This document shows positions 1 through 64,000 of a stretch of DNA of 64,000 nt, piece by piece. The position numbers and the translations under genes are program-made. Numbering within the stretch: the first letter of the stretch is position 1; each line of letters starts with the position of its first letter. The stretch is from Trogon surrucura (lineage: Eukaryota > Chordata > Aves > Trogoniformes > Trogonidae), in contig CM036622.1 of NCBI GenBank assembly GCA_020746105.1, positions 14,055,987 to 14,119,986 on the forward strand, read 5' to 3'. The notes under the pieces are model-generated. The model was not told where the DNA came from. It searched no databases and saw only the letters and a program-made list of their open reading frames with translations.

Positions 1-11480: not shown

Positions 11481-14400
11481 AAGTGGAGAAATAATTTACA
11501 AAAAAATACCAGCAACTATTACTTAGGGCATTCAACTAATTTTGCTTAGTTTAGCAAAACAAAACTTGGTTTGTTTAATATAGCATCTTTAGGCTGATTG
11601 CTGTTTATTGCACAATATGTCAGTTTTGAAGCACAGAGAGAAGCTGAGTGTTTTTAATACAAAAAATAAATGTTAATTCACAGCATTTTAAGTTGAGGGA
11701 TCTTACATTTTTGAACAAAATGTTTGGAGGACAGTGCTATTTAATTAATTTGAGAATGGGCTTAATTGTGGTAGTTTTTTTTACTTATAAGACATTTTAT
11801 TTCATTGCAATTTTTAATGAAGGAATAAAAAATAGAATATTAAAAGAAAAAAATCTTGATGAGGAGGTTTCTCTGTTAATCAAATGCGGAATGTTTTCTT
11901 GTTTAAAGACAGCGGTTAAGCAACTGCAATTTTGATGACTATTAGTTTCAGACAAAGGGCAAAATTAAGGCCAGGAAATGTGTAGAATTTTAAATCAACA
12001 TATATTTAAATAATTCTGGAGGTATTGTGTTTATTTCAGAGTCATTTTATATACCAGAAAAATAGCTGCATAATCAAAATGCTTAAAAACTGTAACTTGA
12101 ACCTGCAAAGATTTTCTCAACTTTAGAGGCAAGATAATACAATGAGTTACCCCCATTATATTCAGCTGGAGTTCTCACATATATAAAGTTAGGCAGCAGG
12201 AAACAGCAGAGCCTATAACCTTCTTCCCTCTTTTTTTTGCCTACCAATTTTCCTATCAATGTTAGTAAAAAGAAATAATTTCTCTTTTACATGTCACTGT
12301 GTAGCTTATTCAATTAAAGAAATAATCGGTACAAATTTCACAAAAAGACTTTGCTTCCATGAATTTCAGCCACATTATCAATGTATTTATTGCTTTTCAA
12401 TCTAGTCTGTAAAACTGAAGTCCCTTTATGCTTTCAATTCATCCCAAACCCTAATCTGGTATTATGCCTTTTGTACCTGCTGCCATGGTCAATCTCAGGC
12501 TGCCTGCACAAAGGATAATTCTACTGATCATTTGCCAAATTGTACAAAAGGAGTGTACGTTGACACTCTAATAAATCAGGAGACTGTCAAGATGAATGAA
12601 TATATTCATCTTCTCCTTTGCTCCAAAAAAAAAAACCCACTCACTCTAAAGAAGCATGTATTTTTCCAACTTCTTTTGTAGTTCTGCCACTGCAGGGGCC
12701 AGGCAGAATCCAGCAGGAGACCATATAATCTCCAAGAGCCCACTCCATGTATCTTCTGCCACAGTCTTCTGGATTTTGCCACTTGCAATGGTCTGGGAGA
12801 CTGTGAAAAAGAACACTCCACCGCACGTGTTTACATTGTACCAGTTACGGATCATTATTTTCACTCGTCAAAGAGAAATCTAATCTGATGAATATCGACC
12901 TATTCTTTTTTTTTTTTCGTTTATTTTCCAGTGACATATTTTAAAATTAACATATCCCTGGGAAAACTTTCCTTTTTCCTTAGAAAGCACCGAATGCAGC
13001 AAATGTGTTCCTCTTATGATGTCTATTGCTATGATATCTCTGGTTTGGTATCAGGCGCCTGTCACTTAGTTCCATCTGCACAGCACACCAAATCCCATTA
13101 GTAGCACCATCTTTAGTACCCTTCTTGTTAAAAGTTAAAACAGTTTAGCTTTCAAAAATAGCATTCTAATGAGGATCGAGATTGTCCTTTTACTTTCTGA
13201 ACATTCTATTTGGCAGGGTTCAGATAAGCAGAGGGAAATTGCACTAAATGAACTAAGTGGGGATACGAAATCTTCAACTGTTAAACAATACTTCCCTCTC
13301 ATGGACGTTGTGGGCTACAGCAGCTCCTGCATTTTTTAAAAAAAAATACCTTTCACTTCTTCTGTGTACCAGCCACGAGATCTTCACTTCTGTAAGTAAA
13401 GAGAGAAGCAACAGTCCCTACCAAATTCGCTGTTATCAAAATCTGTTGCAAATGCTGCTGGGAATGCAAGGTCTTTTCTACAGCACTTTGCAAGGAGATG
13501 TACTTTTTCTTTTCTCTTTTTATTTAAAGTATTTAGACTGTGAAAATAGGTACTTAGTAGAAAGTTTATAATAATATTATGTATTGTTTGAAATATTTTA
13601 TTCAGTCCTCGTCCTAACTGAAAAGAAAAAAAATAGCACTTCATTTCAGTAAAGTACAAGTTAATGCAAGAATCTTGGTCAAATGAGATTATGATGGATC
13701 ATGTATTTGTAGTTATAATTAACATCAGCCTTTGACACACTGAGATGGTATTTGATGCTGGAAGACAGAAAAGCCTGGCTCCCCTTTTGGAATTTTGAAG
13801 TGGAAAGTAACTCCTATGCCTGCACCAAGTGTGGGAATTCTATTCACACAACACCTGCCTTCTCTCTTGAATGTCCACTGCTGTATTTCAGGAAAAGGTT
13901 ATTTGCTTTTGTCTTCCTCAAAGTGGTGTTACTTAGCTCTCATGTTGACAACCTCTGTAAAACCGTGTTACTTTGTCCCCCTCCAGTCAGTACAGTACTA
14001 CACAGGACACTGTATATAAAGGAGAAGTAAATTTCTCAGTATATTTTCATTGTCTACTTGCACTAACTAAATTCCTTTTGGTATTCTGCAAATCTACTTC
14101 GGCTCTAAATCTTAACATTCTCCTGTTTTGTTTTGGGAATCAAGACTAGATTGGAACTGCAGTCTTGCAGAAATTTATCACAGTACAAGAAATTCTTGCA
14201 CACATGTCCACAAAAATTGGTCTTTATTTTAGAATTGCAAAGGATATAATGAAATTTTTAGAACTACTTTTTAAATCAGAAATATTTATCTAATGATTTT
14301 AGTGCATCCTAGCATCACAAAATGTATTGTAAAGATTTTACAGATGGAGGACTATGGAAATGTTAATTAAATTTTTAGATTACTACATTTAAAAAAAAAA

Positions 14401-14495
14401 CAACACACACACAAAAAGCAACCTGATCAGGTGTTAAGGAATAGAAAACACAGATCTTCAGACACAAGTTGAAAGAGCATCCTGTGAAGTACTTT
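11481..14495. other. Non-coding stretch, nothing recognised
   Basis: A block at 12640-12860 is open in several frames on both strands but has no recognisable protein similarity, so it is not annotated as coding. The 92-codon frame at 13752-14030 is likewise unrecognised. T- and A-runs are present. Confidence 0.5.
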
Positions 14496-14593
14496 TGCAT
14501 GAGAGACGTCCCTGCCCATGACAGGGAGGTTGGATTAAATGGTCTCTAAGGTCCCTTCCAGCCTAGGCCATTCTACGGTTCTAGGATTCTATG
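14496..14593 (+). mobile_element. CR1 3' end (5'-truncated, CR1-X-like)
   Basis: The sequence from 'cctgcccatgacagggaggt' through 'cccttccagcctaggccatt' to a 'attctatg' terminus is the classic CR1 3' tail. It closely matches the tail of the SINE at 51885-52070, so the two share a CR1 subfamily. No tRNA-like head precedes it here, so it is best read as a truncated LINE. Confidence 0.85.
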
Positions 14594-17500
14594 TTTGCCC
14601 CGCCTCACAGTTTTCCTAGGCTCCTGTTACCACCTGTTATTAGAGACAAGATTCTCTGCTAAAAGTTCCTTCAGTCTGGAGCAAAATGATCAGAACTTTT
14701 AGAAAAATTAGTAAAACTCAAGAAATGAAATCACATTTATCAAAGGAAGGTTAAAATTGCTAAAAATCCAATGCAGCTATTAAAATGAATTTAACACTGT
14801 TTGCGAGGGCGGATTCCATTGCAGCGTATTGTGGAATATTTTGTTAATTTTCCAAATCACAAGATATTTGCATAGAAAAAATAAGGTGTGATTTTTAGTG
14901 TAAATTTCAAAATTGAAGTAATGGATATAATACTCAAATTAGTCATTCTAATACTTTTGACATTTTTAATACGATGTAATTACTGAATTCATTTAATGTT
15001 TGTAAAAATATACCGCATGTACAAAATAAGAAAATAACAGTGAGTTATTTGCCATGAGTCGGCAAGTCACGCCACGGAGCTGTGTGCAGGTACAAGATAC
15101 TGATTCAAAGGCTTGAAGAATAATTTCTACTCTGTTTATAAAGCGTGAAAGAAGTTGTGTCGATGCTTCTCCAAACTGCTTTATCCTCAGTCTGATTAAC
15201 TCAAAATTAGAACTTAATTCTTGGCTTCTTTTCAGAAGGTGAACTATAAGTATCGGTTGCCACATTTGTATGATGTGGATGTCTAGCTTCAGGGAAATGA
15301 GTTAGAATAAAAACTCATTTCACACAGGAATATCATACATAACACTGAATCCTAATATTCCTCCTTTTAACACTAATTGTCCCATTTCACTGTACTATGC
15401 ACCTGTAATACTAGAGATAAATAGGCATCTTTGAGGCTGTAGGGGTAATTTTTGTCATCCTTGTCCACCTCCAGGAACATCATGTCTGTTTCCACTAGCA
15501 ACAGAAGATGAAAAAGATGAATTGTGAACCTGCAGTAGCCATGCCTTACGTAGGCATGATCTTGCCCAAGTGACCAAGCTGGAGTGACTTCAGTGAGTTT
15601 TAAAATTCAGAACTTGTGCAGCAGGGCTTCCCAGCTTTGAGTTAATCTTCATGTCACCTTCGGCGTTGCAAAACTCAGTATTAGCTCACTTCTGAGATGC
15701 CTGGCGGTGCCTCTGGTGTAAGATGGCAATTACACTTAGATGTGTATCCAGATGCTGGGAGATACAGGAAATTCCTGGTTAGACCTCTGAATACAAAGAA
15801 GAAAACGCTGCAGAGATTTTGGGTAATTCTTTACTTTCATTTGTTGTTTTTGAGGGGTGGCATTTTGTTTTCAGATATATTTAAGGCAGCTTTGTTCTTT
15901 GCTATATCATTCTTGAATGTAAAAACAGGAGAAAGAGGTGCTGAATTAAAGCTGGCCCGTTTCTCTAGTTTACAAGCACATACAGAAAATCAAATCCAGG
16001 AACCGAGCTGATTACTGTAGTTGTCATGTGATTTTCTTTTACACTTTTTCACTGATTTACTTGCAAAGAAGAGTATAGCAAGCAACAACTCTTCTGCCCC
16101 ATTTAGTTTAGGAAGGTTGGAAAGAATGTTCAACATGCAAAGTACGAAGATATGAGTATCTTTCAGAAGAATGGATGTTACTTTTAGCCTTCAGAGACCC
16201 TTGGTCTACTCTTCTCCTTAAATTAGACTATCATTCCTTATTCATAAGATTGCTATTTTCCATCTCTGCGTCTGCTTTCAAATCTCTCCTTTGGAAAGGC
16301 GAGATTTGCTGAGTCAGTCGCTTTAGCTGGAGTGGCTCAGTATTTTACTATATCCTGTAGTTTGTTTTTAAAATATAGCACCCATGAATGTTAATCAGGA
16401 AGGGAAAGTATTGGGGAAATCCTAGCATTTCTTTAAATCACCAAAGTATTAGCTGCAGAAGAGTGAAAAAAATCACAGTCTGATTTATAGCTGCCAAAAT
16501 ATTTTTTGGGTTACTAAGCTGCTTACCACGTTCTTTGTCTCCTATCCAGTATATAAAAAGACTGTTTAAAAACTGAAAATTTTCAAAAACACCTTTAAAA
16601 GATTCCATTACTTAAAGTGATTTGGATAATTGTGTTCAATGGTAGCCATTATTTAAAAATATAATTAGTTGCTGAACTCAGAGAAGGAGGGAAATTTCTG
16701 CAGGTGTTTCTCATTATTTGCTATGCATACAAAATATCTGCATAAATTACCATTATTATTTCAATGTATACTAAGAGACAATAAAGCATTAGCAAGCAAA
16801 GAAAAATGTTTTTGACCCACAATCTGTGTTAGCAGCACAGAGTTTTGGCCTTCAGTGTTTTTGAGGCACATGTGCAACGGCATTCAGGATTGAAATTACA
16901 GCTTTGCACCTGTAACAACATTAAGTATGTAACAAGAGTGGATCAGAAGGATATTGGAAATGCAAAGACATTAGGAGAAAGACAGTAGCATGCGCCTGTG
17001 ACTGTGCACTACACAAAACAGGTATTGGTAGGCATAGAATTTCTTCCTGTGTTAAGAATTCAGGCAAAGGAAGTCACCCTTCTCATCCCTTCCATAAGAA
17101 TACGAACTTCAAAAAGTCTCTTTCGTAATTTATTGATGCTGCTGCGGAAAGATTTACACGTGATGTAGAGAGACCAGTTAGGACTTTCTGAATTTTACCT
17201 CTGGTTCTGAACAAGAGGTTTTGGGAAAGTTTCTACTTCTTAATCTGTGAAATGAAACAATAGTAAAGAGGTGAACAAAAAAGCAGAAAAATTCAAATTA
17301 TCTACTAGATTGATAATTTCAAACATATGCATTTTTAATGAATACATGTGAGAAAAAAATAAAAAAAAGCCTTGAATTTCATAGAAATTCACTTAGTTTG
17401 AGAAATTTGATGTTCCTTGAGTTATTCACTGCATTATATGTTAGTTTTTCAATGAACTGTAAAAACAAGTTTTGATTTGGTTACTAGAATGTTAATGGAA

Positions 17501-20500
17501 AAATTACCATTTACTTATTGTAATAAAAGTTTTGTCTGTTGTACCTGAATGTCTTTTATTTTCATCCCTTTGTTTCAAGAGTTTTAACCCACAAAAGGGT
17601 AATGATAATAATATGTGGTCAATAAGTACTCATGAATAGTAAATAAATTATTTAACTCCTATGGATTACGAATGCTTTGCATCTTGTCACAGTAACTGAT
17701 ATTCAAAGTGTCCCACCAAGTAGAAAGATCTGCCTTGGAGGAAGAAATAAGATTTCTCACAGTGTGCATTCAGGATGAAATGATCTCCACTTCCAGACTA
17801 TTTTTACACTTTGAAGTTCATAAATTGATGATGAAGTTATCCCCTGAAGTATTCATATTGTGAGCAGATTTTGCATTTTACAGTGCAATCCTGTGGTGTT
17901 TCATTACATTAAGTGAGACGCAGTCTAGCTAAAACATGGGTCCACAAACAGTCTGGAAGAGTGAAGGATCAAAATTAGAATTCCAAACAGAAAATATTGA
18001 TGTTTTTTCCAAATAAACTTTTTTTTTTTTAATTTTCCAGAGGATAATCAATTGGTAATTGTCACGCATTTCTTACTGAAAGAACTTGATACATGTAAAT
18101 GTATATATCACATATATACACACATAGTATGAAGGGATTTAGGAGAATTGAAATGATGCAATAGATATGTGCATAGGAACACATTTCAGTCTGTTCCACA
18201 TTTCCGTATTCCTGGCACAATGCAAGACCCTGAGCAAGGGTGTATATATACTGACTTTCAGCCTTTCAGAGAATTCTTGCTTTGCAAGGCTCCAGTGTTC
18301 TGGCTTGGATTAGAGGATGAAGATTTATAAGGGACTTCTTAAAGTCACTAGGAAGAGTCCTGAAGAATTCAGGTTCAGAATCAGTAGCAGAAAATCTAAT
18401 GGTTGAGTGATCTGTTGTGGGATTCAAAACATTTCATGTTTGCAAACCAGTTGCATCGGGAAGTAGCCATGTCAGAAACTCGTTATGCTACCAGTTGTTT
18501 TAGAATAATTTAGTCCATATACTCACCAGGTTTTAATGACTGTAGTGTCCCATTGAGCAATACTCTTCTATCCTTACTGTTCTAATTGCCCTTGTTTTCT
18601 GTAAAATATTTTCTCTTAAGACTTGTTGAGCGAGTTGTTCACTTGTGTTTGTTTTAATTTGTAAATCCTTTGTCATTTGGAAGGCCTGGGTTGTTTTTCT
18701 TTACAGAAAATGGGTAAGAAATAATATGTTTATCTAAAAATGTAACATTTGTGAAGTTTAAGTGAAGAAAAAACAAGATTTCCAGAGGACATGGCAAGTG
18801 GAAGCCATTCTGAGAGTGTGGTTAGGAGAAGGATGTGCTGTGTAAATGTATCTGGCCACGACGATTAAGCTGTGTGACAGAGACTCTTTAGAAAACACCA
18901 TGTCTCTCACTTGCCTAGAAAAGACATCCATTTAAAGTAATGCATTTACTAAACCATCCCTCCTCCTAAAAAAATCCTGTAAGTTAAAATTCCATGTGGT
19001 ATATTAATACTTTTAATAGTTCAAGAGAATAGCTTGATACTAGCCTTGAAATCTATAAAGGACTGTGATTTCCCTAATTTTGGTGGTGTATCACAGTAAC
19101 ACGAAGGAACAGATTTATTCACTCTTTCTTCTGAGATTAAATGTAATTGGTTTAAAGAGATAATCATTCTTTTGTTTGAGTTTTATGCATTTCTTATGAA
19201 GAGCTAACACATTTTTCTGCAGTCTGACAAAGTGTACAGTCTTTTATCCTCATTTCCCAGTGGATAAATACTTTGCTAATTAATAAAGTATTATACTAGC
19301 ACTTACTGTCTGCATTTAACTGTGGAAGGATTTTATTCAGATTATGTTAATAGATTGTCCGCTTTATTTTTGCATTAATTACAACCTTTTCCTGTGATGT
19401 TGTCATAAGAGAATTGTCACCATGAATACAGGGGGCTTTTTGGATTATTTTTGCTTGACTGTTCTGAAATAATGCCTGTTACATATTGTTACTTATGCTA
19501 TTAAAATGGATGTTTAATTATTTATTGAGAATTATATCAATTGCAAATTCAACTTTTCTTCTGTTTCCTAGTTGTTTACAAATATGTCCTGATATGCATA
19601 TGTCTCTGTATGTATTTACTCAGTAGCATGTGCCGATGGCAAACAAATTTGAGAGTGTTTTGGATTTTCTTGGTGCATTCTTTTCTCAATTACTTGTCTT
19701 CCTTAATATCAGCTAAATCACATTCTATAGTGCTATAGCTGCTGAAGGTAATGTCTGTGATTTCTCTTACAAGAAAATTGAGGAAAAAGGAAAAATAATA
19801 AACCCTATGAATATAAAATTGCACTATATGTAGTTACTTTGGGAATAATATTGTAATTTTTTTCTACAGTATTGCTGAACATGTCCAGAGACATGGGTAA
19901 GTCTGGTGACAGAACCTTGCAGCCAGTCTGTAAGACAATATACGTACTTGGGAAACAGGAATGTCACATAGTAGTACTGTGGGACATTCTTACATAATTG
20001 CGGCCATGTCTATCAAGTCAGACGAGGAAACAGTCTCATTTTTTAAAGCTTTTGGCCAAATTTCCTTCAAACATGAAGTTTGCCACAATGGAAAGCAGAT
20101 TGTATCTCCTGTTCTCATATTTCCTGTCTAAAGACAGAGATAGAAGAACATTTGCAGAAACTAATTACAGCCCCTGTGTTGCTGGACACATAAAACTTGT
20201 GGAACCTCACTGCATGCTGTGGGAATCTGGTCATACCAGCCTGTACACAGAAAACACATGGCATTTGTAGATATACTCAAAACAAATCTCGGAAAGACCT
20301 GGCAAGTCAATGAGCCATGTTTTAAAATACGTTGCAATTAATTAGTATCTTTTTTCTTCCCCAATTCCCAATGATTCTGCTGAACTGCTTGTATATAAGG
20401 AAAAGTCAAGTTTTTCATTTAACCTCTTAGTATGCTGAGCTTGATATTTTTATTTCCAAATAAAAAGCCATCTAAGACATAGTTTATTTTTAAAAAAACT

Positions 20501-23500
20501 GTCAGTAAGCATAGCAAAGATAATTATTATGTGTGCTTCATTAAAAATGTCTCAGATACTAAAGATATGTCATGGGAGTTTCCAAATTAGAGTTTAGCCC
20601 AGGTGCAATATTTTTATGACTCAGAAGGCAAATAACTGTTGGTATACCATTCTGCTGCCCATAGCTTTTTTCTAGTTGCATCTATTTCTTGCATGCCTAA
20701 ATAAATAAATAAAAAATAATAAAAATACTAATTTGAGTGAATTAAAACTTATGATCCATATATCACTATCTGCTAGCAGGATGTGATTCTCAGCACTCCT
20801 CATGTATCCACACTGTGATAACACAGTAGATTAGATGGCAGCCTCTGCTCAGAGATGTCCAACACCAGAGATTCTGCAAATTGGGATCCAGGTGCATTAG
20901 CAAATGTAACCACAAAAGCGTACACAACACCTGCCCACAGTATGGCATTGCCTACCTAGACTTTTCTGTTGCTGCTTCTTATGGTTCATTTATCAACTCC
21001 ACCTAGGAAAATAAGTAAAAAAAAATAAAATGGTGGCAAATATGGGTGTACCTGCAACTATTTTGCAGCGTATAACACACCTCTACCATCTAAATATTAG
21101 TATATTTATTTTCTTTACTGACTACATTCAAACAAAACTCTGAATTGAGCGTTAGATAAGGCCAAGTAACTTCAGCCTCGGGAAGTCCTCTCTGGCAATG
21201 TGCGTGACAATGACTTTGAGCTGGTGAATCTGAAAGATATGTTTGTTTCATTTTTTTGAGACATCAACTTGGCTCTTGAGTGCTTATAGATTTGGGAGGC
21301 TAAAGGATGAAGGGGCTTTCAAAGGGTACAACTACCCTAGCATTTTTGCTAGAATATGCTAGGAGTATGCTTTTGCAGTGAACCATGCAGTAATAACCCT
21401 CACTTACCATTTTAGAGTGGTTCATCCTTTCAGATGGAACTGAAGTGGAAGCTGGGCTCCCTACTGCCCATCTCATGCACTCTCAACAGGTGTTCGGGCA
21501 CAGGACACACACTGAGTGTTGATGTCAGATGCTTCATTCCACAGATCTGTTCCCAATGTCCAACATTATTTGCTAATGCAGACTTGGTCTACAGTGTAAC
21601 TCAGAGGTTCTGCTGACAGCTAGATACACACATTGCATGAAGTAAGAATACCATCCTCTCAAAAGCTGGCCACTTGGTCCGCATGGGAAATCTCCATTAT
21701 AGAAGACTTCTTAGTCTTCTACTGTTATTCAAGGCAACTAGTGTTCCTTGAGACGGTGACATGTATGATATCTCCCGTGTCTGAACAGTTCCCAGTTTCC
21801 TGCAGTACAGCTTGTGACACTGGAGCCTTTCTCTAGTCTGAAAGCTGCCTCCCTCTGATGGCACCAGCTGCTCTTTCTACATCTTCTTGAAAACTGCTAA
21901 AGCTGTGAGGCAAAGCAGAAGACACAGGTAAGACTGACAACTACAAAGAGAGCAATGATCAACTAACTAAAAAAAACCCTGCCTTTTTTCATCAATGAAA
22001 GAAACAGGTGCATAAGGGCAGCTTTACTCCTCTACACTGGTGGTATTGACTGAAGTGCTTGCTTGAAAGGAAACTAAATACACCCAAAGCTCAACAGTAC
22101 AAAGGTGATCTTCTGCAAAACCTAATATTTCTGTGATTCAGAACTGAGAAAACCAGAATCCATTTGTTATTTGGAATTAAGTAATTTTTTTAATTACTGT
22201 GAAATGTTTAGAGTAACCAGCAGACCGGTATTAGCAACTTTTCCAGACAGGCAGGAGCCTTTGTCATTAAGCATGTTAAAATCTGATACTAACACATTGC
22301 TACCTTTAAAGTGGAACATTTTTCTTTATAAACCTCTAAATATTGTGATAGCTATCAGCTGCCATTCATATAAGGACAGTGATGTAATATGGCTGGAATT
22401 TCAGAAGCAAATCTGCAGAACCTATTATATTTTTGTAATGTATTTGGAGTCTTTCCAATTCACACTGTCAGTATAAGCCTAAGATGGGCAGTACCATTTG
22501 ACTATTTTTTGATGATGCAGTTTAACAGTTTGTTTGGAAGGCCCTGGGCAATTTGATTAGTGCTGTTTGATGGAACAGTGTCATCAGCGTGAAGTGGAAC
22601 AGTTCTGCTTGTAAGTGTCTGGCAGGAGATCCGAGTTTCTGAGCATCACACAGCCATAAGCAATAAACAACATGTTATTGTACATTCCATTTTATATTTT
22701 TATAGCTGAAGAAAATTAATAATGCATGAGCATCCAATAGGTTTCCATAAGACTCTGCCTTCAAAATAAAAATACAAACTACAGCTTGTGGTAGTATAAA
22801 TGTCTGTACTTCATATCTGTGAACACACTTTTATGTCTCAAGGCAAAGAGAACCTGGGCTGAATTCTGGCCTTGCTGAAGTCAGAGTTCCACTAGTCTCA
22901 GACGTGCCAGCATCTCACCCTAGTTTGCAGTGGTGAATTGTGGCAATGTTGCTGCTCTAGAGAGTACATCAGGTGCTGCTGCTAGGCAGTGCAGATGGAG
23001 AAGCAATCTCTCAGATAGCCCTTTGTTCTCCTGTCTTGGGTTTGCAGAACAGATATTGCATAGAATTTCCTGCACTAGAGGATACCTATGAGTTCAGACT
23101 TCGCATTGCCTGGACTCTGAAAATTTGCCCCTTTCTGAAGATTTGTTCTCTGCCAAGAGAAGTCTTCCAGATCATTAATCACCTGAAGTTGCACTATAAA
23201 AAGGACAGAGGTGTAATAGGGCTGTTACCAGGTAGAGGTTGATAGCGGCTGCCACTAACCACACTTTTTACAAATGCACAGCAGCTCGGTCTCTGGATGC
23301 GCCAGCTTCCGTACCAGGACAACCACATGAACATTGTTTATCTGAAACTCTAGGGTTGGATATACTGATTGATGCATAAACAGAAAAAGAAACACTTGAG
23401 AACTGAGCATTATAACTCAATGAACTATTTAGTATTATTACCAAAGTAACAGTCAAAGTATTTCAACTTGCATCTTGCAGATGAGCCTCTTTGTTTCATG

Positions 23501-26500
23501 AAATGCAACTTGAATGGATTGAAATGACACGTGCACTGAAAGCCATTTTCCGCTCTTTATGATACAGCTGTGGACAGAGCTGAAATCCTAGGTGTTTATC
23601 TGCGAAGTCTTGGATGATTTGCCATTGAATTGGATCCAACAGTGTTCTTCACTTTGCCTTACACGGTTTCTATACATGCTGTACAGCTGTACTTGCATGG
23701 TCACAGGTTTGGGATTGTGAAGTGTGGGATTACTTCACAGTGTACACAATCAAAATCAGAGTTAAATTGCTTAGAGTACATAAATCAATGTTAATATTGG
23801 TTGTGAGGGAACAGGTAAAATCACATTTAGCATAACATTGGAGTACTGTGGATTGGTGACACCTAGTCCAGAGATGAATTCTGCCTGTCAGACTTACTTC
23901 CACAGCTTTTTGAACAGGCATAAATAATCAGAAATAAAAATACATTATAGTTTAATGATTTATGTTGTGACTGTGATGTTTCTAGTCTACTATGAAGTGC
24001 TCTTAAACGTGTTTTACTGTATCTCATAAGCTAAAATAAAATAAATATGCCTAAAGGCAAAACCATAATCTAGAAGGTCAATCACCTCTCCCTGCCTCTG
24101 TGAATGAACAAACCTTGGTTGTGTATTCAAACATTCTTGGTGTTACAGAAGAACCTTCATTTTCATTTCACAAGACTGGGGCTCAGTGAAATTCCTTAAA
24201 ACATTTTTTTTTTTAAAAAAAGCAAAAAACCACAACAGTTTTAAGCTGAAAGCTGGGAGACAGACATTTAATTTTCATTTCTTGTGTTTGATTACATAGA
24301 GTGACACCTGATGGCCACATAGAAGACTGTCTTGATAACACACACTGTGATAGATTAACAGATTTGCAAACCAGAAAGATTCTTCTATTAATGTGAGTCA
24401 CCTGCATTTTAGCACAGACCTTATCGTTTCATCAGGTGATTCTCATCTAACACACCCTTAGTGAACTAGAGCCACTGATTGCCTGGAAAGATGATGGAGT
24501 CTTCAAGAGGTTAAACGGTTTATGTGAAAGTATATAAATTGGATTAATGTGGCTTTATGCTGAGTTAGTTAATGGTGTAGGTGACCATTCTGTTCCTACT
24601 TTTCCACATTTTTTGTTTGATTTGTTGTTTTTTTTGTGGTTTCTCATTAGAGATAATTTTGGATTAACCTCAAAATGCAGAAAGTCTATAACTTCTATGG
24701 GTAAGTTGTTATTTATATAACCTTGTGGTTAGCAAATATATGTATCTTGTCTGTTTATTTTCTGCTTCCACAGTTTTTCTAGTATCTTGACTAATAATTC
24801 TGGAATGTAGGTGTGATCATGTGAGGTTTTTTGTTAATGTTGCTTCCTCAAAAGGATATTGAAGAGGGAGATGTGAGGGGGGTGAGGAGAAGGAAGAAGA
24901 ACTTGCTAGATGTTTCTAGTGAAGACTAGAACTTCTGCTGCTCACAGTAGGAGCAAAGATTTTATAACGAAATACATTTCTGGCTTTTTTTCCCATTCAG
25001 TCCCTGTGGCTGTACAGCCGTAGCATATCCTTATGTGTGTCCTCCATGTGATAAATAGGTATTTGTTTGGGACAGTGTAATAATTTTCAGTTGGCTTTGA
25101 GTCTTTAGTCGAATATATTTATCTTATTTTGTATTAGGGATTTGGCTTGATCACAAGAGGAAAATCAAGCTAAAAACAAGGAAGTAAGGTGTGAAATGTG
25201 GTTAACAGGTCTGATGTGTTTAAAAATCTGACATTTTATATGTTCAGTGGAAGAGATCAATATTTTACACTTTTAAGTATTGTTACAATAACTCTCATTC
25301 TATTATTGAAATAGCATTTTCTAGTATCTTTAGTCAATTTAAATCAAGAGTAAATGAGAGAGTAAGAATGAGATGACTTTAAGTGTAAATTGTTGAACTC
25401 GCTGGAAAATACTTGGACAGCATTTATTAGCTGTGTTCCATTGCAATGGTTAAGAGAAGATGACAACGAACCCTTTCTATGTAAAGTATAATAACTTTGG
25501 AAGTAAGGTCATGTGTTTTGCATCAGTAGTTCCACATTGCTTAATTTGTAAAGATTTTGTAAGTACCTGTGCAAAAGCTTTTATGGTAGTATATAGACCT
25601 ATCGTGCTGTTAAGGATTTAAATTACTAAATAGTGAAAGTAAAGAAGATCAAAAATATGAGGGACAATGCAAAGTAGAGTCTTATAAAAAGGCTGCCTTT
25701 ATAGCTCATCAGTGCAAATTTCTTGTCAAAATGCTCCTTGAGCTAAGTAAGGGTTACTTATTCATATGAACACCTGACTTATAAAATCAATCAAGCACTG
25801 ATATCTAAGATGTCTGGCTTTTGCATCTATTCAGGTTGATGCTTCCATTAACTTAACTTCATACTCTAAAAGCGTATTTCATTTCTAAATATGCTGTGTA
25901 TAACTCATTAACATCAGAGCCCCCAACAGTAATTGCCTGAAAGTGAGTAAAGAAAATCGGAAAAGATGAAGAGCTGAATTGCCACTTAATGAAAGAAAAA
26001 GAAAAAAAAATCCAAAACAAAAAACCCACCCTCCCCCCACCAACCAGAAATTTAAATTAACTGTCGTGTAGTAGTAAGTCTCTTCTCTATGGGAAACATT
26101 CAGTTGTGGGTTTTTTTTTAGATATTTCTAAGCTGCATTTACAGTTTTTTGAAATGTTTAAAAATCTGTGAAGTAATAGTAGATACTACTTAAAACATCA
26201 ATGCACTCTTAGGTGAAAGTTTACTCAGGAATTATGTTTGTTAATAATTTTTTTTCTGTTTACAATATTTATTCTTCACTCTATATACTGTTATGTCAGG
26301 CTTTAGAAAGGTCGTAATACTGAAATAAAAGTCAATTTTGAGAAAGTATGAAGTACCAAAAATGTGATTTTTTCAGAAGAATTCATGTCAGGCAAAGCAA
26401 AAGCATCACTTTCATTATCTGATTGACCTTCAGTAACTGAACTCTTTTGAGTCAAATATAGGACTGAGAGTGTGCTTGCACATGTTTCCTGGTTGTGGTC

Positions 26501-28053
26501 ACAGTGTGATGGCAGAGATGTCTTTTCAGTGGAGTTTGTCAGTGGTGGCTCCACAAGATCTAATGGTCCTCACCTGGTGCAGATCAATAAGGCTCCATTT
26601 GCCTCAGTGCAGTTGGATTGATTTCCACCAACTGTGAATCTGGCAGGGCGTGTGCAGAGAGACTATTGCAGAGACATTCAGCAGTTTTACTTGCCTTCAC
26701 AATGTTAAAATATTTAAATGTGAGGATAATTTTTTTCTTCATTTTTTTCTTTGCCAGTTTATCAGACTACTGTGATAAATTATTGATTTGATTGTTAGTG
26801 TGAAGTAAAAGGTTTAGGTTTTTTTGTGCTACTAGATGCTAGGTTGAAACACTTTGTGGAAACTATTGAATTTGGATTGTAAACTCGCTGTTGTTGTTGG
26901 TTCAATTCATATTGATTCCTCTGGTGCTCTTATTCCTGCTTTGTGCCAGTGTTGTCAAACCAGTGCTTCTAAGCTCCTTCAGCTAGCTATTGGGAAGAAG
27001 CAGGTGATACAGCAAACTGGCATGGTTTAACTCTAATTCATTCACAACTTTTGCAGGGACTTTTATTACAGGATGGATATTTGGTATTCTTGTCCTAGAA
27101 ACTGACACTTCAGTTAAATAATGTTCTAAGATTTCTTTTAGAAATGCCTGTTGTAGATAGGAACTAAGTATTATAGTAGGAACTTAATATATAGTTATGT
27201 GTATGCCATGTGTTTAAGAGATCACTGGGATTAAAACAGTCACTGAAAAAAAAGCTATTCTACCATCGAGGTACAGAAGGATTAGCATTTACTAAGATAT
27301 GTATTTTACTGAGTTAGCTGAAGAGATTAATTTTTCCCCTGTAGCTTTGTAGCTTTTCAGGGTGCTGCTGATAGAGGTATTTCAGGTAATGTGTTATTTT
27401 GTTGTTTTGGGTTTCTCTCCTGTGAGCCAAACTCTAAACTTGGCAGAGACAGGAGGGGGAGGGGGAAATCCCCACTGCTTCTCATGGCTGCTGAAGTTCA
27501 ACAAAAAAACCAAATCTAGTATTTTCAAAATAACAGTGAAATTAGTCTTTTTAACTGTGAAATGAGAAAACAAGATGTTTATTTTCACACTTCACCTGTT
27601 TCTGAATGCCTTCCAGTCATAAACAATACGATTTCTATCAGGCCACATGCAACTAATCACAGGTATTTTTTTCTCTCCTTAAAATGGAAGCTTATATATA
27701 AACTCTTTCCACATATACATATGTATTTTTGAGTGTGCCAAAACTCTCTTGCATGTTTTTAGCAGTAAAGGAAAAGTTGAGGGCTGGCAAGCCTTTAATA
27801 GGAAGAGACAACAGCAGAGCTTTTCGTTGTCCTTTAGACCTACAAAATCTTGGTTTACAGTTGTGCTCCAGCACAATGTGGTTTTCTTCTTGCTCCTGCT
27901 CCTACAAATTCCTGTTGTGCCTAATTGCCACTTGTTAGGATAAGTACTGGTACTATATGTATTTCAAACTTTCATTGGCTTTAAATGTACTTTAATACTT
28001 CACTCCCTTGGTTTTTATCTTGTACACCTTCTAGAAATCTTTCTTTGGTAGTT
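14594..28053. other. Long non-coding stretch, nothing firmly recognised
   Basis: About 13.5 kb of AT-rich intergenic sequence. I found no exon, RNA gene, CR1 copy or LTR that could be supported. Local items are a maf/AP-1-type site TGCTGAGTCA at 16307-16316, a T-run abutting an A-run at about 24204-24221, and a purine-rich G tract at 27451-27469. Open frames reach only about 100 codons and show no domain. Confidence 0.5.
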
Positions 28054-28057
28054 CCTC
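28054..28057 (+). repeat. Provirus target-site duplication, left copy (CCTC)
   Basis: CCTC directly precedes the 5' LTR and is repeated directly after the 3' LTR at 37326-37329. A 4-bp duplication fits gammaretrovirus-like integrases and shows that the insertion is complete and its flanks are not rearranged. Confidence 0.85.
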
Positions 28058-28241
28058 TGTTGCAAATAAAGTAGAATTAAAATTGTAGAAGTAGTTAGGT
28101 TAAGGATTTGACTGGCCAGGTAGGCCTTATGAGAATAACAAGTCCTGGGAAGCAAGAAGGAGTGTGCCGAAGAAGAAGGAACAATAATCAAAGGAATCGG
28201 TAGGGCATATAGGACAAACAGAACTAGCAGAAGTAACGAAC

Positions 28242-28270
28242 AGTTGCTTAGGGAATAGTTGCTTAGGAAT
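28242..28270 (+). repeat. U3 tandem repeat, 2 copies
   Basis: The unit AGTTGCTTAGG(G)AAT occurs twice in tandem, at 28242-28256 and 28257-28270, and again in the 3' LTR at 37006-37034. Duplicated U3 units in retroviruses often act as enhancers; here that role is inferred only. Confidence 0.75.
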
Positions 28271-28428
28271 AAGAAAGGTGTATTGTATAAACAAAGGGGT
28301 TCTGGTGATGGGAATTAGTTAACCATTATCCTTAGGTTAGACAAGCATGAAAATTTATAAGTTTGGGGATAATTATCAATTGTTTCTGTATGATGTAGAA
28401 TTCTGTATGTGAGCCAAGTTGTAAAAGG

Positions 28429-28435
28429 TATAAAA
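28429..28435 (+). promoter_or_regulatory. LTR TATA box
   Basis: TATAAAA lies about 130 bp before the end of the LTR and 69 bp before the AATAAA signal (end to start). This is the normal spacing for a retroviral promoter, so transcription would start near 28455-28460. Confidence 0.8.
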
Positions 28436-28503
28436 ATTAAACAGAAAATGAGGGTCTTTGGAATCCTGACTTTGGACGCTAGTCCTCAGGTTCCCGGGCC
28501 CTG

Positions 28504-28509
28504 AATAAA
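28504..28509 (+). terminator. LTR polyadenylation signal
   Basis: AATAAA is followed within 30 bases by a T/G-rich element ('tgttggtttgtgtctttg'). The equivalent copy at 37268-37273 in the 3' LTR would end proviral transcripts. Confidence 0.8.
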
Positions 28510-28567
28510 GCACCGCATAAACTGACACTCTGTTGGTTTGTGTCTTTGTTTACGGGCAACAGTTTTC

Positions 28568-28585
28568 TGGCGACCGCGGCAGGAC
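28568..28585 (+). other. Primer-binding site, probably tRNA-Arg
   Basis: An 18-base TGGCGACC... segment starts 6 bases after the 5' LTR. Its first 7-8 bases match the complement of the 3' end of vertebrate tRNA-Arg species and the last bases fit a T-arm. By recall the match is about 14 of 18 to more than one tRNA-Arg isoacceptor. The 6-base offset from the LTR is longer than in most retroviruses. The primer identity is tentative. Confidence 0.45.
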
Positions 28586-28943
28586 TCCGGAGGCGGCAGG
28601 AGCGGTTCACGGGCTGATCCACTCCAAGCCGGCACCAGGTGATTTCTGGGGAGACATCAACCCGTGCCCGACTCCGCGCTGGACGGACAACCGTAAGGTA
28701 AGCCCGAAGGTGCTTTATTCTTTTAAGGTTGGGTGCCTGCCCATAAGACGAGGACTCATCTCGCAGGGTTGGGCAAAGGTTCTGGTATTGGGAAGCCTAG
28801 GCGCTGGCCGTAAGACGCAGCGAAAGCCGCGCTGAGCCAGCACTTGCCACTCGCGGCGTCGAGAATAGGCAAGTTGGTTGGTATTAAGGTAAAAGGGTTA
28901 TAGTATTGTAGTTGTACGAGTGTGTGTGTGTGTGAGTAGTATA
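28586..28943 (+). other. Proviral leader (5' UTR, packaging region)
   Basis: This is untranslated leader between the primer-binding site and gag. It is GC-rich at first, contains the splice donor at 28697/28698, and ends in a (TG)n run at 28919-28934 just before gag. A packaging signal would be expected here but I cannot delimit one. Confidence 0.6.
28695..28703 (+). other. Major splice donor of the provirus
   Basis: AAG|GTAAGC is close to the vertebrate donor consensus. Cutting after 28697 and joining to an acceptor just before env (for example after 34137) would make the first AUG of the spliced message the env start at 34156. Confidence 0.6.
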
Positions 28944-30628
28944 ATGCTGTTTAAAATGTTTAGAGTTCTATCGTGCAATGAAATCGATATCCCTGAGGAT
29001 TCTCCTCTTGGTTGTTTATTGAAACGTTGGAAAGATGGTAATTTTGGAAAGGAATTAAGAAAGAGAAATTTAATTGATTATTGTAATTACGTATGGCCTG
29101 AATATGAAACAGAAGGGATGCAGCGGCCACGAAACGGTACAGTGAATTCAGAAATTATAACCCCCTTAATGCAGTTCTTACGGGAAAATGAAAAATGGGA
29201 AGAGGTGCCGTACCTTGACTTATTTTATTACTTAAAAGGGAAACCTGAATGGCAGAAAGAATGTGGAATGATGGTATTGAGATTAACAGATAAGGAATGT
29301 GCTGGTTGTAAGGAGTGGAAAGTCTGGTTCTCGGAACCGGAGGAGGATGTGTCTTTGTTAGTTTCCCCAAGCGCGCCGTCGCCCCCCCGAAATACCACCA
29401 CCGAATGACCATAAGGTCACTATTCCTGTTTTAACAGAAGAGGAAACAGAGTCTGAAGAATTGTTGGCTGATAAGCCGAGAACGCCGCTTGCAGAGCGGA
29501 CTCGTAAAGGGAGGTTAGAACGGAAAAAGAGATTGCTACAACCTCATTAGATGGTCCCGTTACGGGAGGCTGTGGGGGGAAGTGGAGAAAGAATTTTAGT
29601 AAAGGTCCCATTTTCTCCGAGTGATCTGATGATTTGGAAGCAATCGGCAGGGGCATATAGAGAAAATCCGGAGAAGGTGGCTCGGGTAATAAAAATGGTG
29701 ATAAAAACACAAAATCCAGATTGGAATGATTTACAGGTGTTATTAGATACTATAATGGATTCCACTGAAAAGGAGATGGTGTTTAAGGCTATGACAGATC
29801 GAGCGCGAGAAATGGTTAGGATGCGGGTTATTAAAGGTGATACTATTAATAATTTGGTGCCCAGAGAAGATCCCGAGTGGGATCCCAACTCTGGGGAGGG
29901 GTATCGTAGACTGAAAGCGTACCAAGAATTATTGATAGATGGGATACGCGAAGGGATTCCGAAAACATTGAATTGGTCTAAATTGTATTTGGTAAGACAA
30001 GACAAAGGGGAGTCACCATCGGCTTTTTTTAGAGAGACTGAAAGAGACGGCTCGGAGATATACGGATTTGGATGTGGAAGTTGAGTCAGGCAAATTACAA
30101 TTGGCATTGATTTTTATGGGACAATCTCAGGAGGACATTAGGAAAAAGCTGCAGAAGCTAGAAGGGGAAGATACACGGAACTTGGAGAAATTATTAGAAG
30201 TGGCCTGGAAAGTATATAATAGTAGGGAAAAGGAATCAGTAAAGAAACAGCAAGCGAGCATGCTGGCAGTCCTGCAACAGGCTTCTCAAGTGAATAATAG
30301 AGGAAGGGGCCGGGGGAGAGGAAGAGGTAATGAACGAGGAAGAAACTTCGGGTTTGGGGGTTTTGGAAATCAAGTCCCGGGAGGTCGGGAAAAGTTGGGA
30401 CCTAATCAATGCGCGCTGTGTAAGGGCCAGGGACACTGGAAAAAGGAGTGCCCACTTAATTTGGGGATGGGAACACCAATGGGTGGTAACATAGGTGGAA
30501 ATGCATTAGGAAATGGGATGAATTTGGACGGAGGGATGAATTCTGGTAACGGAATGAACCCTTTTGTAGGAGGACCACAAGTTGCCGCTCAAGCTTTTAT
30601 GATGAGAAATTATCAGAATCAGAGCTGA
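28944..30628 (+). pseudogene. gag: gag (matrix, p12-like linker, capsid, nucleocapsid), interrupted
   Basis: The gene encodes the virion structural polyprotein. Matrix is read from ATG 28944 (or 28956) and has the W-P-x-Y type motifs of gammaretroviral matrix. The first residues carry no glycine at position 2, so no myristoylation signal is visible. A PSAP late-domain motif (29367-29378) follows. The frame then changes at a run of seven C (29382-29388). An amber stop lies at 29548-29550, and capsid continues from 29551. A second frame change falls at seven T (30024-30030), inside the major homology region (QxxxE...F). Nucleocapsid has an Arg/Gly-rich box and one CX2CX4HX4C knuckle (residues CALC...H...C near 30410-30450). 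It ends in a Gly/Asn/Met-rich tail at TGA 30626. Confidence 0.93.
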
Positions 30629-30632
30629 CTAG
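30626..30632 (+). promoter_or_regulatory. gag-pol stop with UGA-CUAG readthrough context
   Basis: Gag ends in TGA directly followed by CTAG. Pro-pol continues in the same frame with no ATG before the protease active site. UGA followed by CUA is the best-known leaky stop context in vertebrates, and gammaretroviruses make Gag-Pol by suppression of a stop codon. A short GGTT...AACC pairing downstream might form a stimulatory hairpin, but this is weak. Confidence 0.75.
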
Positions 30633-33600
30633 ACCGGGATTTAAAGGTTATTTTGGAAATAGGGGGGGAACCGATGGAATTTAGGGTAGATACCGGGGCA
30701 AGTTTTTCGGCAATGAATAAACAAATGGGACCTCTGAGTGATTCTACAGTGCTTGTTGTTGGGGTAACTGGGGAAGTAGAGGAAAGGACATTCCTGCGGC
30801 CACTCGATATAAAATTTGGGGGAAAGGAGTTTGACCATCAGTTTTTATATATGCCAAGCAGTCCAGAGTGTCTACTGGGAAGAGATTTACTCTCAGCATT
30901 ACAAGCACAAATCATATTTGAAAAAGGAAGAGTAAAATTAGAAATACCGGAGGAAAATTTAGCAAAAATTTTTATGGTTAGGGAGGTGGAGAAGGAGGAA
31001 ATACCACCAGAGATTGAGCAGGCTGTAGTACCATGGGTGTGGGAAATAGGAGCGCCAGGGAAATCGAAGGCAGCAGTACCTGCGATAGTGGAATTAAAAG
31101 AGGGGGCCCGACCGGTAAGGATACGTCAGTATCCTATTAAGTTGGAAGCCCGGAAAGGAATAGCCCCTATGATAACTCAGTATATGGTATTAGGAATTTT
31201 GCAGGAATGTGAATCCGAGTTCAATACTCCAATTTTCCCAGTTAGAAAACCCAACGGTAAATACAGACTAGTACAGGACTTACGAGCAGTAAATTCCATC
31301 ACCAAAGATATACACCCAGTAGTAGCCAATCCATATACTTTGTTAACATCTGTGTCTGAGAAATTTCAGTGGTTTACAGTAATTGATTTGAAAGATGCTT
31401 TCTTCTGCATCCCTCTGGCACCTGAGAGCAGAAATATTTTTGCATTTGAATGGAAAATCCGGAAACTGGACGTAAGCGCCAACTCACCTGGACCAGGTTA
31501 CCTCAAGGATTTAAGAACTCACCTACAATTTTCGGAAATCAGCTGGCCAAGGAGCTCGAAGAATGGAAAACTACCCAGGTAAAGGACTCACCTTTTTCCT
31601 ATGTTGTGTTGCAGTATGTAGATGATATTTTCCTGGGTGCTACGAATCGAAATCTCTGCCAACAATTGACTATTGAATTATTGAATATGTTGGGACAGGC
31701 TGGATACCGGGTATCCAAAGAAAAAGCACAGTTAGTAAAACAAAAGGTCATCTATTTGGGATGTGAAATTTCGCAAGGGGTTCGCCGATTGGGAGCCAAT
31801 CGCGTCCAAGCAATATGCACAATCCCCGTGCCCCGCAATCACCAAGAATTAAGATCCTTTCTAGGGATGGTCGGTTGGTGTCGCTTGTGGATTTCAAATT
31901 TTGGATTGATGGCCAGACCACTTTATGAAGCAACAAAAGAGTCTGTACTTAGATGGGGAAAGGTGCAGGAAAAGGCATTCCAGGAATTGAAAAGGGCACT
32001 CAAGGAGGCACCTGCTTTGGGTTTGCCGGATTTGAATAAGGACTTTCAACTATATGTAAATGAAAGACAGAGACTGGCCCTGGGTGTGCTTACCCAAAAG
32101 CTGGGATCCTGGAAGAGGCCTGTGGGATATTTCTCCAAACAGTTGGATACGGTAAGCGGAGGATGGCCGGGATGTTTGAGGGCAGTGGCGGCCACAGTAC
32201 TGTTGATTCAGGAAGCCCGTAAGCTAACGTTGGGAAGACACATAACAGTCTTTGTACCCCACATGGTTATAGCAGTATTGGAACAAAAAGGGGGGCAGTG
32301 GCTCTCATCAAGCAGAATGCTCCAATACCAGGCCCAGTTAAGGGAACAGGATGATGTGGAATTGAAAGTAACTAACCATCTCAACCCAGCGGAGTTTTTA
32401 AGGTCCACACAGGAAGAAGGAGAATTAGAACATGATTGCATGGAAGTGATTGAGCAGGTGTATGCCAGCCGGAAGGACCTGAAGGACGTACCCCTACCAG
32501 ATCCGGACTGGGAGCTGTTTACGGATGGATCCAGCTTCGTGGAAAATGGTACCAGGTATGCGGGATATGCAGTAGTCACATTACAGCAAATAGTAGAAGC
32601 AAAAGCGCTATCCCCAGGCACATCGGCACAAAAGGCCGAGATCTGGGCTCTAATAAGAGCCCTAATCCTGAGCCAAGGAAAGAAAGTCAATATTTGGACA
32701 GACTCTAAATATGCTTTTGGAGTAGTGCATGTGCATGGGGCTCTGTGGAAAGAGAGGGGGCTCCTCAATTCGCAAGGATCGACGGTTAAACACAAAACTG
32801 AAGTTAGTTTACTACTGGAAGTTATCTACAAACCATTAGCAGTGGCAGTAATGCATGTTAAAGGACATCAAAATGATCCAGGAAAAGAATTTCAAGGGAA
32901 TTGGTGAGCTGATCAGGTTGCCAGACAAGTGGCAAGAGAGGTATGGACTCAAATGGCACTAATACCAGTTCGAGATCAACCGGCTGCTGCATATATGGAT
33001 GAGAAACCACACTACTCACCGGAAGATGAAAAAACTGGCTCAAATGTTACAGGCAAGGAAGAACATCAAAGGCTGGTATGTAACTCCGGTGGGACAAGTA
33101 ATATTGCCGGTAAGAATTATGAAAGCAATACTAGAATCAGAACACAACAAATGTCATTGGGGTGCAGAAGCAATGGTGAAATTCCTGGAAAATGACATAT
33201 TCTCAAACCAGATGTTAACATTAGCAAAGAGAATAAATGCTATGTGTCCGGTATGTATTAAAAACAATCCAGTAATTAGGAAACAGATTCAGATGGGCAA
33301 GCTGCAAGTAGGGCCTCAACCGGGAGATTACTGGCAGATTGATTTTTCTGAGCTACCAAAAGCCCAAATGTATAAATATCTTCTGGTGTACGTGTGTACG
33401 TTTTCAGGATGGCCTGAGGCCTTCCCTTGTAGAACTAATCAAGCTAAAGAGGTGGTGAAAACACTTCTGAAAGAGATCATCCCCAGATTCGGGGTTCCGT
33501 TAGGGATATCATCAGATAGGGGCCCACATTTTACAGCAGGAATTGTCCAACAAGTTTCAGTAGTCTTAGGGATAACCTGGAATTTGCATACTCCTTGGAG

Positions 33601-34150
33601 ACCACAATCAAGTGGGCAAGTGGAAAGGATGAATCAGACTCTAAAGGGTCAAATTAAGAAAATCTGCCAAGAGGCAAAAATTCAGTGGCCGCAGGCATTG
33701 CCGTTAGCTCTACTAAGAATTAGAATTAAACCAAGGGAAAGGTTAGGAGTAAGCCCGTATGAGATCCTATACGGCAAACCCTACCATGCAGCTACTTATA
33801 AGGGAGACCCCCATCTGGTAGGAGACCAGATGATACTAAATTATGTGTTATCTCTAAATAAGACTCTTACAGCTATTAGAGGAGCACTACAGTGGAATCG
33901 ACCTCTATCACTGGATAATCCAGTCCACGACATACTTCCGGGAGACCACGTTTATGTAAGGAACTGGTCAGTGGAACCCCTGAAAGAAACATGGGACGGT
34001 CCTCACCAGGTGATCATGACCACCTATACGGCTGTCAAGGTCGGCGGGATAGACAACTGGATTCATTACACCAGAGTCAAGAAAGTTCCTACGCAATGGT
34101 CGGTAGAACCTTTATCTCCTACACGAATGGTATTCAGAAGCAAAAATTAG
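30629..34150 (+). pseudogene. pol: pro-pol (protease, reverse transcriptase, RNase H, integrase), interrupted
   Basis: The gene encodes the viral enzymes. Protease has the aspartic active site DTGAS (30689-30703) and LLGRDLL. Reverse transcriptase shows the LPQGFKNSP motif and the catalytic YVDD (31615-31626). RNase H follows with FTDGSS, AEIWAL and WTDSKYA. Integrase has the HX3H...CX2C zinc site and the D, D and E residues of a DDX35E triad (WQIDF, SSDRG, GQVERMN), then a GVSPYEILYG segment of the C-terminal domain. Breaks are a one-base frame change near 31440-31460 between RT motifs, a TGA at 32905-32907 before the last RNase H acidic residue, and a frame change at six A (33029-33034) before integrase. 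It ends at TAG 34148, six bases before the env ATG. Confidence 0.95.
34131..34137 (+). other. Candidate env splice acceptor
   Basis: TATTCAG preceded by a pyrimidine-rich stretch (from about 34109) ends 18 bases before the env ATG. A second candidate, TTTTCAG ending at 33407, lies inside integrase. Either could join the leader donor; RNA data are needed to choose. Confidence 0.35.
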
Positions 34151-34155
34151 GAGTA

Positions 34156-35089
34156 ATGGTTCTCTTTCATCTGTTGGCATTGGTAGAAACTCATGTAAAA
34201 GTTAATGTGTCTGAACCGTATCTGTTAGTACCTGAAACTACTGATGTTAACTTGACTTGTTTGTTTACTGATGACCAGGGAGCTGGATTTGAGGAAATTA
34301 ATGCGAGATGGAGGTGGATCACGGGAGATGAATTAATCACAAAAGGAATCGAAACCATCTGGGATGTGACACATCAGGAAGGGAAAACTACCCTGCAGAT
34401 ACCCAAAGTGTCAAAAGACAATGAAGGAAAATACACCTGTGTGATCTGGATACGGTATAGTGTTGATTATGGGGATATGAATCTATACGTTACTAACACT
34501 TCACAGAAAGAGGAGACTAGAGATGCAATTCAGATAATCCCAGCAAACAAGAGGGTGGAAATGTGGGATGGCCCCCCCGTTGAAAATAAATTGTACCTTT
34601 AAATTTGGAACACAATGTAGTCAAAAGGTCCAAGTGAAGTGGTGGAAGTTCAATGCCAGTCAGCAAATGTGGGGTCCACAAACAGCAGGGGTAAGTTGGA
34701 GGTCAAATAAGTTGGGAGGTAAAGGATGGTTAAACATAACAAATCCCAGGGTTGGGAGGACAGAAGGGAAATATTTGTGCATTGTTATTTGTGGAGCTAG
34801 CGGAAACTATGGGATTAGAAACGTAGAGTCGGTACCCCATCAGCATCAGGGAATAAGGCTAGAACATGGAATATATCCGGCAGTGGAAGGAAAAGACGTG
34901 ATTCTAAATTGTCTTGTACGAAATTTAAGTTATTCGGATTACGGGTGGTGGTACAAGGGAAAGAATTTAAAAACAGGAGGAAAATACCGAATTGAAAATA
35001 GGTTCCAATCGATAGTCTTGATCATTAAAAAGGTGAGCAGGGAAATTGATATTGGACGATATTGGTGCTGGATAGCCCGGGATGATTAG
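34156..35089 (+). other. Three tandem Ig-like domains in env
   Basis: Domain 1 (numbering from the ATG at 34156) has Cys35, Trp52/54 and the DNEGKYTC signature ending at Cys95. Domain 2, in the next frame (numbering from 34568), has Cys9, Trp25/26 and EGKYLC ending at Cys71. Domain 3 has Cys115, Trp127/128 and DIGRYWC ending at Cys167. Each shows the IgSF pattern of a B-strand Cys, a C-strand Trp, a hydrophobic E strand (TLQI, WLNI, IVLII) and D/E-x-G-x-Y-x-C. Cys-to-Cys spacings of 60, 62 and 52 are V-set-like. Several N-glycosylation sequons are present. This is direct pattern reading; no fold prediction was run. Confidence 0.8.
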
Positions 35090-36088
35090 TGGGTTAATGG
35101 AATGGCGACGGTGTATATAAAGAAGAAAAGAGTGGTTCGACAGGTTATCGAAGATGGTAAACTAGCTAAAGTCGGGAGTCAAGAAAATTTAATAGTAGGA
35201 TTAATTAGAGATTTTGGACAAATTCAGAATGCCACAACCATTACAGCATGTTTACCTATGCCGCATGCAGCAGGTGATCCCATACCCTGGGGAATTATAC
35301 CAGTTCTCGAAATGCCCAAAATGTTACAGAATGTTTCCTGGAATTGTAAGTTTGTCACTACCACAACTTATGAATGGGTAAATGTTTGTATATTGATTAG
35401 CAAAACAAAAATAACTAAGAAACAGTGTGAGCAAAAACCAGGATATTATGGATGGATTGAAGACCCGAAAATTAAAGGAAATTGTTTAATTCGAGACAGT
35501 GTAGTGCACCCTCGAGGCCCTGATTTATGTAGTAAAATGAGAACTCGGGAAAAACAAGAGAAGCGAGAGGAAGTGTGCCAAAATATCACCAATTCTACAA
35601 CGATGAAACAATGGCAAACAATCTGGGGACCAAGCCTGTTAGAAACATATAGTTATATTGGACCAGTACATTGGTGTATACATTGGAAGGGAAAGAAGAA
35701 TCAAACTTATTCACAGATGTATAAGGAAAGTAGTGAATGAAGAGAAGAGACACAGCTAATAGGGGATTGGAATTGTACACAAATTTACACTTGTGACACT
35801 CCTGATGAACATATTGGTTTAATGCCGGTTCGAATGCTATTGCAATTGGGTTGTGAGTGTAGAGGTTATAATCATTCCATCAGAGAAAGTTTAAAGCAAG
35901 TTGATTGCAAAACAGCCACAGTAAGGAGTCCAGGAAATCTGGTATGGGTAATGGGACATGGACACTGGACCACACATATGGCTGTCGATGGGCCAGCTAC
36001 TCAGATTACCTTGGGAGTCCCAACACTTTGTCCATTCTGGAAATATTCAAAACTCACCACAAAGGAAATGCAGGGAAGGCAAAAACGG
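35090..36088 (+). other. Env surface (SU) portion up to furin site
   Basis: Cysteine-rich, glycosylation-rich sequence (NAT, NVS, NIT, NST and NQT sequons) that follows the Ig domains and ends at RQKR. I do not see a CXXC isomerase motif of the CWLC type that gammaretroviral SU usually carries. A TGA at 35738-35740 splits it, but the same frame stays coding afterwards. Its receptor is unknown. Confidence 0.75.
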
Positions 36089-36766
36089 GATATTGGTGAT
36101 GATATCGACGACATAGGATTAGGAAATGACGAGTGGCACGAACCATCTTCAGGGGTTAAGTTTGGGTGGGTATTAGAATCTATATTTGCACAGGTATCAA
36201 CATATCGGAATCGGGAAATGTTGTTTAAATTATTGGGACAAACTGAAAGGCTTGCAGCAGTAACTAAGAAGGGATTTAGGGATTTGAATCTACAACTACA
36301 AGCAACCACTAGAATGACAATACAAAATCGAATGGCCTTGGACCTGATGTTATTAAAGGAACATGGAGTTTGTGGGTACCTGCATGGTAGAATTGATCAT
36401 TGTTGTGTGCACATCCCAAACGTTACTCAAGAAATTGAAAAGGACATTAGCCAATTGGAACAAATCGAAGGGAAAGTCCATGAAATTCAGAAGGAAGCAG
36501 AACACAATTGGATAGGAGAAATATTCAGCTCCCTGGGAATTCGAGTTTCTGGTTGGATATCATCTATTGTACAATATGGAATCATGATTGTTGTGATTAT
36601 CATTGTTGCCTTGATTACGTATAAGTGTCTTTTAGGAATGATCATAAGAGAAGGACAACATACTCGGAGAGTCATGAAGGCGATGACACGCAGGGAAGTG
36701 ATATTTCCACAGAACCACCTGCAACCCCATCCAGACAACCCACCCGCTTACCAAGAGACGACAACC
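36089..36766 (+). other. Env transmembrane (TM) subunit
   Basis: After the furin site comes an acidic stretch (DIGDDIDDIG) rather than a hydrophobic fusion peptide. A possible internal hydrophobic segment is FGWVLESIFAQV. Coiled-coil-like sequence leads to an immunosuppressive-domain-like region and a CX9CC motif (residues 184, 194 and 195 counted from the ATG at 35822). A hydrophobic anchor lies at about residues 246-272. The cytoplasmic tail contains PPAY (residues 307-310). This portion is intact. Confidence 0.85.
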
Positions 36767-36769
36767 TAA

Positions 36770-36808
36770 ATGGTTGAGCATCCTTGCGAAGATAATCGAA
36801 GAATGCTC
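36770..36808 (+). other. Short env-to-PPT spacer
   Basis: About 40 bases between the env stop and the polypurine tract. Nothing else is seen. Confidence 0.6.
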
Positions 36809-36819
36809 AAAAGGGGGGA
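36809..36819 (+). other. Polypurine tract
   Basis: An AAAAGGGGGGA run ends two bases before the 3' LTR. This is the expected plus-strand primer for reverse transcription. Confidence 0.9.
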
Positions 36820-36821
36820 CT

Positions 36822-37325
36822 TGTTGCAAATAAAGTAGAATTAAAATTGTAGAAGTAGTTAGGTTAAGGATTTGACTGGCCAGGTAGGCCTTATGAGAAT
36901 AACAAGTCCTGGGAAGCAAGAAGGAGTGTGCCGAAGAAGAAGGAACAATAATCAAAGGAATCGGTAGGGCATATAGGACAAACAGAACTAGCAGAAGTAA
37001 CGAACAGTTGCTTAGGGAATAGTTGCTTAGGAATAAGAAAGGTGTATTGTATAAACAAAGGGGTTCTGGTGATGGGAATTAGTTAACCATTATCCTTAGG
37101 TTAGACAAGCATGAAAATTTATAAGTTTGGGGATAATTATCAATTGTTTCTGTATGATGTAGAATTCTGTATGTGAGCCAAGTTGTAAAAGGTATAAAAA
37201 TTAAACAGAAAATGAGGGTCTTTGGAATCCTGACTTTGGACGCTAGTCCTCAGGTTCCCGGGCCCTGAATAAAGCACCGCATAAACTGACACTCTGTTGG
37301 TTTGTGTCTTTGTTTACGGGCAACA
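36822..37325 (+). repeat. 3' LTR (504 bp)
   Basis: It has the same length and, by eye, the same sequence as the 5' LTR, including the TGTTGC...GCAACA ends, the U3 tandem repeat (37006-37034), the TATA box (37193-37199) and AATAAA (37268-37273). It could act as a promoter into the DNA upstream of KCNH8. Confidence 0.97.
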
Positions 37326-37329
37326 CCTC
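37326..37329 (+). repeat. Provirus target-site duplication, right copy (CCTC)
   Basis: It matches 28054-28057 on the left side of the provirus. Confidence 0.85.
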
Positions 37330-39339
37330 CACAAAGCCTTTGCAGGCAGCCATTGGGCAACTCCACTTTTGTACGACAGTAAGCCCATCTGCTAAGTTAC
37401 AGTCAGAGGAATGGGGGAGTTATGGCTTGTTCTGGGTCTTGTACCTACAGGTGTCCAGATCTTGGTGGCATAAGTATCACGGAGTGCTATTTCAAAACGA
37501 CCTCATTCTACATGGTTCTAGACAGAAGACAAGGCAAGCTTGCTTCTACTACCTCAATCATGTGTCATTTCTAGGCTTGTTTCCACCACCTCAATCATGC
37601 ACAGGGTGTCTTTTGAGATGGCGTAGGAGACATGGGCTGAGAAAGTGCTGTTGTTCCTGTGCCACTGCTCTTCACTGTAGACAAACGCATGCTGGGACCT
37701 GTGCAGAAGGGTACCATGGAAACAGGATTTGTTCCTCACCACAGTCTGGGCTTATGTCCAAATAACTTGTATGAGATGGGTGTGAGCTCAAGCATAAGGC
37801 TGGACTCATGCTTAAAATCAATCCTGAAGCAGCCATAGTAACCACTCGACTCCTAGGGCTGAGTTTGCAAGAGCTACTTTGTGCCCCTGAAATGTAACCA
37901 TCATTTATAGTACCTTTGCTTGGTAAGACTTGTATGTACACATCCTGCAGTAACTTTTTCTAAGAATAGTCTGTGCATCGAAAGACTAATAATTCATTTT
38001 ACAGGAGGCAGAAGTCCCCAATAAGTGAAATAAAAAGAATCAACACTTAAAAATTTAATTTGCCAGTCTACCAATAAAATGTCACCCCTAATTATGAATC
38101 TTACATAATTCTATACAGCATTAATCTTAATCTTTAATTATAAATTGAAAATATAGAGCACAAATTTTTAGTTTAACACAAGTTAGAAACATATTAACCC
38201 TTGTTTTCATTATCATCTGTTGTTTGTTCTACATGTACAGACAAAGATTCTAATCTGAATGTCCAAATGTTTCATAAGTACTTAGATAAATAAGACTCTT
38301 GCTCCAAAAGCAGTCTAATATGGATCATAGCGTAAGTAATTAAGAGGAACAAAAAAAGAGAGCAGAAAGGAGACTGGAGATAACAGAAATAGGATCCTGC
38401 TGTGATCTGTGGTCGTATGATATCTTTTCTTAATTTTGAAGTTGTTGGATACTAATTGATAAACAAAATCTGTTATTTCTGAGTGCTACATGAACATGCT
38501 AATTATAGTTGGGGACTTTACTTCTGGACCTACCATCATCATGATGCTTAAAAGGTGGCAGTTTCCAAGCAAATAGTTTTGTGGTCAATGTGAACTATTT
38601 TACAATCATGAGAAAATACAGGAGGGGGGGAAAAAAAGAGGAAATGTTGGAGGAGATGGCAATGAAAATTCAAGATATCATTAGTGGAGCAGCAAATATG
38701 TGCAAGTGTACCTGCATAATACAAGAAGTATTATGAGATGGAGGCAGGGGGAGGAAGTGGGTTGCAGAGGAGAGAGTCTTGTGAGGGGACATGTTAGGTG
38801 AGGACAAAATGGAAGTGAAAGATTTGCATAGTGTGTTGGACCTTCTGTGGCAGTAGAAAATAACAGAAATATCTGGCAGATGCTTTGCTTCCCCATCCAT
38901 GGAAGGTAATTCTAGGGTAGACTTGCAGCTAAACATATGTAGTCTGCCTGTCAGTGACTGGCTGAAGATGACCCTGTATTAATTGTGAGCTATTTTGAGG
39001 GTGAAAGTTTAGGTACTCTGCTCCCACAGGGAGTTGCCCTTAGATGTTTTACCTGTAGCATGCAGGTGCCAGGCACCCATTTGCTACTTCTGTAAAGGCA
39101 CCAGATTGGAAAGATGACCACAAGGTACCAGAGATATTTCTAAGTCTTGGGTAGATAATGATTATCTTGGTAGTGATTTAGATGGTTGTCAGGAGCCATT
39201 TCTCACACATGCAGAACACTATGATCACTGCTGTGGATGTGAGGACAATAAGAACCAATAAGATTAGATCTTTTACTCTGCTTCATATATCAGACACTTG
39301 CTTTCCCCCCATACCAGGTTATGGTTGTGAAATCTTGGC
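37330..39339. other. Non-coding stretch, nothing recognised
   Basis: The stretch at 37330-37950 is less AT-rich than its surroundings and could be an old, unidentified repeat. An open frame that begins in the LTR end and runs to 37765 has no domain. A G-run followed by an A-run lies near 38623-38637. Confidence 0.45.
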
Positions 39340-39876
39340 TTCCATTTCTGCCTTTGTGAGACCCCACCTGGAATACTGTGTCCAATTCTGGAGCCCTCAA
39401 CACAAGAAAGACATGGAGCTGTTGGATTGAGTCCAGAGGAGAGCTACCAAGATGGTCAGAGGGCTGGAGCACCTCTCCTGTGAGGACAGGCTGGGAGAGT
39501 TAGGCTTGTTCAGCCTGGAAAAGAGAAGGCTCTGAGGAGACATAACGGCCTTCCAGTAACTGAAGGGGGCCTACAAGAAGGCTGGGGAGGAACTTTGTAC
39601 AAGGGCCTGTAGCGATAGGGTGAGGGGTAATGGGTGGAAGCTGGCAGAACGTAGGTTTAGGCTAGATATAAAGAAGAAATTCTTTACCCTGAGGGTAGTG
39701 AAACCCTGGAACAGGTTGCCCAGGGAAGTTGTGGATCCTTCATCCCTGGAAGTGTTCAAGGCCAGGCCGAATGGAGCTGTGAGCAACCTGATCTACTGGG
39801 AGGTGTCCTTGCTGTGGCAGGAGGATTGGAACTAGATCATCTTTGAGGTTCCTTCCAATTCAAATCATTCTATGAT
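39340..39876 (+). mobile_element. CR1 LINE fragment
   Basis: The plus strand encodes the CR1 reverse transcriptase C-terminus ([14 protein letters not shown], then [14 protein letters not shown] sequence with stops) and runs through the 3' UTR to 'attctatgatt' at the end. It is 5'-truncated and has in-frame stops (for example TGA after the LLD codons near 39427). Confidence 0.92.
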
Positions 39877-40554
39877 TTTTCATCAGGGAGTTGGCTGTAG
39901 ACCCAGGTGGATTAGGTAGAAAGTTTTGGGTTTTTTCATTTGTGCTGTGCAGCTGCTTAAGTCTACCAGCCCTGGACATTACTAGCCAAGGTCCCAAAGG
40001 TCATTCCCCTAACACTTATCTTCATCCATTCCTTGATCTCCTGGATCTTTCCTCTGGTCTGGACTTTCACCTTCCCTCTGGGCTCCCAAGTCCTGTTGTT
40101 TTCTCAGTCTAAATAATCTATATGCAAGAGGTACAAGACAGTCAGCCTATTAGTGACTGATCTCCAGCTGGACTCTGCTGCTGGTTGCAATCCTAAGAGG
40201 TAGACTTTTTCCTGAGAGTTCTAAACTTTGGTTTCTGATGCTTGCACAGATATACACACCATTACCTTGCCAGCATTCACCTTATAAGTGGGTTTTTTAC
40301 CTAAAAGGGTTTGTTTTAAGCCACCTCAAAATAGGAAATATCTTTAGTTATCTGATTATTTCAGTGGGTTTTTTCTCATTCTTACCTTTCCTAAACATGA
40401 ACTACTAATTTTAAGTGGTATCTGTAGGGATCAAAATCAATCCCTGCTCGGTACTTCATGAAAACACTTGGGCTGAGGTTGCATTGCTGGGATAGGTTAC
40501 TGTTTTAAAATATGAGACCTCACTGATTTAATACATTTGTATCGTTCCTCCTCT
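39877..40554. other. Spacer between CR1 copies
   Basis: Non-coding. No gene or named repeat was recognised. Confidence 0.5.
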
Positions 40555-40842
40555 GTTGTGTCAGGATGGGGACAGACTCTCCTCAGTGGTGTCCAGTGAC
40601 AGAACAAGGGGCAATGGTCACAAACTGGATAATGAGAGATTCAGCCTAAACATAAGGAAATACTATTTTACTGGGAGGGTGACAGGACTGGAAAAGGCTG
40701 CTCAGAGAGACTGTGGAGTCTTGATCTTTGGAACCTTTCAAAACCTGCCTGGGCATGTTCCTGTGGCATCTGCTCTAGGTGACCTTGGTCTGGCAGAGGT
40801 GACCTTCAGAGGTCCCTTCCAACACCTACCGTCCTATGTCTA
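40555..40842 (+). mobile_element. CR1 LINE fragment (short)
   Basis: It begins inside the CR1 coding end (motifs SDRTRGNGH and FSLNIRKYYF) and continues into the 3' UTR, including 'ggtcccttccaacacctacc' and a decayed terminus. The direction is the same as that of the CR1 copies on either side. Confidence 0.88.
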
Positions 40843-41029
40843 ACTGGTGAGCTGTAACAGACAGCATACAGTCTTTGTCATCATTCTCTTGTCACTCTTC
40901 CCGTTACTCCAGCCTTAAAATAGATCCTTTTTCTTTTGCACAAATCCCTTCCCCATGGTAAAGAGGAGCAGGAGGGGGATAACCCGATATCTACCCTTAA
41001 CGTGCTTAGATGAAGTTGCTAGAAACGGT

Positions 41030-41330
41030 GGTTTAAAGGGCCAAACCGGACGGAATTCTCGACCGCCTCTCCTGCGCTGTCGCAACGCAGGTGCACTGAG
41101 CGCACCGCGGCCGCGCACCGCGCCTGGGCCCCCCGCTCGCCCGCGGGGACGAGGCACCGGGCCCGGCGGCGGAGCCCGCCCTTGTCCCGCCGTGCGGGGC
41201 TGTGAGCGCCAGGGGGCGCGCGAGCCACGCCAGCCGTCGCGGCAGGAGCGAGCACTGGGATAGCCGGGTTCGAGACCCGCTTTCGGTACTAGTGCGGCAG
41301 GGACGAGCGGCTGGAAAAGGGCGCTGAAAA
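41030..41330. promoter_or_regulatory. Isolated CpG island with CTCF-like site
   Basis: About 300 bp very rich in CpG, in otherwise AT-rich DNA, bounded by CR1 fragments on both sides. It contains AGGGGGCGC at 41211-41219 preceded by GCGCC. This fits the CTCF core at about 12 of 14 positions by my reading. The T-arm-like 'ggttcgagacc' at 41268-41278 resembles a Pol III B box but no tRNA can be built around it. It could be the promoter of an unannotated (possibly non-coding) transcript or an insulator. High GC makes open frames here uninformative. Confidence 0.5.
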
Positions 41331-41454
41331 GTCCTCATTTTGTCTTAAAACACCCCTAGGGTGTTTAAAGTAAAAACATGCGTGTAGCTTGTGTTTGGTT
41401 TTCTGTGTGGGTTTTTATTTTTTCATAAACCTCATTAATCCTGCTTAAACCATA

Positions 41455-42271
41455 AGATCTGGACAGGCTGGAGGGCTGGGCCAAGGTGAACCTCATGAAG
41501 TTCAGTAAGGACAAGTGTAGAGTCCTGCATCTGGGGAGGAATAACACCAGGCACCAGGACAGATTAGGGGTCATCCTGCTGGAACGCACACCCAAGGAGA
41601 AAGACCTTGGAGTCCTAGTGGGCAGTCAGTTGTCCATGGGACAGCAATGTGCCCTTGTGGCCAAGAGGGCCAATGGGGTCCTGGGGTGCATTAAGAAAAG
41701 TGTGCCCAGCAAGTCTAGGGAGATTCTCCTTCCCCTCTACTCTGCCCTGGTGAGACCACACCTGGAATACTGTGTCCAGTTTTGGGGTCCCCAATTCAAG
41801 AGAGACAGGGACCTACTGGAGAGAGTCCAACAGAGAGCTACGAGGGTGGTCAAGGGACTTGAACATTTCTCCTATGAAGAGAAACTGGGAGAACTGGGGC
41901 TGTTTAGTCTTGAAAGGAGACGGCCGAGAGGGAATCTTATTAATGTATACAAATATCTGAGGGATGGGTGTCAAGAGGAAGGAGACAATCTCTTCTCAGT
42001 TGTACCCAGTAACAAACCAAGAAATAATGGGTTTAAGTTAGAACATAGGAAGTTCCACCTCAACATGAGGAGAAGCTTCTTAACTGTGAGGGTGACGGAG
42101 CACTGGCACAGGCTGTCCAGAGAGGTTGTGGAGTCTCCTTCTCTGGAGACTTTCAAACCCTGCCTGGGCAAGTTCCTGTGTGGCTGCCCCAGGTGATCCT
42201 GCTTTGGCAGGGGGGTTGGACTGGATGATCTTTTGAGGTCCCTTCCAACTCCTGACATCCTATGATTCTAT
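41455..42271 (+). mobile_element. CR1 LINE fragment with long open reverse transcriptase end
   Basis: A 5'-truncated CR1 whose reverse transcriptase C-terminal frame is open for 236 codons from 41486 to 42196. Motifs include [38 protein letters not shown] and [17 protein letters not shown]. It ends in the typical 3' UTR and 'cctatgattct'. It is the least decayed CR1 in the window and so probably the youngest. It lacks the endonuclease and RT catalytic regions and cannot be autonomous. Confidence 0.95.
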
Positions 42272-42479
42272 TCCAATGATGTGTCAAAGAGAAGCTTTTA
42301 AGTGAGTGCAATAAAGTCAATAGAGTGGAGCTGTATGCGTAACCCAAGTTTTCCACGTGGGACACTTTCTAATTCTCTATTGAGCAGCTTGTTTCAGTTG
42401 CTGGCTTGTTTTTGTACTTACAGTGCAAAATCAGACTTATTAAATCTTGATGAATAAATAAGGCTTGTACTTCAAATGG

Positions 42480-43042
42480 TTAAATACCATGGACAGAAAT
42501 GTGTACAAGGGCCTCAGGTGGGAATGTAAGCAAGGGTATCAACTTCTACAGCTGTGGTTGGCACCCTAGAAGAGGCAATGGTTGTATGGGCTCCTCGACA
42601 ATCAAAGACTATCAAGGCAGGTACCTTGGAGAAATGCATAGATTACATCGAGAGTAGCAGATGCCATTTAAGAAGGACTTCTCAGAGAGATGGACTAAGA
42701 TGCAGAGTTCACTAAAAGACACCTCTCCACCAGCCACAAGGGATCACCAAAGACCACAGAAGAGCTGCAGGGAAGCCTCTCAGAGACCCAGGCCGCATGC
42801 GTAATATCTATGTATATAGGATAATTAGCTCCTGGAAATAGAAAGAATATGTATAATCTTTCCAGGAAAACTGTTGCCTATGTATGCAAGAGAGGGATAT
42901 AAGCTTGGATGGGTGCCAGGTATGGTATGTATGACAGTTACAATTATCCCCCATGCATCTAGCACTGTAACAAAGAAATGCTTGCTTTCTAATGCTGAAT
43001 TGAGTGTTAAAGTGTTCTTCATGGACTGAAGTTTGGGTAACA
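42480..43042 (+). mobile_element. Probable solo LTR (ERVL-like)
   Basis: The segment contains 'gattagctcctggaaa'-type sequence, a TATA box (ATATAAG, 42897-42903) and a decayed polyadenylation region with 'aagaaatgcttgctttctaa'. It has a plausible 3' boundary 'gtttgggtaaca' ending in CA at 43042. This order matches avian ERVL-type LTRs as I know them. The 5' boundary and a target duplication could not be found, so the start is a guess. Confidence 0.5.
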
Positions 43043-45683
43043 AGATGACTCCTACTGAGAATAAGATATGGCAAACCCAATTAAAATGCTTATCCCTTTG
43101 ATCTAAAAATCGAACGCTGCTGTACCTTTGGGGAGGGTTAACTCAGTCCTACTTTACGCCTGGAGTGAGTCAAAGAATGTCTTGGAGCCTTCAGATGCCA
43201 TTTCTGTAAGTTAAGTCCAGGTGTGGATTTCTGTTTTGGAGTCATCCTTTCTGTTTGCAGGGCATATGAAAGGCTGTGCTAGGTGAAGGTTAAGGTGGAT
43301 GTGAGAGAGAATGAAGCAGTGAGGGGAATTAATAATCTGAAAAAAAAAAACCCATTCCCCTAAGCTCTCCCTCAGAAGAGGCTATGAATGAAACCTTCAA
43401 AATATAAATGCTACTGAAATATTCTGTATGTGAAAATCCATAATGTTTCAAATCTCCTTTTAAGCCTCAGACAAGTTTTTAATGGAATATTTTCAGTGTT
43501 CAAAATTGCTAATTTTGAAAAAGGAAACCACCTAGCAGTAAATAGAGCTGAAATTCCCTCATTCTGAAACAGAATAGAGTTTAGCAAACAAAATTATTTT
43601 TTGAGCTAATGAGGGAAAACATCACAGGTTTGGGGTTTTCCACCAGAAGATCAGGTTCTAGGCCAGAAAAAAAGATTTTGTTGGAAATTTTGTGGGTTTT
43701 TTTGTAGTTCATGCCCATTTGAAACAAATACATCATTTCATCACGATTTCCATTAATTATGCAATCCTAATTAATAAAACTAAACTTCTCACTAGGTTTC
43801 TTTCTCATACTTTTCAATCTGAGCATCAATATTTGTATTTCTTCCACTAGAAGAAGTCTTCTTTTAGAACAAATCTCCCAAATCTCACTCCTTGGGTTAA
43901 CACAACTACCTGTAAAATTGAATGATCTACAGAAGGCCTGCCCTGAGTTTTTGAACTTCCATAGTCACAGAATTGTGTATTTTCAGCCAACTCTTACTGT
44001 TGCACAGCTGAGCAGTACGGTTGCTTCACTCAAGTTTCACATAGTGTTTCCTTGCAAATCACCTCTGGTCCATTTATGCATGCGCTTATAATGGTATTGC
44101 CTTGACAGTATCAGCAGAGGGCACGTTTTTGGGTAAGTTTTGAGGGAACATCAACACAACAGTGAGCGGTCTAGTCCTGAGTAAGCAATGCTGTTATGCA
44201 AGTGTTATCACTTTATTCCCAAGGGAAACCACTGCAGGCTAAAGCAATGCTATAAAGGACCAGAAAGAAGAACTTTAATTATTGCAATTATGCAACTGAA
44301 ACAAAAAGGTCTCTAAATGACCTGGGGAATTGAGGATTCAGTGTGGCTGGTGATTAGATGCTAGACTAATGATGACAATATTTTGGCTCATTAGAGAGCT
44401 AATAATTTCAAAGTGAAAGAAGCAGTGTTTGTTGTTGGAGGATTTGCAAGCTGCGGAATGTTTAGATACTGCAGTATAGCTTCATCCTCACACACCTGGT
44501 TGCACACTTTTGTAACTTGTGTGTACGTTTTGGAATTAAAGCGTATTACGGATGGAAGGTCATCATGATATGCTTAATAAACTGATTGTTATATTATATT
44601 ATTTATTATTATATTAAGCTAATTATTACGTAGGAAGAATGGCTATTGCTTGGATTCTCTGGACCAAGCTGTTGGATGTCTGGGATGTACTTGGTGTTAC
44701 AGCAAGGATGTAATTTAATGTCTTGCTTCCCCAAAAAGAGATTTTTCATCCTTTTCTTAAGGTCTTGATTAATAAACCCAAGTGAACTACATTTTTGTAT
44801 TGCGAAGTTAAGAAATACAACAGGCTGAAACTTTATTGGAGTCAGTTCATGCAGTGAGTGACAGAAATTTTTAGGTGGGTTAAAGGCATTCTTTCAGTAG
44901 GCATTATTTGTTGTTGTTTCTTTATTTTTTGATTAATATAAAAAGTTGTATGATTCTGTTACAAAAGTAGCAGGTACCTGGTTTAAAACTAGTTGAAGAC
45001 ACTGGTAAAGTACTTCCTGGCATATTCACCTACTTTAAGGACAGCAACAGGAAAGATTCCAATAGTCTGAAAACCCTAAAAAAATCCTTTAGCTCTTCAT
45101 CCTCTAAATCAACAATTATTTTCCTCTATAAACTGACCTCTCTGGCAAATATGCAAATGCTATGCTCAATCACAAATGGAAGTGGGGAATCTGTGCTTTT
45201 TGCGTGCTCTGCTCAACACTTCCCTCTCGTGTAAAAGATATAGAGCATTTGTCCCGTTACTGTTGTTCTTTCCTGAGTAGAAGAGGTTGCATGTAATTAA
45301 AATGTGTAAGAAACGTCTGTTTTATTTCAACCTGTAGGCAGAGGAGAACTCTGGCAGCAAAGGTGGCTTTAGAAATCCCTGCACCACCAGATCTTGTGAT
45401 AGGGATCTTTGTCCCCCACACTGTGCTGGCACAGATGTTGGCAGTGTTACAGCATAATGTGGATCAGAGGAGCAAGGCAGGTAGGGGCGGGGAACCAATC
45501 TGGTTTTGGAAGGCTTTTCTGAATGTAGATGCATTTGGTGAACAGCTACTCAAGAAATTCTACTGACAAAACTGAAGAGGCTGAAACATTTCCAGGGATG
45601 TTTGAATGACCACCAAGTCAGGAACTTCTTAAGTTGGCTTCGCTTCCTTTAGGCTAGTTTTGTCTTTATTTGGTGGCTGTAGC
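43043..45683. other. Non-coding stretch, nothing firmly recognised
   Basis: The part at 44260-44440 is dense in TAAT-type homeodomain motifs and looks less decayed than its surroundings, so it may be a conserved non-coding element. An AT-rich (TTATA)n-like tract lies at 44587-44620. Confidence 0.45.
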
Positions 45684-45757
45684 ATCATATCATAGAATGG
45701 CCTAGGCTGGAAGGGACCTTAGAGATCATTTTAATCCAACGTCCCTGTAAAGTAGTC
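45684..45757 (-). mobile_element. CR1 3' end (minus strand)
   Basis: 'atcatagaatggcctaggct' followed by 'ggaagggacctt' is the reverse complement of the CR1 3' terminus. It is the same subfamily as the tails at 14496-14593 and 51961-52070. Only about 75 bp remain. Confidence 0.88.
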
Positions 45758-48700
45758 GTGGATTTTAGTTTTTTATTTTCTTTCACAGGATTCTGTGCAG
45801 TTAGGAGCATTGCAAACATTTATGTACCTCTCTGGATATATTGCTAGCTGACTTTTGAACTTTAAAGTAAACTCTTTAAGCTATGTGGGGTGTTTTTTTG
45901 TTTTTGTTTGGTTTTTTTTTTTTAAACTGCATCAAACTTTTATATATCAAAGCAAGCATCATTGACTGTTACTAGGGATTTGATCCAAAGTCAGTGGCTG
46001 GCTCTGCTAGCTTCAGTTAACTGGAGAGTAAACTAGCAGTGAAAAACTAATTTCATGGCACAAACTAATACTGCCTTCCATAAGAAAAAAAAATTACTTT
46101 TTGTGTGTATGTGTTCTTTGAAGTAACTATAAAAAAATACCACTCCTCCAGCAGTAAAGTCATACAGCACCATTTTTTATCCTGTAAGCTAGATGTGAAG
46201 CCCTTTACTGAGAACTAGGCTAGTGCACCAGCATTACAAAACATTAGTCATGAGTGCTCTCAGGTTGTTTTGCATCGTTAGGAAATTGGTTTCTCTTATT
46301 TTTAATTCAGGGTATTAAGCAGTAGGTGGCATTCTACTTTAACATTACAGTGAATTGTCAGCTTGCTAGCATGTGTTATCACTTGGTCTAGAAAGTTCTT
46401 AGCATTTCTTTTCTGTTTGCATTCATGTGCAGTATTATGAAGGAAGGACCTTTTTTTTTTTCTCTTAAAACAGGAAAATGTGTTTGTTCTGACACGAGTA
46501 CTACATACAGAAAGCCTGTGAGTACTGTATACTGAAAGTCCTGCTTGAAATTTGAGTTTGTAATTTGTCTTGCAAGATCTTTACAAACCAGGAAAGACGA
46601 TCAAAATCAAATTATTCAAGACTTTTCATAGATGCTGGTTTGGATCCAAGTCTCTGAGATATTCATTGTGTTCTGCCAGTGGGAAGTGAAAATAATTAAT
46701 CCTAATAATTAGTTTGAGAAGCTGTTCAAGTTACGATTCCAAGTAGTAAAAGGAAGGAAATAACTGTTAATATACTATCCTTATGTCACCCCATTCAACA
46801 TCACAAGCTGTCAGGTTATGTGCTTAGGTCGAAAATAATTGAAAAACTCAAATGTGTTTAATGGAAAGAATCTAAAAGACTTTTGATTGAGAAGAGTTAT
46901 TGATGGAACTATGTGATAATGCAGGAGGAAATTGTGAATAGTACAAGTTTTGGGGAGTGGATGACAGAGGAATCAGATCAATAACTGAGGCTGGTGTTGT
47001 GTGATCTCAATATACTTCCCCATATCCCTCTGATTTTATTAGAGGACCTTATTTCAGACCTCCAGAGAGGTTGCTAAACTTGCTAAACTTTCTTTTTAAA
47101 GTATACATCTTTGTAAATACACTTTCAGAAGAATTGATTACTTGGGGATCCCTAAGAGTTATTCCTTGAAATACCAGTGCTCACTCAGGTTTAAATGGGG
47201 ACTGCTAGAAGTAGGTGACATTTGAAACTCAGTGACATTAACTGGGTGGGTCCTTCATTTATTTATTATAGTATCTCTTCATTTGTAGGGATTTGTGCCA
47301 GGACAGATTTACCTAACAGCTGTTCATTCCCTTTCTAATAGGATAATTGTATCATGCTGAAAAGGGAGAATACTTGGCGCTTAAATGTTTTTGTGTGTCT
47401 GGCCTTTGTGATGCAAATAAGCAGCTTTTGTAATATTCAAAAATCACATTGTGTGCTGAATGTAAAAATATTTCATTTATTGTCTAATCTTTTCTCTTTA
47501 AGCTGATTGCTTAGATTTTGCACATAAGAGCAACTCTGTTTTAATAGATGGGTAAAAACTCGAGCCTTGTTAAATGTCGCATGAAAACGTAAAAAGACAT
47601 AAAGGGTGTTTAAACAGTAACTTGTTATAAATTTTGTGTTTAACTTCATTATAATAACTCACTTGCTTAGTGTGATTAATGTACTTATATAACTACCTGA
47701 ATCTGGGCTATGGAGAGACAACTTTATGAAAGGATTTATGGCACACAGTTTTATTTTAGTATTTATATTTCTGAAAGATTTTGGGCCAATGCACCTGGAG
47801 TGGTGATACCTCTCCAGTCTGCTTCATTACTGATGCCTTTGTGAAATGTATCACTTTCACATTTAATAATGAACAATAACACTGAGTTACAGACTGGTTT
47901 GTATTGCAGTCGAAGCCTTGCTAATATTATGAAGAGTATTTGGTGAATCAGAACAGCACTCCTCAAAATAATACCTTCCTGTTTATGTACCTTCCTCACT
48001 AATTTACCATATGTAATATAATTAGGAAACAGGAGTAAATATAGTTAGAAATTGGACATGGGAATTTCAATTTACCTAGGTTATATAAAGGTGAGAATAA
48101 TAATGAAGGACATATGGAACGGATTGTCATGAGACAAAATACAAAGCGTATAAGGGAGAAAAACTAAAACATTAGTGTCAATTTTAAGCATTGTGTTTAT
48201 CTTTTACCAAATTCAACTGCCACATAACAATTCCTGCAACAACTTTCTCAAAATCTTTAAGGAATCAGAATAGATTGTTGGGTTAACAGTATGTAAATAA
48301 ACCTGCTAAGAAAAATATATCATTCTTATCTGGCAGGAGAAACCTCATGATCAGGTGTGCTGACCCTTGTCAATTGGCAATGCTGGATTAATTGTTAGAC
48401 TCAAAAAAAAAAAAAAACCAAAACCAAGCCTATTTCTTCTCCAGAAAAAAAAAAGTATTTCTATGTACATCTAAAATAATTAGTTTTCAAAGCCAGATTA
48501 ACTACAAATTGATGGATTACGATTATTCTAGATGGAAATTGAACATAACAAGCAAGTCTGGGCAGCTGCTACTTATTATTTTTTTTAATATTTGAGGGTT
48601 TTTTAATTCTGTCTCTGAAAGCCTGACAAAAGTAATATCCTACACTTTTAAATGTTCATTCAATCTGAGTCCATGACACCTACAGGGACACCAATAGTAC

Positions 48701-49108
48701 ATAGATCCAGTGTGAACTTACAAAATGTGTACCTTGTGCAGTGTTTAAAGCCATGGGCTGAGAGTTATGTTCTAATTCCAGTGTTTGCTGTGTGATTGCA
48801 CCAGCAGAGAGACGGACTTTTTGTCTATTCAGGAGCTTTCAAACATGTAAGTAACCAGGTCATGCTATGGCTGGAGGCAAACATTGACCACAGTCTGGAA
48901 AAATGTGTTGAGAGTTTAATACTTCCGTATGCTTATCTTACAAAATACACTTAAGCAAGTGCTAGAAGAATTTCACTAATTCAGAGTTTCGGGTTAAGTA
49001 TATTTCTACTCCTATATTAGTATGTTTAAAGTGTTTTGCTGCATCAGCTTCACAAAATTATAATCTTGTGCCTCTAGGGCTAGACCATTTTTAAAAAAGT
49101 TAAACTGA
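45758..49108. other. Non-coding stretch, nothing recognised
   Basis: Contains a T/G simple repeat at about 45891-45924, T- and A-runs, and no supportable exon, RNA gene or named repeat. Confidence 0.5.
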
Positions 49109-49133
49109 GGGGGTGGGGGGTGGGGGTGGTGGG
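49109..49133 (+). repeat. G-rich tract, G-quadruplex prone
   Basis: Three G5-G6 runs separated by single T's, followed by GG and GGG. Four or more runs of at least three G with one- to four-base loops predict a stable quadruplex. A weaker G-rich tract is at 57758-57786. Confidence 0.75.
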
Positions 49134-51884
49134 AAGAGCATGCATTTGACTTTGCATGAGTTGTACCCAGAATACTTGCATATATATCGTCATTGAAGTG
49201 TTTGGGTCAAAATAGGGGTATACAAGCTGTTCTGCCGTTTGAACTGCAGTCAGTGAAAGTATTAACTTGAATAAATTTCTGGTAGTTACAGGATCCGTAG
49301 TACCATATTTTCAAATTAAGCTGTGGAAATACAGGCACCTATGAGATTAATTTCCAATATTTTGTATCACACTTTCATAACCTAAAAGCATATGAAAGAT
49401 ACAATAGATATCAATCAACAGGTCATTGCCTGTGTTTTCACTCAAAGAAACAGTTTGACACAACTTAGTATTTTTTTATTTTAAGTTAATTCTTTCCAGG
49501 GTCTTTCACATGCTGCTTTTAATCTTAAAGGAAAAGCTTCACATGCTACTTAGACTGAGGTTGCTCTTTTAGTGACATTATTATATTGGAGAATATGGTC
49601 CCACATCACATAAGACTCTGGGGCCAGATTTCGAAAGCGTTTAGGATCTGTCTGTGTCCTCCTTCAGCTGTTGCTGGATGGCTCAAGAGGTTATTGCCCA
49701 CGACTGCTCACTCCTACTGTTTCCTGAACTTTGCATTCTTAGGCTTGTCCTGAAAAGTGGTCCAGGAGCAGACCCACTGCACTCATCTTTGTCAGAACGG
49801 GCTGGATAAGTACAGATGAAGGAATGATTATGTGGGGGAATTGGAGAGATAAAGAAGAAAAGGAGGGTCTTGATAGCTGTAAATTTCCTTCAGGAGAAAG
49901 TGAGAATGGTGATCCCCAGGAGGTAAAACTACACAAGGTTAAGGAAACATTTCTGAAAATCCTGTACCTTTCCTACCTTCCCCTTTGTAAATATGGTCTT
50001 TACCCGTTAGTGCCTTGAATTCATTGTTTCACTTGAGCTTAGTAGAAGTTTGAACAGACTGAGGCTGATCCTTGGACTTTATATTATTTTAGTCAATAAA
50101 CAGTGATGTAGGAGAGGGAGGAATCAAAATCCATCTCATAATTCTCTCCTGTTAGTCACCAAATGCTTTAATAAAGGTACAAATACTCCAAATGCTAGCA
50201 AAAAGAAATTTTTATTTTATCCCAACGTTGCAGAGTGCGTTTGTCTCTGGTTCACGTGAAAAAAGCTGTTTGATTCATAGATCAAATAATATTAGGGTGA
50301 TCATAGATCTCTGTCACTTAGTGTGAAGCAAATTAAGGTTTGGGCTGAATTAATCTGGACAGGTTTTTAGTCAAAGCAGAAAAATAACCTGATAACTTTT
50401 CAAAAATAAATATATTTCAGAAGAACATGGAATGTCTTTTCTATGGTTAGAAAATTTCCAAAAAACTGCTTGTAAAGTGCTTGTGGGTTTTAGCACTCCC
50501 GTTTATTATGAGACTGGAAGAAACTGTGAGTCTTCTCAGGACAATGTCTGCATTATCCATGGTTTTAATATTTTAATTTCAGCTCTTCATGGGACAAAAT
50601 GTGCTGACACAAATTCTGTACTGAGTTTTAAACTGCACTGTAACAGCAAATGCCATCCTAGATAAAAGATTAGTCTTGAGAATTGTACTAAGAATATGCC
50701 AACTAGTATATGCAAAAAGGATCAGGATATTAATTTAACCTGACTGGGGAGTAGATTATACTATAAATAGGACTCTCAGACTGCACCTACTGCAAGGCTG
50801 GTCATTTCCTACAAAATCCATTGCATGTATATTTGCCCTAATCCTGTAATGTGATCCTCAGTCTAATCCTTACACCTCGCTATTCTACTATACTAATTTT
50901 GTAATGCGCAGAGTGATGTGCACATGTAAGGCTTTGCTTGCTTAGATCTATTGCAAAATCAGAGCAAAGGCACTGTTCATAGATGGAACATGTAGAAGTA
51001 TATAAAGGATTTTATATGGAAGGTAAGCTAACAGACACTTATCACCTGAGATCCTAAATTCTTGGAAGTACTGAAAGTAGAGAGAGGTTAAAGTCTGAAT
51101 AAACCCAAGGATTCTTGAAGTTCAGAGTGTCATGTGTGCTAGCACAATCTGTTTTGCAGCTGAGTGGCATTCAAGATTGGTTTCTTCAGCCAAAGTTCAA
51201 AAATAACCTTTTCCTTCAGCCCTGTTGGGGCTCATGTAGGAGAAAAGTACAGAAGAAGATAGATGTGATTCCAGCATAAAATTCACTTTAATCCCGATTT
51301 CTGTATTCTCACAATTGTTTCAGTCACATGCAGAAATACTGTATTTTTTCTTTTTTTCCTTTTTTTTTCCTTTTTCTGGGCCTCTGCACAACTTTTTTCT
51401 TAGACCTGGTGTGCTGCCTACTCTTCTCTTCCTAGAGAGCATCTCCTCCTACTTAAACCTCTTTTGCCTGATGTCCCATATGTTACATACACAGGTTTAG
51501 TCTAAAGTCTAGACTAAAATATTTATTTATATATATTATGCCAAACACAATAATTTTCATTTATTAGTTGTTTTCTTCTAATTTTCCTTTTGTATCTTCC
51601 TGCTTAAGATTTTTCCAATAACGCCATATTCTTTAAGTGTATTTTTTTTCCCCAGACTAACAATGGTACTTTCTTCTGCAGTGTTCCTTTTTTATCTCTA
51701 TTTGTTTGCAGTGCCTCTCTTCACAAATGTTTAACTCGAAGTGTATGTTCAGTGAAGACATACATCATTCCAAAATTAGAAAAACATACACCCTACTCTC
51801 TTATAAGAATGAAAACAGAGGTAGCTTATTTGTAAATATTATAGAGTGTCTTCTAGGTAGAAAAACAGGGCATGGGCATGATGC
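49134..51884. other. Non-coding stretch, nothing recognised
   Basis: AT-rich sequence with a T/C-rich tract near 51342-51375. No exon or RNA gene was supported. Confidence 0.5.
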
Positions 51885-52070
51885 TGAAATGTTTAGCTCA
51901 GTTGGTTGAGCGTGGTGCTGAAACACCAAAGGTCGCGGGTTCGATTCCTGTTTGGTCCTCATGGGTTGCCTGATCTAGATGAGAGGCATCCCTGCCCATG
52001 ACAGGGACATTGCATTAAAATGATCTCAAAGGTCTCTTCCAGTCTAGGCCATTCTATGATTCTATGATAT
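51885..52070 (+). mobile_element. tRNA-Ile-headed, CR1-tailed SINE (TguSINE1 type)
   Basis: The head contains an intact A box TAGCTCAGTTGG (51894-51905) and B box GGTTCGATTCC (51938-51948). The sequence between them resembles tRNA-Ile ('gagcgtggtgctga...ccaaggtcgcgggttcga'). The tail from 51961 is a CR1 3' end, 'cctgcccatgacagggacat' to 'attctatgattctatgat'. Such a composite borrows CR1 machinery through the shared tail. The 5' seven bases do not pair with the 3' acceptor bases, so this is not a functional tRNA gene. This family is known from songbirds and supports a passerine origin for the window. Confidence 0.9.
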
Positions 52071-55000
52071 GATTAAATTATTTTTACTAGTTCTTGTGTT
52101 TAAATGGTCTCATGTGAAGAACTAACGGTGAGAAGGAAAATATGGTTATCATTGGTATAATAGAAAGGCCATATAACCTGAACTGTAGCTAACAGATTTA
52201 TTTTTTTTTCTCAAAGCTGTTGAAAATGATGTTGCTTTTCTCAGCTTTCAGGAGAGACATATATATCACAGTATCTTTACTATCTACTTTATTTTACTCC
52301 CTATTCTAGTTGATGCAAGGATTCCTGAAACGAGTCTAACCCACTTCAATTATCTTAAAATCTGTAGTTTTCTTTTCCTGGTCCTCTCCAATCTTTTTTT
52401 TTCCTCCAATGAGGAAACAAGACACTTGGTGTGCTGACAAATTCACTATTGCTTTAACTAACCAAGTGAAATTCATGAAACTATCATGGGATACCCTCCC
52501 TTCTTTGCCTTCAAACTTTTCAGTTTGACCAGTTAACCAATAGTATTTGCATCATATTGGTTGCAAATGGGTTTATATATGACTGTATTCCCTCTCTGTC
52601 CTATATATTTGTAATATATATATACACATTCATAAATATTTTTTAATGCCATACACATATCTGTAGTGTGTATATTAATCGTACTTAATCCTTTGTGCTG
52701 TCTCTTGAAATACTTTTTATTACTCAATTTTAGGTATCTAGCCCCTACGAGCACTGAGGTTTTGTTGTAGATCTCTCTTTTTGACAAGGATACCACTGTA
52801 CTCACAGTCAGGTTCCTCCATAAAGGCTGACAACAATAATATTTGGCAAAAAGATGGAAAAATAAACCCAAGACTGTGCTTGTAAAGGGAGGGAGGGTGA
52901 ACAACCAACCTACCTCCCTTTTCAGAAGGGATGGCAAGTAACTTGCAACTAACTCCGGGCAAAGCATTTGATGTTGGTGAGGCTCAGTTTTTATTTATAA
53001 ATATACTTTTCTTAGTGTATTTACACTCTATGGGTGAGTATTTTGGAATTATGGTAATATGTTTTAAAGAGAAAAACACATCTTTCTTGAACATTTTATG
53101 GAAGTTTTTTAAGCTACTATTTATGACACTCTGAGGATACATCAAACACACTTTGATCTCTGCCATCATTGTGTTTAATGTCTTCTATGGCAAAGATTAA
53201 AGACCTCAGGATACTTTTAAACTATATGTCCATTAAGATCACATACAACATGTACTGAAGTAGAAGATGCATTTGACCTGCCATGAGTGTTAACCATGAA
53301 TTCTTACTGTGTTAATGTTAAAGAATGGAATTTCACAAATATAGTCCAGTTACATTTTAGACATTATGAAAGATACTACAAAACACATTGATTATAACTA
53401 TATGAAGAGGGAAGTTGAAGGGAGGGTGGGAAATCTCAATTTTGCCTATTGGGAACTTCCTAAAGTAAAACTTATTGTCTGACTTCAAATATCACTGTTA
53501 GCTTCTGTACAGCTTGCTTATTGCAGCTTCAAGAAAATGTGTTTTTACTGTTTTCTTCACACCCAAAACAAGGCATATGATTGAGTGGTATTCATAATTA
53601 CCACAAAACAAACCCTAAATGTTGAAGAACTTGAACCTATGTCTCTATAGTAGGATGTTTTTGTAGGAAAAAAAAAAATGTGTGTCAGGGCTAATTCATG
53701 TATTCATTTTAAATGCCTATTAAAAACACATACATAATCATAGCAGTAATTTCCGTGTCTTCATGACACGAGGTGATAGAAGTACTTGTACATCACCAGC
53801 ATGGAACTCCTGAATGATGTCTAACACATCTTAGCTATTAATATTCTATTTTAATATGAGATTTTTCACTTCTAAAAATATAGTAAAATCCAAGAGAGAA
53901 AGAGGAATAAAAGTCAGTAATGACACACAGACTTTTTATTAATGAATCGTCTGTCAAATCAATTGCACTAAATGTAAAATCGAAGATGACATCTTGTGAA
54001 ATACTAGTCTTTTTTTCCTTTAGAGTTTTCTCTGTCTTAGTAGTCTCCCACGGCTTGCAGTGATTTATATATACAAAAAAAATACTCAATGTTGCAGTCA
54101 TTTACTACTCTCTTCTTGCTTCATGAATGGCCACAAAGTTCTTAATCTGAATTGGCACCACAACACTGCTAGGGACCAGCAGACCTGTACTGCTTGTTAC
54201 TTTCAGCATTACCTGTGCTGTTTTGCAAGTCAGAAATTCTATTAAAGTAAAAAAGGCTGGTGGGTCTCATCCTGGTCTTTATTGCACTGTTGTAAGTCAT
54301 GAAGAATACCACTGAATCACAAGTTATTTTAGTGATATTGAGGAAGCTTCAGCCCTATATAAATTGTGTTCCATAAGTGCTGGATAGGGAACGTAAGAAA
54401 TTATTTTCCGCTTATGCAGTTTAGTCATGTAAAAATAGGTTTGCTTGTGAAGAAATTTGTCCTGTCTTCTGAGCTGTATTTTAATCATGTTTGGAAAGTG
54501 ATCCTGCTAAACTGAAATTCCACTGACAGGAAATTTGGATGCTTATTTCCCAGTGTTCAGGAGATATCTCTGTGGAAGCTGGTAGCATAATTTCTAATTA
54601 ACTTCTGTGGATCTGTGGGAGGAACCACTTTTTATATCTGCATGTAGGAAGACCATACTTAAGGATTAAGAGCAAACCCCATAGCTAGAACTATGCTTGT
54701 GAGTACTGTCTTTATTTAATGCATCCTGCTATAGCTCCTGTACAAACAGTATCACTTAGGCTTTTAAGTTGAATTCTTTTTTTTCACTGAGCATGATTGT
54801 ACCTTGCAAATAATTCTAATTTTGTACTCTTTGAGTTCAAGCAGATAAAAGGTAACGGATTTTATATAAAATCGGAAATAAGTGAAACTGTGATGTAACT
54901 ATAAAGAATATTCTCCACAGCTATGTTTGTATTAACTAAGTAGTCAAAGGAAAGACTTGGGAACAAAAAATAAGGCTTGTCATTAACAGGTGAACTGGAA

Positions 55001-56469
55001 CAGCAACACTGTTTTGAGCTGTAGAGTAATCTATGTGGTTCTTTAATATCAACATTACTTTCAATGCCACAGTGAGGTAAACAGGCATGAGATGTTATTC
55101 ATACCCAGGAATTACACCAATAAGCTATTGCAGTGCTCCAGTCTCTTCTAATCCAACTCTTTCTCTCTCTTTTCTTGCATAGATTTTGAGAAGAAAACTT
55201 CTGTTTCCATTTAGCTGACCATAAGTTTTATCTTCATGTTCAGAAGTGTAGTGTAATTATTTTGGGGGTTGTTTATTTTGTGAGGATTTAGCTTAGTACG
55301 ATAGTAGGGTGATTTTTTTTGTTTTGTTTTGGTGTGACTTTTTGGCTTTGTTTTGGGGTTGGTTTTTTTTTTTTTTCTCCTCTGGTGGAAACCACACTTG
55401 ATTCAAACTAGATATTTATTCAGCTTTGGATGTTAATTGTCTGCATAGACATACCTCTCTCCTTTGAGCAGTATCTTTCCTATAAATAACAATGATTACT
55501 TTTCCCACATGATGGTGCTCAATTAATGATAGAACAATTCAGTGTCTTGTTAATTCCTTGTTGTTTGAAATGTGGTTCTATAACTTTGTGAACACTATCC
55601 AAACACCTCTTGAATGAAAAATGCTAATTTGTTAGTCACTTTTATTAGATTTTTTTTTTGTTAAATTTAGTTGCTAGACAAACATTAACAATATCCACAT
55701 AGTCCTTAGAGATGCAAACTATATTTCTGCTTTTACAGACAGAAAAGTGTGGACAGAAACAGAAATTTTATAACCTTATTAATTTTGAGATCTGATAGAC
55801 TCTATTTACCATTAACTCATTTTTTTGATCTGACAAGATTATCTTCAGATCTTAATTCACCTTCTACTTTTCAGAGAACATGAGCCAAAATCTCTTCTTT
55901 ATACAAATCTGATATGTGCTTGAGACCCGGGTATGTGAAGGTCTGATAAGCTTTCTAACTGTACGAAGACTAAAACAAGATTGTATAGACCGAAATCATC
56001 TGTGTAGTTGAACAATATAACAGAATTATTTGTTATGATGTGTGTGATTTCCTATATGTTTTAAAAGCAAATATGAAATACAAATTGCAGCCTAATATGT
56101 CACTGATATCAGTATAACTAGAACCTTTTGAATTCACTGCATCTATTAGTGCATTAGTGAATGGCATGGCGGTGGATGTTGGCAAGCTTGCAACCTCTAT
56201 TTACAGCTGTGCAAACAGGAAGTAAGAGGGTGGTGTGTTGTGGGTTTTTTTGCTGCTGTTTGGGGTTTTTTTTTTGCCAAACATTTCATAGGTATCTGCC
56301 AGCAGCAGAGGAAAAGTGAGATTTGAATCTAACTTCATTCCAGGTACTGTCATATATGGATTCTTCAGGCAAAATTTTGTACAATAGAAGACATGGTCTT
56401 AAAGTAGGAATTGCTGGCAGGTGTGTAATTACCTGCAAGTCTCTATAACCGTATAATATATGAACAGCA
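52071..56469. other. Non-coding stretch, nothing recognised
   Basis: Contains an (AT)n-like tract at about 52597-52626 and a T/G simple repeat at 55311-55377. The 144-codon minus-strand frame at 52533-52967 has no recognisable domain and includes translated AT repeat, so it is not annotated. Confidence 0.5.
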
Positions 56470-56545
56470 CTTACCAGGTCAGACCAAGGGTCTGTCTAAC
56501 CTGGTATGTTTCTCCACTGTGATTGGGAGCAGATAGCGGGGGAAG
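56470..56545 (+). repeat. Ancient interspersed repeat (copy 2)
   Basis: 'ccaggtcagaccaagggtct' followed by a 'gtctaacctggtat' segment matches the core of an old repeat common in reptile and bird genomes. A more decayed copy is at 9105-9180. I cannot name the family with certainty. Confidence 0.45.
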
Positions 56546-59500
56546 AGTATACTAGTGAAACAAGTATTGTAACCCTTTTTCTTGCAAGCTTTCCCAGTCT
56601 TATAGCAACTTGCCTCCGAGAGGTGCTATCTTTGTACTTAAACTTTGAACCAGAGTGTCACTCCCTTGACAGAGCTTCAGTTACACAGCTTTATTCTTGC
56701 AAAATTCTGTTGTTGGTTTATGCACAGGGAAAGAAAGGGGCCAGTTTCTTTAAAGCACTGATCATTTATTAGGATAATACTCTTAACACAGAGCACTTCA
56801 GACTAAATTAGCCTGTTAATGGCAGATGAACAACAGGTTGCCATTCTTTGCCTTTTCCTAGTACTTTCAGACTCTCTCACAATTGCATTTTTTTTTCCAT
56901 TGGATGCCCGGGTTAATAAATAAGTGGGTGGCAATTCCAAGCACAAAAGTAAGCTGCAGGCAGTCCTTTCGGATTGTTAATTTGATTTTTCACCAACTGT
57001 TTTAATTTGCATAATTGTAGCAGATAAGTTGAGGTCAACTGTTTATGCCAGGGAAGTAATAAGCAGTTCCTAATGTCTTATGAGGTAATTTGTGGTACTG
57101 TGGAATATTAATAAAGAAACTTGGAAAATGTGCTTTCAGTTAAATTATAAATGAAGAAAAGGTGTGCAATTATGACCAGAAATGCTGCAATGCACTGCTC
57201 CTTGCATGTGTTCTGTGCAAAACTCTCTGCCCATGCCCTCGTTTCTGGGTAACAAGCAATATCTAAAAAGACTATACAGTGCCTCAAAATGTAATGTGCA
57301 GTATTGAATGCCCATGTAGCTCTGGACAAGTGGGAGGAAACATTTGGCTGAGATTGTATTTTGTGTACTGTTGAGTAATTTGAAGCAACAAACCGTATTT
57401 TCTTAGTGTTTTTGGTCTAAACTGAGAACTCTGAATAAATTTCATTTGCAATGTAGATGCTAATGATGTTCTGAAGCATAGCAGTAGTGCTGTTAGTCCT
57501 TAGTTTCTCAGCTTTGGTACTGTCTTTCTATAAACTTTTTATATTTTGGAATTCAACAAAATGCTCCACAGTAAACAAATAGAGGAGTATAGAGAGTGGG
57601 TTATTTACCTAAAGAGGATGTAGATTTATACACAAAAATCAAAGTTAGATTTCAGTTCTTGCTTGTCTGTCCTTCCCAGTATTTTAGAGATAGTGTCTAG
57701 ATATCCCAGATTTTCAAATTAAAAATTACTGTGGCAGAATGGAAAGCTGATTTTTTTGGCGGTGGGAGGAGGAGGGGAAGGGGCGGAAAAAAAAGATAAA
57801 AATAGGTTGGTATTTTACTTTTCCTATGCATTAACAAAAAAAAACCAAAAGAAAACAAGAGGAAAAGAAATCCAAATATCAGTCTGTGACTATTCAGAGT
57901 CCCTAGTTTGTGCTTTGCTAAAAGCTTGAGAAATAATTTTCCAGGACTTGACTACAAACTTTCACCTGCTCCTTCACTTTCTTTTTAAATACTCCCAGCT
58001 CTTCCCTCTCTGCTTTTCTGAACTTTTTGTTCTCAGCTCACTGAAATTTCATCCTTCTAAATTTGTCTGCTTTGAACTACTCTAGACTTAATGCTTCTGT
58101 GTTTTGCAACTAGCTCTCTGAAGTTAAGTACCAGTCTGTATTAAGGAGGATTACTCTTATGAGTAAAAGGTTGTAGAATATAATTCAAGTGCAAAATAGG
58201 ATGCTACACTTCAGTTTTGCTTCTTATGTTGTTTGAGGCTTTTTTTTATATGCACCATTTTTGTAAAATGCTTCTTTAGTTCCACTTCAGGAAAAGTTTG
58301 GGTGGCTATTTTGTGGTGTGTAGAACACAAACATAATCTTGTAAAAGCTTAATTGTTACCAATTGTTCACAGTACACAGTTATTTTCATAACCAATTTAT
58401 AATAGTATGTCATGAATGCAACTATTTGTAAAGCACAGCAAACTTCCTCTTTCCTGAAGTTCTCACAGTTGAAGAGGCCTTCAGCATGTTCTCCTTAAGA
58501 AGAACTTGGTATTGTCCCTCCCTCTTGTGCCTCACCAGGTTTTTTTTGTTGGTAGAGTTTTCACTGGTGTTGTTATCGCCTCCTCCTGACCAGTGGTAAA
58601 TACACTTCAATAACTGTGTCCACAATTATCAACAAGAAACATGCCACATGACTCCTGGCAGATCTCCATCCTTTCTGGGGTGTATCTGCATAACTGTTTG
58701 GGCTTGCTGTTTGTGGTTGATTTTTTTTTTTGTTGGTTTTTTTTTTTTCCCCAAGTTAAGTTCCAAGCTTTATTTAAGTCTCTTCTGTCTCATGGTTGTT
58801 TAGAAATTTCCATGCGCTCTTAAAGAGCTAAACTCACTGAAGCTGTTATGCCACAGAACCTTCAAAACAGCATGTTTACAGCTCAGGCTTTGTGTAGTGT
58901 GTGAGAAAGTATGGTATTAGCCATTTACGGTCTTGCAGTTATTAGATGACAATTTGACTCCCCTGGAAAATTGTATGGTTGTTTTTTGGGGAGTTTTTTT
59001 CCTTCCTCCCTTTTGTGATGATTTTTGGTGAGTCAGAATTGAGAAATAGAATTCTATCTTTAAATGTATACACAAGTTACTGTCTCCTGATTGCCTGCAG
59101 TAAGACTGAGAATGTATTCCTTTCTCATTCACCGTAGCCCTGTTTAGATAACATTTGGTGCAGGTCATAAAAAAACAAGAATGCAAGCTGCAACAGCACA
59201 AAAGCTGGAATATATGTGAGTCCCTTGACAGATTTCAAAGGTTTAGATTTACCTTAATAACCTCTGCTGCTCAACACTTTGACAGAATTGAAAATCCGAT
59301 TGTGCACTTCTGGAGTTGGCAAGTATTGGAACAGAATTTTGATTTCACCGGTAGGGACATGATGTAGCATGAAACTTAACCATGAGTGTGATACCTGCCA
59401 CTGAGGCTAAATGGAAAGCTATCACGAAAAATTAATTTTGAGGCTCTGCTTATATCGAACTGGAAGACGTGAGAAAATTAACAGTTGCTGGCATTCAGTG

Positions 59501-60639
59501 TTAAAAATTGTAGTTAGTAAGGAAAAGACAAATGGTTCCCAATGAAGGCAAAAGCCTGCCATGAGTTTGAAATTTATCAGCAACTAAAAAACTGGTAGTA
59601 CTGTGAGATCTTGGTGACTTCCAAATTAATAGTGACTATAAGGCAGTGTTCCTTTTTGCATGCCACTTCTGAAAACTGAGCTGGCAGTTCTATATCAAGT
59701 ATTTTGTAAAGGCTTCCAGTACAAGGAGAATTCAGTAAAATAGTGCTGTGTTCTTCAGAATGAAGGTGGTGTAACTATGGGTAGATTTTATATTGTGCTA
59801 TAAAGCCTATGCATCCTTTTTTTTTCTGAGGATTTGAGATTTTTCTTTTCTTTTGTAAAGGAAAAACCCTCTTTTGCCTCTCTCGGACCTTCCCTAAAAA
59901 GTGGGAATCAAAGTCCTCTATCAGGAGAAAGGAAAAATCCAAAATAAATTGGAATAGCAAGAAATAAAAATAGCAATACTCTAAAACTACAAAAGGCCAA
60001 CAGGCCTCCACTCCATAATGCACAGTGGCTTTGTAGATTAAGAACTGTACTTGTGCTTCTTTTTTTCCAGTGTCTTTTTGTCCTGAAACAACACTGAGAA
60101 ATGTTGTCGTTGCTGTTACAGTAAGTGAAATGACTGTAGCACAGAGTATTACCTGGCAGCATTTGAAGAGCCATGGTACCAACCTGAGAAAGTTACTCAT
60201 CCCAGTGCAGGAGCAGCTTGTCTGGCTGCTTCTTTTTTATATTTATTTATTTGTTACACATTAGTCCTCCTGGGCTAGGAACTTGGCTTTGATTCTCTTT
60301 TTGGTTGGCAAAAAGAAATAATTTACTCCTTCCAGGATGTTTTTTAAGAGAGGAATGTCTGGAAAATGATACAGGAAATATTCACAGTGAAGTTGATAAT
60401 GTCTGTCTCTTAAATACGTTTTTTAAAAAAATAGCCTCGATAGGCAAATAACGTCTGAGACCAGACACCTGATGGAGCACAGACCAGACATCTTCATGTT
60501 CTAGCCTCACTTGCCAATCAACACTTAGGGAGGCACTTGCTCTCCACGTCAGTAGTGTTTCTCCTTTCGGCAAAGATCCCAAGCTTCCCCCTGCGGCATC
60601 CTTACTCACAAAATAGGGTGTATTAGGTGAGCTGCTACC
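56546..60639. other. Non-coding stretch upstream of KCNH8
   Basis: The part at 56990-57110 contains an octamer-like ATTTGCATAATTG and looks like a possible conserved element. T-rich repeats lie at 58721-58750. No exon is supported. Confidence 0.45.
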
Positions 60640-61060
60640 CCTCGAGTCTAGGAAACTTCTCATGTGCCGCAGCTGAGAGCTGGACGGGTCAGGCCGGGGC
60701 GGGGAGGGGGAGAAGAGCCCCCCAACCCCGGGGCGGTCGTTGGTCTCATCCCTCTCCCTGCGGCCCGTCCTCTCTCTGCCGCCCCTCTGCACCTCTCCTC
60801 TGCGGGGAGGAGGGGGGTCGGGCGTTGCTGGGCGGCGGCTCCGCACCTGCCCGCGGTGCTCCGCGGCCGCCCCGCCCGGCAGCCGGAGGCGGGAGAGTTC
60901 TGCGGTTCCGGGGCTGACAAACGGGGGGCTCCCGGCGCCGGAGGCGGCGCGGCGGCATCCCCAACCTCCTCCCCATCCTTTCTCCCTCCGCCTCCTCCCT
61001 CGCTTTCCCCCTGGCGCCCTCTGCACTTTCTTTTCGAACCACCCTCGTAGGCAAACTTTG

Positions 61061-61156
61061 ATGGGGAACCTCGCACCGCGCTGGAAAAATGCCGGTTATG
61101 AAGGGATTACTGGCACCCCAGAACACCTTCCTCGACACCATCGCCACCCGGTTTGA
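61061..61156 (+). CDS. Upstream ORF overlapping the KCNH8 start codon
   Basis: An ATG 28 bases before the main start opens a 31-codon frame that runs past the main ATG in a different frame and stops at TGA 61154-61156. If the transcript begins upstream of 61061, ribosomes starting here would bypass the channel start, so the uORF would lower translation. Its own context is weak at -3 (T) but has G at +4. This is a prediction from sequence only. Confidence 0.4.
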
Positions 61157-61164
61157 CGGCACAC
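61089..61164 (+). CDS. KCNH8: KCNH8 first coding exon (ELK-type voltage-gated K+ channel)
   Basis: ATG 61089 opens 25 codons plus one base, starting [18 protein letters not shown] and continuing to a DGT end. This is the N-terminal cap of the PAS domain in ELK-subfamily EAG channels, which conduct voltage-gated K+ current in neurons. A donor C|GTGAGT at 61164/61165 splits the next codon in phase 1, consistent with His as the next residue in the family. Human KCNH8 and KCNH4 have nearly the same N-terminus. KCNH8 is preferred because of the large gene-poor surroundings and long first intron, as at its mammalian locus beside the SATB1 desert. The -3 base of the start is A. Confidence 0.82.
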
Positions 61165-63412
61165 GTGAGTCCGGGGCTGGGGCAGCGGGCGTCGTCTCCG
61201 GACGCCCGGAGAAGTGGGTGCACGGGGGGCTCAGTGCGGGCGATGGGAACCTCCTCCGCCCTCCCCTCCACCCGCCGGGGGTTTCCTTGGTACCAGGCAC
61301 CGGCCATGAGGAGGGGGAGGCAGGGGAGCCACCCAGCCTTGCCGGCTCTCGTGCTTGGCTTCTCCGCAGATTTGCAGGTGAGGAGAAGACTGCTGGGTCC
61401 CCTTTTCCTCCCGACCCTTCGCGGCGGCGCCGAGGCGAGCCGGGCCGCCGCTGGAGCCACGGTTTCCGCAGGAAAGTTGTGCGCTGGGCTTGGGGCTTTG
61501 CCGCCCGCACCGCGCCCCTGGCACCGGAGAGGCGGCGAGGGAAAGGCGGGCGCAGGGGCTTTGGCAGGAGGTTTGGGGATTTCCTTTCTTTTTTACTCCT
61601 TCAGACCCGCCGTTTAAATCTCCCTAAAAGCTGAATTCCCGTAAGTCGGGCTCAGCGGCGGCAGCAGCTGTTGCAGGATGTTAGCGGAGGAGGGAAGGGC
61701 CCCCCGCCGCGGCGCTGGCAGGGCGTCCGGCTGCAGCACCATGGACAGGGCCGGCCCCACGCGTGTCACCGCCACGCGTGTCCCTACCCCGCCGGGCTCC
61801 TCGCGCGGAGCCCGTCGAGCGGGATCCCTCGGCTGGGGCTGCCTCTGCGTGGGGCTGAGTCCCTGGTGAGAGGCTGGCTCACTCCCCTCCAGCTGTGGGT
61901 TAGGAGTTCCCTGTATCTTGAGTTTTGTCTCCTCTTTAATAGGGCTTGTGCATATTGAAGAAGATAAAATGGGCACGAGGGAAGCAGAACTGCAGATTTG
62001 GCAAAAAAGAACTCCCTTCTCTATTAAAAACGACGTAAAAAAAAAATATCAAAGCATTCAAAGTGGAGGAAAAAAGAACTCAGATTTGAGTTTCTGTCAG
62101 CTGTTTATTGACCGAAAACATCGCGTTCTAATGGGTTTGATATCTTCTTGATAGTGCATCTATTGGCATTTTCTCAATGCTTCAGTTAGTGTGTGATTAA
62201 GACAACTGAACTGCGATTACTGAATCAGTAAGTTGTAAAATGTCAAGAAAATGATACAGTCACTGAGATCAATTGCCGAGAAGCACAGAACTGCATTATA
62301 ACTGCTCTGCTCGTCTGAGGATACACAGCTAATTGTGATTCAGGGCTGTATGTAACTGATACTACATTATAAAGCAATCCCTCTTAGGACTACTTAGATG
62401 TACCTTTGAATTCCTTTGACTACAGAACTCAAAGTCCTTTTCCCCCATCCTCCACCCTTTTATTTCCATAAAGTGTACGGGTATTATCTATCACATATTG
62501 AAGTGTGCAGGTCTAATAAGAGTTATGTTGCTGATACTGTCATTTGCCAGAAAAGCAGTTCTTCCCTGCTTTGTGCTCAGGACCCTCCCGCTTTACAATG
62601 TCTTCCTTTCAAAGGATGGAGCACACTGCCTGCAAGCTCTGCAGACAAATGTTTCACAAATTCTGTAATGTTCTTCAAAGATCTAGTTTACCAATCAACA
62701 TTGGTGATGACATGCAGGTCTGTCTTTAATAAACATTTTTAAATGGTTAATCCCCATGTTCACAGTGACACCAACAGGCAAGTGTGGTGGAAAGCTTATT
62801 GCTTAGCTGAATTCTATGGTCAAGTGTAGCTACGTTTTAAAATCAGTAATTGTATTAGTCTTCGTGAAGCCAGTTGGGTCAATCTTTTCTTCAACAAGAA
62901 ACAGACCCTAGTGTCTTACTCTGAAATCTCTAATGCTAATAACTCATCTACCTTTTCCTGGAATGTAGTTGAAGAAGAATGTAATTAGGTGTTTCAGTAC
63001 CTTCGGAAAATATGGCACATGATATTTTATTTTAGTTAGCTTTTCAGAATTTGGTTTAAATATTAAATAGGCCTATTCTAGAAGTCATCATATATGATCA
63101 TTAGCATGTAAAATACACCCAGAAGTTCACAAGGGAAGGCTTTTTATGAACTATGTAGTCTTACATCTAATAAAACTTTGAAAGATGTTACTATTTCATG
63201 AAAAACTAGTAGCATGTCTCTTAATTCAGAACTACATAACTTCTCTTTTAGAGTGTTAATGAATCAACTTAATGTTATCTGAATCAAAGTTATGTATAGC
63301 AATCTGCATCATAGGTCAGTTTAAAAATCTTCAGAAATAGCTATTCTCCTTTGTTTCTTTGATGCAGCATACTTTTTTTTTTTCTTTTAAAAAATTGCTA
63401 AATTTAAATTTT
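61165..63412 (+). other. KCNH8: KCNH8 intron 1, first part
   Basis: It begins with a consensus donor GTGAGT. The first 700 bases are still CpG island and the rest is AT-rich. No second exon was found before the window ends. Confidence 0.7.
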
Positions 63413-63562
63413 AGAATCATAGATTGATTTGGGTTGAAAACAATCTTAACAATCCTCTGGTTCCAATCCCTCTACCCCCTGCAGGGACACCTCCCACTAG
63501 ACCAGGCTGCTCACAGCCATGTCCAACCTGGCCTTGAGCACTTCCAGGGAGGGAATACAAAA
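63413..63562 (-). mobile_element. CR1 3' region fragment in KCNH8 intron 1
   Basis: It starts with 'agaatcatagattgatttgg' and continues through 'ccctgcagggacacctccca', 'ctagaccaggctgctca' and 'ccatgtccaacctggccttg'. This is the reverse complement of a CR1 3' UTR, an older copy with several changes. Confidence 0.88.
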
Positions 63563-64000
63563 TTATTGCTTCTATAAGTGATGAATACATATTTCAAATA
63601 AACAAGTACAACTTTGCAACATGTGTGTAAGTATCTGAGCATCAAGTAGAAACATCAAAGCAAATTTTGTTTTTGTTTAAATTGTCCAGGTGGTATCTCT
63701 GAGGTTGTTCAGGTGGCTAAAGCTAGAAGTAATACTGATGGCTAATCCTTGCAGGAATCAGTTCCATGTCTTAATAGTTTTATAGGTGATACAGGCTGTG
63801 AAAGGAACAGAACTGGTACATGACATTGATCCTGAACCTATGTTTTACCATGTGTTGAGGTACTTTGACCTTGCACATGATAATATTTAGATGTTAAAAA
63901 GGTGTTTTTGTTTCAAAAGACTTTTTTTGGTTATTATTTTAACACAGTCTGTAGTTAACAGACCTCCTTTAATTTTAAGCCTCTGAGAAGGATATATTAT
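63563..64000 (+). other. KCNH8: KCNH8 intron 1, continued
   Basis: AT-rich intronic sequence. Nothing else is recognised up to the window edge. Confidence 0.55.

What the first reader, a model, noticed from the sequence alone, without database searches (positions are those of the whole stretch)
34156..35089. Retroviral env carrying three N-terminal immunoglobulin-like domains
Seen: three consecutive segments each have the IgSF signature (Cys, Trp, hydrophobic strand, D/E-x-G-x-Y-x-C), placed after the env start and signal-like leader and before the Env surface portion. They make env about 300 residues longer than usual. Known: the receptor-binding domain of MLV-type SU has an Ig-like beta-sandwich fold but not this sequence signature. 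Inference: the virus captured host Ig exons or expanded an Ig-like receptor-binding module, which could serve cell targeting, receptor decoy or immune interference. I know of no described Env with this layout.
Basis: partly seen in the sequence, partly recalled or inferred. Interest (0 to 1): 0.88.

Follow-up and report, generated by a model that had tools for sequence, protein, structure and literature searches.

The report
Retrovirus envelope with immune-ligand-like Ig domains
A young family of retroviruses in this genome carries three antibody-like domains at the front of its surface protein, the first resembling the immune-braking ligands PD-L1 and PD-L2, so the virus may borrow the look of a host immune signal.

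Summary
Window 28058-37325 is a provirus with identical 504-bp LTRs. Its env opens with three Ig-type domains: Pfam recognises D1 and D3; D2 only resembles D1 and PD-L2. The window's env is broken, but 10 of 67 sampled copies read as one open 870-aa Env. Of 75 close TM copies, 74 have D1 within 3.5 kb; the other lies at a contig end. Two related env families that I read lack the module, so it was probably gained. It has two alleles (D1 dS 1.2, dN/dS 0.15, one pair) that reassort with two alleles of a downstream SU cassette. The D1 profile's best PDB match is PD-L2. With PD-L2 as genome query, provirus D1s follow the host PD-L1 and PD-L2 exons (Ig-2 D1s E 5e-4 and 8e-4; the rest weak); with CD276 a D1 comes last of 27. 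Best reading: a captured, diversified PD-L-like Ig module on a gamma-type Env, acting in attachment and/or immune inhibition. PD-1 binding is untested. Ten paper searches listed no Env of this layout.

The parts
28058..28561 (+). 5' LTR (TG...CA), identical to the 3' LTR; 4-bp repeat CCTC on both sides of the element
36822..37325 (+). 3' LTR
28893..30628 (+). gag region, split over several frames here; Gag_p30 and CCHC knuckle matched in the piece 29996-30625, the part before it assigned by position only
   Evidence: Pfam
30629..34150 (+). pro-pol: protease, RT, RNase H, integrase with MLV-type C-terminal domain; broken frames in the window
34156..34581 (+). env start, signal-like leader and D1, a V-type Ig domain (PD-L2/CD276-like)
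34568..34852 (+). D2, Ig domain by likeness to D1 and PD-L2 V; no Pfam match
34853..35134 (+). D3, I-set Ig domain; in-frame stop at 35087-35089 in this copy, before the presumed last strand
34260..35200 (+). Ig cassette, approximate bounds, with two alleles in the genome (Ig-1 here; Ig-2 in L009 and L010/L011)
35090..36088 (+). SU core (about 330 aa), ending at the RQKR cleavage motif 36077-36088; in-frame stop at 35738-35740 in this copy
35280..35640 (+). variable SU cassette, alleles A (here) and B; missing in the short form
36089..36769 (+). TM subunit: immunosuppressive-type motif (recognised by eye), CX9CC, transmembrane segment (by eye)

Best explanation
This is the env of a young class I (gamma-like) endogenous retrovirus family. 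Its ancestor gained a three-domain Ig module between the signal peptide and the SU core. D1, and probably D2, descend from a PD-L1/PD-L2-type V domain of the B7 family; D3 is an I-set-type domain. Shown here: the domains are in frame in open copies, constant in the family, absent from two related env families, diverged between two alleles under constraint (D1), and exchanged as a cassette. Inferred: the module stands at the outer end of SU, fixed to the virion and infected-cell surface through SU-TM, and binds an Ig-superfamily partner on immune cells (most likely PD-1 or a related CD28-family receptor). That would attach the virus to those cells and/or send them an inhibitory signal. The downstream SU cassette and TM keep the ordinary receptor and fusion work. 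My estimates: gained, functional Ig module 0.9; PD-L-type origin of D1 0.65; PD-1-family partner 0.35.
For: Ig profile matches for D1 and D3, also in the Ig-2 allele. 870-aa open env in 10 of 67 copies. D1 beside 74 of 75 close TM copies. L079 (532-aa open frame) has the SU core right after a signal peptide; L080, which shares the pol lineage, shows no Ig match either. Ig-1 vs Ig-2 (window vs L009) D1: dS 1.21, dN 0.18; dN 0.16 and 0.21 for D2 and D3, where dS could not be computed (saturated). Combinations Ig1-A, Ig1-B and Ig2-B with flanks 92-100% identical. The D1 profile's best PDB hit is PD-L2 at 3.3e-8, with no gap over 101 residues. A profile of four PD-L V domains scores D1 of both alleles at 2.8e-8 and 2.8e-7 and D2 at about 0.01 (database size set by me). 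PD-L2 query in the genome: host PD-L1 exon (7e-12), host PD-L2 exon (5e-5), then the two Ig-2 D1s (5e-4, 8e-4) and 41 Ig-1 D1 rows before the first other stretch at 0.094. CD276 query: 27 matches, a provirus D1 only last at E 5.8, behind 26 other stretches.
Against: In one search the Ig-1 D1s are individually not significant (E 0.01-1.9), and the window's own D1 (0.108) ranks just behind an unrelated stretch (0.094). D1 scores lower with this host's own PD-L1 and PD-L2 V exons (57 and 53, z about 6) than with human PD-L2 (86) or CD276 (80). Human PD-L2 lacks a loop that the host's proteins have and D1 also lacks, so shared length helps that match. Pairwise, CD276 does as well as PD-L2 for D1, and CD276 is second in the PDB search (3e-7). 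With the window's D1 alone, CD276 ranks above PD-L2. D2's PD-L2 likeness is not significant in a database search (E 0.22). D3 does not resemble the host PD-L1 C domain (z -0.5), so the module is not a whole PD-L protein. The Trp of PD-L2's G-strand region (recalled as part of the PD-1 contact) is not present in D1 (alignment). No usable structure. The host PD-L1 query of the genome did not complete. No binding data.
Confidence: 0.5

Rival explanations
1. The Ig module is an attachment or receptor-binding domain only: a generic adhesion-type Ig array that binds a cell-surface protein for entry, with no immune-checkpoint role. Its alleles give different receptor use, as SU variable regions do in other retroviruses.
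For: Cassette alleles that reassort and diverge far more than their flanks; a second variable cassette just downstream; D3 is nearest to titin and CEACAM I-set domains.
Against: D1 is best matched by PD-L2 in the profile search and ranks near host PD-L1/PD-L2 in the genome. Sister Envs without the module still have the SU core, so the core can probably serve alone (inference).
Confidence: 0.3
2. The module is mainly an antigenic shield or decoy: a host-like, glycosylated array that hides the SU core from antibodies; its alleles reflect immune escape.
For: Seven N-glycosylation motifs in the three pieces; two strongly diverged alleles.
Against: dN/dS of D1 is 0.15 between alleles (one pair), so it is constrained overall; this does not exclude local positive selection, which was not tested.
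Confidence: 0.12
3. Truncated forms matter: proviruses whose env stops after D1 or near the end of D3 make secreted one- or three-domain Ig proteins that act as soluble decoys.
For: 10 of 67 copies stop at codon 311; ten stop after 141, six after 142 and five after 148 codons.
Against: The codon-311 stop cuts D3 before its presumed last strand. The early stops come from frame changes that differ between copies, which looks like decay or amplification of a defective copy. No expression data.
Confidence: 0.08
4. The Ig-like signatures are the virus's own receptor-binding fold that has drifted into Ig-like motifs, not a captured host module.
For: MLV-type receptor-binding domains are beta-sandwiches (recalled; review passages describe a core of beta strands).
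Against: Curated Ig profiles match significantly; the module is extra length in front of an SU core that sister Envs also have; no retroviral SU appears among the 60 D1 matches shown of 73.
Confidence: 0.03

Closest known systems
CrocERV31 of alligators with captured nectin3 (Chong et al. 2014, PMC4299795; passages read)
   Same: An ERV lineage carrying a host-derived protein with three Ig-like domains, reported under purifying selection
   Different: There the nectin3 ORF replaces env. Here the Ig domains are fused in frame in front of SU-TM. Nectin does not appear among the 60 D1 matches shown of 73
CrocERV29 with captured KIT ligand (same paper)
   Different: A separate ORF between pol and env, not an Env domain
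Gamma-type retroviral Env (review PMC9967133, passages read)
   Same: Immunosuppressive-type motif, CXnCC in TM, RQKR cleavage motif, TM weakly similar to ERV, MLV and filovirus TM (E 0.0017 and up)
   Different: n is 9 rather than 6; no CXXC in the SU pieces; about 300 extra N-terminal residues
PD-L1 (CD274) and PD-L2 (PDCD1LG2)
   Same: D1 aligns over its whole V domain to PD-L2; in the genome the Ig-2 D1s rank next after the host's PD-L1/PD-L2 exons
   Different: Followed by a second V-like and an I-set domain, not by the PD-L C domain; anchored through SU-TM

Membership tests
Class I (gamma-like) endogenous retrovirus | LTR-gag-pro-pol-env-LTR with Gag_p30, RVP, RVT, RNase H, rve and MLV-type IN C-terminus | tested here: met
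   no pol tree was made
Gamma-type Env | TM with immunosuppressive-type motif followed by CXnCC | tested here: met
   CGYLHGRIDHCC, n = 9 where 6 is typical (for the norm); PDB TM matches E 0.0017 and up; Pfam TLV_coat below its cutoff in the window piece (E 0.027), above it in sister L079 (1.5e-6)
Gamma-type Env | CXXC in SU | tested here: not met
   none in the five window env pieces nor in sister L079; alpharetroviruses also lack it
Gamma-type Env | R-peptide and SU-TM disulfide | not tested
   -
Immunoglobulin superfamily, D1 and D3 | Ig profile match and canonical Cys/Trp/G-x-Y-x-C | tested here: met
Immunoglobulin superfamily, D2 | Ig profile match | tested here: inconclusive
   no Pfam match; hhalign to D1 only 26% probability; motifs present; aligns to D1 and PD-L2
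PD-L1/PD-L2 (B7 family) | V domain closest to PD-L1/PD-L2 among V-set domains | tested here: inconclusive
   for; against: (CD276 equal or better in single-sequence scores)
PD-L1/PD-L2 (B7 family) | V domain followed by the PD-L C domain | tested here: not met
   D3 vs host PD-L1 C domain z -0.5
PD-L1/PD-L2 (B7 family) | binds PD-1 | not testable with these tools
   -
Nectin3 capture as in CrocERV31 | captured nectin replaces env | tested here: not met
   SU-TM retained; nectin not among the 60 of 73 D1 hits shown

The most novel reading that the evidence does not exclude
A retrovirus has put a PD-1-ligand mimic on its own fusion glycoprotein: each virion and infected cell shows a PD-L-like V domain that engages PD-1 (or a sister receptor) on lymphocytes, combining targeting with checkpoint inhibition. 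Its alleles circulate as an exchangeable cassette.
Probability: 0.3. Interest if true: 0.95.

Novelty: new variant of a known kind. Interest (0 to 1): 0.85.

Why it matters
Host gene capture by retroviruses usually costs viral genes or stays a separate ORF (paper passages). Here a host-type Ig array has become part of the entry glycoprotein and has itself diversified into exchangeable alleles. If the PD-L link holds, it would be a direct retroviral use of immune-checkpoint biology, with old alleles preserved in one genome, so the evolution of such mimicry could be followed. It would also show how an Env can take on a whole new outer domain while keeping its SU core and TM.

Tried and rejected
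Nested insertion or separate gene: rejected, because 10 of 67 copies have a single 870-aa frame and the module goes with TM in 74 of 75 copies. Chance motif: rejected for D1 and D3 on profile E-values and constraint between alleles. Nectin capture as in alligators: not supported. Structure: two AlphaFold jobs, D2-D3 without an alignment and D1 with a three-row one, gave pLDDT 38 and 45, so no fold search was run. Profile comparison by hhalign was weak for all three domain pairs (26%, 0.1%, 3.5%). Relatives elsewhere: none confirmed in viral contigs for D1 or TM; the protein database was switched off. Host donor by direct search: D1 (E <= 0.001) gave 83 matches, which I read as provirus copies; the Ig-2 D1 (E <= 10) gave provirus D1 and D2 plus one other stretch at E 7.3; D2-D3 gave non-provirus I-set-like stretches only at E 0.03 and worse. 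A recognisable close donor is not shown. A possible cleavage motif KKKR after D3 is not kept in the Ig-2 allele and was dropped as an argument. Host identity: not settled; the lysozyme search did not complete.

Full report
What is there. The window holds a provirus at 28058-37325: two LTRs of 504 bp, identical over their whole length, TG...CA ends and a 4-bp repeat CCTC on both sides. Between them lie gag, pro-pol and env with class I signatures (Gag_p30, RVP, RVT, RNase H, rve, MLVIN_C). Frames are broken in several places. The 40 best LTR matches scored in the genome, of 194 candidates, are 98-100% identical to this one, so the family has young members; no date was computed.

The Ig segment. 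Env starts at 34156. D1 matches Pfam ig/Ig_2 (E 1.5e-6, 3.5e-6) and D3 Ig_3/I-set (6.5e-6, 2.7e-5). D2 has no Pfam match, but it holds a Cys pair, Trp and EGKYLC, aligns to D1 and to mouse PD-L2 V; hhalign of D2 to D1 gave only 26% probability. In the window the frame changes between D1 and D2, and stops follow at 35087-35089 and 35738-35740.

Sister copies. D1 gives 83 matches in the window's own assembly (1.17 Gb, 164 contigs), 67 of them at 94-100% identity over at least 140 of 142 residues, at 78 distinct places, the window's included. I took env regions of 70 of these 78 places (L009-L078). Of 67 loci whose D1 start could be read, 10 have a single open env of 870 aa, ten stop at codon 311, ten after 141, six after 142 and five after 148 codons, and the other 26 elsewhere or at a contig end. 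To avoid the bias of searching by D1, I searched by SU-TM: 118 of 830 candidates were scored. Of the 75 with at least 78% identity, 74 have D1 within 3.5 kb, and the other lies at a contig end. The module is thus a constant part of this env.

Gain. The other 43 scored TM matches (36-44% identity) lie in open frames of at most 532 aa, too short for Ig plus SU-TM in one frame, although many of these copies are broken. I read two of the 43. L079 has a 532-aa open frame in which the SU core begins just after a signal peptide; its pol is of another lineage (weak IN match only, E 0.012). L080 shares the pol lineage (IN 47% over 133 aa) and TM (48% over 163 aa), has about 60 residues before the SU core, and gave no Ig match above chance level. 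With both outgroups lacking it, gain in the window's lineage is the simplest reading; loss in both is not excluded.

Alleles and cassettes. Sliding identity shows two exchangeable stretches. The Ig cassette (about 34260-35200) has alleles Ig-1 and Ig-2, mostly 53-80% identical at DNA level. An SU cassette (about 35280-35640) has alleles A and B, 49-76%. The flanks are 92-100% identical. By typing of 70 loci: Ig1-A 30, Ig1-B 25, Ig1 with neither SU allele 12, Ig2-B 2, Ig2 with no SU in the stretch 1. The last and one of the Ig2-B loci are probably the two halves of one provirus. Ig-2 therefore rests on two proviruses. L009 (Ig2) matches B copies at 93-100% in the SU cassette, so the cassettes have reassorted. 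Between Ig-1 and Ig-2 (window vs L009), D1 has dS 1.21 and dN 0.18 (ratio 0.15). For D2 and D3 dS is saturated, with dN 0.16 and 0.21. SU A vs B gives ratios 0.21-0.29 in seven pairs. The Ig hallmarks are kept across alleles. This is what a functional surface module of a replicating virus should look like; within the young Ig-1 copies there are too few changes to judge. All ten open 870-aa copies are of type Ig1-A.

Short form. The twelve Ig1 loci with neither SU allele lack most of SU. In L075, which I aligned, 35224-36000 is missing, the frame is kept and 611 aa are open.

Origin. The D1 profile (two alleles) against all PDB chains gives PD-L2 first (3.3e-8, no gap over 101 residues), then CD276 (3e-7); the window's D1 alone gives CD276 first (4.4e-7) and PD-L2 fourth (3.8e-4). 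The D2 profile's Ig hits are four PD-L2 chains, not significant (E 0.22-0.47). D3 is nearest titin I-set (1.2e-11). Searching the genome with human PD-L2 V gives L081 (E 7e-12), which is the host's PD-L1 (PDB PD-L1 4.9e-37), and L082 17 kb away (5e-5), read as PD-L2 by position and sequence. Next come the two Ig-2 D1s (5e-4, 8e-4) and 41 Ig-1 D1 rows (0.01-0.09), then another stretch at 0.094, then the remaining D1 rows (the window's at 0.108) and two other stretches at 4.4 and 9.9. As a control, CD276 V gives 27 matches: the host's CD276, then 25 others with the PD-L exons among them, and a provirus D1 only last at E 5.8. Against this: in pairwise scores D1 is as close to CD276 as to PD-L2, and less close to the host's own PD-L1/PD-L2. 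The lack of one loop is shared with mammalian PD-L2 and may help the ranking. A recent copy of this host's present-day gene is not supported; an old capture or another B7-type donor remains open.

Function. Position, constraint and allele exchange point to binding at the outer surface. A PD-L-type V domain makes PD-1 or a relative the first candidate partner; that step is inference. Sister Envs without the module suggest that the SU core and TM can do entry alone, so the module may add attachment or inhibition instead of replacing the receptor function.

Known work. Ten searches of the PMC library (listings and abstract starts seen) listed no Env with added Ig domains. The nearest is nectin3 replacing env in CrocERV31 (passages read). 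In the gamma-type Env review 'ig-like' does not occur and 'immunoglobulin' occurs twice, one shown in a reference title and one not shown (passages). In the env recombination review and the monotreme env paper neither term occurs (find). The zebrafish Env38 paper uses Ig-like domains of CD4, not of Env, in the passages seen. One bird ERV paper cited in the recombination review could not be opened. Subscription papers are mostly absent, so prior description cannot be excluded.

Limits. No usable structure; the host is taken to be a bird by inference only (a CR1-like LINE fragment, recalled); only best candidates are scored in genome searches; no collection of bird genomes could be searched.

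Noticed in passing
12 loci with neither SU allele (e.g. L075, L065, L067): A short env form lacks most of SU but keeps the Ig domains and TM; it is shared by several loci and open (611 aa) in L075.
   Followed up: partly
G000 C61:3494170, 3502920, 3511670, 3520422; C2:21317133 and 21325862: D1 copies spaced about 8.73-8.75 kb apart, close to one provirus less one LTR: probable tandem proviral arrays sharing LTRs (spacing).
   Followed up: no
G000 contigs C60-C63: 33 of 78 D1 places lie on four contigs that make up 1.6% of the assembly; possibly W-linked sequence, not tested.
   Followed up: no
L079 (G000 C1:47249800-47253300): Another ERV family with many copies carries a related env (TM about 38%) on a pol of a different lineage, which suggests env exchange between lineages.
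   Followed up: partly
codon 311 of env, window 35087-35089: The same stop near the D3 end is the first stop in 10 of 67 copies and is also seen at the junction in further frame-shifted copies.
   Followed up: partly
window 34560-34610: The stretch between D1 and D2 is a hot spot of frame loss that differs between copies.
   Followed up: partly
L010/L011 (G000 C63:1886500-1898500): An Ig-2 provirus appears interrupted inside D1 by about 7 kb of other sequence.
   Followed up: no
window 41456-42196: Long ORF that looks like a CR1-type LINE reverse transcriptase end (recognised from memory).
   Followed up: no
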